Source: an uncultured Ruminococcus sp.
GTDB lineage: Bacteria; Bacillota; Clostridia; Lachnospirales; Lachnospiraceae
Direction: 5' to 3'
Assembly (NCBI GenBank): GCA_946494335.1
Contig: CAMMBV010000004.1
Coordinates: forward strand, 35,010-99,009
Length of the DNA stretch: 64,000 nucleotides
The notes beneath the pieces are model-generated. The model ran no database searches. It saw only the letters and a program-made list of their open reading frames with translations, and was not told where the DNA came from. Positions 1 through 64,000 of the stretch are shown in pieces. The position numbers and the translations under genes were made by a program. How positions within the stretch are numbered: the stretch's first letter is position 1; every line of letters starts with the position of its first letter.

Positions 1-2
1 CA

Positions 3-1505
3 AACGATGCATTCAAACCTGTGACAAAATACTGGGATCGTATTACACGTCCGGAACATATTATGACAGCGCTCATCAACGCAATGCGTGTGCTGACAGA
101 TCCGGCTGAGACCGGAGCTGTTGCCATCGGACTTTGCCAGGATGTAGAAGGTGAATCCTATGATTTCCCGGATTACTTCTTCCAGAAGAGAGTTCACAGA
201 ATCACAAGACCGGTTGCTGTTGACGAGGAACTGGAAGATGTGGCTGAAGTGATCGCCAACGCAAAGAAACCGCTTGTTATCGTGGGCGGCGGTGTAAAAT
301 ATTCTCTGGCAGGAGAGACAGTGGAAAACTTCTGCGAAGAGTTCAAGATTCCCTTTGGAGAAAGCCAGGCCGGCAAGAGCGCCTGCAAATCCAGCCATCC
401 TTACTGCCTGGGCGGTATCGGCGTAACAGGTACGCTGGCATCCAACGTAATTGCAAGAGACGCTGATGTTGTAATTGCTATCGGAAGCAGACTTTCCGAC
501 TTTACAACAAGCTCAAAATGGCTGTTCAAAAATGACGATGTAAAATTTGTTACCATTAATAACAATAAATATCACGCATATAAGATGGACGCTGTAAAAG
601 CTGTCGGCGACGCAAAAGTGACCATCGAAGCTCTGGCTGAGAAACTGAGAGCAAGAAAATATGTTTCCTCTTATAACGGAGAAATCGAAGACGTTAAGAA
701 ACAGTGGGATGAAGAGATGAAACGTCTGGCCGGCATTGAATATACAGGCGATGATTTCGAGCCGATTATCAAAGACAGAGATCCGCGTACTGTTCCTGAA
801 TTCGTAAAGATGACAGGCGGCGTTATCACACAGACAGCTGCTCTGGCTGCTATCCGTGAGGTGATCGATAAAGATGCAAACTATATCACAGCCGGCGGAA
901 GCCTTCCCAGCTGTTCACAGAGAATGTGGACTACAGACAAACGGGGCGGATACCATGCGGAGTACGGATATTCCTGTATGGGATATGAAGTGGCTGCTTC
1001 CATGGGTGTTAAAATGGCAGATCCGGACAACGAAGTATATGCAGTTGTAGGTGATGCAAGCTTCCAGATGCTGCACAGTGAAATTATGACAATTATGCAG
1101 GAAAGACAGAAAGTTAATATTCTGGTATTTGATAACTGCGGTTTCGGTTGCATCAACAACCTGCAGATGACTCATGGTATCGGAAGCCTGGCAACAGAGT
1201 TCCGTTACACAGACGGCAAGAAACCGACCGGCGACCTGATTCCGGTTGACTATGCGAAGATCGCAGAGGGATATGGACTGAAATCCTATACCTGTAAAAC
1301 AATTGCAGAACTGAAAGCAGCTCTTGAAGATGCCAAGAAACAGACAGTAGCCTGCCTGTTCGACCTGAAAGTTATTCCGAAGACCATGACAGACGGATAT
1401 GAATCCTGGTGGGATGTGGGAATGGCCACAACTTCTGAGAAGGAGAGCGTTCGCAAAGCCTGGGAAGAAGTAAAAGAAGGAAGAGCAATCGCAAGAAAAT
1501 ATTAA
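3..1505 (+). CDS. iolD: 3D-(3,5/4)-trihydroxycyclohexane-1,2-dione acylhydrolase, ThDP-dependent (5' end outside window)
   Basis: ORF in frame from base 3 with no start in window; ThDP-enzyme C-terminal motif (AVVGDASFQM...NNCGFGCINNLQ); followed by iolB/iolG/iolI/iolE. Confidence 0.93.
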   Translation, partial: NDAFKPVTKYWDRITRPEHIMTALINAMRVLTDPAETGAVAIGLCQDVEGESYDFPDYFFQKRVHRITRPVAVDEELEDVAEVIANAKKPLVIVGGGVKYSLAGETVENFCEEFKIPFGESQAGKSACKSSHPYCLGGIGVTGTLASNVIARDADVVIAIGSRLSDFTTSSKWLFKNDDVKFVTINNNKYHAYKMDAVKAVGDAKVTIEALAEKLRARKYVSSYNGEIEDVKKQWDEEMKRLAGIEYTGDDFEPIIKDRDPRTVPEFVKMTGGVITQTAALAAIREVIDKDANYITAGGSLPSCSQRMWTTDKRGGYHAEYGYSCMGYEVAASMGVKMADPDNEVYAVVGDASFQMLHSEIMTIMQERQKVNILVFDNCGFGCINNLQMTHGIGSLATEFRYTDGKKPTGDLIPVDYAKIAEGYGLKSYTCKTIAELKAALEDAKKQTVACLFDLKVIPKTMTDGYESWWDVGMATTSEKESVRKAWEEVKEGRAIARKY

Positions 1506-1512
1506 TTTTAAG

Positions 1513-1542
1513 TTCAGTGGAAGGCAGATGTCTTCCACTGAA
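1513..1542 (+). terminator. 11 bp hairpin between iolD and iolB, possible terminator or processing site
   Basis: TTCAGTGGAAG / CTTCCACTGAA perfect inverted repeat; only a weak T tract follows. Confidence 0.5.
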
Positions 1543-1578
1543 TTTGTATAAAGCGCAGACGTTCAGACGAAGGAGGTA

Positions 1579-2364
1579 TTGGGAAATATGGGAAAAGTAT
1601 TCGGTTATCCCGCCTGGAGTGAGGACGGGGAGCAGATCGTCACAGAGTATGAGGGCGATTATAAAGATATGATGATGGATATCCGGCTGTTTCGCATGAA
1701 AACAGGGGATATGAAAACTTTTAATAAGCCCGGGGAGGAAACTGCTTTTCTTCTTCTGCAGGGGAAACTTGCTTTTCAATGGGAGGAAGAGGAAAGACAT
1801 GTATCCCGAAAAGATGTATGGACAGAGGGGCTGTGGTGCCTTCATGTGTGCAGGGATACAAAAGTAACCATAACGGCGGAGTCTGACGATGTGGAAATAC
1901 TGGTACAGTCTACTCACAATCTCAGAGAATTTCCCGCAAAGTTTTATGGCCCCGAGGATATACCCTGGGTGGAAAGATGTCATGGAAAATACGGTGATAC
2001 GGCAAAAAGGAAAGTAACCACCATTTTTGATTATGAAACAGCTCCTTATTCCAATATGGTGCTTGGTGAAATCATGAATGATCCGGGGAACTGGTGCGGT
2101 TATCTTCCGCATACCCATCCGCAGCCGGAGGTATACTATTTCAAATTTGAGCGCCCCGAGGGGTTTGGCGCCAGCTTTGTAGGGGAAGATGTTTACTATA
2201 TCAAGGACGGCAGTTTCAGCGCTATCCCAGGCGGGAAAACCCATCCGCAGTCGGCGGCGCCGGGATACAGAATGTATATTGTTTGGATGATTCGTCATTT
2301 TGATGACAATCCCTGGACAGTGGGAACTTATGATGAGCGGTTTACATGGCTGGATGAGGTCTAA
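1579..2364 (+). CDS. iolB: 5-deoxy-glucuronate isomerase
   Basis: KduI/IolB-like sequence (GYLPHTHPQPEVYYFKFERPEGFG, FSAIPGGKTHPQSAAPGY); iol context. Confidence 0.92.
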   Translation: MGNMGKVFGYPAWSEDGEQIVTEYEGDYKDMMMDIRLFRMKTGDMKTFNKPGEETAFLLLQGKLAFQWEEEERHVSRKDVWTEGLWCLHVCRDTKVTITAESDDVEILVQSTHNLREFPAKFYGPEDIPWVERCHGKYGDTAKRKVTTIFDYETAPYSNMVLGEIMNDPGNWCGYLPHTHPQPEVYYFKFERPEGFGASFVGEDVYYIKDGSFSAIPGGKTHPQSAAPGYRMYIVWMIRHFDDNPWTVGTYDERFTWLDEV

Positions 2365-2401
2365 TAGCAGAAAAAGCAGAAAGTAACAGGAGTAGTGGCA
2401 T

Positions 2402-3448
2402 ATGGCAGTAACGTTGCAGCAAATAGCGGAAAAAGCAGGTGTTTCCAGAGGAACTGTTGACCGGGCGTTGAATAACCGGGGAAGAATCCGCCCGGAAGTG
2501 GCGGAAAAAATACGTCAGATTGCAGAGGAAATGGGATATCGCCCCAACCGGGCGGGAAAGGCTTTGGCGCTGACGAATCGTTCCTTTCGGATCGGCGTGA
2601 TTTTGCAGGAAACAGAAACGCCTTTCATGAAAGAGATTCTTCAGGGGATTGCAAAAGCCAGAGAAGAAGTGGAACATCTGGGCGGAGAAGTGATTCTCAA
2701 AGAGGTCAGGGGGATCAATACCAAGGCTGTGGTGGAAGCGATGGAGTCTCTTCTGGCAGACAATGTGCAGGCCATTGCCATCAATCCTGCTCAGAACCAG
2801 AGAACCAGTGACATGATTCAGACCTACATGACGCAGCATGAGATACCGATTGTAACGTTTAATACGGACATTGAGGACAGCGGACGTCTCTGCTATGTGG
2901 GGCAGGACGCTTACCAGTGCGGAAGAGCGGCGGCGGGACTCATGGGAGAAATTCTGGGAGGAAAAGGTATGGTGGCCACCGTATCCGGATACGAGACCAA
3001 TCCCAGTCTGAATAAAAGGTGCGAGGGATTCCGGGATGAGATTCTGGCAAGATATTCCGGGATGCAGGTGCGCTCTACAAGATATGCGTACAACAGCAAT
3101 GCCATTGCAGAAAATATTACAAGGGAAATGCTGGAACTGCATCCGAAGCTGGCCGGGATATTTATCACCACCGGAGTGGAGGCGGGCGTCTGCGCTGCGC
3201 TGGAAAAAGAGGGCAGACTTGGAAAAGTAAAACTGATTATTACAGATATTACTCCCGGTGCTGAAAAATGGTTTGAAAGCGGTGATATCTCTTTTGCAAT
3301 TCTTCAAAATGCGCAGGAGCAGGGGTATCGTCCGGTGATGATGCTGTTTGAATACCTGTTTGATGGAAAGAAGCCGGAACAGGAATTCTATTACACGGAT
3401 CTGACCATTGTCACCCGATATAATCTGCCGCTGGCGACGGAAAAATAG
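2402..3448 (+). CDS. LacI-family transcriptional regulator
   Basis: N-terminal LacI HTH (VTLQQIAEKAGVSRGTVDRALNNRGRIRPEVAEKI) plus periplasmic-binding-like domain. Confidence 0.93.
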   Translation: MAVTLQQIAEKAGVSRGTVDRALNNRGRIRPEVAEKIRQIAEEMGYRPNRAGKALALTNRSFRIGVILQETETPFMKEILQGIAKAREEVEHLGGEVILKEVRGINTKAVVEAMESLLADNVQAIAINPAQNQRTSDMIQTYMTQHEIPIVTFNTDIEDSGRLCYVGQDAYQCGRAAAGLMGEILGGKGMVATVSGYETNPSLNKRCEGFRDEILARYSGMQVRSTRYAYNSNAIAENITREMLELHPKLAGIFITTGVEAGVCAALEKEGRLGKVKLIITDITPGAEKWFESGDISFAILQNAQEQGYRPVMMLFEYLFDGKKPEQEFYYTDLTIVTRYNLPLATEK

Positions 3449-3457
3449 CTAAAAAGT

Positions 3458-3487
3458 GTCTGGAAAAATCAGCTATTTTTCCGGATT
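3458..3487 (+). terminator. hairpin after LacI gene
   Basis: TCTGGAAAAAT / ATTTTTCCGGA inverted repeat. Confidence 0.45.
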
Positions 3488-3515
3488 GCGTGCGCGTGAA
3501 CACAGGTGATATAAT
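3486..3515 (+). promoter_or_regulatory. sigma-A-type promoter upstream of iolG
   Basis: TTGCGT-18 bp-TATAAT with TGn extended -10. Confidence 0.6.
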
Positions 3516-3549
3516 TACGTCATAAAAGACAGACAGGAGGGCGACAAAT

Positions 3550-4551
3550 ATGTTGAAAGTAGGCGTGATAGGATGCGGAATGATCGGAAGGGAGCATATT
3601 AAAAGACTGAGTAAAAAGCTCCAGGGAGTCCAGGTGACGGCGGTCTCTGATGTGTATGAAGAGAGCGCCAAAAAAGCGGCTGAAATCTGCGGCGCCAGGG
3701 CATACAGCGATGCAGCGCAGGTGATAGCAGATCCTGCAGTGGAGGCTGTAGTGATTACGGCTCCGGGATTTGCCCATGCGGATATTGTGCTTCAGGCTAT
3801 AAAGGCAGGAAAACGGATTTTCTGTGAAAAACCCCTGGCCACAACGGCAGAAGACTGCAAAAAGATCGTGGAAGCGGAGATTGCCAGTGGAAAACACCTG
3901 GTTCAGGTAGGATTTAACCGCCGTTATGATAAGGGGTACCGCCAGTTGAAAGCGGTACTAGATGAAAAACAGCTGGGCGAGCCTCTGATGATTCACTGTA
4001 CACACCGGAATCCGGTTGTAGCGGATTCTTATACAACAGAGATGGCAGTACACGATACACTAATCCACGAAATTGACTGCCTTCACTGGCTGGTGGGTGA
4101 TGAGTATGAATCGGCTCAGGTCATATTTACGAAAAAAACAAAAAATGCGCTTCCTCATCTGCAGGATCCGCAGTTTATGATATTCCGCACAAAGGGCGGC
4201 CTGTGTATTGACGTTGAAGTGTTTGTAAACTGCAAGTTCGGATATGACATAAACTGTGAAGTGGTGTGTGAAGAGGGAACGGTAAAGCTGGCGGCGCCAT
4301 CTACACCCATTGTCCGCACAGATGCAAAAGTCTCAACGGGGATTGAGACCAGCTGGATCAATCGTTTTATTGAATCCTATGATACAGAACTTCAGGATTG
4401 GATTGATGCTGCCGGGGCTGGCGTGATCAACGGGCCCACTGCATGGGACGGATATGTTGCGGCAGTAACAGCGGATGCCTTTGTGAAAGCGCAGAAAACC
4501 GGAGCAGTGGAACCGATTACAACCGGAGCTATGCCGGACTTTTATAGATAA
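3550..4551 (+). CDS. iolG: inositol 2-dehydrogenase (Gfo/Idh/MocA family)
   Basis: GVIGCGMIGREHIKRL NAD-binding motif, CEKPLATT; iol context. Confidence 0.92.
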   Translation: MLKVGVIGCGMIGREHIKRLSKKLQGVQVTAVSDVYEESAKKAAEICGARAYSDAAQVIADPAVEAVVITAPGFAHADIVLQAIKAGKRIFCEKPLATTAEDCKKIVEAEIASGKHLVQVGFNRRYDKGYRQLKAVLDEKQLGEPLMIHCTHRNPVVADSYTTEMAVHDTLIHEIDCLHWLVGDEYESAQVIFTKKTKNALPHLQDPQFMIFRTKGGLCIDVEVFVNCKFGYDINCEVVCEEGTVKLAAPSTPIVRTDAKVSTGIETSWINRFIESYDTELQDWIDAAGAGVINGPTAWDGYVAAVTADAFVKAQKTGAVEPITTGAMPDFYR

Positions 4552-4654
4552 AGGAATCATCCCAGTATGCCGCAGGTAAACCTGCGCATTCTTCCTGATT
4601 CTTTTGCTGCTGGCTGAACTGTTACAAATAATAAAATGTTTTTACAGAAAATAA

Positions 4655-4683
4655 TTGCCAACTTGTTGAAAAAATTTTATAAT
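4655..4683 (+). promoter_or_regulatory. sigma-A-type promoter upstream of iolI/iolE
   Basis: TTGCCA-17 bp-TATAAT. Confidence 0.75.
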
Positions 4684-4729
4684 AGAAATATGCATTATTG
4701 CCATTTTATATTAAGGAGGATGTCAAAAA

Positions 4730-5572
4730 ATGAAAATCGGATTTAACGAAGCCACCGCTTTAAAATGCGAAGGCCAGTCTCTGATGGCAGACCTGGAAAT
4801 GTGCGAAAAATACGGATTTGACTATTTTGAAATTCGCTATGACTGCATCGCGAAATACATTCAGGAAGGCCATACACTGGAAGAGCTGGGCGAGTGGTTC
4901 AAAAACCACAACATCAAACCCTGGGCTTACAATACGCTGGAATTCTTTAACCAGCTGGATCCCTTCCAGACACTGGCTATGGACTGGCATCTGGACTGGA
5001 TTAAAAAAGTATGTGAAGCCATCGGTATGAAGATGCTGATTGCAGTTCCTTCCTTCAATGTAGGACTGGACAAAACAGTAGAGGAAATCAAAAAAGAAGC
5101 TGCAGCAAGACTGCGCTATATTGCTGAAAAGATGGGTCCGGATATCCGTGTATCATTAGAGTTCTGCGGTGTTCCAACCTGCTCCATCAATCAGTTCCAG
5201 ACCGCATACGATGTAGTGGAAGAAGTAGGTCTTCCCAATGTGGGCGTGACTCTGGATACCTTCCATTTCCATGAAATGGGTTCCAGCCTGGAAGCGCTTA
5301 AGAAAGCAGATCCGAAGAAAATCTTTGTATATCATCTGAATGACTGTGAAGATCTTCCTATTGGCTCCTGTGGTGATGACAAACGTCTGTGGCCGGAAGA
5401 GGGCGTAGTAGACCATGCTGGCATTGCAGCAGCACTCAACGAGATTGGATTTGACGGCGTATGCACCATTGAAGAGTTCCGTCCGGAATACTATGCAATG
5501 AATCATGAAGAGAACATCAAAAAAGCAGCTGAAGTAACGAAAGCTTTTGTTGCAAAATACTATAATAAATAG
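4730..5572 (+). CDS. iolI: 2-keto-myo-inositol isomerase
   Basis: Recognisable IolI sequence (MKIGFNEATAL...LEMCEKYGFDYFEIR; LDTFHFHEMGSSLEALKKAD); next to iolE. Confidence 0.88.
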   Translation: MKIGFNEATALKCEGQSLMADLEMCEKYGFDYFEIRYDCIAKYIQEGHTLEELGEWFKNHNIKPWAYNTLEFFNQLDPFQTLAMDWHLDWIKKVCEAIGMKMLIAVPSFNVGLDKTVEEIKKEAAARLRYIAEKMGPDIRVSLEFCGVPTCSINQFQTAYDVVEEVGLPNVGVTLDTFHFHEMGSSLEALKKADPKKIFVYHLNDCEDLPIGSCGDDKRLWPEEGVVDHAGIAAALNEIGFDGVCTIEEFRPEYYAMNHEENIKKAAEVTKAFVAKYYNK

Positions 5573-5609
5573 TACAATTAAATAAAATTATACCGAAAAG
5601 GAGAACGAG

Positions 5610-6506
5610 ATGTTAGATAAAAGCAAAGTTAAATTAGGAATTGCACCCATTGGCTGGACAAACGATGATATGCCGGATTTAGGCGCTGAAAATACATTTC
5701 AGCAGTGTGTCAGCGAGATGGCGCTGGCCGGATTCACAGGTTGCGAGATCGGAAATAAATATCCGACAGACCCGGATGAGCTGAACAAGGCTCTGAAGCT
5801 GAGAGGCATGACAATCTGTAACTCATGGTTTTCTTCTTTCCTTCTGACACAGCCCTATGAAGAGGTGGAAAAAGAATTCGTTGCAAAACTGGACTTCCTG
5901 AAAGCGGTTGGCTCAAAGGTAATCGGCGTATCAGAGCAGAGCTACAGCATCCAGGGCATGATGGATCAGCCCGTATGGGAAGGCAAGCATGTGATGAATG
6001 ACGATGAGTGGAAACTTCTGGTGGACGGACTGAACAAACTGGGAAAAATTGCCAGAGAAAAAGATATGTATCTGACCTTCCATCATCATATGGGAACTGT
6101 TGTACAGACAGAAGAAGAAATTGACCGTTTCATGGACAGCGTAGATCCCAACTATGTATTCCTTCTGTTTGACAGCGGACACTGTACTTTCGCAGGAATT
6201 GACCCTGTTAAAGTTCTTGGCAAATACATCGGCAGAACAAGACATATCCATCTGAAAGACGTTCGTATGGAAATGGCAAAGAAATCAAAAGAAGAACGCT
6301 GGAGCTTCCTGAAAGGTGTTCGTAACGGCGTGTTTACGGTTCCGGGCGATGGCGATGTGGACTTTGCACCGCTTTTTGATATCATTGAAAAATCAGGCTA
6401 TGAAGGATATGTTCTGGTAGAAGCAGAGCAGGATCCTGCTGTTGCCAATCCTCTGGAGTATGCGATCAAAGCAAGAAAATATATCGCAGAGAAGACAGGT
6501 TTATAA
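5610..6506 (+). CDS. iolE: myo-inosose-2 dehydratase
   Basis: IolE-like (KLGIAPIGWTNDDMPDLGAENTFQQCVSEMALAGFTGCEIGNKYP). Confidence 0.94.
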   Translation: MLDKSKVKLGIAPIGWTNDDMPDLGAENTFQQCVSEMALAGFTGCEIGNKYPTDPDELNKALKLRGMTICNSWFSSFLLTQPYEEVEKEFVAKLDFLKAVGSKVIGVSEQSYSIQGMMDQPVWEGKHVMNDDEWKLLVDGLNKLGKIAREKDMYLTFHHHMGTVVQTEEEIDRFMDSVDPNYVFLLFDSGHCTFAGIDPVKVLGKYIGRTRHIHLKDVRMEMAKKSKEERWSFLKGVRNGVFTVPGDGDVDFAPLFDIIEKSGYEGYVLVEAEQDPAVANPLEYAIKARKYIAEKTGL

Positions 6507-6529
6507 TTACATATCATTGCATTTATGAG

Positions 6530-6582
6530 AGAAGCTGCTGTGAAACGGATAATTATTCTGTTTCACGGCGGCTCCTTTTTTA
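6530..6582. terminator. intrinsic terminator between convergent iolE and PucR gene
   Basis: GCTGCTGTGAAAC / GTTTCACGGCGGC stem followed by TTTTTTA. Confidence 0.8.
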
Positions 6583-8085
6583 TGTCTCAACATTTTGCTC
6601 TGATTCGAGACAGCGAAAAGAGAGCATGAGATATTCACGCTCGTAAGGGTCGTCCAGATTCAGAGCAAAAATGGCCGATGCTTTTTTGATGCGGTAAACC
6701 AGAGTGTTTTTATGCATAAACAGTTTTTGGGCCGTCAGAACCCGATCACGTTCACAGCGCAGGTAAACTTTCAGTATATGGTAAAAGGAGGTGTTTTTCT
6801 GTCGGTCGTATTTCAGAATACGATCAAGAGCAGGGTGAAGGGCCAGACGGCGGTAATCCGGCGGGCTGTTCAGGCTGGCAAGGTCTCTCAGGGCGCAGTT
6901 ATAGTAATGGCGTTTTCCAAAATTAAGGCAGGTTCTGGCCTGCATGTACTGTTGTTGTACATGCTCAATGCCGGGAAAAGAATAGCTGCAATGGCAGGTC
7001 AGATGCAGCATGTCGGCTATCTTCAGTATCCTTTCAGGGACGTCCGGGCCGGCATAATTACCGCTGTCGGTTATAGTGGGAGTCTCTACAGGCATGCAAC
7101 AGATGATTTCCCGCTCCTGTATTTGGCCTGAAGCAGGATGGATAAAAAACAGTGCCTCGGGGCAGTAGTTCTGCAGTGCGCTGACATGATAACGGTAAAC
7201 TTCCAGGCCGCCGTTTCCCTGTTTCAGAATGATGATGACGAAATGCATTTCAGGGTTCCATCCCAGCAGCTGATAAAAGGTGTTGTAACTGGAAGAATTC
7301 TGATTTTGGCCCAGCAAAAAATCCTGCAGCAGGCTGTGTGCCACAGTGCCCAGATCATCTGTTTCCTTTTTGGGAGCGGCCAGGCAAAGGGCCTGCCGCA
7401 GATAGATTGCCAGATGTCTGTGATATTCCTGAAAGGGTTCATTGCTGATGATGGTGAGATGACCGGTCATGGTATGGAATGCGTTTACCTGGCTGATCAG
7501 CATGGAGTAGGGGTAATTGTCCACTTTTTCTTCATAGAAGATTTCGCATTCCCATACCTGAGATGATTTTCTCAGGTACTGTCCCGTCTGCATATGCTGC
7601 AGTGAGTCAGGCGAGAGCGCCCCGTAATTCCAGAAATCATCCCAATTCTGGTTTACGCTTCCGACAGGGTACTGTCTGGAAAAGGCAGGAACCTGCAGGC
7701 TGGTTGTGGTGAAAAACATGGGACCAAAGATATCCTTGCAGGCGTCGATGATCGTCTGCTCCGGATTGTTTGTCTGAAGGGCGGAGAGCATTTTCAGTTC
7801 CCAGTTCTGATAAAAGGCAAAGGCGTCCATCAGGGCATCGAAAACGTCCTCCAGTTCATGGGTATTCAGGCTGATTACACTTTTCTTATGTACCAGCAGC
7901 ACTTCATCGGACTGGGAGTGTTCAAAAAAATCCCGGTTTCTCCCCACATAAAGATACTGAGGATTCGGCGCTTTTGCATAGGTGAAAAGACGGACGGCCA
8001 GGATGGTGGGACCGTCGTCGACAATAGTTGAGACCGGATGATAACGCCTGATCCAGTGTTCGATAATTGCCATACTCAGTTTCAT
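6580..8085 (-). CDS. PucR/CdaR-type transcriptional regulator
   Basis: C-terminal PucR-type HTH (RDRVLTAQKLFMHKNTLVYRIKKASAIFALNLDDPYEREYLMLSF). Confidence 0.85.
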   Translation of the reverse strand: MKLSMAIIEHWIRRYHPVSTIVDDGPTILAVRLFTYAKAPNPQYLYVGRNRDFFEHSQSDEVLLVHKKSVISLNTHELEDVFDALMDAFAFYQNWELKMLSALQTNNPEQTIIDACKDIFGPMFFTTTSLQVPAFSRQYPVGSVNQNWDDFWNYGALSPDSLQHMQTGQYLRKSSQVWECEIFYEEKVDNYPYSMLISQVNAFHTMTGHLTIISNEPFQEYHRHLAIYLRQALCLAAPKKETDDLGTVAHSLLQDFLLGQNQNSSSYNTFYQLLGWNPEMHFVIIILKQGNGGLEVYRYHVSALQNYCPEALFFIHPASGQIQEREIICCMPVETPTITDSGNYAGPDVPERILKIADMLHLTCHCSYSFPGIEHVQQQYMQARTCLNFGKRHYYNCALRDLASLNSPPDYRRLALHPALDRILKYDRQKNTSFYHILKVYLRCERDRVLTAQKLFMHKNTLVYRIKKASAIFALNLDDPYEREYLMLSFRCLESEQNVET

Positions 8086-8254
8086 AGAATAAAACCTCCT
8101 ATTTATGTCTGCAGGGACAAAAAACAGATTTTTTACAGTGCAATTTTATACTCCTCAGACATATACATAGAAAGAGGAATTAGATATATTAAATATAACG
8201 GATATTGATAAATATTACAACAAAAATCCAACGCTGATAAGAAGGAGGTAAGCT

Positions 8255-9484
8255 ATGGAAAACAATTTACAGGCAAGACAGGCGCGGGTAGATGCCGCAG
8301 TGGAATTAAGAGAAGGTGATCGGGTGCCTTTTGCCCCCAAGTTTGGTTATGGCGCATATGTCCAGGCAGCCGGAATCAGTATGTATGAAGGGCTGATGGA
8401 TCTTAGAAATATGAAACCCGGTGTGGAAAAACTGCTGACGCAGTATGAGATGGATTTATACTGGGGACCGGCTGCTTATCCTTCCAATGTGCTGGAGGTT
8501 TTAGATTCCGTAGCCATTAACTGGCCAAGCCCGGACGGACGTCTGAGCCGCAATTCCGGTTATCAGATCAATGATATTACTTATATGGATATTGATGATT
8601 ATGACGAATTTCTCAAAGATCCTTCTAACTTTTTTATGACGAAGGTTTATCCCCGCCGGCATAAAAAGTTAAAAGGACTGGCAAAGATGAGTTTTCAGGA
8701 TGTGGTAGAGTTCGGTCACTACGCATCGATGACTGCTTTCACAGATCCTGAGGTAAGAGAAGCGCTGCTTACTCTTATGAGTGCAGGCGAGCAGGCGGCG
8801 AAATGGGTGGCTGCTCAGGGAGAACTGGCGCAGCTGGCGCTGGAACTGCAGACGCCGCTGGGCTGTACCCTGGGACAGAATGCGCCTTATGATATGCTGG
8901 CGGACAATCTGCGGGGATATATCAATGTTCCCATGGATTTATTTGAGGTGCCGGATAAGGTGCTGGCATCCATAGATTTCTTTACCGATCTGGCGCTGAA
9001 AAATGTCAGAGGTCTGAAAGAGCAGGGTGTTCGTTATGTCTTCATGCCGCTGCATGGCGGAACGGATATTATGATGAGCAATGAGGATTATGAGAAATTC
9101 TACTGGCCCTCCCTTTATAGGGTTATGGAGGAGATCATCAATCTTGGCATGATTCCGTATGTGTTCCTGGAAGGACCGTACAATACCCGTCTGGAAATCC
9201 TCAAACAGGTGCCGAAGGGAAAAGTTATTTATATGTTCGAGCAGGTGGATATTGCGAAAGCGAAAAAGATTCTGGGAGATACTGCCTGCATCTGCGGAAA
9301 TCTTCCCTCTGCGGACCTTATCTACGGAAAGAAAGAGGATATCATAGAGAATACCAAACGTATGCTTGATATCTGCGCGCCGGGCGGCGGATTTATGATG
9401 GATTGTTCTATCGTAGTAGATCATTATGATGAGGAAAAATTCAGTGCCTGGTATGAGACAACTCTGGAATATGGACGTTATTAA
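8255..9484 (+). CDS. uroporphyrinogen decarboxylase-superfamily (URO-D) protein, substrate unknown
   Basis: URO-D-like fold signatures (VRYVFMPLHGGTDIMMSNEDYEKFYWPSLYRVMEEI; ACICGNLPSADLIYG). Confidence 0.8.
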   Translation: MENNLQARQARVDAAVELREGDRVPFAPKFGYGAYVQAAGISMYEGLMDLRNMKPGVEKLLTQYEMDLYWGPAAYPSNVLEVLDSVAINWPSPDGRLSRNSGYQINDITYMDIDDYDEFLKDPSNFFMTKVYPRRHKKLKGLAKMSFQDVVEFGHYASMTAFTDPEVREALLTLMSAGEQAAKWVAAQGELAQLALELQTPLGCTLGQNAPYDMLADNLRGYINVPMDLFEVPDKVLASIDFFTDLALKNVRGLKEQGVRYVFMPLHGGTDIMMSNEDYEKFYWPSLYRVMEEIINLGMIPYVFLEGPYNTRLEILKQVPKGKVIYMFEQVDIAKAKKILGDTACICGNLPSADLIYGKKEDIIENTKRMLDICAPGGGFMMDCSIVVDHYDEEKFSAWYETTLEYGRY

Positions 9485-9500
9485 GCGTAAAAATTCAGTG

Positions 9501-9529
9501 TTGACACAAAACGGTAAGTAGTATATAAT
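9501..9529 (+). promoter_or_regulatory. consensus promoter upstream of the urease operon
   Basis: TTGACA-17 bp-TATAAT, exact consensus. Confidence 0.88.
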
Positions 9530-9539
9530 ACCAACGAAC

Positions 9540-9581
9540 GAAGGCAAAGGTGCCGAAAATGACACCTTTGCCTTCTTTTTT
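9540..9581 (+). terminator. intrinsic terminator in the urease 5' leader (candidate attenuator)
   Basis: GAAGGCAAAGGTG / CACCTTTGCCTTC perfect 13 bp stem followed by TTTTTT, starting about 11 nt after the -10. Confidence 0.82.
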
Positions 9582-9591
9582 GGTGCGATAC

Positions 9592-9638
9592 GCCCTGCAA
9601 GTGGCTGCCGTGCCTGCACGAGCAGACATTTGCAGGGC
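9592..9638 (+). promoter_or_regulatory. long structured hairpin in urease leader
   Basis: GCCCTGCAAGTG / CATTTGCAGGGC outer stem with inner CTGC/GCAG and CGTG/CACG stems. Confidence 0.65.
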
Positions 9639-9682
9639 AGCGGACAACGCAACAGGTAAAAAGAACAACAGGAGGAGTGAAC

Positions 9683-9985
9683 ATGAGATTAAATCCAAAA
9701 GAACAGGAGAAGCTTTTGCTCCATATGGCCGGAAATCTGGCGAAGGAACGAAAGGAGCGGGGGCTGAAGCTGAATTATGTGGAAGCGGTGGCATATATCA
9801 GTTCTGAACTGCTGGAAATGGCCAGAGATGGAAAAGAAGTAGTGGAACTGATGCAGCTTGGAACAAAGCTTTTGAAAAAGGATGATGTGATGGATGGAGT
9901 GGCTGACATGGTACATGAGGTTCAGGTGGAAGCTACCTTTCCTGATGGAACAAAACTGGTAACGGTTCACAATCCGATTCAGTAA
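9683..9985 (+). CDS. ureA: urease subunit gamma
   Basis: [43 protein letters not shown] 9683 has an AGGAGGAG RBS. Confidence 0.97.
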
Positions 9986-10000
9986 AGGAGGTTCTGACAG

Positions 10001-10363
10001 ATGAAAATTGGAGAAATTATTCCGGCGGACAGGGAGATTACAATAAATGCAGGTAAAAAAACAGTTGTGCTTACCGTGGCAAATAAGGGAGACCGTCCGG
10101 TGCAGGCAGGCTCACATTTTCACTTTTTTGAGGTGAACAAATGCCTGGAATTTGATCGGGAAAAGGCATATGGCTATCATCTTGATATTCCCTCCGGGAC
10201 TTCAGTAAGATTTGAGCCCGGTGAAGAAAAGGAAGTACAGCTTGTGGAAATGGGCGGAACGAAAAGAGTGTTTGGTTTTCAGGATCTGACCTGCGCACAG
10301 GTATCGGAGGCCACAAAACAGGAAGCTGTGGACAGAGCGAAACAAAGAGGATTTATAAAATAG
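10001..10363 (+). CDS. ureB: urease subunit beta
   Basis: [20 protein letters not shown]...[23 protein letters not shown]-type sequence. Confidence 0.97.
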
Positions 10364-10378
10364 CAGGAGGACAAAAGG

Positions 10379-12100
10379 ATGAGCGTAAAACTTTCCGGGG
10401 AAAAATATGCGATGATGTATGGACCCACAACGGGAGACAAGGTGCGCCTGGCGGATACGGATCTTGTAATAGAAGTGGAAAAAGATTATACCACCTATGG
10501 AGATGAAATAAAATTTGGAGGAGGAAAGACCATCCGGGACGGCATGGGGCAGTCAGTGAAAACCTGTAACAGTGACGGCGATCTGGATCTGGTTATCACC
10601 AATGCACTGATTCTGGATTATACCGGTATTGTAAAAGCGGATATTGGAATTAAAGACGGAAAAATCAAAGGAATCGGGAAGGCGGGCAATCCGGCCATCA
10701 TGGATGGAGTGACGCCCGGCATGACGGTGGGAGCTTCCACAGAGGCGCTGGCCGGTGAGGGAATGATCGTAACGGCAGGCGGTATCGATACACATATCCA
10801 TTTCATCTGCCCCCAGCAGATCGACTGTGCCCTGTACTCCGGCGTCACCACCATGATTGGAGGAGGTACAGGACCGGCAGACGGAACCAATGCCACAACC
10901 TGTACGCCGGGGCCGTGGAACATGGAAATGATGTTGAAGGCAGCGGAAGAATATCCCATGAATCTGGGCTTTCTGGGAAAGGGCAACTGTTCGGATGAAC
11001 GTCCTCTTATAGAGCAGGTAAAAGCCGGAGCCATGGGGCTTAAGATTCATGAAGACTGGGGCTCCACACCGGCAGTTATCAATCATTGCCTGAATGTGGC
11101 GGATGAATACGATGTGCAGGTTGCCATTCATACGGATACGTTAAATGAAGGAGGCTGTGTGGAAGATACGCTGGATGCCATAGCAGGAAGAACCATTCAC
11201 ACCTACCATACAGAGGGAGCCGGCGGCGGCCACGCACCGGATATTATCAAGGCGGCGGCTGCGCCCAACGTACTTCCTTCCTCCACCAATCCTACCATGC
11301 CTTTTACAGTAAATACGCTGGATGAACATCTGGATATGCTGATGGTATGTCATCATCTGGATAAAAAGATTCCCGAAGATGTGGCTTTTGCCGATTCAAG
11401 AATCCGTCCGGAAACCATTGCGGCGGAGGATGTGCTGCACGACATGGGCGTGTTCAGCATGATGAGTTCCGATTCTCAGGCCATGGGACGTATCGGAGAA
11501 GTTATCACCCGTACATGGCAGACGGCCAGCAAGATGAAAGAGGAAAGAGGCCCTCTTCCCGAGGACGAAGGAAAGGGAAATGACAACTTCAGAGCGAAAC
11601 GTTATATTGCCAAATATACCATCAACCCGGCCATCACCCATGGTATTTCCAAATATGTGGGCTCTGTGGAAGAAGGAAAGATGGCTGATCTGGTGCTGTG
11701 GAATCCGGCCTTTTTTGGGGCGAAACCGGATATGGTGATAAAGGGCGGTATGATTGTGGCTTCCAAGATGGGAGACGCCAACGCTTCCATTCCCACCACG
11801 CAGCCCGTTTTTTATCAGCCCATGTTTGCGGCTCACGGAAAGGCCAGATATGACGCCTGCCTGACTTTTGTCTCAAAAGCGGCCATGGAAGAAGATGTGA
11901 AGGAAAAATATCATCTGGAAAAACAGGTGGTGCCGGTGGAAAACTGTAGAAATATCGGTAAAAAGGATATGAAGCTTAATAGTGCGGCTCCGGTGATTAC
12001 CGTGGATCCGGAAACCTACGAGGTTACTGCCGATGGGGTAAGCCTTACATCAAAACCGGCGAAAAAACTGCCCCTGACACAGATGTACAGCCTGTTCTAG
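10379..12100 (+). CDS. ureC: urease subunit alpha
   Basis: Active-site motifs [24 protein letters not shown] (carbamylated Lys), [21 protein letters not shown] flap. Confidence 0.98.
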
Positions 12101-12122
12101 GCTTGGAAAGGGGAAGAAAACG

Positions 12123-12629
12123 ATGTTAGGAGTATGTTTGTTGTTTGTTGGGATTGTGCTGATCAATAATGGTATCTGCAATCTCTGTAATGTAGATGGA
12201 AAATCAGCAGCGGTGATGAATATTTTTACCGGCGGATTATCCTTATTTATCAACTTTGTGAATCTGGCACAGGGGAATTATTATGCAGCGGGAACCGGAC
12301 TTTTGTTTGGTTTTACCTATCTGTTTGTGGCCATCAACAGCATTTTCAAATTGAGCGGAAAACCCTTTGCCTGGTTTTCCACCTTTGTGGCCGTCAATGC
12401 GTTCGTATTCGGAACGCTGGAAGGATTTACAGGGATTCAGGCCCTTGGCATTGAGCCTGATATCCGCTGGGCAGGGATCTGGTATCTGTGGGGAATTCTG
12501 TGGGGAACCTCTTTTGTGGAAGAGATCCTGGGAAAGAAACTGGGAAAATTTACTCCCTGTCTGCAGGTGTTTGAAGGTATTATTACTGCCTGGATTCCAG
12601 GGCTGCTGCTGATGATCGGTTTATGGTAG
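12123..12629 (+). CDS. ureI: AmiS/UreI-family urea/amide channel
   Basis: Multi-TM ~168 aa protein inside urease operon; LLFGFTYLFVAINSI...RWAGIWYLWGILWGTSFVEE. Confidence 0.85.
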   Translation: MLGVCLLFVGIVLINNGICNLCNVDGKSAAVMNIFTGGLSLFINFVNLAQGNYYAAGTGLLFGFTYLFVAINSIFKLSGKPFAWFSTFVAVNAFVFGTLEGFTGIQALGIEPDIRWAGIWYLWGILWGTSFVEEILGKKLGKFTPCLQVFEGIITAWIPGLLLMIGLW

Positions 12630-12647
12630 AAATGAAGGAGAACCGGG

Positions 12648-13127
12648 ATGCTTTGTGAGAAAATTTTAGGACGGACAGATCAGATGGATATGGCCGGATA
12701 CCAACTGGACTATGTGAGCATTGAATGGTATGAGGCCTTTAAGAAAATACATAAAAAGGTGACGGACAGAGGCGAAGAAGTGGGAATCCGGATGGATGAT
12801 TCTGTGCTGACCCGGGGGCTTTATGAAGGAGATATCCTGTATATGGATGAAAACCGCGCACTGGTGGTGCACACGCCAAAATGCCTGGTGATTCGGGTGA
12901 AAGTGGACAAGGCACACCCCCACATGACAGCAAAGGTCTGCTATGAGATAGGAAACCGCCATGCGCCGCTTTTCTACGGCGATGAGGAAGGAACCTTTAT
13001 CACACCCTTTAATGAACCTATGTACCAGATGCTGGAGAAGCTTCATGGCGTGACAGTGACAAAAGAGATACGGCGGCTGAATTTTGATCAGCGCATTTCA
13101 GCGGCAGTTCATAATCATCATCACTGA
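12648..13127 (+). CDS. ureE: urease accessory protein UreE
   Basis: Position in operon, size, short C-terminal His tail (HNHHH). Confidence 0.9.
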   Translation: MLCEKILGRTDQMDMAGYQLDYVSIEWYEAFKKIHKKVTDRGEEVGIRMDDSVLTRGLYEGDILYMDENRALVVHTPKCLVIRVKVDKAHPHMTAKVCYEIGNRHAPLFYGDEEGTFITPFNEPMYQMLEKLHGVTVTKEIRRLNFDQRISAAVHNHHH

Positions 13128-13139
13128 GAGGAGTCGTCC

Positions 13140-13832
13140 ATGGACAGTAAAATAAACAAATATCTTCTGCTGCAGGTAAACGACGCTTTATTTCCCATCG
13201 GAGGATACTCTCATTCTTACGGTCTGGAAACATATATCCAGAAAGACATTGTGAAAAATGAGGCGGACGCCGGCACATATATTAAAAACAAGATCCGGTA
13301 TAATCTGGCGTCCTCTGAACTGCTGGCCGCCAGACTGTGTTATGAGGCGGCGCAGCAGGAAGACATGAAGAAACTTATGGAGCTGGAGGAGACATACTTT
13401 GTCTCCCTGGCTCCAAGAGAGATTAAAGAGGCGGCGAAAAAGCTGGGGTCCCGTTTTGTGAAAACTGTGAGCAGGCTGGAAATTTCATATGTAAATTCTG
13501 TATTTGAAGAATACTGTGCTGCCGGAGAAGGAAGCCATGCCCATGCCTGCGCTTACGGCTGTTTCTGCGCATCGGCGGGAATTGGAAAGAAAGAAATGCT
13601 GGAGAACTTTTTATACAGTCAGACTTCCGCCATGGTGACCAACTGTGTGAAATCTATACCGCTTTCTCAGACCAGCGGGCAGAAAATTCTTACGGATATT
13701 TTCGGAATTTTCGGCCAGGTGTTGGATCAGGTGGAAGAATGGGGAGAGGAAATGCTCTGCGCAGGAGCGCCTGGATTTGATATCCGCTCCATGGAACACG
13801 AAAGACTGTATTCCAGAATATATATGTCATGA
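13140..13832 (+). CDS. ureF: urease accessory protein UreF
   Basis: LLQVNDALFPIGGYSHSYGLETYIQ motif. Confidence 0.95.
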   Translation: MDSKINKYLLLQVNDALFPIGGYSHSYGLETYIQKDIVKNEADAGTYIKNKIRYNLASSELLAARLCYEAAQQEDMKKLMELEETYFVSLAPREIKEAAKKLGSRFVKTVSRLEISYVNSVFEEYCAAGEGSHAHACAYGCFCASAGIGKKEMLENFLYSQTSAMVTNCVKSIPLSQTSGQKILTDIFGIFGQVLDQVEEWGEEMLCAGAPGFDIRSMEHERLYSRIYMS

Positions 13833-13872
13833 TGCTGACTGTAAATAATATACCTGTAGGGAGGAACGAAAT

Positions 13873-14481
13873 ATGTCTTTTGTAAAAATAGGCGTGGCCG
13901 GGCCGGTAGGTTCCGGAAAGACGGCGCTGATTGAAGCGCTATCCAGAAAAATGGCAGGAGATTACAGCATTGCTGTAATTACCAACGATATCTATACGAA
14001 AGAGGATGCGCAGTTTCTGACGAAGAACAGTGTTCTGGAGCAGGAGCGGATCATCGGTGTGGAGACGGGCGGATGCCCCCACACGGCAATCCGCGAGGAT
14101 GCTTCCATGAACCTGGAGGCCGTAGATGAGATGGCAGGACGTTTCCCTGATCTGGAAATTCTGTTTATTGAAAGCGGCGGTGACAATCTGTCGGCCACCT
14201 TCAGTCCGGAACTGGTAGACGCCACCATTTTTGTTATCGATGTGGCGGAGGGTGACAAAATACCAAGAAAAGGTGGGCCGGGCATTACACGGTCTGATCT
14301 TCTGGTGATCAATAAGATCGATCTGGCGCCTTATGTAGGGGCAAGTCTGGAAGTGATGGACAGGGATTCCAGAAAAATGCGGGGAGACAAGCCCTTTTTG
14401 TTCACCAATATCCGTGAAAAGTCGGGTGTGGACCAGGTGGTTTCCTGGATAAAAGAAAATGTACTGCTGGAAGGAATGTAA
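13873..14481 (+). CDS. ureG: urease accessory GTPase UreG
   Basis: [16 protein letters not shown]-loop, [34 protein letters not shown]. Confidence 0.98.
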
Positions 14482-14483
14482 AG

Positions 14484-15272
14484 ATGAAGAATCAGTTTGG
14501 CAGGGTATCGGAATTGAATATCACCTCAGAAGAAGCGGAAGGAAAAACCAGGCTTGCGGATCTGTTTTTTACGGCTCCTTTTAAAGTCATGCAGCCGTTT
14601 CCCAACGGTGAGGGACTGCAGGTAATGATGCTTTCGGCCTCCGCCGGAGTGATGGCCGGGGATGTGCAGAAATTTTCGTTTAAAATCGGAGAGAAAAGCT
14701 GTCTGGAATTTGTATCCCAGTCCTTTGAGAAGATACATAAAATGGACGAAGGATGGGCTCAGAGAGAAATCGACGTTATGGTGGAAAAAGACGCTCTGTT
14801 TGATTTTTATCCTCAGCCCACTATTCCTTTTGCCGGGTCTGCTTATAAAAGCAAAATGGAAGTGAATCTTCAGGATGAGACCTCCCGCTTCGGCCTGTAT
14901 GAAATTTTGTCCTGCGGCAGAAGCGCTTCCGGGGAAAGGTTCCAGTATCGATTTTATCATTCGCTGATCCGGATTCGCCGGGAGGGAAAACTGATTTACC
15001 GCGACAATACCCGCTATGATCCAAAGGAGACGAAGATGGAGGGGCTGGGAATGTATGAGTCTTATACTCATCTGGCTAACCTGTTTCTCACCGGCAGCAG
15101 GGTACCGGAGGATGAGACCGAAGAAAAGGTACGGGACGTGATTGAGATGACCCCGGATGTAGAAGGTGCTCTGACGCGGCTGGAGTCCGGTGACGTTGTC
15201 ATCCGCATCCTGGGAAGACGCGCCCAGACGCTTCAGAATCTTACAGAAAAAATAAAAAAAATCGCTGTCTGA
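14484..15272 (+). CDS. ureD: urease accessory protein UreD/UreH
   Basis: Last gene of ure operon; VSQSFEKIHKM, DFYPQPTIPFAGSAYKS. Confidence 0.92.
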   Translation: MKNQFGRVSELNITSEEAEGKTRLADLFFTAPFKVMQPFPNGEGLQVMMLSASAGVMAGDVQKFSFKIGEKSCLEFVSQSFEKIHKMDEGWAQREIDVMVEKDALFDFYPQPTIPFAGSAYKSKMEVNLQDETSRFGLYEILSCGRSASGERFQYRFYHSLIRIRREGKLIYRDNTRYDPKETKMEGLGMYESYTHLANLFLTGSRVPEDETEEKVRDVIEMTPDVEGALTRLESGDVVIRILGRRAQTLQNLTEKIKKIAV

Positions 15273-15304
15273 AAGGGCCTGGCCTTTCGGGCAGCGATTT
15301 TTTA
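15255..15304. terminator. bidirectional terminator between ureD and convergent LacI gene
   Basis: ATCGCTGtCtGAAAGG / CCTTTCgGgCAGCGAT stem with flanking A and T tracts. Confidence 0.85.
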
Positions 15305-15308
15305 CGCC

Positions 15309-16352
15309 CTATTCTTCATGAAACAGATCAATATTTTCTTTCAAAGCCACATGAATCGGGGTTTTGATATGTGAGGTTTCCGGCGCTTTATTAAGATACA
15401 GATATTCATAGGCGGTCTGGATGACCAGCTCACCGATCCGTTTCGGGGCCAGACCCAGCGTGAAATCTATTTTGTTCTGCCGTATCAGCTGGACGACGGC
15501 AGGGGAGAAGGTGAGGGAGATAATTTTAAGGTCCCCCAGCTTCCCGGCATCTGCAATTGCCTGAATCATATCTTCATTGCAGCTGATGGCATTCCAGATT
15601 CCTTTCAGATCTGTGTATTCCCGCAATACTTCCCGGACTTTGGCATAAGTGATGGAATGCTGTCCCAGGGTTTCCAGCTTTTTTACCACCTTTATCCCGG
15701 GAAATTCCTCCGATAAAAGAGACAGAAATCCTTCGAACCGCCCGGCGGTAGAGTTTGTGTTGAGAGAGGAGCCGATAATGGCAATCTGCCCCTCACCGTC
15801 CAGCAGTTTGGCCATAAGAGAAGCACAAATCCTGCCCGTAAGTTTCAGGTCTTCACCGATAAAGCAAAAACGGTCTGTTTCCGGAAGATCGGAATCGAAA
15901 GTCAAAACAGGGATTCCTTTTTTTATCAGCCGGCTGATGGATGCGCTCACCCCGGGATAATTGACGCCGCGCAGGGCGAGAAGGTCGACGGCTTCCCCTT
16001 CCAGGTAAGACAGCGTGGACAGGAGAGAGTCCGGATCCACAGAATCGTAATAATAATAGTCTGCAGTCATACCGCTGCCCTGGTACAGCTTCATCTGCTC
16101 GTCCATTCCGGTTTTCAGATCCTGGAAATAGTAATCATAGGATGGAGCGAGGGTTACGACCGCCATTTTTTTCGGAAGGGGCGCTGCTGTGCAGGACGGC
16201 GCCCTGGTTGTCTGGTAATTGTACTCTGTCAGTATTTTCTGTATATGTTCCCTGGTAGCAGGCCGCACGCCGGGACGGTTGTGGACTACTTTATCTACGG
16301 TTGCCCGGGTGACGCCGGCGATGTCGGCGATTTGCTGCATGGTAATTTTCAT
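15309..16352 (-). CDS. LacI-family transcriptional regulator
   Basis: MKITMQQIADIAGVTRATVDKVVHNRPGVRPATREHIQKIL HTH. Confidence 0.93.
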   Translation of the reverse strand: MKITMQQIADIAGVTRATVDKVVHNRPGVRPATREHIQKILTEYNYQTTRAPSCTAAPLPKKMAVVTLAPSYDYYFQDLKTGMDEQMKLYQGSGMTADYYYYDSVDPDSLLSTLSYLEGEAVDLLALRGVNYPGVSASISRLIKKGIPVLTFDSDLPETDRFCFIGEDLKLTGRICASLMAKLLDGEGQIAIIGSSLNTNSTAGRFEGFLSLLSEEFPGIKVVKKLETLGQHSITYAKVREVLREYTDLKGIWNAISCNEDMIQAIADAGKLGDLKIISLTFSPAVVQLIRQNKIDFTLGLAPKRIGELVIQTAYEYLYLNKAPETSHIKTPIHVALKENIDLFHEE

Positions 16353-16373
16353 GGGAAATCTCCTTGCTTTGTT

Positions 16374-16504
16374 TTTTACATCATAGTATAAAATGTAAAA
16401 TCAATCAAGATATTTTAGAAAATATATTGACAAATGTATAAAAGTCCCTTATATTATCATGTATAAAAAGGAATATAAATTATACATAATATAAAAATGT
16501 AAAA
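16374..16504. promoter_or_regulatory. cluster of ATGTA(A/T)AA half-sites in divergent intergenic region, candidate LacI operators
   Basis: TTTTACAT (16374-16381) / ATGTAAAA (16393-16400) inverted pair; ATGTATAA at 16434 and 16459 with inverted TTATACAT at 16480-16487; ATGTAAAA at 16497-16504. Confidence 0.55.
16427..16455 (+). promoter_or_regulatory. promoter for URO-D gene at 16519
   Basis: TTGACA-17 bp-TATATT. Confidence 0.8.
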
Positions 16505-16518
16505 AAGGAGGACGAAAA

Positions 16519-17847
16519 ATGGCAACCAATATGACATCTCATGAAGCATTTGATTCACCGGGAACTTCTGTATCCAATGATTCTGCGTATATGTTTCTTC
16601 CTGTGGAATATACGAAGGAAGATATAAAAGTGATCCGGGAGCTGGCCGCTGTGTATATGGAGTACGCGACGCTGCCGGTTCAAAAGGAGACGGCAGATCT
16701 CTGGGGGAGAGTGAACGATCTGAAATCAGCCAGACCTGTGGCGTGGCACAATGAGCTGCCCTGGCATGAGATGAATGTGGAGGATGAGCTGACGCTGAGA
16801 ACATCTTCTCCCTTCGCCAGGAGAATAGAAGAAGAGTTAAGAAGGAGAATTTACATGTGGAAACACATGCCCGGGGATATGGTGCTGGAACCGGTATTTT
16901 ATTCTCCCATGATCATCGAAAACTCAGGCATGGGTATCGCTATTACGGAAGAGACTCTTTCCAGCGACGCCAACAATAATATTGTCAGCCACAAATTTAT
17001 TCCGCAGATTGTGACGATGGAAGATACGGAGAAAATCGTGACTCCGAAGGTGACGCTGGATAAGGAGAAGACACAGGCGACCTTTGCGGCTTATCAGGAG
17101 ATACTGGGCGATATGATACCGGTGGAGATAAGGGGAATTCAGGGATTCTGGTTTGCTCCGGTAGACGATCTTGTTCAGCTGATGGGAACCAATGAGCTGC
17201 TGCTGAATGTGGTAATGGAACCGGAGCTGGTACATGCGTCCATGCGAAAGATCGTGGATGCCTATATGGGGGCTCTGGATCAGTATGAAGCGTTGGGATG
17301 TATGGGCTCCAACAATCTGAATTACCGGATTGGCTCCGGCGCGTACGGCTATACCTCGCAGCTTCCCAGAGGAACCATGAGCGGAATGAAATGTGCCGAT
17401 ATGTGGGGCGCTGCCGCCAGCCAGTTTTTCACTTCCGTATCGCCCCGGATGCACGACGAATTTTCCATCGCCTATGAAAAACCGTGGCTGGAACGATTTG
17501 GATTGAGTTATTATGGCTGCTGCGAACGGCTGGATATCAAAATAGATCAGTTGAAGCAGATTAAAAATCTCAGAAAGATTTCCTGCAGTCCCTGGAGTGA
17601 TACGGCTCATATGGCCGAGGTGGTGGGCCGGGATTACGTGGTTTCACTGAAGACCAGCCCCGCCTGCTTTGCCCGGGATACCTTCGATGAAGACGCAGTC
17701 CGCAGGGATGTGGAAGAAAAATTAAAGCTTTTGAAAAACTGCAATGTGGAGATCATTATAAAAGACGTAAGCACCATTCGCTATGATCCCCAAAGACTCT
17801 GGAAATGGGTGGAAATTGTAAGCGGACTGTGCAAAAATATGGATTGA
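16519..17847 (+). CDS. uroporphyrinogen decarboxylase-superfamily protein (second paralog)
   Basis: URO-D-like C-terminal half (FGLSYYGCCERLDIKIDQLKQIKNLRKISCSPWSD). Confidence 0.75.
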   Translation: MATNMTSHEAFDSPGTSVSNDSAYMFLPVEYTKEDIKVIRELAAVYMEYATLPVQKETADLWGRVNDLKSARPVAWHNELPWHEMNVEDELTLRTSSPFARRIEEELRRRIYMWKHMPGDMVLEPVFYSPMIIENSGMGIAITEETLSSDANNNIVSHKFIPQIVTMEDTEKIVTPKVTLDKEKTQATFAAYQEILGDMIPVEIRGIQGFWFAPVDDLVQLMGTNELLLNVVMEPELVHASMRKIVDAYMGALDQYEALGCMGSNNLNYRIGSGAYGYTSQLPRGTMSGMKCADMWGAAASQFFTSVSPRMHDEFSIAYEKPWLERFGLSYYGCCERLDIKIDQLKQIKNLRKISCSPWSDTAHMAEVVGRDYVVSLKTSPACFARDTFDEDAVRRDVEEKLKLLKNCNVEIIIKDVSTIRYDPQRLWKWVEIVSGLCKNMD

Positions 17848-17850
17848 TGA

Positions 17851-17888
17851 AAAAACAGCGGTAAGGCAAACGCCTGGCCGCTGTTTTT
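17851..17888. terminator. terminator between convergent genes
   Basis: AAAAACAGCGG / CCGCTGTTTTT stem. Confidence 0.8.
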
Positions 17889-17895
17889 AAAAGAA

Positions 17896-18714
17896 TTATT
17901 TTACCGCCTCTTTCAGTACTCGTACATCTTCTTTCATCAGTTCAAAGTAATCCGGATTCAGGTGGCGCATGGGGGCCAGCTCGTAAAGATTTTCCAGAAT
18001 AATCCATCCCTGATAATTCTGTTCCTTTAGGTACTGGATGGAATCATAAAAATCAGCGACGCCGGTGCCGATCACAGCGTTTGCGATGCAGCCCTTAGTG
18101 CTGTCTTTCACATGGAGCTGATTTCCCATGTGGGGATAGATGCCTTTTAAGATATCAATCTGTTTGTAGTCGGTAAAATATGTATAATTGTCACTGTCAT
18201 AGAACAGGGAAAAGTTTTCCCGATCCACCATTTCCACCAGCTGCAGCTGTTTTTCCACGCTGAGAGGATTTTCACAGGAAATTTCTATGCCTTTTTCTCC
18301 GGCGTAATCGCACAGATAGCGGTAACGCCGGGCTGTATTTTCCAGTTTTTCCTCTGTGTCCGCCAGACTGGCGTTGAAATTTGAGAAAAATACCATGGGT
18401 ATTTTCATGTAGGCGGCGGCATCCACCGCTTTGGTCACCCAGAACTGGACGGTGTCATACATGGGATCGCCTTCCGGCGTATAAAATGGTACGTTGTCTC
18501 CGTCGCTGCAGCCGATATTGGGATACTCGATACCGTATTTCTGCTGCGCTTCCAGGTACAGATCCATTATCTTTTTCTGGGACAGAGCCCAGCCGTGTTC
18601 GTAAGATCCAAATTCCAGGGACATTCCGTCCAGCCCCATTTCTGATACAATCTGCGGTGCGAATACGCCGGTTCCCGGCACACAGAAGTTGCAGATCCCC
18701 AGTTTTACATTCAT
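17896..18714 (-). CDS. sugar phosphate isomerase/epimerase (AP-endonuclease-2-type TIM barrel)
   Basis: 272 aa; KGIEISCENPLS, DSDNYTYF, GNQLHVKDS, GWIILENLYE pattern of the family. Confidence 0.8.
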   Translation of the reverse strand: MNVKLGICNFCVPGTGVFAPQIVSEMGLDGMSLEFGSYEHGWALSQKKIMDLYLEAQQKYGIEYPNIGCSDGDNVPFYTPEGDPMYDTVQFWVTKAVDAAAYMKIPMVFFSNFNASLADTEEKLENTARRYRYLCDYAGEKGIEISCENPLSVEKQLQLVEMVDRENFSLFYDSDNYTYFTDYKQIDILKGIYPHMGNQLHVKDSTKGCIANAVIGTGVADFYDSIQYLKEQNYQGWIILENLYELAPMRHLNPDYFELMKEDVRVLKEAVK

Positions 18715-18951
18715 ATGGTTTTGCTCCTTTCCAAGCTGTCGTCTGACAGGTATTTATATCAGTAACAGTATACCGTTTTTTTACGGCTTTGTGTTGAATT
18801 AATGAAAAGTGTGCAGGAATTCTAAAAGATGGGAGAAGAGTTTGAGACAGACAGCACAAAATATTAATAAGTTGCATGTAAATATAATTGTTTTCCGCTA
18901 AAACAGGGTATACAATAATGAAAAATCAAAGAGAAAGAGGGGGACAATTTT

Positions 18952-19704
18952 ATGGAAATGACCCTGGATCTGGCGCTTTTTATTTTCGCTGCACAATTTA
19001 TCGGCTACATCGTAAAGGGGCTGGCGGGGTTTGGAAACCCGCTGATTGCCAATCCCATCATGGCCATGCGGATTGACAACCTGCAGATCACGCCGGGGGT
19101 TCTGCCGGTAGATATGTGCGTGAATATCTACATCTCAGTAAAGAATAGGAAATCCTTTATCATGAAGCTGGCCATTCCCATCGCCGTATGCATCATGATC
19201 GGCGTAGTCCCGGGGACGCTGTTTCTGAAGGTGGGTACCCAATGGGTTATCAAAGCGCTTCTGGGAGTATTCATTATCGGCCTGGGCGTTGAGATGCTGA
19301 CCAGAAAAGAGAATGGAAACACAGAAAGGAAAAACCATCCGGTGGTGATGGGGCTGGTGTCTCTGGTATCCGGCTTTCTGTCCGGGCTGTTCGGCATCAA
19401 CATGCTCTTTCTGGCCTATCTGAACCGGTATGTATCCAACCGTCATCAGTTTCGGGCCAACGTATGTTTCATTTTCTGCTTTGAAAATGTATTCCGTCTG
19501 ATCATGTATGCCGTCAATGGAATGCTGAATGGGTTTACCCTGTGGATTACAGCGCTGTCCGTACCGGCGGCTGTTCTGGGGCTGTGGATCGGGGGGCGCA
19601 TCGATTTAAAACTGAGCGAAAAGAAGGCCAATCTGATTATGAATCTGGTGTTTATTCTGGGTGGTTTAAGCATACTGGTAAAGGCTCTGATATTTAAAGC
19701 CTGA
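18952..19704 (+). CDS. TauE/SafE-family membrane transporter
   Basis: Multi-TM ~250 aa; FIGYIVKGLAGFGNPLIANPIMAM; SLVSGFLSGLFGINM. Confidence 0.8.
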   Translation: MEMTLDLALFIFAAQFIGYIVKGLAGFGNPLIANPIMAMRIDNLQITPGVLPVDMCVNIYISVKNRKSFIMKLAIPIAVCIMIGVVPGTLFLKVGTQWVIKALLGVFIIGLGVEMLTRKENGNTERKNHPVVMGLVSLVSGFLSGLFGINMLFLAYLNRYVSNRHQFRANVCFIFCFENVFRLIMYAVNGMLNGFTLWITALSVPAAVLGLWIGGRIDLKLSEKKANLIMNLVFILGGLSILVKALIFKA

Positions 19705-19718
19705 TTGCCAGCCTCACG

Positions 19719-19750
19719 CGTTTTGTGCTTGTATTTTATTATTTTGTGCT
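19719..19750 (+). promoter_or_regulatory. direct-repeat operator copy 1, upstream of AraC gene
   Basis: TTGTGCT at 19723-19729 and 19744-19750 (21 bp period). Confidence 0.7.
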
Positions 19751-19842
19751 ACTGTTAAGAAAAGATTTCGTGTTACCCTTGTAATAAGAAAGAATTTTTG
19801 TGATAATTTTACTGACAGAAATTTTTGGCAGGAGGTGGCACT

Positions 19843-31156: not shown

Positions 31157-32128
31157 ATGTCAGATAAAGATTATACCTATGCGGTCGCCAGAATCCGGGC
31201 GCTGGAGGTTTCTCTGTTCTCTGCATCCGTACTGGAACAGCTTCTTGCATGCGCCGACTACGAAAGTGCGGTATCCTTTCTGCTGGAGCATGGATGGGGA
31301 GATCCTCAGCTGGAGAACGACGGGGAGACAATACTGAAAACAGAAAGAGAAAAGACCTGGAAGACCATACGGGAAATGGTTTCGGATATGACGCCCTTTG
31401 ACGTGCTGTCCTATCAGAATCTGTTCCATAATCTGAAAGCGGCCATTAAGGGTGTCTGTACGGATGGAGTAGATCCCGGACTTTTTTATGAAGGGTGCTC
31501 CATTTCGCCGGAGGAAATGGTTCGGATTGTGAAGGAAAAAGAGTTTGAAAGTCTGCCGGAATTTATGCGGCAGGCTGCGGCAGAAGCCTACGAGACGCTT
31601 CTTCATGGCAGGGACGGGCAGCTGTGCGACGTAATCCTGGACCGGGCTGCTCTTGAGGCGGTCCGTGATGCAGGAGAAAAATCAAAGACAGGGATCATCA
31701 AAGATTATGCCCGGTCCTTGCTGGTGATTTCCAATATTAAGATGGCAGTGCGCTGCTGCCGTACCCGCAAGACACTGGATTTCATGAAGCGCGCCATGGT
31801 GGAATGCGAAGAGCTGAATGTGGAAAAGCTGATGAAAGCGGCGCTTCAGGGCGAAGGGGCGATCCGGGATTATCTGAATGAGGCAGGCTTTAAGGAGGCG
31901 GCGGATGCGCTTTTTGAGTCTTCCTCCGCATTTGAATGCTGGTGTGACAACCGCCTGATAGAGACCATACGTCCCCAGAAATATAATCCTTTTTCGGTTG
32001 GTCCGCTGATTGCCTACATTCTGGCGAGGGAAAATGAGATTAAGACGGTACGTATTATTTTGACGGGAAAACAGAATGGTTTCCCTGAAAGTGCGATCCG
32101 GGAAAGAATGAGGGAAATGTATGTATAG
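31157..32128 (+). CDS. V-type ATPase subunit C
   Basis: Operon position; YTYAVARIRALEVSLFS; GPLIAYILARENEIKTVRIILTGK. Confidence 0.93.
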   Translation: MSDKDYTYAVARIRALEVSLFSASVLEQLLACADYESAVSFLLEHGWGDPQLENDGETILKTEREKTWKTIREMVSDMTPFDVLSYQNLFHNLKAAIKGVCTDGVDPGLFYEGCSISPEEMVRIVKEKEFESLPEFMRQAAAEAYETLLHGRDGQLCDVILDRAALEAVRDAGEKSKTGIIKDYARSLLVISNIKMAVRCCRTRKTLDFMKRAMVECEELNVEKLMKAALQGEGAIRDYLNEAGFKEAADALFESSSAFECWCDNRLIETIRPQKYNPFSVGPLIAYILARENEIKTVRIILTGKQNGFPESAIRERMREMYV

Positions 32129-32444
32129 AATTGCGGTGATAGGAGCCTACGACAGCATTTTCGGATTTGCCGCCCTGGGTCTGGAGACTTTTCCGGTAAC
32201 GGACCGGGAAGATGGAGAAAAGCTGCTGAAACAACTGGCTGCAGGGGGAAAATACGGCGTGATCTATATTACGGAAGCCCTGGCAGAGCAGCTGAAAGAG
32301 CAGATTGAAAAATATAAAACGCAGCTTCTTCCGGCTATCATCCTGATACCGGGGGTGTCCGGCAATACAGGAGCAGGTATACAGGGCGTGAAAAAGTCGG
32401 TTGAGCAGGCGGTTGGTTCCGATATCCTGTTCGGCGGTGAATGA
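32121..32444 (+). CDS. V-type ATPase subunit F
   Basis: [35 protein letters not shown]-like; LPAIILIPG. Confidence 0.93.
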
Positions 32445-32487
32445 TTATCAGAAGAAAAATAAAAAAGAAAGGCGGGTGGCAGTGCTG

Positions 32488-34254
32488 ATGAGTAAAGGCA
32501 CAATAAAGAAAGTGGCAGGTCCGCTGGTCATTGCCCAGGGAATGCGGGACGCCAACATGTTTGACGTGGTGCGTGTAAGCGCTCAGCGGTTGATCGGCGA
32601 GATTATAGAGATACATGGAGACGAAGCTTCCATACAGGTGTACGAGGAGACGTCGGGCCTGGGGCCGGGCGAGCCGGTGGAGTCCATGAGCGTGCCTCTT
32701 TCCGTGGAGCTGGGACCGGGGCTGATCTCCAGCATTTACGACGGAATTCAAAGACCTCTGGATGACATCATGGAAATATCCGGAAACAATCTGAAACGGG
32801 GTGTGGAAGTACCGTCGCTGAAACGGGACAGAAAATGGCGGTTTACGCCGACGGTGCAGCCGGGCGATGAAGTGCAGCCGGGCGATATTATCGGTACGGT
32901 ACAGGAAACTTCAGCCGTGCAGCAAAAAATCATGGTACCCTATCCGGTGACGGGAACCATAAAAAGCATTCAGGAAGGTGAATTCACAGTGGAAGAGACG
33001 GTGGCAGTGGTAGAGACCGGGAACGGCGAAAAACCGCTGACACTGATGCAGAAGTGGCCGGTGCGTCAGGGAAGACCATATCAGAAAAAACTTTCTCCCA
33101 ATGTTCCGCTGGTGACGGGCCAGAGGGTGGTAGATACCTTCTTCCCCATTGCCAAGGGCGGCGTGGCAGCCGTTCCCGGTCCTTTCGGCAGCGGCAAGAC
33201 AGTGATACAGCATCAGCTGGCCAAGTGGGCGGAGGCTGATATTGTGGTATACATCGGATGCGGAGAGCGCGGAAATGAGATGACAGACGTTTTGAATGAG
33301 TTTCCGGAACTGAAGGATCCCAAGACGGGCCGTTCTCTGATGGAAAGAACGGTTCTGATTGCCAACACCTCAGATATGCCGGTGGCAGCCAGGGAGGCTT
33401 CCATCTATACGGGAATCACCATCGCAGAATATTTCCGGGATATGGGTTATTCGGTTGCACTGATGGCGGACTCCACCTCACGGTGGGCGGAGGCGCTGCG
33501 TGAGATGTCGGGCCGTCTGGAAGAGATGCCCGGTGAGGAAGGATATCCGGCTTACCTGGGCAGCCGTCTGGCTCAGTTTTATGAGCGGGCAGGCCATGTG
33601 ATTTCGCTGGGAAAAGAAGGAAGGGAAGGAGCGCTTTCCGTAATCGGCGCCGTGTCCCCGCCCGGAGGAGATATCTCCGAGCCTGTATCCCAGGCCACTT
33701 TGCGTATTGTAAAAGTATTCTGGGGACTTGATTCTGCTCTGGCCTATAAACGTCACTTCCCTGCCATCAACTGGCTGACCAGCTATTCCCAGTATCTGGA
33801 CAGTCTGGGAGAGTGGTTTGACGGGCATGTATCCGGCGACTGGATGGAGAACAGACAGAAGCTGATGAGTCTTCTCCAGGATGAAGCGGAACTGGAAGAA
33901 ATTGTAAAGATGGTTGGTATGGATGCGCTGTCGCCCTCCGACCGTCTGAAGATGGAGGCGGCCCGTTCCGTAAGGGAGGATTTTCTGCATCAGAACTCCT
34001 TCCATGAAATCGATACTTATACTTCCTTGAAAAAACAGCTGCTGCTGATGCGGCTGGTTATCGCCTATTATGAAAAGTCCAGAGAAGCTCTGGATGAGGG
34101 GGCTCCCATTAACGGCCTGCTTGGCATGGCGGTGCGGGAGAGAATCGGACGGTATAAATATACGCCGGAGACGGAGATTGAAAAAGAATACGAGGCAATC
34201 AGCAATGAACTGATTACAGAAGTGGCAGGCCAGATCGGAAAGGGGGATGACTGA
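32488..34254 (+). CDS. V-type ATPase subunit A (catalytic)
   Basis: P-loop [21 protein letters not shown] 32488 ([16 protein letters not shown]) preferred over upstream in-frame start. Confidence 0.97.
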
Positions 34255-35633
34255 TGCCAAAAGAGTACAGAACAATACAGGAAGTCGCAGGCCCTCTGAT
34301 GCTGGTTCGCGGCGTAGAAAATGTGACCTATGATGAACTGGGTGAAATTCAGCTGGCCAACGGAGAGGTCCGCCGCTGCAAAGTGCTGGAGGTCAACGGA
34401 AATGACGTTCTGGTGCAGCTGTTTGAAAGCTCCACAGGAATTAACCTTTCCAACAGCAAAGTAAGATTTCTGGGAAAAAGTATGGAGCTGGGAGTTTCCG
34501 AAGATATGCTTGGCCGTGTCTTCGACGGTCTTGGCCGTCCCATCGACGACGGACCGGAGATTCTTCCGGAGGCTCGTATGGATATCAACGGTCTGCCCAT
34601 GAACCCGGCAGCCAGGAGTTACCCGGAAGAATTTATCCAGACGGGTATTTCAGCCATTGACGGACTGAATACACTGGTTCGCGGACAGAAACTGCCGATT
34701 TTTTCCGCATCCGGTCTTCCCCATGCCAATCTGGCGGCGCAGATTGCCCGTCAGGCAAAGGTAAGGGGAACGCAGGAGCCTTTCGCCGTTGTGTTTGCGG
34801 CCCTGGGTATTACCTTTGAGGAGTCCAACTTCTTTATTGAAAGCTTTAAGGAAACCGGAGCTATTGACCGGACGGTTCTCTTTATCAACCTGGCCAACGA
34901 TCCCGCTATTGAAAGGATCGCAACTCCTCAGATGGCGCTGACGGCGGCGGAGTACCTGGCCTTTGAAAAAGATATGCACGTGCTGGTAATTCTGACGGAT
35001 ATTACCAACTATGCGGACGCCCTCCGGGAAGTATCGGCGGCCCGCAAGGAGGTGCCGGGACGGCGTGGCTATCCGGGATATATGTATACCAACCTGGCTT
35101 CCATTTATGAAAGAGCCGGACGTCAGAAGGGCAAGAACGGCAGTATCACCATGATACCCATCCTGACAATGCCGGAGGATGATAAAACTCATCCCATCCC
35201 CGATCTTACGGGATATATCACGGAAGGCCAGATTATCTTAAGCCGTGAGCTTTACCGGAAAGGAATCAAGCCGCCCATCGATGTGCTGCCCTCTCTTTCC
35301 CGTCTGAAAGATAAGGGAATCGGAGAAGGCAAGACAAGGGCGGATCACTCCAATACCATGAACCAGCTGTTTGCTGCTTATGCCAGAGGAAAAGACGCCA
35401 AGGAACTGATGGTGATTCTGGGAGAGGCGGCGCTGTCGGATATTGACCTTATTTACGCCAGATTTGCGGATGCCTTCGAGCAGAAGTATGTCTCACAGGG
35501 ATATGATACCAACCGGGATATTGAGGAAACACTGGAAATCGGATGGGAACTTCTGTCCATGCTTCCCAGAAGCGAGCTGAAACGTATTGATGATAAATTC
35601 CTGGATCAGTATTATCAGACTGGAAAGGAGTGA
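34254..35633 (+). CDS. V-type ATPase subunit B
   Basis: [44 protein letters not shown]. Confidence 0.97.
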
Positions 35634-35639
35634 CGGGCC

Positions 35640-36302
35640 TTGGCACAGACACAGGTAAATCCGACCCGGATGGAGCTGACAAGACTGAAAAAGAAGCTGG
35701 TGACAGCGGTGAGAGGCCATAAGCTTCTGAAAGATAAACGGGATGAACTGATGCGTCAGTTTATGGATCTGGTGAAGGCGAACATGGAGCTCAGGGAAAA
35801 AGTGGAAAAGGGGATCCTTTCCGCCAATCAGAATTTCGTGATCGCCAGGGCCAGTATGACGGCTGAGGCCATGCACACGGCGCTGCTGGCGCCCAAGCAG
35901 GAGGTTTATCTGGAGCCGGATCATAAAAATGTAATGAGTGTGGATATACCGGTGTTTGACTACAGAACAAGAACACCGGACGACAATGATATTTACTCTT
36001 ACGGTTTTGCCTTTACTTCCAGCGATCTGGACGACGCGGTGAAATCGCTGGCGGATATCCTGCCGGATATGATACGGCTTGCGGAGTATGAAAAGTCCTG
36101 CCAGCTGATGGCTGCGGAGATAGAAAAAACCAGAAGAAGAGTAAATGCGCTGGAACATGTGATTATTCCGGAGACCCGGAAGAATATCAAATACATTACC
36201 ATGAAGCTGGATGAAAATGAAAGAAGTACGCAGATCCGGCTGATGAAAGTAAAAGATATGATGCTGGAAGAGGCGCATGGATACGGCAAAAAAGAGTATT
36301 GA
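35640..36302 (+). CDS. V-type ATPase subunit D
   Basis: VNPTRMELTRLKKKLVTAVRGHKLLKDKRDELMRQF. Confidence 0.96.
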   Translation: MAQTQVNPTRMELTRLKKKLVTAVRGHKLLKDKRDELMRQFMDLVKANMELREKVEKGILSANQNFVIARASMTAEAMHTALLAPKQEVYLEPDHKNVMSVDIPVFDYRTRTPDDNDIYSYGFAFTSSDLDDAVKSLADILPDMIRLAEYEKSCQLMAAEIEKTRRRVNALEHVIIPETRKNIKYITMKLDENERSTQIRLMKVKDMMLEEAHGYGKKEY

Positions 36303-36303
36303 A

Positions 36304-36347
36304 CAAAAAGGGATTGAATCTTAAAAAGGATTCAGTCCTTTTTATTT
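36304..36347 (+). terminator. terminator between V-ATPase and eut operons
   Basis: AAAGGgATTGAATC / GGATTCAGTCCTTTTTATTTTT. Confidence 0.8.
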
Positions 36348-36408
36348 TTCGCATAAAAACGGCCAAAACAGACATACTAAGGAAAAGTTTTGGAAGGAAG
36401 GAACAGCC

Positions 36409-37551
36409 ATGAAGCATTTCAGCGCAGGAACGAAAATTATAACCGGGACGCCGGACTGGCAGGCTCTTCTGGAGGGGATCCATCGAGTGCTTGTGGTGAC
36501 GGACCGTTTTCTCTATGAAAATCATATGACGGATTATGTAACCCTTCAGCTGGAAACCCTGGGCATATCTTATGAGATCTTTTATGAAGTAAAACCGGAT
36601 CCGGATCTTTGTGTGGTGGCTGCGGGAATGGAAGTGATGAGCCGCTTAAATCCTGACGGAATGATCGCGCTGGGCGGAGGCTCGGCCATCGACGCGGCCA
36701 AGGCCATCCGTTTTTTTGACGCCAGATCAGAAAAGAAACACCCCTGTTTTTTCATGGCTGTTCCCACCACCAGCGGAACCGGCAGTGAAGTGAGCCGGTT
36801 TTCCGTGATCAGCGATACGAAAAAGGACGCCAAATATCCGCTGGTAGACGACAGTCTCCTGCCGGATGCGGCTTTGCTGGATGCTTCCCTTACGATCAGC
36901 GTGCCGCCCGGGGTGACAGCGGATACGGGCATTGATGTGATGACCCATGCAATGGAAGCTTTCGTATCAAAAGACGCGGATGACTTCACCGACGCGGCTG
37001 CCGAGAAAGCGCTGCGTCTTGTGAAAGATTATTTTATGGAAGTGGTGAAGCATCCGGATAACCTGCTGGCACGGCAGAAAATGCATCATGCCTCCTGTCT
37101 GGCGGGAATTGCGTTCAGCAACGGCGGATTGGGAATCAATCACAGCATGGCCCACACGGTGGGCGGCCACTTCCATCTGCCTCATGGCAGAGTGAATGGA
37201 ATCCTTATGCCCTATGTCATTGCGTATAATGCGGGCTACTGGGAAAAGCTGACGCCGGCCGCAAAACGCTACGGGAAGCTTGCACGAATATTTTCCGTGG
37301 AGGAGAAAGGAAACCCGCGGCAGAGTATTTTTAACCTCATCCGGATCATCCGGCAGTACAGGGATACGCTTCAGATCCCGGCCTCCTTTCAGGCGGCGGG
37401 GATAGACAGAGCGGAATATGAAAAAGCGGTTCCGGCCATGGTTTCGGCTGCCATGAACGATCGCTGCACACCTTCCAATCCCAGGCAGTGTACAAAGGAT
37501 GATCTGTCCCGTCTGTTTTGGCGGGTGTATGAGGGAAATCTTGCGAGGTAG
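36409..37551 (+). CDS. eutG: iron-containing alcohol dehydrogenase
   Basis: ALGGGSAIDAAKAIRFF; PTTSGTGSEVSRFSVI; GINHSMAHTVGGHFHLPHG; first gene of eut operon. Confidence 0.88.
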   Translation: MKHFSAGTKIITGTPDWQALLEGIHRVLVVTDRFLYENHMTDYVTLQLETLGISYEIFYEVKPDPDLCVVAAGMEVMSRLNPDGMIALGGGSAIDAAKAIRFFDARSEKKHPCFFMAVPTTSGTGSEVSRFSVISDTKKDAKYPLVDDSLLPDAALLDASLTISVPPGVTADTGIDVMTHAMEAFVSKDADDFTDAAAEKALRLVKDYFMEVVKHPDNLLARQKMHHASCLAGIAFSNGGLGINHSMAHTVGGHFHLPHGRVNGILMPYVIAYNAGYWEKLTPAAKRYGKLARIFSVEEKGNPRQSIFNLIRIIRQYRDTLQIPASFQAAGIDRAEYEKAVPAMVSAAMNDRCTPSNPRQCTKDDLSRLFWRVYEGNLAR

Positions 37552-37557
37552 AAAGAA

Positions 37558-37899
37558 ATGGAAGAAAAAACAAGGATTGTTCAGGAGTTTGTACCGGGCA
37601 AGCAGGTGACGCTGGCCCATGTGATCGCCCATCCCATGGAAGAACTTTACGCGAAAATGGGAATGATGGATGGAAAAGGGGCCCTGGGGATTTTTACCAT
37701 CACTCCCAGTGAGGCGGCTATCATAGCGGCGGACATCGCAGGGAAATCGGCGGATATCAGCCTGGGATTTATTGACCGCTTTAACGGATCTCTCGTCATC
37801 GGCGGGGACATATCGGCGGTGGAAGCCGCTATGGCGGAAGTTCTGCATGTACTGTGCAATATGATGGGATTTTCTTCTGTGAGTGTGACAAAGACATGA
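37558..37899 (+). CDS. eutS: microcompartment shell protein EutS
   Basis: [46 protein letters not shown]. Confidence 0.95.
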
Positions 37900-38336
37900 A
37901 AAAAGTGATGATGATTGGCAAAACACAGGCTGGCAAGACCTCCCTTTGCCAGATTTTAAATAATGAGAAAATGCAGTACTGCAAAACCCAGTCCATGGAG
38001 ATCATAGGAGGCCGTCTTCTGGATACGCCGGGAGAATATCTGGAACGGCCGGGGATGAAAGGGGCTTTAAATGTTACGGCTGCGGATGTGGATCTGATTT
38101 TCTTTGTGCAGTCGGCGTCCGATGAAAGCTCCATGTTTCCGCCGGGCTATGCCGGTTCCTTTATGAAGCCCTGTATTGGAATTGTGACAAAGGCGGATCT
38201 GGCATCGGAGGAGCAGATCGGGCAGGCAAAAAAGCTCCTTCGGATGGCAGGTGCAAAAGAGGTGGTTGTCACCAGCAGTGTCTGCAAGACCGGCTTTGAG
38301 GAGCTGTTTGAAATTCTTAAGGAGCAGGAAGGGTAA
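37896..38336 (+). CDS. eutP: EutP GTPase-like protein
   Basis: [20 protein letters not shown]-loop; ATGA overlap with eutS. Confidence 0.92.
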
Positions 38337-38350
38337 AAAAGAGGAGGGCT

Positions 38351-39778
38351 ATGAGAGAAACCATCATCAGTGTGGGAATTGATATCGGGACATCCACAAC
38401 GCAGCTGATATTTTCACGTCTCACCATGGAGAACCGGGCCGGCAGTCATATGGTGCCCCGAATTGTCATTACGGATAAGGAAATCATTTACCGCAGCAGC
38501 ATTTATACTACGCCCCTTCTGTCGCGGGAAAAGATCGATGTGGGCAAGGTGCAAAAGATCATAGAAGGAGAGTATGAAGCGGCAGGTATAGATCCCGGCC
38601 AGGTTCAGACCGGAGCCGTCATTATCACAGGCGAGACCGCCAGAAAGGAAAACGCCGGGGAAGTGCTGAAAGCTCTGTCAAAGATGGCGGGTGATTTTGT
38701 GGTGGCGGCGGCAGGGCCGGCGCTGGAATCGGTGCTGGCGGGGAAAGGAGCCGGAACGGACCGGATATCCAAAGAAAATCGTGCTGCGGTTGTCAACGTG
38801 GACATCGGAGGGGGAACCAGTAATATGGCCCTGTTTGACTGTGGAAAACTGACGGGTACCTCCTGCATTGATGTGGGAGGACGTCTGATCAGGGTGGAAA
38901 AAGGAAAGGTCACCTATGTTTATCCCCGTCTTCAGAAAATGGCGGCAGCTCACGGGCTGGCGATAGAGGAGGGGGAAAGCGTACAGAAAGACAAGCTCTG
39001 GAGTATCTGCAGATGGATGGCGGATCAGCTGGCTATGGCCCTTCATCTGAAACCGGAGGAGAAAGAGCATGAAGGGTTTTATACCAACGGCGGAAAACCG
39101 TTGCCCAATCAGCCGGTCATAGAGGGGATCACCCTGTCGGGCGGCGTTGCCGGGTGTATGAAAGAGGAGCCGGAAGATCCCTTTTGTTACGACGATATAG
39201 GCGTCCTTCTGGGAAGAGCAGTGAGGGAAAATAAAGAGCTGTCAGGTCTGAAACAGTTTGCGGCGGCGGAAACCATCCGCGCTACCGTCGTGGGAGCGGG
39301 GAATCACACTACGCAGGTCAGCGGCAGCACCATCTCCTGTGAATCAAAGCTGCTGCCATTGAAAAATCTTCCGGTGCTGCGGATCGAAGAAGAGGATACC
39401 GGGTCTGCAGAAAGTCTGCAAAAATCGCTGGAAACACAGTTGGAGCTGTTTTGTCCCAACGGAGAACAGGAGACGACGGCAGTATCTTTAAAAGGGGATG
39501 GTTTCGGCAGTTTTCAGAAAATACAGGAACTGGCGGATGTACTGGCCCAAAGCAGCGAAGAAAAACTGGCCAGGGATCATCCCCTGGTTGTGGTTGTGGA
39601 ACGTGATATCGCCAAAGCCCTGGGACAGGCTCTTAAAGTCAGGCTGGGACAAAAGAGGGACATCATCTGTCTGGACGGTATCGCGGCGGGCAGCGGGGAC
39701 TACCTGGATATCGGAAAGCCGCTGGCAATGGGGAGGGTGGTTCCTGTTGTGATTAAAACCCTCATATTTAATACGTAG
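38351..39778 (+). CDS. eutA: ethanolamine ammonia-lyase reactivating factor EutA
   Basis: SVGIDIGTSTTQLIFSRL; VVNVDIGGGTSNMALF. Confidence 0.96.
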   Translation: MRETIISVGIDIGTSTTQLIFSRLTMENRAGSHMVPRIVITDKEIIYRSSIYTTPLLSREKIDVGKVQKIIEGEYEAAGIDPGQVQTGAVIITGETARKENAGEVLKALSKMAGDFVVAAAGPALESVLAGKGAGTDRISKENRAAVVNVDIGGGTSNMALFDCGKLTGTSCIDVGGRLIRVEKGKVTYVYPRLQKMAAAHGLAIEEGESVQKDKLWSICRWMADQLAMALHLKPEEKEHEGFYTNGGKPLPNQPVIEGITLSGGVAGCMKEEPEDPFCYDDIGVLLGRAVRENKELSGLKQFAAAETIRATVVGAGNHTTQVSGSTISCESKLLPLKNLPVLRIEEEDTGSAESLQKSLETQLELFCPNGEQETTAVSLKGDGFGSFQKIQELADVLAQSSEEKLARDHPLVVVVERDIAKALGQALKVRLGQKRDIICLDGIAAGSGDYLDIGKPLAMGRVVPVVIKTLIFNT

Positions 39779-39798
39779 GGAAAAGGAGTGAGAATATC

Positions 39799-41196
39799 TT
39801 GAAATTAAAAACCACGTTATTGGGTCATACTTATGAGTTTAAAAGCTTAAGAGAGGTGATGGCCAAGGCAAACGAGGAGAAATCGGGAGATAAGCTGGCA
39901 CAGATTGCTGCGGAAAACGCGGAGGAACGGGTGGCTGCCAAAGCCGTTCTGGCAGAAGTGACTCTGGAAGAGCTGAGAAATCATCCGGCCGTACCCTATG
40001 AGGAGGATGAGGTGACACGGATCATCCAGGACGACCTCAATGAAACCATATACAAAGAACACAAAAATATGACAGTGGGAGAATTCCGGGAATGGATACT
40101 GGATGAAAAGACCACAGGAGACAGAATCAGCCGGGCTTCCCGGGGACTGACCAGTGAGATGGTAGCAGCGGTCTGCAAGCTGATGGGAAATCTGGATCTG
40201 ATCTACGGCGCAAAAAAGATCTGTGTAACTGCCCGCTGCAACACAACCATCGGCCTTCCCGGGACATTTTCCGCGCGGCTGCAGCCCAATCACACCACAG
40301 ATGATCCCAAAGGGATTATGGCTTCTGTGATGGAGGGATTCAGCCTGGGCTGCGGCGATGCCGTGCTGGGGCTGAATCCGGTGGACGATACGGCCGAGAG
40401 CGTGGCCAGGATTCTGAAAAGCTTTGACGAATTTAAGAGAAAATGGGAGATTCCCACACAGACCTGCGTATTGGCCCATGTTCTCACTCAGATGGAGGCC
40501 ATCCAAAAATACCAGGCCCCCGCAGATCTGATGTTTCAGTCCATCGCAGGTTCTCAGAAGGGAAATGAAGCATTTGGTATCACAGGAGCCATGTTGGAGG
40601 AAGGAAGGGACCTGATGCGAAAAGAAGGCACCGCCTCCGGACCCAACGTGATGTATTTTGAGACGGGGCAGGGGTCGGAACTTTCCTCCGACGCTCATAA
40701 CGGCTGGGATCAGCTGACCATGGAAGCCAGGTGCTACGGCTTTGCCCGCCATTATCAGCCCTTCCTGGTCAATACGGTGGTCGGTTTCATCGGGCCGGAG
40801 TATCTTTATGATTCCCGCCAGGTGATCCGGGCGGGGCTGGAAGATCATTTCATGGGGAAATTAAGCGGCGTTTCCATGGGATGCGACGCCTGCTACACCA
40901 ATCACATGAAGGCGGATCAGAATGATATTGAAAATCTGGCAAGTCTTTTGGTGGCGGCGGGCTGCAATTATATCATGGGCGTTCCCCAGGCGGATGACTG
41001 TATGCTGATGTATCAGTCCACCGGATATCATGAAGCGGCGGCGCTGCGGGAGATTTTCGGGCTGCGCCCCATTCCTGAATTTGACCAGTGGCTGGAAAAA
41101 ATGGGATTTTCCCGTGACGGAAAACTGACACCGCTGGCGGGAGATGCGTCGGTTTTTCTGGATGAGCAGATGAGGAGGCAAGAAGATGGTAGATGA
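39799..41196 (+). CDS. eutB: ethanolamine ammonia-lyase large subunit (TTG start)
   Basis: LLGHTYEFKSLREVMAKANEEKSGDKLAQIAAENAEERVAAK. Confidence 0.97.
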   Translation: MKLKTTLLGHTYEFKSLREVMAKANEEKSGDKLAQIAAENAEERVAAKAVLAEVTLEELRNHPAVPYEEDEVTRIIQDDLNETIYKEHKNMTVGEFREWILDEKTTGDRISRASRGLTSEMVAAVCKLMGNLDLIYGAKKICVTARCNTTIGLPGTFSARLQPNHTTDDPKGIMASVMEGFSLGCGDAVLGLNPVDDTAESVARILKSFDEFKRKWEIPTQTCVLAHVLTQMEAIQKYQAPADLMFQSIAGSQKGNEAFGITGAMLEEGRDLMRKEGTASGPNVMYFETGQGSELSSDAHNGWDQLTMEARCYGFARHYQPFLVNTVVGFIGPEYLYDSRQVIRAGLEDHFMGKLSGVSMGCDACYTNHMKADQNDIENLASLLVAAGCNYIMGVPQADDCMLMYQSTGYHEAAALREIFGLRPIPEFDQWLEKMGFSRDGKLTPLAGDASVFLDEQMRRQEDGR

Positions 41197-42094
41197 AAAA
41201 CAGCTTCGCAGTATCATAGAGCAGGTGCTGGGGGAGATGGAGCTTCCGGACATAAACAGGGAAGAGCGGCATGAGATCCATGCTGCCGCTGCAGATACAG
41301 CGGTCAGTTATAAAGAAGAAGGAGCGGAGGAAGGTGTTCTTCCGGATATATCCCAGGTGAATGTCAGAACCCAGTATCTGGTGGAAAATCCCAGAAACAA
41401 GGAAGCCTTTTATGAAATGAAGCAGTATTCTCCTGCGCGTCTGGGAATTGGAAAGGCCGGCGCCAGGTACAAAACACTTCCGTATCTGCAGTTTCGGGCG
41501 GCCCATTCCGCCGCTCAGGATTCGGTATTTTCTGATGTGGATCCGGAATGGATTAAAAAGATGGATCTGTTTTGCGTACAGACCCGATGCGAAAACAAAG
41601 ACATGTATCTGACCAGGCCGGATCTGGGACGGCGGCTCAACGAACAGGGTGTTTTGGCGGTAAAAGAAAAATGCCGGAAAAATCCTCAGGTGCAGATCTA
41701 TATCTCCGACGGATTAAGTTCGGCGGCGGTGATGGCCAACGCAGCCGATGTACTGCTTAGCATTCAGCAGGGCCTGAAAAGCTTTAACATTGAAACGGGC
41801 ACTCCTTTCTTTGTGAAATACGGGCGAGTGGGCGTGATGGATGAGATTACACAGCTGACGGAGGCTTTGGTGACCTGCGTGCTGATCGGGGAGAGGCCCG
41901 GGCTTTTGACGGCTGAATCTATGTCGGCCTATATCACGTACAAAGGAACCATTGGTATGCCGGAAGCCCATCGAACCGTGGTATCCAATATCCACCGCTT
42001 CGGCACCATACCGGCGGAGGCAGGAGCTCATATTGCGGAGATTATCAAAATAATGCTGGAGAAAAAAGCCAGCGGCACCCAGCTGAAGATGTAG
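41186..42094 (+). CDS. eutC: ethanolamine ammonia-lyase small subunit
   Basis: TPARLGIGKAGARYKT-type motif; N-terminal amphipathic VDEKQLRSIIEQVLGEM; follows eutB. Confidence 0.96.
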   Translation: MVDEKQLRSIIEQVLGEMELPDINREERHEIHAAAADTAVSYKEEGAEEGVLPDISQVNVRTQYLVENPRNKEAFYEMKQYSPARLGIGKAGARYKTLPYLQFRAAHSAAQDSVFSDVDPEWIKKMDLFCVQTRCENKDMYLTRPDLGRRLNEQGVLAVKEKCRKNPQVQIYISDGLSSAAVMANAADVLLSIQQGLKSFNIETGTPFFVKYGRVGVMDEITQLTEALVTCVLIGERPGLLTAESMSAYITYKGTIGMPEAHRTVVSNIHRFGTIPAEAGAHIAEIIKIMLEKKASGTQLKM

Positions 42095-42106
42095 GAGGGA
42101 AGGACT

Positions 42107-42763
42107 ATGAAAGGTGATCCGATGAAAGCAAAAGTTCTGGCAGCAAGGGTGATATCCAATGTAAGCAGCCAGCTGGCCCGCCGTCTGAATCTGAAAGAAG
42201 GGCAGCGTTCCATTGCACTGCTGACCAGCGACTGTGACGATGTGACGTATACGGCCCTGGATGAGGCCACCAAGAAGGCGGCGGTGGAAGTGGTTTACGC
42301 CAGAAGCTTTTATGCAGGCGCGGCCAATGCCAGCACAAAACTGGCAGGGGAAGTGATCGGCATTCTTGCCGCACCCAATCCGGAGGAGGCGAGAAGCGGA
42401 CTGGAGGCAGCGGTGTATGCCATCGAAAATACGGCCTATTTTGTGTCTGCCAATGAAGACGACAGTATCGTCTATTATGCACACTGTGTTTCCAGGACAG
42501 GCGCCTATCTGTCTGAGGCGGCAGGCATTCCAAAGGGAGAGGCGCTGGCCTACCTGATCGCGCCGCCGCTGGAGGCTGTCTACGGGATTGACGAGGCGCT
42601 GAAAGCCTCCGATGTGGATTTATGCGTGCTCTATGAACCGCCCTCAGAGACTAATTTCGGCGGCGCGCTTTTGACGGGAACTCAGTCGGCCTGCACAGCA
42701 GCTTGTGAAGCTTTTGCATCGGCAGTGGAGGCGGTTGCACAGCGGCCGTTGGAATCGCAGTAG
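42107..42763 (+). CDS. eutL: microcompartment shell protein EutL
   Basis: SIALLTSDCDDVTYTALDEATKKAAVEVVYARSFYAGAANAST. Confidence 0.95.
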   Translation: MKGDPMKAKVLAARVISNVSSQLARRLNLKEGQRSIALLTSDCDDVTYTALDEATKKAAVEVVYARSFYAGAANASTKLAGEVIGILAAPNPEEARSGLEAAVYAIENTAYFVSANEDDSIVYYAHCVSRTGAYLSEAAGIPKGEALAYLIAPPLEAVYGIDEALKASDVDLCVLYEPPSETNFGGALLTGTQSACTAACEAFASAVEAVAQRPLESQ

Positions 42764-42788
42764 TCCGGGGAAGAAAAGGAGGGAAAGA

Positions 42789-44264
42789 ATGCAGTTACAT
42801 GATAAAGATCTGCTCTCCGTTCAGGAGGTGCGAAGCCTTGTGGGGAAGGCAAAAGCCGCGCAGGAAGAACTGGGGAAAAAAGATCAGAAGGAGGTGGACA
42901 GACTGGTGGCCGCCATGACAAAGGCCGGAGTCTGCCACGGCAGGAGACTGGCAGTCAAGGCCCAGGAGGAAACCGGGTTCGGAGTGGCGGAAGATAAAAC
43001 AGTGAAAAATTATTTCGCCAGTCAGGGAGTTTATGATTATATCAAAGATATGAAAACCATAGGAGAGCTTGGACGGGATGAAGAGAAAAAAATCCGTAAG
43101 CTGGCGGTTCCGGTGGGAGTGATCGCCGGTCTTGTCCCTTCCACCAATCCCACGTCCACGGTTTTATATAAAGCGCTGATTTCCGTAAAAGCGGGCAATG
43201 CCATCGTGTTTTCACCCCATCCCAATGCGCGGGAATGCATCCTGGAGACTGTAAAGGTTCTGCGGGAAGCTTTGAGCGAAGCGGGAGGAAATGAGGATCT
43301 GGTATCCTGCGTCACCATTCCAACCATCCAGGCTACAGAGGAGATGATGAAACATCCCGATGTTTCCCTGATATTGGCGACGGGCGGCTCCGCTATGGTC
43401 CGGGCGGCCTACTCTTCCGGTACGCCCGCCATAGGTGTGGGACCGGGAAACGGCCCCGCCTTTATAGAAAAGACGGCGGATCTGCCTGCGGCGGTAAAGC
43501 GGATCATAGCTTCCAAAACCTTTGACAACGGAACCATCTGCGCATCGGAGCAGTCGGTGATCTGTACGGAGGATATGGCGGAGGCGGTGCAGCGGGAATT
43601 TAAGCGGCAGGGAGCCTGTTTTTTAGAGGGACAGGATCGAAAAAAACTGGGCGCCTTTATTCTTCGGGGCAACGGGACCATGAATCCCGCCATTGTGGGA
43701 AAGAGCGCCCGGGATATTGCCGGGCTGGCCGGTATTTCCGTGCCGGCAGACACAAAGGTTCTTGTGGCAAAAGAAGACGGGATTGGCCGGGGACATCCCT
43801 TTTCCAGTGAAAAGCTGGCTCCCATACTGGCTTTTTATACGGCGCGGGACTATAAAGAGGTGTGCCGCTTAAGCCGGGATATTCTTCGCCATGAGGGAGC
43901 AGGGCATACCTTCTCCATTCACACGGAGGATGAACAGATCGTGGATTACTTCTCCAGGCGGATACCGGTTTCCCGGCTTTTGGTCAACACATCCGCCTCC
44001 ATCGGCGGCATCGGCGGCTCCACCAATCTGGCGCCCGCGCTGACTCTGGGCTGCGGCGCGGTGGGCGGCAGCGCCACTTCTGAAAACGTAGGTCCGGCGG
44101 ATCTGTACAATATCCGCTATGTGGCCTATGGCACCAGGGAGCTGGAGGAAATCCGCCGGCGGATTCCCGATTATGGAAGAGAAACTGCAGGAAATACAGG
44201 CGGGGCTTCGGACTGCGTGGAGCAGATAGTGAAAAAAATCATTGAGAGACTTCAGGCAATGTAA
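42789..44264 (+). CDS. eutE: CoA-acylating acetaldehyde dehydrogenase
   Basis: VGVIAGLVPSTNPTSTVLYKALISVKAGNAIVFSPHPNA; FDNGTICASEQS active-site Cys. Confidence 0.96.
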   Translation: MQLHDKDLLSVQEVRSLVGKAKAAQEELGKKDQKEVDRLVAAMTKAGVCHGRRLAVKAQEETGFGVAEDKTVKNYFASQGVYDYIKDMKTIGELGRDEEKKIRKLAVPVGVIAGLVPSTNPTSTVLYKALISVKAGNAIVFSPHPNARECILETVKVLREALSEAGGNEDLVSCVTIPTIQATEEMMKHPDVSLILATGGSAMVRAAYSSGTPAIGVGPGNGPAFIEKTADLPAAVKRIIASKTFDNGTICASEQSVICTEDMAEAVQREFKRQGACFLEGQDRKKLGAFILRGNGTMNPAIVGKSARDIAGLAGISVPADTKVLVAKEDGIGRGHPFSSEKLAPILAFYTARDYKEVCRLSRDILRHEGAGHTFSIHTEDEQIVDYFSRRIPVSRLLVNTSASIGGIGGSTNLAPALTLGCGAVGGSATSENVGPADLYNIRYVAYGTRELEEIRRRIPDYGRETAGNTGGASDCVEQIVKKIIERLQAM

Positions 44265-44279
44265 AGGAGGAAATGAAAT

Positions 44280-44567
44280 ATGGCAGCAATGCAGGCATTA
44301 GGTATGATTGAGACAAAGGGACTTGTGGCGGCTATCGAGGCGGCGGATGCCATGGTAAAAGCAGCCAATGTGATGCTGATCGGAAAAGAACACGTGGGCG
44401 GCGGACTGGTTACGGTTATGGTAAGAGGCGATGTGGGAGCAGTAAAAGCGGCCACCGATGCAGGCGCGGCAGCTGCTGAGAGAGTGGGAGATCTGGTTTC
44501 CATTCATGTAATTCCAAGGCCCCATGATGAAGTGGAGACAATTCTGCCCCAGAACGGACGGTCATAA
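44280..44567 (+). CDS. eutM: BMC-domain hexameric shell protein EutM-like
   Basis: [54 protein letters not shown]. Confidence 0.96.
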
Positions 44568-44573
44568 AATGCC

Positions 44574-45185
44574 ATGGATTCTGTGATCGATAAAGTGACA
44601 GATGTGCTGCAAAGGGAGGGTGTGATACAGGTGGAAGTATCGGCAAGGCACGTCCATCTGTGCGAATCGTCTTTGCGCATTCTTTTTGGGGAAGGGGCGG
44701 CGCTGACGCCCAAAAGGCCCCTCTCCCAGACGGGGCAGTATCTGGCGGAGGAGAGAGTGAATCTGATCGGTCCTGGGGGCAGGAAAGACAGAGTGGCCAT
44801 ACTGGGCCCCCTTCGCGGGGAAACTCAGGTGGAATTATCCCGCAGTGACTGTATTGCGATGGGAGTGGAGGCGCCCGTCAGGCAGTCCGGGGATACAAAG
44901 GGCTCCGGTGCTGTGACCATCGAAGGACCAAAGGGAAGGCTTGCGATCAAAGAAGGGGTAATCATCGCTCAGAACCATATTCATATGACGCCGGAGACGG
45001 CCCAGGCTCTGAAGCTTACAGACAGACAGCATGTGAAGGTGTCTGTGTTCAGCGAACGGCCTCTCATATACAGCGACGTGCTGATCCGGGTGCATGAATC
45101 CTTTCGCACCCGGATGCATATTGATTTTGACGAGGCAAATGCGGCGATGGTCAGCGGCTTTACTCTGGGAAAGATTATACGGTGA
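44574..45185 (+). CDS. pduL: phosphate propanoyltransferase/acetyltransferase PduL
   Basis: VEVSARHVHLCE; IIAQNHIHMTPETAQ; amphipathic N-terminus. Confidence 0.93.
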   Translation: MDSVIDKVTDVLQREGVIQVEVSARHVHLCESSLRILFGEGAALTPKRPLSQTGQYLAEERVNLIGPGGRKDRVAILGPLRGETQVELSRSDCIAMGVEAPVRQSGDTKGSGAVTIEGPKGRLAIKEGVIIAQNHIHMTPETAQALKLTDRQHVKVSVFSERPLIYSDVLIRVHESFRTRMHIDFDEANAAMVSGFTLGKIIR

Positions 45186-45188
45186 TCT

Positions 45189-46001
45189 ATGGACTGGAAG
45201 GATGTGAACCGGTATCTGAAAGAGGTGGATCAGTCCAGATTTCAGATACGAAACAACAGCGGGCCGCTGAAAACAGGTCTGGATCTGGGAACGGCCTGTA
45301 TCGTGATTGCCGTGCTGGATGAAAGAAACCGCCCTGTGGCCTGTGAGATGAAACAAGCCCATGTATTGAAAGACGGGGTGGTTGTGGATTATATAAAAGC
45401 GCTGGAAACTGTGAGGGAGCTGAAGGCAAAACTGGAAAAAAGACTGGGACGAAAGCTGAAAAACTGTGCCATCGCCATGCCGCCGGGGACGGCGGACAGC
45501 GTCAGGACACACCGTTATGTGGCGGAGGGAGCCGGTTTTGAAGTGACAAAGATTCTGGAAGAGCCGGAGGCGGCCAATCAGGTTTTTGGCATCACCGACG
45601 GAGCGGTGGCGGATATCGGAGGCGGCACGACGGGAATGGCCCTGTTCCGGCATGGACAGATTATCCGGATGGAAGATGAGCCTACCGGGGGCGATCATCT
45701 CTCCCTGGTGCTCTCCGGTCATTATCATATATCCTTTGAGGAAGCGGAAGAACTGAAAATGGATGAAAGGAAGCAGGAGGAGATCCTTCCGGTGGTCCGG
45801 CCTGTTGTGGAAAAGATGGCTTCCATCATCCGCCGCTGCTGCGAAGGCAGTCTGACAGAGCAGCTGTATCTTTGCGGCGGAACCTGCTGTCTAAAAGGAA
45901 TGGAAAATATTGTGGAGAAAGAGACGGGGATGAAAACAGTCAAGCCGGAATATCCCTTTCTGGTAACACCGGCGGGGATTGCCATGAGCTGCGTGGTATG
46001 A
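45189..46001 (+). CDS. eutJ: ethanolamine utilisation chaperone-like protein EutJ
   Basis: KTGLDLGTACIVIAVLDE; ILEEPEAANQVFGITDGAVADIGGGTTG. Confidence 0.95.
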   Translation: MDWKDVNRYLKEVDQSRFQIRNNSGPLKTGLDLGTACIVIAVLDERNRPVACEMKQAHVLKDGVVVDYIKALETVRELKAKLEKRLGRKLKNCAIAMPPGTADSVRTHRYVAEGAGFEVTKILEEPEAANQVFGITDGAVADIGGGTTGMALFRHGQIIRMEDEPTGGDHLSLVLSGHYHISFEEAEELKMDERKQEEILPVVRPVVEKMASIIRRCCEGSLTEQLYLCGGTCCLKGMENIVEKETGMKTVKPEYPFLVTPAGIAMSCVV

Positions 46002-46017
46002 CAAAGGAGGCGTCTTT

Positions 46018-46272
46018 ATGCTGGATTATGAAGCGCTGGTGGAAGAAGTCACCAGAAGAGTTCTTAATTATCTGCAACAGCAGCCGGCCTGGGAACCGGA
46101 AAAAAAGGTCCTTACAGAAAAGGATGTGGCAAAGGCCTGGCGTCAGAATGTAAGCGTAATCAGGCTGAAAAAGGGCCAGCTGATTACGGAGCTGGCAAAA
46201 GACTTTGCCAGAGCCCGGGGAATTTGCATCGAAAACTTCTCTGGAAAAGAAAGGCCGGGTGATCAGATCTGA
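46018..46272 (+). CDS. 84 aa microcompartment-associated protein: encapsulation-peptide-like helix plus mini-domain
   Basis: MLDYEALVEEVTRRVLNYLQQQ amphipathic helix, linker, VLTEKDVAKAW...IRLKKGQLITELAKDFARARGI; good RBS; inside eut operon. Confidence 0.8.
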   Translation: MLDYEALVEEVTRRVLNYLQQQPAWEPEKKVLTEKDVAKAWRQNVSVIRLKKGQLITELAKDFARARGICIENFSGKERPGDQI

Positions 46273-46559
46273 TAATCGGTAAAGTAATAGGGAATGTCTG
46301 GGCCACCCGCAAAGAAGAACGGCTGGCGGGCTATAAACTGCTGGCCGTGCTTCCGCTGGCCGCTGACGGCAGCGTGACTGAGCGCTCTCCCATAGTGGCG
46401 GCGGATATGATCGGAGCGGGGATTGGGGAAACGGTGCTTTGCCTGTGCGGCAGCTCCGCCAGAATTGCGGCAGGCGGAGAAAGGATTCCCGTGGATGCGG
46501 CGGTGGCGGGCATCGTGGACGGATATGAGATTGAAAAGAGGGAGAATCACGGATGTTAG
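46269..46559 (+). CDS. eutN: microcompartment vertex protein EutN, apparent CTG start
   Basis: (L/M)IIGKVIGNVWATRKEERLAGYKLLAVLPL...GIGETVLCLCGSSAR; frame opens after TGA at 46260; only CTG at 46269 fits the family N-terminus and overlaps upstream TGA as CTGA. Confidence 0.85.
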   Translation: MIIGKVIGNVWATRKEERLAGYKLLAVLPLAADGSVTERSPIVAADMIGAGIGETVLCLCGSSARIAAGGERIPVDAAVAGIVDGYEIEKRENHGC

Positions 46560-47776
46560 ATGTGACAGTTTTTACGGACAGCGTAAGGGAATGGATCGAT
46601 CATCTGTCGATCAATTCCGTAATCATCTTTATTATGATGATTTTTATGCTGGTAGGCGCGGTGGATAAGATCAGGGGCAATAAGTACGGCTATGGCGAGC
46701 AGTTTGATGAAGGATTTCATGCTATGGGCTCCCTTGCCGTTGCCATGACGGGAGTGGTGGCTGCCGCTCCCGTTCTGGCAGTTATCCTGCGGCCGGTGCT
46801 GGTGCCGGTATTCCGGCTGGTGGGAGCGGATCCATCCATGTTTGCCGCCACGCTGCTGGCCTGCGACATGGGAGGATATTCTCTGGCCATGCAGCTTTCC
46901 GGCAGCGAAACCCTTGGAAATTTTGCGGGACTGATTCTGGGAACCATGATGGGAGCCACCCTGGTCTTTACCATTCCGGTGGCGCTGTCCATCATCTCAC
47001 CAGAAGACCGTCCCTATCTGGGAGCAGGCGTTCTGGCAGGTCTTATAACCGTTCCCTTAGGATGCATTGCAGGGGGACTGATGATGAATTTCACACCCTA
47101 TAAAATCAGTCTGCCGGCCATTTTAATCAATCTGATTCCGGTCATGGTTATCGCGGGTCTGATTGTGGCCGGACTGTGGATCTCTCCAGGAAAGATGATC
47201 CGGGGATTCAATAAATTCGGCACGGCGGTAACCATTATCATTACCATATTTACAGCTATTGCCGTATTTCAGTATCAGACAGGGATTCATTTTCCCCTGT
47301 TTGAGCTGATGGTGACTCCTGACGAACAGGGAGTGATTCCTCTGGAATCGGGCCTTCTGATCTGCGGACAGATTGCCATTGTGCTGCTGGGAGCTTTTCC
47401 CATGGTAAAATGGATCACCAATACATTTGGAAAACCTCTGCAGAAGGTGGGAAAAGTTCTGGGAATGGATGAGGTGGGTTCCACGGGTCTGGTGGCGTCT
47501 CTGGCCAACAATATTGCCATGTTTAATATTATGGGAAGGATGAATCCCAAGGGAAAGCTTTTGAATGTGGCCTTCGCTGTGGGGGCAGCCTTTGTTTTCG
47601 GAGATCATCTGGGCTTTACCGCCGGTGTGAATCATGACATGATTTTTCCGGTTATCGTTGGAAAACTGACAGCCGGGATTACCGCGCTGATTCTGGCCAG
47701 CGCGCTGTCGCCCATGCTGCTTTCCAAAGTGGAGAGTGTGATGGAACAGGAGAGGGAAAGGAAGGATGCAAAATGA
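46553..47776 (+). CDS. eutH: ethanolamine permease EutH
   Basis: IIMMIFMLVGAVDKIRGNKYGYGEQFDEGFHAMGSLAVAMTGVV. Confidence 0.96.
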   Translation: MLDVTVFTDSVREWIDHLSINSVIIFIMMIFMLVGAVDKIRGNKYGYGEQFDEGFHAMGSLAVAMTGVVAAAPVLAVILRPVLVPVFRLVGADPSMFAATLLACDMGGYSLAMQLSGSETLGNFAGLILGTMMGATLVFTIPVALSIISPEDRPYLGAGVLAGLITVPLGCIAGGLMMNFTPYKISLPAILINLIPVMVIAGLIVAGLWISPGKMIRGFNKFGTAVTIIITIFTAIAVFQYQTGIHFPLFELMVTPDEQGVIPLESGLLICGQIAIVLLGAFPMVKWITNTFGKPLQKVGKVLGMDEVGSTGLVASLANNIAMFNIMGRMNPKGKLLNVAFAVGAAFVFGDHLGFTAGVNHDMIFPVIVGKLTAGITALILASALSPMLLSKVESVMEQERERKDAK

Positions 47777-48192
47777 ATTTCAGCGAGAATTTTATTCGTG
47801 AGATCGTGGAAAAAATTGTAAATGGCACAGATTCTTTCGTAAAAGAAAAAGATAAAAGCGGTGTTTTGGCTGTAAAGACCGGTACGGTTGTCTGTGAACC
47901 CTTTCAGCAGCCGGGTGTGGCGTTAAAGGATATCGTTACCCTTGACGAGGCGCCCCGGATTGGAGCCGGAGTTATGGAACTTAAGGAAACAGACTTTTCG
48001 TGGACCCTTGATTACGATGAATTTGATATGGTGATAGAGGGAGAGCTGGAAATTGTGGTGGAGGATCGGGTAATCCGGGGGAGCAAAGGCGACATCCTTT
48101 ACATCCCCCGGGGAAGCCGCATCCACTTCAGGACGTCTTCCTATGCCAGATTTGCATACTTTGTCTATCCTGCCAACTGGCAGAAAAATTAG
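47773..48192 (+). CDS. eutQ: cupin-domain protein EutQ
   Basis: GAGVMELKETDFSWTLDYDEFDMVIEGELEIVVEDRVIRGSKGDILYIPRGS. Confidence 0.93.
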   Translation: MNFSENFIREIVEKIVNGTDSFVKEKDKSGVLAVKTGTVVCEPFQQPGVALKDIVTLDEAPRIGAGVMELKETDFSWTLDYDEFDMVIEGELEIVVEDRVIRGSKGDILYIPRGSRIHFRTSSYARFAYFVYPANWQKN

Positions 48193-49433
48193 GGCCTGCG
48201 GGGAGATTTCAGGAAACTGCCCCGCTGCACCGCGTCCTTTCCGTAGCGTTTTCGGATGGAATCCAAAGCTTCTTCCAGTTTGCGCTGCTTTCCGGTATCT
48301 GCAGGAGTCGACAGCGAATCCTGTGTCTGGGCAGGCAGGGTCTGCTGATAATCAAAAATCGACATCTGAACGGGCGTGTCGTCCGGTACCAGCTTGGAGG
48401 TGCGGATTCCCAGGAGGCGAATGGGAGTCTGATTCCAGAGCTCGTCAAAGAGGATGCAGGCAAAGCGGTAAAGGGTGTCTGTTGTGTTGGCGGGGGAAGG
48501 CAGGCTCATCTGATGGGAACTGGTGTCAAAGGTATGATATTTGATCTCGACGCAGATACTTTCCGCCATCATTTTCGCTTCCCGCAGCCGTCCGGATACA
48601 CTCTCTGACAGGGAGAGAAGGATCTTCAGGGCTTCTGCCCGGGTCAGGACGTCCCGGGCCAGGGTGGTGGAGTTTCCGATGCCCTTTGCTTTCTCAGGAT
48701 GAAACTGGAAGGGCCTTAAGTCTATGCCGTTGGCAAATTCCCACATCTGACGGCCGTGGCTTTTAAAATGACTGACCAGAAATTCCGGGTCAGCTGCTGC
48801 CAGATCTCCTATGGTATGAATTCCCAGCTGGTGCAGCCGTGCGGCGCTGGATTTTCCCACGGTATAGAGCTCTCCTGCAGGGAGCGGCCACATCTTTTGA
48901 GGGATTTCTTCCATATAAAGAGTGTGAATCCGGTCAGGTTTTTGAAAATCACTGGCCATTTTGGCCAGCAGCTTGTTGGGAGCGATTCCGATGTTTACGG
49001 TAAATCCAAGTTCACGGAAAATATGATCTTTTATGATTTGAGCCGCCGCTTCGGCGGAAGAATATCGGTGAGCGATGGGGGTATAGTAGAGGAAACACTC
49101 GTCCACCGACAGCTGTTCCAGGTCTGAAGTATAAGTGCGCAGCAAATCCATCAGGCGGCGGCTGTACTGGCGGTACAGTTCATGATCCGGCGGCGCCATC
49201 ACAAGGGAGGGACACTTTTTCAGGGCGGAGGCCACCGGCTCTCCTGTGACAATGCCGAAGGCTTTGGCCGGTGTGGATTTGGCCAGCACGACTCCGCGGC
49301 GCTTTTTTTCGTCGCCTCCGATGACAGAGGGCAAAGTCCGAAGATCAGGTCCTGTTTCGTTTTTCAGATTTTCCACAGAGGTCCAGCTAAGGTAAGCGGA
49401 ATTTACATCGATGTGAAAAATTATTTCCGACAT
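48189..49433 (-). CDS. dinB: DNA polymerase IV (Y-family)
   Basis: FHIDVNSAYLSWTSVE; DLEQLSVDECFLYYT. Confidence 0.94.
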   Translation of the reverse strand: MSEIIFHIDVNSAYLSWTSVENLKNETGPDLRTLPSVIGGDEKKRRGVVLAKSTPAKAFGIVTGEPVASALKKCPSLVMAPPDHELYRQYSRRLMDLLRTYTSDLEQLSVDECFLYYTPIAHRYSSAEAAAQIIKDHIFRELGFTVNIGIAPNKLLAKMASDFQKPDRIHTLYMEEIPQKMWPLPAGELYTVGKSSAARLHQLGIHTIGDLAAADPEFLVSHFKSHGRQMWEFANGIDLRPFQFHPEKAKGIGNSTTLARDVLTRAEALKILLSLSESVSGRLREAKMMAESICVEIKYHTFDTSSHQMSLPSPANTTDTLYRFACILFDELWNQTPIRLLGIRTSKLVPDDTPVQMSIFDYQQTLPAQTQDSLSTPADTGKQRKLEEALDSIRKRYGKDAVQRGSFLKSPRRP

Positions 49434-49494
49434 ATAATTTCATCCTCCCGTCTTTTATGGTATTATAGCAGGGAAACAGATAAAAGAAAAGCGT

Positions 49495-50205
49495 TTGGAC
49501 ACAGGAGGACATGGAATGAATACAACAGAGGAGCAAAAGGAACTGGAGTGGCTTTTGATGGAAAATCCGGAGGGACTTTCGGAGCATGCCAGACAATTCT
49601 CTGATTTGATGATGATATACCGCTGTGCCATCCGGGAGGTCAGAACAAAGCTGGAAGTTTTAAATGATGAATTTTCAGTGCGGCACAGAAGAAATCCCAT
49701 TGTATCCATTAAGACCAGAGTAAAAAAACCGCTGAGCATTGCCCGAAAAATGAAGCAGAAGCATATTGAACCCTCCACAGAAGCCATGATGGAGCACATG
49801 CATGATATTGCCGGCGTGAGGGTCACCTGCGCTTTTATTGATGATATTTACCATATCGCACAGCTTCTGGCACAGCAGGACGATATACGGGTGCACCGGA
49901 TCAAAGATTATATCCAGATGCCGAAACCCAACGGATACCGCAGCTATCATATGATAGTGGAAATACCCGTGTTCTTTTCCGAGAGAAAAGAATATGTGAA
50001 AGTGGAAGTACAGATCCGCACCATGGCAATGGATTTCTGGGCCAGCCTGGAACATCAGATTCGTTATAAAAAGCAGATCGAGGACAGGGAAGAACTGCAG
50101 ACGATCAGTCAGGAGCTTTTGGAATGTGCGGAAATTATTGCCCAGACGGATGTGAGGATGCAGAACATCAAGGAAATGATTGGAGAATTCTGCGAAACGG
50201 ATTAA
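49495..50205 (+). CDS. small alarmone synthetase / GTP pyrophosphokinase (RelQ-like)
   Basis: IKTRVKKPLSIARKMK; IAGVRVTCAFIDDIY; VEVQIRTMAMDFWASLEHQIRYKK. Confidence 0.9.
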   Translation: MDTGGHGMNTTEEQKELEWLLMENPEGLSEHARQFSDLMMIYRCAIREVRTKLEVLNDEFSVRHRRNPIVSIKTRVKKPLSIARKMKQKHIEPSTEAMMEHMHDIAGVRVTCAFIDDIYHIAQLLAQQDDIRVHRIKDYIQMPKPNGYRSYHMIVEIPVFFSERKEYVKVEVQIRTMAMDFWASLEHQIRYKKQIEDREELQTISQELLECAEIIAQTDVRMQNIKEMIGEFCETD

Positions 50206-50265
50206 TGTTTCACGCCGGATACATACAACTGCATATACTATACAAAGAAACTGACAGGAGTTTTT

Positions 50266-50637
50266 ATGTTTTTTGAAAAAAATATTCCGCTTTTTCTGGC
50301 CCAGTCATCGGGGATCACCACATGGGATCAGGAACAGATGCAGGAGAGGGAAGCGCGGCTGATGAAATCCTTTTATCCCCGGACTGCGGCGCAGGTTCAA
50401 AGCCTGGTGGAGCGGGAATGTGACCGGATGGAATATGACGGCAGCATGATGTATGACGAATATCCCGATAAGTTTATGATGGAACACATATGCAGGAAAA
50501 TTGAAGAGGAAATGGAAAACAGTGAAATAAACGCTCAGGAAAAAAGAAGGCCGGAATTATCAGATCTGATCCGTGTGCTGTTTTTCAATGAAATGTACCG
50601 GAGACGGTGCCGCCGCAGAAGATGCAGGTATTTTTAA
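50266..50637 (+). CDS. hypothetical protein with Arg/Cys-rich C-terminus
   Basis: ORF with upstream RBS; ends EMYRRRCRRRRCRYF. Confidence 0.65.
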   Translation: MFFEKNIPLFLAQSSGITTWDQEQMQEREARLMKSFYPRTAAQVQSLVERECDRMEYDGSMMYDEYPDKFMMEHICRKIEEEMENSEINAQEKRRPELSDLIRVLFFNEMYRRRCRRRRCRYF

Positions 50638-50697
50638 AATGTGGTTGAGGTTTTTAAGGAAAAATATTACAATAATAAGATGACAAGAGGTCACTCT

Positions 50698-50728
50698 GGC
50701 GTCAGTGTATGCTGGCGCTGATTATTTT
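50698..50728 (+). terminator. putative terminator hairpin
   Basis: GGCGTCAG-TGTATG-CTGGCGC followed by TGATTATTTT. Confidence 0.45.
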
Positions 50729-50744
50729 GCGGGAGTAAACAAGA

Positions 50745-51929
50745 ATGGATAAACTGAGGGAAGTATTGAACCTGTATATGACTGACGGGCTGCAGCAGAT
50801 TATTATCAGTAAGGCCCGGAAGGATAAAAACATAACGAAAGTAAAGATTCGTCCGGTACTGTTAAAGGGGGAACTGTATTCTCAGGCGTCCGCCACGATG
50901 GGGACCAGGGAACTTCATAAAAATTATAAAAAAGAAGAAATGACAGAAGAAATCCTGGGGCTGATGGAGCAGCAGTTTGGCCAGCTGCAGCTCTTTTCCC
51001 GGGAGATGGATGCGACAGCGCTGGTGAGCAAAAAAGGAAAAATGACGGTCAAATGCAAAAAGCACCGGGCTGGGATCGCAGATCCGGTAAGTCTGGAGCA
51101 TAACCGCGCCAAGAAATATATTCTTGAGGAAGGCAGGCCGGTGGATTTCCTGATTGATCTGGGCGTAATGAAAAAGGATGGCCAGATTGTCCAGGCCAAA
51201 TATGATAAATTTCGACAGATCAACCGGTTTCTGGAATTTATCGAAGATATTCTTCCCGGACTTGATAAAGGCAGGGAGATTACTATTGTGGATTTTGGCT
51301 GCGGGAAATCATATCTGACCTTCGCCATGTATTACTATCTTCATGAACTTAAGAGTTATGACGTGCGTATTATAGGACTGGATTTAAAAGAAGATGTGAT
51401 CCGGCACTGCAGCCAGCTGAGCAGCCGGTATGGTTACGAAAAGCTGGAGTTTTATGTGGGAGATATCGCCGGCTTTGAAAGAAAAGAACCGGTGGACATG
51501 GTGGTGACGCTTCACGCCTGTGATACGGCTACAGATTTTGCGCTGGCGAAGGCTGTAAGCTGGTCGGCCGGCGTGATCCTTTCCGTCCCCTGCTGCCAGC
51601 ATGAGTTAAACGGACAGATCTCAAATGATATACTTAAGCCGGTGTTCTCCTACGGCATCCTGAAGGAGCGGATGGCGGCCCTTGTCACGGACGGGCTTCG
51701 GGCGCAGCTGCTGGAAAACTGCGGATATGAGACGCAGATACTGGAATTTATTGATATGGAGCATACACCGAAAAATCTGCTGATCCGTGCGGTGAAAACA
51801 GGGAAGCGAAAAGAAGAGGACGGCAGTCTGGGGCAGTGTATGGAGTTCCTTCATGTGACCCCGACGCTTAAGCGGCTGCTGGAAGAACAGAAAAACCGGG
51901 AGGATACGGATGAAGAAAAGTTTGATTAA
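50745..51929 (+). CDS. class I SAM-dependent methyltransferase
   Basis: ITIVDFGCGKSYLTFAMYYYLHELKSYDVRIIGLDLKEDVI; DMVVTLHACDTATDFAL; SVPCCQHELNGQ. Confidence 0.85.
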   Translation: MDKLREVLNLYMTDGLQQIIISKARKDKNITKVKIRPVLLKGELYSQASATMGTRELHKNYKKEEMTEEILGLMEQQFGQLQLFSREMDATALVSKKGKMTVKCKKHRAGIADPVSLEHNRAKKYILEEGRPVDFLIDLGVMKKDGQIVQAKYDKFRQINRFLEFIEDILPGLDKGREITIVDFGCGKSYLTFAMYYYLHELKSYDVRIIGLDLKEDVIRHCSQLSSRYGYEKLEFYVGDIAGFERKEPVDMVVTLHACDTATDFALAKAVSWSAGVILSVPCCQHELNGQISNDILKPVFSYGILKERMAALVTDGLRAQLLENCGYETQILEFIDMEHTPKNLLIRAVKTGKRKEEDGSLGQCMEFLHVTPTLKRLLEEQKNREDTDEEKFD

Positions 51930-54393
51930 AGGCCTGATTCTCGGCGTTATTTTTGTGTTTTCCATCATACTTTTTTCCAATATGCTGAATAAAGATCTGA
52001 CGGAAGAACTGAAGGAAATGGACGATCCCACACTGCCTGTTCTTTACATGGAGCTGTCGGGCTATCCGGTTAATCCCATGTATGGACATAAAACGCAGAT
52101 GGAGCCTGCGTATTTCAGGGAAAGCATCACGCCTGTTTCAACCAAGAAAGAGCTGACGGTGACGGCAGAGACTTTCGGCAATAAGATTGACGGCATTTCC
52201 TATCAGGTGATAAGCGCAGACGGAAGCAAGGTGGTGGAAGAGGCAAAGCTGAACAACCTGTCAGAAGAAGACGGCTATATAAAGGTGGATTTCACACTGG
52301 AAAACAGGATTTTGATGAATCAGGAATATATGCTCTGTTTTGCGGTGGACTGCGGCGGAGACGAGCCGGTATATTATTATACCAGGATCGTTCAGCGTGC
52401 AGGTCTTAATACCAGTCAGTATCTGGAATTTGTCCAGGATTTCTATGAAAGATGTATGAGCAAGGAGACGGCCTCAAGTCTGACCCGGTATATTGAGCCG
52501 GAGGATTATGTGACGAATACCAGTTATACCAGAATTGATATTCATTCCAGCTTTGACCAGATCACCTGGGGCGAGATGGCGCCCACGCTGATCAGAAGGG
52601 CGGTCCCCACCATAAAGGAGATCAACAGCACCACATGCAGCATCGTGCAGGATTATGAGATTACGGCTCAGGATACGGAAGAGAATACGGAGCATTACAA
52701 TGTGCGTGAATTTTACCGGATGCGGTATTCTCAGTCCAGGGTGATGCTACTGGATTTTGAAAGAGAAGCACAGCAGATTTTTGATGCGGATCTTCCGGTC
52801 CTGACCAGTCAGGGCATCAATCTGGGCGTGGCGGATCCGGAGTTTACCTATGCCACCAACAAAAACTCCGATATCGCAGCTTTTGTTCAGGAAGGAGAGC
52901 TGTGGACCTACAACAGAAGCGCCAATAAGGCGGCTCGTATTTTCGGATTTCATGACAGTCTGGAGGAGGAGAATCCCGACCGGCGCAATGATCATCTGGA
53001 TTACGATATTAAGATCATTCGCGTGGGTGAAACGGGAGACGTGGATTTTGCGGTCTATGGCTACATGAACTGCGGTGATCATGAGGGATACAGCGGGGTG
53101 GCGGTTTATCATTACAGTGCGGAGCGGAATGTGGCCGAGGAAGAGGTTTTTGTTCCGTCTGCCAGATCCAGTGATTTCCTGAATGCGGATATGGAAAAAC
53201 TGATTTATGTCAGCCAGGACAATCAGCTGTATTTTATAATGGAAAATACCATGTACCATGTGAATATGGAGGAGAAAACCTGTGAGATTATCCTGGAGAA
53301 TATCGCACCGGGATGTATGGCGGTATCTGCATCCCGGTCTTATGTGGCCTGGATGAATGAAATGGACGAGTATGGTTCCACTGCCGTCACACAGATGAAT
53401 CTGGAAACGGGAGAGCAGACCAGCGTCAGCGCTGCCGGCGGAGAATATATCAAAGTTTTGGGCTATATCAATGATGATCTGATTTATGGTCTGGCCAGAG
53501 GGGAAGACATTGTGACGGATGCGTCCGGCAGCAGAACCTTTGCCATGTATACGGTTCGGATTCAGGATACAGCGGGAGAGATTGTCCGGGAATACAGTGA
53601 AGACGGCGTCTGGGTCAGCGGTGCGGTGGTTCAGGAAGGGCTGGTGGAACTGAAACGGGTTCAGTGGCAGAACGATGCTTACGCAGCCATAACCAGTGAA
53701 AATGTGATGAATAATCTGCAGCCTTCGGAAGAGACTGTAAGTATCCATCTGAGTGTGAATGGAAGAAAAGGTACCCAGGTGGCTCTGGATTTCAGCAAGA
53801 ATGCCCAGAGCCGGAAGCTTCTGGTAGTGAAAGCTGAGTATGTGGTTCCAAAGGAGAGTACCACTGTGGCGGTGGAAGTACCGGCAGCAGAACAGGATCT
53901 TTATTACATCTATGCCGGCGGGGAGCTGTTTGGCACCGGCAGCAGTGTAAATGAGGCGATTCTGACGGCCGATGAAGCCGCAGGCGTGGTCCTGAACGCC
54001 AGTCAGCAGTATGTCTGGGAGCGGGGAAACCGGCAGGATAAGAACCAGATATCACTGGAAGGAATACCGGATGCAGTTCTGGCAGGGACTCTGGATGAAG
54101 CAAAACTTTCCCAGTCTCTTGGAGGAAAGTATGAGGTATTGAATCTGACGGGATGTACACTGGAAAGCGTACTCTATCAGGTCAGCGAGAACAGGGCGGT
54201 GACGGCTCTTACTCCCACGGGCGAAAGCGTAGTGATTGTGGGATATGATTTGTATAATACAATACTTTATAATCCTGCCACCCAGGAGACATACTATTAC
54301 GGCATGAACGACAGCACAAATCTTTTTAACAGCGCCGGAAATGTATTTTACAGCTATATGGAGACATTTGAATCAAAGACAGCACAAGAATGA
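51910..54393 (+). CDS. large extracytoplasmic protein, N-terminal TM anchor, C-terminal peptidase C39-like degenerate domain
   Basis: MKKSLIKGLILGVIFVFSIILFSNML anchor; C-term VLYQVSENRAVTALTPTGESVVIVGYDLYNTILYNPATQETYYYGMNDSTNLFNSAGNVFYSYM. Confidence 0.7.
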   Translation: MKKSLIKGLILGVIFVFSIILFSNMLNKDLTEELKEMDDPTLPVLYMELSGYPVNPMYGHKTQMEPAYFRESITPVSTKKELTVTAETFGNKIDGISYQVISADGSKVVEEAKLNNLSEEDGYIKVDFTLENRILMNQEYMLCFAVDCGGDEPVYYYTRIVQRAGLNTSQYLEFVQDFYERCMSKETASSLTRYIEPEDYVTNTSYTRIDIHSSFDQITWGEMAPTLIRRAVPTIKEINSTTCSIVQDYEITAQDTEENTEHYNVREFYRMRYSQSRVMLLDFEREAQQIFDADLPVLTSQGINLGVADPEFTYATNKNSDIAAFVQEGELWTYNRSANKAARIFGFHDSLEEENPDRRNDHLDYDIKIIRVGETGDVDFAVYGYMNCGDHEGYSGVAVYHYSAERNVAEEEVFVPSARSSDFLNADMEKLIYVSQDNQLYFIMENTMYHVNMEEKTCEIILENIAPGCMAVSASRSYVAWMNEMDEYGSTAVTQMNLETGEQTSVSAAGGEYIKVLGYINDDLIYGLARGEDIVTDASGSRTFAMYTVRIQDTAGEIVREYSEDGVWVSGAVVQEGLVELKRVQWQNDAYAAITSENVMNNLQPSEETVSIHLSVNGRKGTQVALDFSKNAQSRKLLVVKAEYVVPKESTTVAVEVPAAEQDLYYIYAGGELFGTGSSVNEAILTADEAAGVVLNASQQYVWERGNRQDKNQISLEGIPDAVLAGTLDEAKLSQSLGGKYEVLNLTGCTLESVLYQVSENRAVTALTPTGESVVIVGYDLYNTILYNPATQETYYYGMNDSTNLFNSAGNVFYSYMETFESKTAQE

Positions 54394-54408
54394 AAGGAAG
54401 ATGGCGAA

Positions 54409-55524
54409 ATGGACAGCAGAATCAAAAAACTTGCAGAAGGTCTGGTAAATTATTCCTGCAATGTGAAAGAAGGAGATAAGGTATATATCCATTATATCGG
54501 GAAAGACACAAAAGATCTGGCGCGTCAGCTGGTAAAGGAAGTCTATAAGGCAAAAGGAATTCCATTTGTACATTACACAGAGCCCCAGGTACAAAGAGAA
54601 GTACTGCTGCATGCAACAAAGGAGCAGATGGAGTTGATGGCAGAAGTGGACAGCCTGGAAATGTCCAAAATGGACTGTTATATCGGGGTGAGAGGAAGTG
54701 ACAATGTTTCGGAACTTTCCGATGTGCCTTCGGATCGCATGGCGCTTTATGATACCTATTATCAGACGCCGGTCCATCATGGAATCCGCGTGCCCAAAAC
54801 CAGATGGGTGGTGCTGCGCTATCCCAACGGGGCCATGGCCCAGCTTTCCGGAACCAGCGTGGAAGCCTTTGAAGATTTTTATTTTGAGGTATGTACGCTG
54901 GATTATTCCAGGATGAATGAAGCCATGAAACCCCTTATCGAATATATGAACCGCACCGATAAGGTGAGAATGATAGGACCGGGGACGGATCTTACCTTCT
55001 CCATCAAAGGGATTCCGGCCATTCCCTGCGCGGGCAATATGAATATACCGGACGGAGAAGTTTACACTGCGCCGGTGCGGAATTCGGTAAACGGGAAAAT
55101 TACCTACAATACCCCCTCTTTGTATAACGGGTTTACTTATGAGAACGTATGCCTGGAATTCAAGGACGGCAGAATCATCAATGCCACGGCCAATGATACC
55201 GCAAGAATCAATGAAGTCTTTGATACGGATGAGGGAGCAAGATATATCGGAGAATTTGCCATCGGGGTGAATCCCTATATCCTGGAGCCGATGAAAGACA
55301 TTCTTTTCGATGAGAAGATTTCAGGATCCATACATTTCACTCCCGGCAACTGCTATCAGGAAGCGCCCAATGGAAATGCATCCGCCATTCACTGGGATCT
55401 GGTATGGATTCAGCGTCCGGAGTACGGCGGAGGCGAAATCTATTTTGATGATGTTCTGGTGAGAAAAGACGGGAGATTCGTGGTGCCGGAACTGCTGTGC
55501 CTGAATCCGGAAAATTTAAAATAA
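54409..55524 (+). CDS. M29-family aminopeptidase
   Basis: FIPCAGNMNIPDGEVYTAPVRNSVNG; GEFAIGVNPYI; SIHFTPGNCYQEAPNGNASAIHWDLV. Confidence 0.88.
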   Translation: MDSRIKKLAEGLVNYSCNVKEGDKVYIHYIGKDTKDLARQLVKEVYKAKGIPFVHYTEPQVQREVLLHATKEQMELMAEVDSLEMSKMDCYIGVRGSDNVSELSDVPSDRMALYDTYYQTPVHHGIRVPKTRWVVLRYPNGAMAQLSGTSVEAFEDFYFEVCTLDYSRMNEAMKPLIEYMNRTDKVRMIGPGTDLTFSIKGIPAIPCAGNMNIPDGEVYTAPVRNSVNGKITYNTPSLYNGFTYENVCLEFKDGRIINATANDTARINEVFDTDEGARYIGEFAIGVNPYILEPMKDILFDEKISGSIHFTPGNCYQEAPNGNASAIHWDLVWIQRPEYGGGEIYFDDVLVRKDGRFVVPELLCLNPENLK

Positions 55525-55540
55525 GCGGCCCATAAGAAGC

Positions 55541-55598
55541 AGGAAACGCTGTAAAAACAGGAATAACCATATGTTTTACAGCGTTTCTTTTCTTTTTT
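55541..55598 (+). terminator. intrinsic terminator
   Basis: GAAACGCTGTAAAA / TTTTACAGCGTTTC followed by TTTTCTTTTTT. Confidence 0.87.
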
Positions 55599-55669
55599 AC
55601 TTTTCAATGCAACAAATGAGGCCTGATCTGACACTGTATATATGAAATGCATTTCAAGGGGGTGGATAT

Positions 55670-56143
55670 ATGGACGAAAAAAGAGACAGAGATACGTTTA
55701 TCTCTCTGTATGAAACGGTATATCAGGATATGTACCGCTTTGCGTTTTATACGTTGAAAAACCGGCAGGACGCAGAGGATGTGGTACAGGATACGGCGGC
55801 TGACGCATACAGCGGTTTTGGAAAGCTTCGGGAACTGGGAGCATTCCGCGGGTGGATCTTTAAAATACTGTCCAACAAGTGCAGGCGGAAACTGAAAGAA
55901 TACATGACACAGCCGGCGGAGCTTTTGCAGGAGCTGAGTGTGCAGGAAGATCTGACAGAAAGGATACAGGTGAGAAATGCATTCTGGCAGCTGTCGGATG
56001 AAGAACGCCTCATCGTGTCCATGCACGTTTTCGCGGGCTATACGGGAAAGGAGATTGCACGAATTCTCCACAAAAAGGAAGGGACGGTTCGTTCCCGGGA
56101 AAGCCGTGCATTAAAAAAGATGGAACAAATGCTGGAAGAGTAG
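55670..56143 (+). CDS. ECF-type RNA polymerase sigma factor
   Basis: MYRFAFYTLKNRQDAEDVVQDTAADAY; VSMHVFAGYTGKEIARILHKKEGTVRSRESRALKKM. Confidence 0.92.
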   Translation: MDEKRDRDTFISLYETVYQDMYRFAFYTLKNRQDAEDVVQDTAADAYSGFGKLRELGAFRGWIFKILSNKCRRKLKEYMTQPAELLQELSVQEDLTERIQVRNAFWQLSDEERLIVSMHVFAGYTGKEIARILHKKEGTVRSRESRALKKMEQMLEE

Positions 56144-56156
56144 GAGGGCGAATCAT

Positions 56157-58175
56157 ATGAAAGATTACAGTGTTTTAGAGAAAATAAAAAATTCCGCCGA
56201 TTCCTGTGAAATTCCGGAAAATATAAAGCCGGAGAATCTGAATCTTAATCGGCGGGAAGAGGCCGAAGAAACGAAACATAAAAAAACGGGACGCCGGTTG
56301 TGGCAGGCGGGCGCGGCGGCAGCGGCGCTGGTGCTGGTTCTGTCTCTTTCGTTTATAACGATGGGAAACCGGAATCATCAGGAGAACGACACCGCGGTTT
56401 TTGAAAGTACGGACGAGGGCGGCGCCAAAGAAAGCCGGGAAACGTCTTTGAAAGACGAAGGACAAAAAGAACTGAGCGATCTGTATGTGCAGGCGGAAAG
56501 TTACGATGAGGTTTATGAAAGACTGAAGGAAAATCAGTCCCAGGCAAAGTCGGGAACCCTGCTGGACGGCGGTATTGTTATGGAGGAAAAGACCGTGGAA
56601 GAGTCCGCCGCAGCATCAGATGCGGCGTCAGGCAGCGCGGCTTCCTACAACGGCGACTATTCACAGACCAACGTGCAGACGGAAGGTGTGGATGAGGGGG
56701 ATGTGGTAAAGACGGACGGAGAATATCTGTACATTATCCGGGAGGAACAGGATGTGCAGATTGTGAAGATCGACGGCGCAGCGATGGAAGAAACAGCAGT
56801 TATCCGGCCGGATGCCAATGCTTCGGAAAACAGCATCCTGGACATCTATCTGACGGAAGATACGCTTCAGATTATCTGTCAGCGGTACGACGCTCAGATG
56901 GAGGAGGACGGGGAAGACACTTACTATATGAATTACCGCGGCTTCACCAGTGTTTATACATATGATGTGAAGGACAGAAAAAATCCGGTTCTTACCGGGA
57001 CTGTGGAGCAGGAAGGAACGTATTATACCTCCCGCAAATCCGGGGAATACCTTTATCTGTTTACCAGCGTTTATCCCCAGGAAAGTCTGTCAACCCAGTA
57101 CAGCGTGCAGGACCCTCGAAACGGTATTATTCCCCTGGTAAATGGAGAAGCCGTTCCGGTGTCCGACATATATATTCCCGAAGATAAAGGTATGGGAGGA
57201 TCCGAATATATGCTGATCACCTCTGTGAATCAGGAGACGCCGGATCAGATTACTGATCAGAAAGCCATTATGGAATATGCCAGCCGCTTTTACGTGAGTA
57301 CGGAAAATATTTATCTGCAGCGGGAGAACTGGGATCAAAAAGACAACGTCCACACGGCCATCGCCAAATTCAGCTTTTCGGAGGGGAAAATCAAAGGCGA
57401 GAGCGCGGCGGTTGTGAGCGGTTCGGTGACAGATGATTTTGCCTCCAATGAATATGAAGGTTATCTGCGGGTGCTGACCACAGGCTGGAGAGGCGGAGAA
57501 GAGACCAACAGTGTTTATGTGCTGGACTCCGATTTGAAAATCGTGGGGAAAATTGAAGATCTGGCGGAAGGAGAATCTATTTATTCGGCCCGTTTTATGG
57601 GAAATACGGGGTACTTTGTGACGTACCGTCAGGTGGATCCTCTGTTTTCTGTGGATTTTTCCGATCCGGAGAATCCGAAGATACTGGGCGAGCTGAAGGT
57701 TACGGGATTTTCACAATATCTTCATTTTTACGGTGAGAACCGTCTTCTGGGAATCGGATGGGAGACGGATCCGGAAACGGGAGCCTACAAGGGACTGAAA
57801 CTGTCCATGTTTGATGTATCGGACCCTTCCGATGTGAAAGAAATCAATAAACTGGTGCTTAAGAATATAGATTATTTTCCGGGGGAATATAATTATAAGG
57901 CATTTACCGTCAGTCCGCAAAAGAATGTGATCGGCTTTCTGACGACCAGCTACGAGAGCAGCGGGACGGCGGTCAGCTATATGGTATTTTCCTATGATGA
58001 CGAGAACGGTTTTTCCGCTGGCCTGGCTTACAGTATGAAAGACGGCGGTTCGAATCAGGGAGAAGATACCAGGGGCGTTTACGCCGGCAGCACCTTTTAT
58101 GTGGCCGACGCAGACTGCATAACTGCCTTTGATATGGAAAATGGATATGAAAAAATCGGAGAACTGGAGGGGTAA
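56157..58175 (+). CDS. membrane-anchored beta-propeller domain protein, possible anti-sigma partner
   Basis: Cytosolic N-term ~55 aa, one TM (LWQAGAAAAALVLVLSLSFITMG), then secreted propeller-like domain (TNVQTEGVDEGDVVKTDGEYLYIIREEQDVQIVKI). Confidence 0.8.
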   Translation: MKDYSVLEKIKNSADSCEIPENIKPENLNLNRREEAEETKHKKTGRRLWQAGAAAAALVLVLSLSFITMGNRNHQENDTAVFESTDEGGAKESRETSLKDEGQKELSDLYVQAESYDEVYERLKENQSQAKSGTLLDGGIVMEEKTVEESAAASDAASGSAASYNGDYSQTNVQTEGVDEGDVVKTDGEYLYIIREEQDVQIVKIDGAAMEETAVIRPDANASENSILDIYLTEDTLQIICQRYDAQMEEDGEDTYYMNYRGFTSVYTYDVKDRKNPVLTGTVEQEGTYYTSRKSGEYLYLFTSVYPQESLSTQYSVQDPRNGIIPLVNGEAVPVSDIYIPEDKGMGGSEYMLITSVNQETPDQITDQKAIMEYASRFYVSTENIYLQRENWDQKDNVHTAIAKFSFSEGKIKGESAAVVSGSVTDDFASNEYEGYLRVLTTGWRGGEETNSVYVLDSDLKIVGKIEDLAEGESIYSARFMGNTGYFVTYRQVDPLFSVDFSDPENPKILGELKVTGFSQYLHFYGENRLLGIGWETDPETGAYKGLKLSMFDVSDPSDVKEINKLVLKNIDYFPGEYNYKAFTVSPQKNVIGFLTTSYESSGTAVSYMVFSYDDENGFSAGLAYSMKDGGSNQGEDTRGVYAGSTFYVADADCITAFDMENGYEKIGELEG

Positions 58176-58270
58176 ATGGGACATATCTGCCGCAGGTATC
58201 TTGAATCCGGGGAAAAAGCGTGTTAGAATTAAGCATTATGAGAAAAACTATGGAAACGGGAGATAAACAT

Positions 58271-59662
58271 ATGAAACTGACAACGATACGTGAAATTTAT
58301 AAACACAGGGAAGATTACCTGGATCAGGAGATTACTGTGGGGGGCTGGGTCCGCAGCGTACGCGATTCTAAGACCTTCGGCTTTATCGTTCTCCATGACG
58401 GAAGCTTTTTTGAAACGCTTCAGATTGTATATAATGACACTATGGATAATTTTGCAGAGGTGTCCAAATTAAATGTGGGAGCTGCCATTATCGTAAAAGG
58501 CACGCTGGTTGCCACACCGCAGGCAAAACAGCCTTTTGAGATCCAGGCATCACAGGTGACGGTGGAGGGAGCTTCCGCACCGGACTATCCTCTGCAGAAA
58601 AAACGCCACAGTCTGGAATATTTAAGAACCATCACCCATTTAAGACCCAGAACCAACACATTCCAGGCGGTTTTCCGGGTGCGTTCCCTTGTGGCCTACG
58701 CCATTCATAAATTTTTCCAGGAGAGAGGGTTTGTCTATGTACACACGCCGCTGATCACAGGCAGCGACTGTGAAGGCGCCGGGGAAATGTTCCGGGTCAC
58801 CACCCTTGATATGGAAAATCCCCCGAAGACGAAAGAGGGAAAGGTGGATTACTCCAAAGATTTCTTTGGCAAGGAGACAAATCTGACCGTAAGCGGCCAG
58901 TTAAACGGCGAAACCTATGCCCAGGCATTTCGGAATATCTATACCTTTGGCCCCACTTTCCGGGCGGAGAACTCCAATACCACCCGCCATGCGGCTGAGT
59001 TCTGGATGATAGAGCCGGAGATTGCCTTTGCGGATCTGAACGACAATATGGATCTGGCGGAAAGTATGCTGAAATACGTGATCCGCTACGTGCTGGAAGA
59101 GGCGCCGGAAGAGATGAATTTCTTTAATTCCTTTATCGACAAGGGGCTGCTGGACCGTCTGAATCATGTGCAAAATTCTGAATTTGCCCATGTGACTTAC
59201 ACAGAGGCTGTGGAAATTCTGGAAAAGAACAACGACAATTTTGAATATAAAGTGTCCTGGGGCGTTGACCTGCAGACGGAGCATGAGAGATATCTGACGG
59301 AAGAAGTATTTAAACGTCCCGTATTTGTGACCGACTATCCAAAGGAGATCAAAGCTTTCTATATGAAGCAGAACCCGGATGGAAAAACCGTGGCGGCCAT
59401 GGACTGCCTGGTTCCCGGTATCGGAGAAATTATCGGCGGAAGCCAGAGAGAAGACGACTACGATAAGCTGAAAAAACGGATGGAAGAGCTGGATTTGAAG
59501 GAAGAGGATTATAAATTCTATCTGGATCTGAGAAAATACGGCTCCACCCGTCACGCAGGTTTCGGTCTGGGCTTTGAGCGGTGCGTGATGTATCTGACCG
59601 GCATGGGAAATATCCGCGACGTGCTTCCCTTCCCGCGTACCGTAAATAACTGTGAGCTGTAA
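58271..59662 (+). CDS. asnS: asparaginyl-tRNA synthetase
   Basis: [77 protein letters not shown]. Confidence 0.97.
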
Positions 59663-60189
59663 TGGATTACAGATTTTTAACTGCACAGTTTTTGGCGTTT
59701 TTAGGAGCGGTGCTGTATTTCCTTTCCTACCAGTGCCAAAACAACCGCAAACTCTATGTGCTGCAGTTTTTTTCCTATGTATTTTATACCATACACTTTT
59801 TTCTGCTGGAAGCAAACATAGGCGGCATCAGCTATTTGCTGAATCTGGCCAGATCTCTTTTTCTTGCCAGCGGGTGGAAATTCGCACGAAGTAATAAAAT
59901 GTGCATAATTCTGTGTTCTCTTCAGATCCTTGTTGCAGCGGTAACCTGGGAAGGCTGGATATCCCTTCTTCCCACCTGTGCAAACATTGCAGTCACAATA
60001 GGAGGATATACGCACAACGCACGGAAAATCAGAATTGCGACAATGGTTTTTAATTCGCCGCTGTGGATCATTTACAATATGATAATCGGTTCCTGGGTTG
60101 GGGTTCTGGATGAACTGTGCAGCGAGATTTCAGCATTAATCTCAATTCGCAGATATGGCTGGAAGAATTTAGATAAGATCAGAGACTGA
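59662..60189 (+). CDS. YgjV-family inner membrane protein
   Basis: ~175 aa multi-TM; AQFLAFLGAVLYFLSYQCQNNRKLYVLQFFSYVFYTIHFFLLE. Confidence 0.75.
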   Translation: MDYRFLTAQFLAFLGAVLYFLSYQCQNNRKLYVLQFFSYVFYTIHFFLLEANIGGISYLLNLARSLFLASGWKFARSNKMCIILCSLQILVAAVTWEGWISLLPTCANIAVTIGGYTHNARKIRIATMVFNSPLWIIYNMIIGSWVGVLDELCSEISALISIRRYGWKNLDKIRD

Positions 60190-60228
60190 TTTTGCTGTTG
60201 TTTTATGAACAGCTGTCTGACTCATATT

Positions 60229-60268
60229 ATGGGCGTACGTTTCAGTTAAAACGTACGCCCATTTGTTG
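60229..60268 (+). terminator. hairpin terminator
   Basis: ATGGGCGTACGTTT / AAACGTACGCCCAT 14 bp perfect stem, then TTTGTTG. Confidence 0.7.
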
Positions 60269-60285
60269 TGAAAGGCGCCCCTGGC

Positions 60286-60314
60286 TTTACAAAGAACAGG
60301 AGACATGATATCAT
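60286..60314 (+). promoter_or_regulatory. promoter upstream of metallophosphatase gene
   Basis: TTTACA-17 bp-TATCAT with TGn extended -10. Confidence 0.55.
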
Positions 60315-60346
60315 AAACAAACAAATGTTTGGGAGGGCCGTTGTTT

Positions 60347-61399
60347 ATGGAGTTTATACATATAGCGGATGTACATCTGGGAGCGTCGCCGGATGCTGGT
60401 TTTCCCTGGAATGAGGAGCGGACCCGGGAGATATGGGACAGTTTTGGCAGGCTGATCGCTCTGATACGCCGGGAGCGGCCTGCACTTTTGCTGATAGCCG
60501 GGGATCTGTTTCACCGTCAGCCCCTGCGAAGGGAGTTAAAAGAGGTCAATTATCTTTTTTCCACCATACCGGATACTCAGGTGGTGATGATTGCGGGAAA
60601 TCATGATTATATCCGCCCTGATTCCTGGTATCTGAAATACCCCTGGGGGAAAAATGTAATCGGGCTTTGGGGAGAGCAGATGGAAAAAGTACATGTGCCC
60701 CAGGCCGATGCATGGATTTACGGGTTCAGCTATCACAGCAGAGAAATAAAGGAGGCCAGATACGACAGCCTTTTTCCAGGCAGAGAAATGGGAAACCATA
60801 TTCTTCTGGCCCATGGCGGAGATGAACAGCATATTCCCTTTCACAGGGAAAAGCTGACTGCCAGCGGCTTTGACTATATCGCGCTGGGGCACATTCACCG
60901 GCCGGGGATTGTGGCGGGAGACCATATCCGGTATTCCGGAGCTTTGGAGCCTCTGGATCGCAATGACATAGGAGTACACGGATTTGTCCGGGGCAGGCTG
61001 GAGGGCCGGAAAGTAACCACACAGTTTGTTCCCTGGGCCTGCCGTTCTTATATTCCCCTGGAAATACAGGTAACTCCGGAGACGGCACAGTTTTTTCTGG
61101 AGGAAGAGATTGAAAACCGGATAAAGGAGGCAGGTAAAGGCAATATTTTCAGTGTAAAACTAAAAGGTCTCCGGGACCCGCAGACAGTCTTTGACCTTGG
61201 AAGGATTCGCCGGATGGGCAATATCGTGGATGCGGCGGACGAAACCAGTCCGGATTATGATCTGGAACTGCTGGAAGAACAGTATGAAGGAAGTCTCATT
61301 GCTTCCTTTATCCGAAGATTCAAAGATGGTGATTCTCTGGAAAAAAAGGCCTTAAATTACGGACTGGAAGCTTTGCTGGAGGCGAAGAAGCATTTATGA
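60347..61399 (+). CDS. SbcD/YhaO-like DNA repair metallophosphatase
   Basis: FIHIADVHLGASPD; LLIAGDLFHRQPL; MIAGNHDYI; ALGHIHRP. Confidence 0.9.
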   Translation: MEFIHIADVHLGASPDAGFPWNEERTREIWDSFGRLIALIRRERPALLLIAGDLFHRQPLRRELKEVNYLFSTIPDTQVVMIAGNHDYIRPDSWYLKYPWGKNVIGLWGEQMEKVHVPQADAWIYGFSYHSREIKEARYDSLFPGREMGNHILLAHGGDEQHIPFHREKLTASGFDYIALGHIHRPGIVAGDHIRYSGALEPLDRNDIGVHGFVRGRLEGRKVTTQFVPWACRSYIPLEIQVTPETAQFFLEEEIENRIKEAGKGNIFSVKLKGLRDPQTVFDLGRIRRMGNIVDAADETSPDYDLELLEEQYEGSLIASFIRRFKDGDSLEKKALNYGLEALLEAKKHL

Positions 61400-62874
61400 A
61401 AATAAAAAGTCTGCATGTGAAAAATTTTGGAAAAATAAATAACGCCAGGTTTTCCTTCAAAGAAGGGATCAATCTTATCAGCGGGGAAAACGAGAGCGGA
61501 AAAACCACACTCCACACCTTTATCCATTCCATGTTCTACGGGATACGAAGGCTTCGGGGACGGGCGGCGGCCAACGACCGGTACAGCCGCTGCAGGCCCT
61601 GGATTAACAGCAGCTTTTATGCGGGAACATTGACCTTTGAAAGCGGCGGCAAAATTTTTCGCCTGGATCGGGATTTTCTGAAAGGGCAGGAAAAGGCGGA
61701 GCTGGTCTGTGAGTCAGACGGGGAAAAACTGAGCATTGAACAGGGAGACTTAAAGATGCTTCTGGGGAATGTCAGCGAAGCTGTCTTTGACAATACCGTA
61801 TCGGTTGGACAGATGAAGGTGAAAACGGATGAAAGTCTTCTTAGCGCTCTGCGCAGCTATATGGCTGTTTACGGGGAAAGTCAGGCGGCAGGGATTGACG
61901 TGGATGAAGCGCTGTACCGGCTGCGCCTGACGGGAAAAAATCTGGAAAAGCAGATCAGGGCGGAGCAGGAAAAGATCCAGGACAAGATAAAGAAACTGAA
62001 GGACCGGGAAGACTATATAGAGCAGGAGTGTGAGGAGCTGGCCAAAAAAGCAGAAGACGGCGGTATACAAAAAAGCAGCGAGGCAGGTTTCAAATTGAAA
62101 CGAAGGGCCGCTGTATCAGGAGCTGCTGCTGTGTTGGCCGGGCTCCTTGGGATATCAGGCGGATTTCCAGCAGCTGTGTATCCTGTGTTTTTCCTCTGTG
62201 CCCTTTTGGCGGCCGGGATCTGTGGATTCTGGATATGGAAGTTGGGAAAGAAGAAGGCAGGGGAAAGGAAACGAAAACAGCGCCAGCGTTGGGAGAAGGA
62301 ACAGCGGCAGCAGATCCTGGAAGAAAAGAACAGGGAGCTTTTTAATCTGAAAAATGAGATAGCGGAGCTTAAGGAGAGACTTGAAACGCCGCATCCCCTA
62401 AAGGAAGAGTGCCAGGCTCTTTTGCTGGCGGAGGAAGCCATCCGGTCGTTGTCTGCGAAAAAGCAGTCTCTTCTGGGAGGGGCTCTTCAGAAGAAGATGT
62501 CTGTGATTCTGTCTCAAATTACGGAAGGAAAATATACGGGAATTCATATATCGGAGAATTTTGAAATCGGAATCGATGCCCGGGACGCTTATGTCAATCC
62601 GGACCGGCTGAGCCGGGGGACGGTGGAACAGATTTATTTCGCCTTTCGCATGGCGGCTGGAGAGCTTCTCTGTCAGGAAGAATCCCTTCCTTTTCTGCTG
62701 GATGATGTTTTTGCCATGTATGATGAGAGACGGCTGGAAAATGTACTGCGCTGGCTGGCACAGTGCGGCCATCAGATTTTAATTTTTACCTGTCACAGAA
62801 GAGAAAAAATGCTGCTGGAAAAGCTGGGAATACCGTATCATGAAGTGAAATTGGAGGATCAGGTATGTTTATAA
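61396..62874 (+). CDS. compact Rad50/YhaN-like ATPase with embedded TM hairpin
   Basis: P-loop [22 protein letters not shown]-term [16 protein letters not shown]...[15 protein letters not shown]; two TM segments mid-protein. Confidence 0.88.

Positions 62875-64000: not shown

Follow-up and report, generated by a model that had tools for sequence, protein, structure and literature searches.

How can a urease operon be expressed when the promoter in front of it fires directly into a terminator? This question is raised by a stretch of 64,000 nucleotides from an uncultured Ruminococcus sp. (hereafter, the window), in which ureA is preceded by such a leader. Based on the anatomy of the leader, its conservation and covariation, its gene association and the absence of a canonical first hexaloop, all of which can be read from sequence, we consider it likely that this element is a transcription attenuator under ANTAR control that uses one hexaloop and belongs to a nitrogen regulon.

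Architecture of the ureA leader

The leader and the operon comprise the following features:

9501-9506, + strand: TTGACA, -35 element, followed by a 17-nt spacer to the -10 element
9524-9529, + strand: TATAAT, -10 element
9501-9529, + strand: sigma-70 type promoter (12/12 match; most related ureA leaders have a promoter at this position)
9536, + strand: predicted transcription start, 7 nt past the -10 element according to a spacing rule
9540-9581, + strand: intrinsic terminator, 13-bp stem and TTTTTT (sequence; conserved with covariation; match to model R1)
9543-9554, + strand: ANTAR-type P2 hairpin GGC-AAAGGT-GCC, putative antiterminator (enriched in ureA-leader terminators; covariation)
9583-9647, + strand: 3'-shortened copy of a repeat (GYGCGATACGCC...) found at about 27 places in the genome, holding the hairpin 9592-9638
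9670-9677, + strand: ureA ribosome binding site, AGGAGG region (sequence)
9683-9985, + strand: ureA, urease gamma, first gene of the putatively controlled operon (TIGR00193)
10001-15272, + strand: remaining operon with ureB, ureC, an AmiS/UreI-family transporter gene, ureE, ureF-like, ureG and ureD-like genes (ureF and ureD named by gene order)

The promoter is a perfect sigma-70 site (TTGACA-17-TATAAT) and the sole one in the 8 kb scanned; transcription would start at position 9536 or nearby. The terminator stem begins 10 nt past the -10 element and consists of 13 perfect base pairs (9540-9552 with 9563-9575), followed by TTTTTT at 9576-9581. Both elements were thus confirmed as described in the initial annotation, which had reported an exact promoter with a perfect stem and T-run just behind it. 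The leader RNA folds with -63.3 kcal/mol (z -6.0 compared with shuffles). A simple terminator scan accepting loops of up to 8 nt missed the terminator, probably owing to a loop that counts as 10 nt; model R1, for whose construction the window was among the sequences used, matched at 9538-9580 with 55 bits. An Rfam scan of the leader gave no riboswitch or leader family at the gathering score. On this basis a riboswitch was rejected.

Within the operon, the AmiS/UreI-family transporter gene (window 12123-12629) lies between ureC and ureE. The Rfam family 5_ureB_sRNA (RF02514) matched at window 10534-10827 on the - strand, antisense to ureC, with 123 bits. This match is most likely due to conservation of the urease coding sequence and not to an antisense RNA being expressed.

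An ANTAR-type hexaloop hairpin in the terminator arm

The 5' arm of the terminator has an alternative fold, GGC-AAAGGU-GCC (P2), in which a 3-bp stem carries a hexaloop with A at position 1 and G at position 4. Such A1/G4 hexaloops are the recognition loops of ANTAR proteins (PMC3369931, PMC8934654), and in the leader the loop is borne by a stem of the minimum 3 bp asked of an ANTAR-target RNA. As in ANTAR attenuators, P2 overlaps and excludes the intrinsic terminator, and its closing pairs (AC/GU) together with loop residues A1 and G4 are those required by EutV (PMC3369931). Folding of the growing transcript indicated that P2 forms in the nascent RNA ahead of the terminator; in the full terminator fold, the hexaloop is buried within the stem. 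That the P2 stem comprises only 3 bp was counted against the ANTAR reading.

Conservation and covariation of both folds

The leader was compared across 80 ureA loci from public genomes and five from relatives. Promoter and terminator proved to be genuine and conserved, both being found in nearly all Lachnospiraceae and allied ureA loci, where the 5' arm follows the consensus GRC-AAWGRN-GYC. Applying one rule to both sets of these related, non-independent sequences, we found a P2 hexaloop hairpin in 33/42 ureA-leader terminators versus 1/74 among the remaining terminators of these loci (Fisher p 1e-19). The relatives L059 and L088 have a G at hexaloop position 1.

These data bear on the simplest alternative, a plain terminator of the upstream gene adjoining an unrelated promoter, with no regulation at all. 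The upstream gene does end only 55 nt from the stem, but many genera have promoter and terminator in front of ureA with differing DNA upstream of the pair, and other terminators are nearly devoid of the hexaloop. We consider this explanation extremely improbable.

Among 26 aligned leaders, again related and with the C-G closing pair and G4 partly selected by the pattern used to pick the loops, the three P2 pairs were 100% paired and two of them changed on both sides, giving a covariation score reached by 0/500 shuffles. Terminator pairs were 95.9% paired with nine changed on both sides, and here, too, none of the 500 shuffles reached the score. Alignment column 7 covaries with its partners in both P2 and the terminator, which a switch between exclusive folds would predict.

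Some loci deviate from this layout. In the longer ureA leaders L052, L053, L060, L062 and L075, the stretch from the -10 element to P2 includes an additional small hairpin without a hexaloop (e.g. CCCC-TGCA-GGGG). At L076 and L086, another terminator-like hairpin without a hexaloop lies by ureA (e.g. AGGGCGCC...GGCGCCCT in L076); the L086 genome has an ANTAR gene.

A glnA-linked ANTAR protein and a putative nitrogen regulon

The genome encodes one ANTAR gene, located directly 3' of glnA, and the same order was found in 19/19 other genomes whose contigs were long enough to show it, among them rumen spirochaetes and a member of the Peptococcaceae. An ANTAR gene directly after glnA also characterizes glnA-nitR of Clostridium, for which we know of no urease target or single-loop leader. 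Among genomes with the ureA leader, 30/31 encode an ANTAR protein, compared to 9/17 without it (p 5e-4); these nine leader-less genomes were counted against the ANTAR reading.

As in EutV/AmiR/NasR-type regulators, the ANTAR domain (PF03861, 2e-15) follows a receiver-like domain, and the predicted fold (mean pLDDT 91) matches Rv1626, EutV and AmiR. According to an alignment read by eye, however, almost every member of the glnA-linked family has G, S or A at the receiver position where EutV-type regulators carry the phospho-acceptor Asp. A kinase is therefore unlikely to control the protein as it does EutV, and the signal is probably received through contact with a protein or metabolite. Control of the leader hairpin by a small molecule or a different RNA-binding factor appears highly improbable, considering that loop and closing pairs fit the ANTAR code, that the leader is associated with ANTAR genes, that these lie in a glnA-ANTAR layout, and that no Rfam riboswitch was found in the leader.

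A pattern search of the genome for a -10 box followed by the loop, combined with reading of the matches, yielded four sites at which promoter, hexaloop and terminator occur together, in front of ureA, glnA-ANTAR, a formamidase gene (NF009803) and a gene for a PuuD-like peptidase C26. The leader of the ammonium transporter gene amtB (L024) contains a weaker loop hairpin of 2 bp, then a repeat copy and then another hexaloop terminator, whose stem has 4 bp; its assignment to the same layout is less certain. At this locus (L024:1450-1750), the repeat copy is apparently flanked by two successive ANTAR-type terminators. Among 27 terminators from repeat loci of the genome, one has a hexaloop, and this is the one in the ammonium transporter leader. 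Used genome-wide, model R1 matched ureA, PuuD and formamidase, while its matches on C14, C17 and C10 lack a hexaloop and are ordinary terminators; glnA and amtB are absent from the R1 list and were found by the pattern search and by reading L024. The genes behind these leaders are all nitrogen genes, and urease is probably switched on together with the others by one ANTAR protein.

In the proposed mechanism, polymerase would start at about 9536, and within about 20 nt the nascent RNA could form the GGC-AAAGGU-GCC hairpin. Without active ANTAR protein, the RNA would refold into the 13-bp terminator and stop as a transcript of about 45 nt. Under nitrogen need, the ANTAR protein from the glnA-ANTAR operon would bind the loop via A1 and G4 and hold the 5' arm, whereupon polymerase would read on into the urease operon. 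The same protein would control its own glnA operon, the formamidase, the PuuD-like gene and probably amtB. While protein binding, read-through and the nitrogen signal are what we infer, the attenuation with protein-dependent antitermination of urease suggested in the initial annotation is strongly supported by sequence, and hexaloop, covariation and glnA-ANTAR arrangement point to the ANTAR protein as the factor.

The leader RNA of about 45 nt would be a natural by-product of this switch and could have its own role. It might even be the actual product, acting like EutX/Rli55 as a decoy that sequesters the ANTAR protein: a strong promoter would yield much RNA with one hexaloop each, and single-loop sequestration has been suggested (PMC8934654). 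We judge this improbable, since the hexaloop is buried in the stem of the full terminator fold and the element is kept in cis before nitrogen genes across many genera instead of forming a lone RNA gene. A decoy role and control in cis could coexist.

One hexaloop instead of two

Known ANTAR attenuators carry two hexaloops, and EutV needs both hairpins in vivo, where deletion of P1 ablates eutP induction (PMC3369931). The 2022 EutV structure paper demonstrated binding of an ANTAR dimer to one hexaloop. Its authors nevertheless argued that antitermination against a moving polymerase requires both loops, leaving the extent to which single hexaloops function in ANTAR control as a question and asking for studies of single-loop targets (PMC8934654).

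In the region between the -10 element and P2, 0/41 ureA leaders showed a canonical A1/G4 hexaloop hairpin (at least 3 bp), so that the upstream P1 hexaloop with short linker typical of ANTAR attenuators was found in none of them. Extending the search to 60 nt upstream gave an A1/G4 hexaloop in only 4/41. The P2 stem begins 3-11 nt past the predicted start in 20 ureA leaders, and 0-4 nt past it in the glnA leaders (nine related ones and that of the genome itself); in the L178 glnA leader, this stem comprises 2 bp only.

A standard two-hexaloop attenuator, whose first hairpin is non-canonical or forms part of a longer transcript that starts at a promoter further upstream, would accord with the need for two loops in published systems (PMC3369931). 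In about half of the ureA leaders, P2 is also preceded by 20-45 nt, which in some cases include other small hairpins. Both the missing upstream hexaloops and the short distance of the stem from the predicted start (up to about 11 nt in the 20 ureA leaders and in the glnA leaders found) speak against this possibility, which we consider unlikely. With no canonical second loop in the ureA leaders, one loop must suffice unless transcription starts elsewhere. As a speculation, a loop at the 5' end, being the first structure to emerge, might stand in for the first loop.

It appears somewhat probable that Lachnospiraceae and relatives harbour a class of ANTAR attenuators with one hexaloop at the very start of the transcript, for which one loop is enough and which exposes a nitrogen regulon. 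The published ANTAR target searches that we consulted required two hairpins and would miss this class; our search of non-subscription literature gave nothing on ANTAR proteins and urease or on single-hexaloop attenuators. Since these leaders lack a canonical second loop and often have little room for one, single-hexaloop action becomes directly testable. If true, a urease switch would be named for a large group of gut bacteria and tied to glutamine synthetase, ammonium uptake and formamidase.

Comparison with known ANTAR systems

The ureA leader shares several features with the EutV-controlled eut leaders of Enterococcus faecalis (PMC3369931, PMC8934654), namely the A1/G4 hexaloop with conserved closing pairs, a loop hairpin that overlaps and excludes the terminator 5' arm, and an ANTAR protein in the genome. 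In contrast to these dual-hexaloop leaders, it has one hexaloop almost at the transcript start, a receiver without phospho-acceptor Asp and nitrogen instead of ethanolamine genes. NasR/nasF of Klebsiella and AmiR/amiE of Pseudomonas likewise represent ANTAR antitermination of nitrogen or amide genes, but they use two hexaloops (PMC3369931), and the regulator described here sits after glnA. EutX/Rli55 also is a short terminated RNA carrying ANTAR hexaloops, whereas the present element lies in cis before an operon and has one loop.

A dispersed repeat downstream of the terminator

The initial annotation had included the second hairpin (9592-9638) in the switch. This hairpin is present as described, but it turned out to be one copy of a dispersed repeat. 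Compared with its own genome (3.26 Mb, 81 contigs), the leader matched the window and 26 further places (E < 0.004), mainly with the portion 3' of the terminator. Copies begin with GYGCGATACGCCCGGCAAGCGG... directly after the terminator T-run in constant orientation; by a strict rule, 21/27 copies checked directly follow a hairpin plus T-run, and most others narrowly missed the rule, lay at a contig edge, or followed the tail hairpin of the repeat itself or a group II intron end. Full copies measure about 165 nt and end in ...CCCTATCCGATY, the window copy being 3'-shortened. Overall, the repeat (GYGCGATACGCC...CCCTATCCGATY) spans 70-165 nt 3' of intrinsic terminators (window 9583-9647, L015-L038, L195-L203), and it also occurs in other Lachnospiraceae genera, where readable copies likewise follow terminators. 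The ureA leader of a same-genus relative (L010) has promoter and terminator without the repeat, which is absent from the ureA leaders of most other relatives, too. Given the dispersed copies and the absence in L010, we regard the second hairpin as an inserted repeat and no urease element, and rejected it as a switch component.

An assignment as REP/RAYT element was rejected, as the genome has no Y1 transposase. The 5' end of the repeat and its terminator target resemble group IIC introns, but there was no Rfam match: the group II D1-D4 and domain V models did not match the repeat copies in L018, L028 and L031, whereas they did match the true introns in L049 and L050. These two group II introns encode a reverse transcriptase and each start just after a terminator-like hairpin; the L050 intron is directly followed by a repeat copy. 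In two further genera (L070, L085), the terminator of the ureA leader is likewise followed by a copy of the dispersed repeat family, suggesting that insertion has recurred at sites of this kind.
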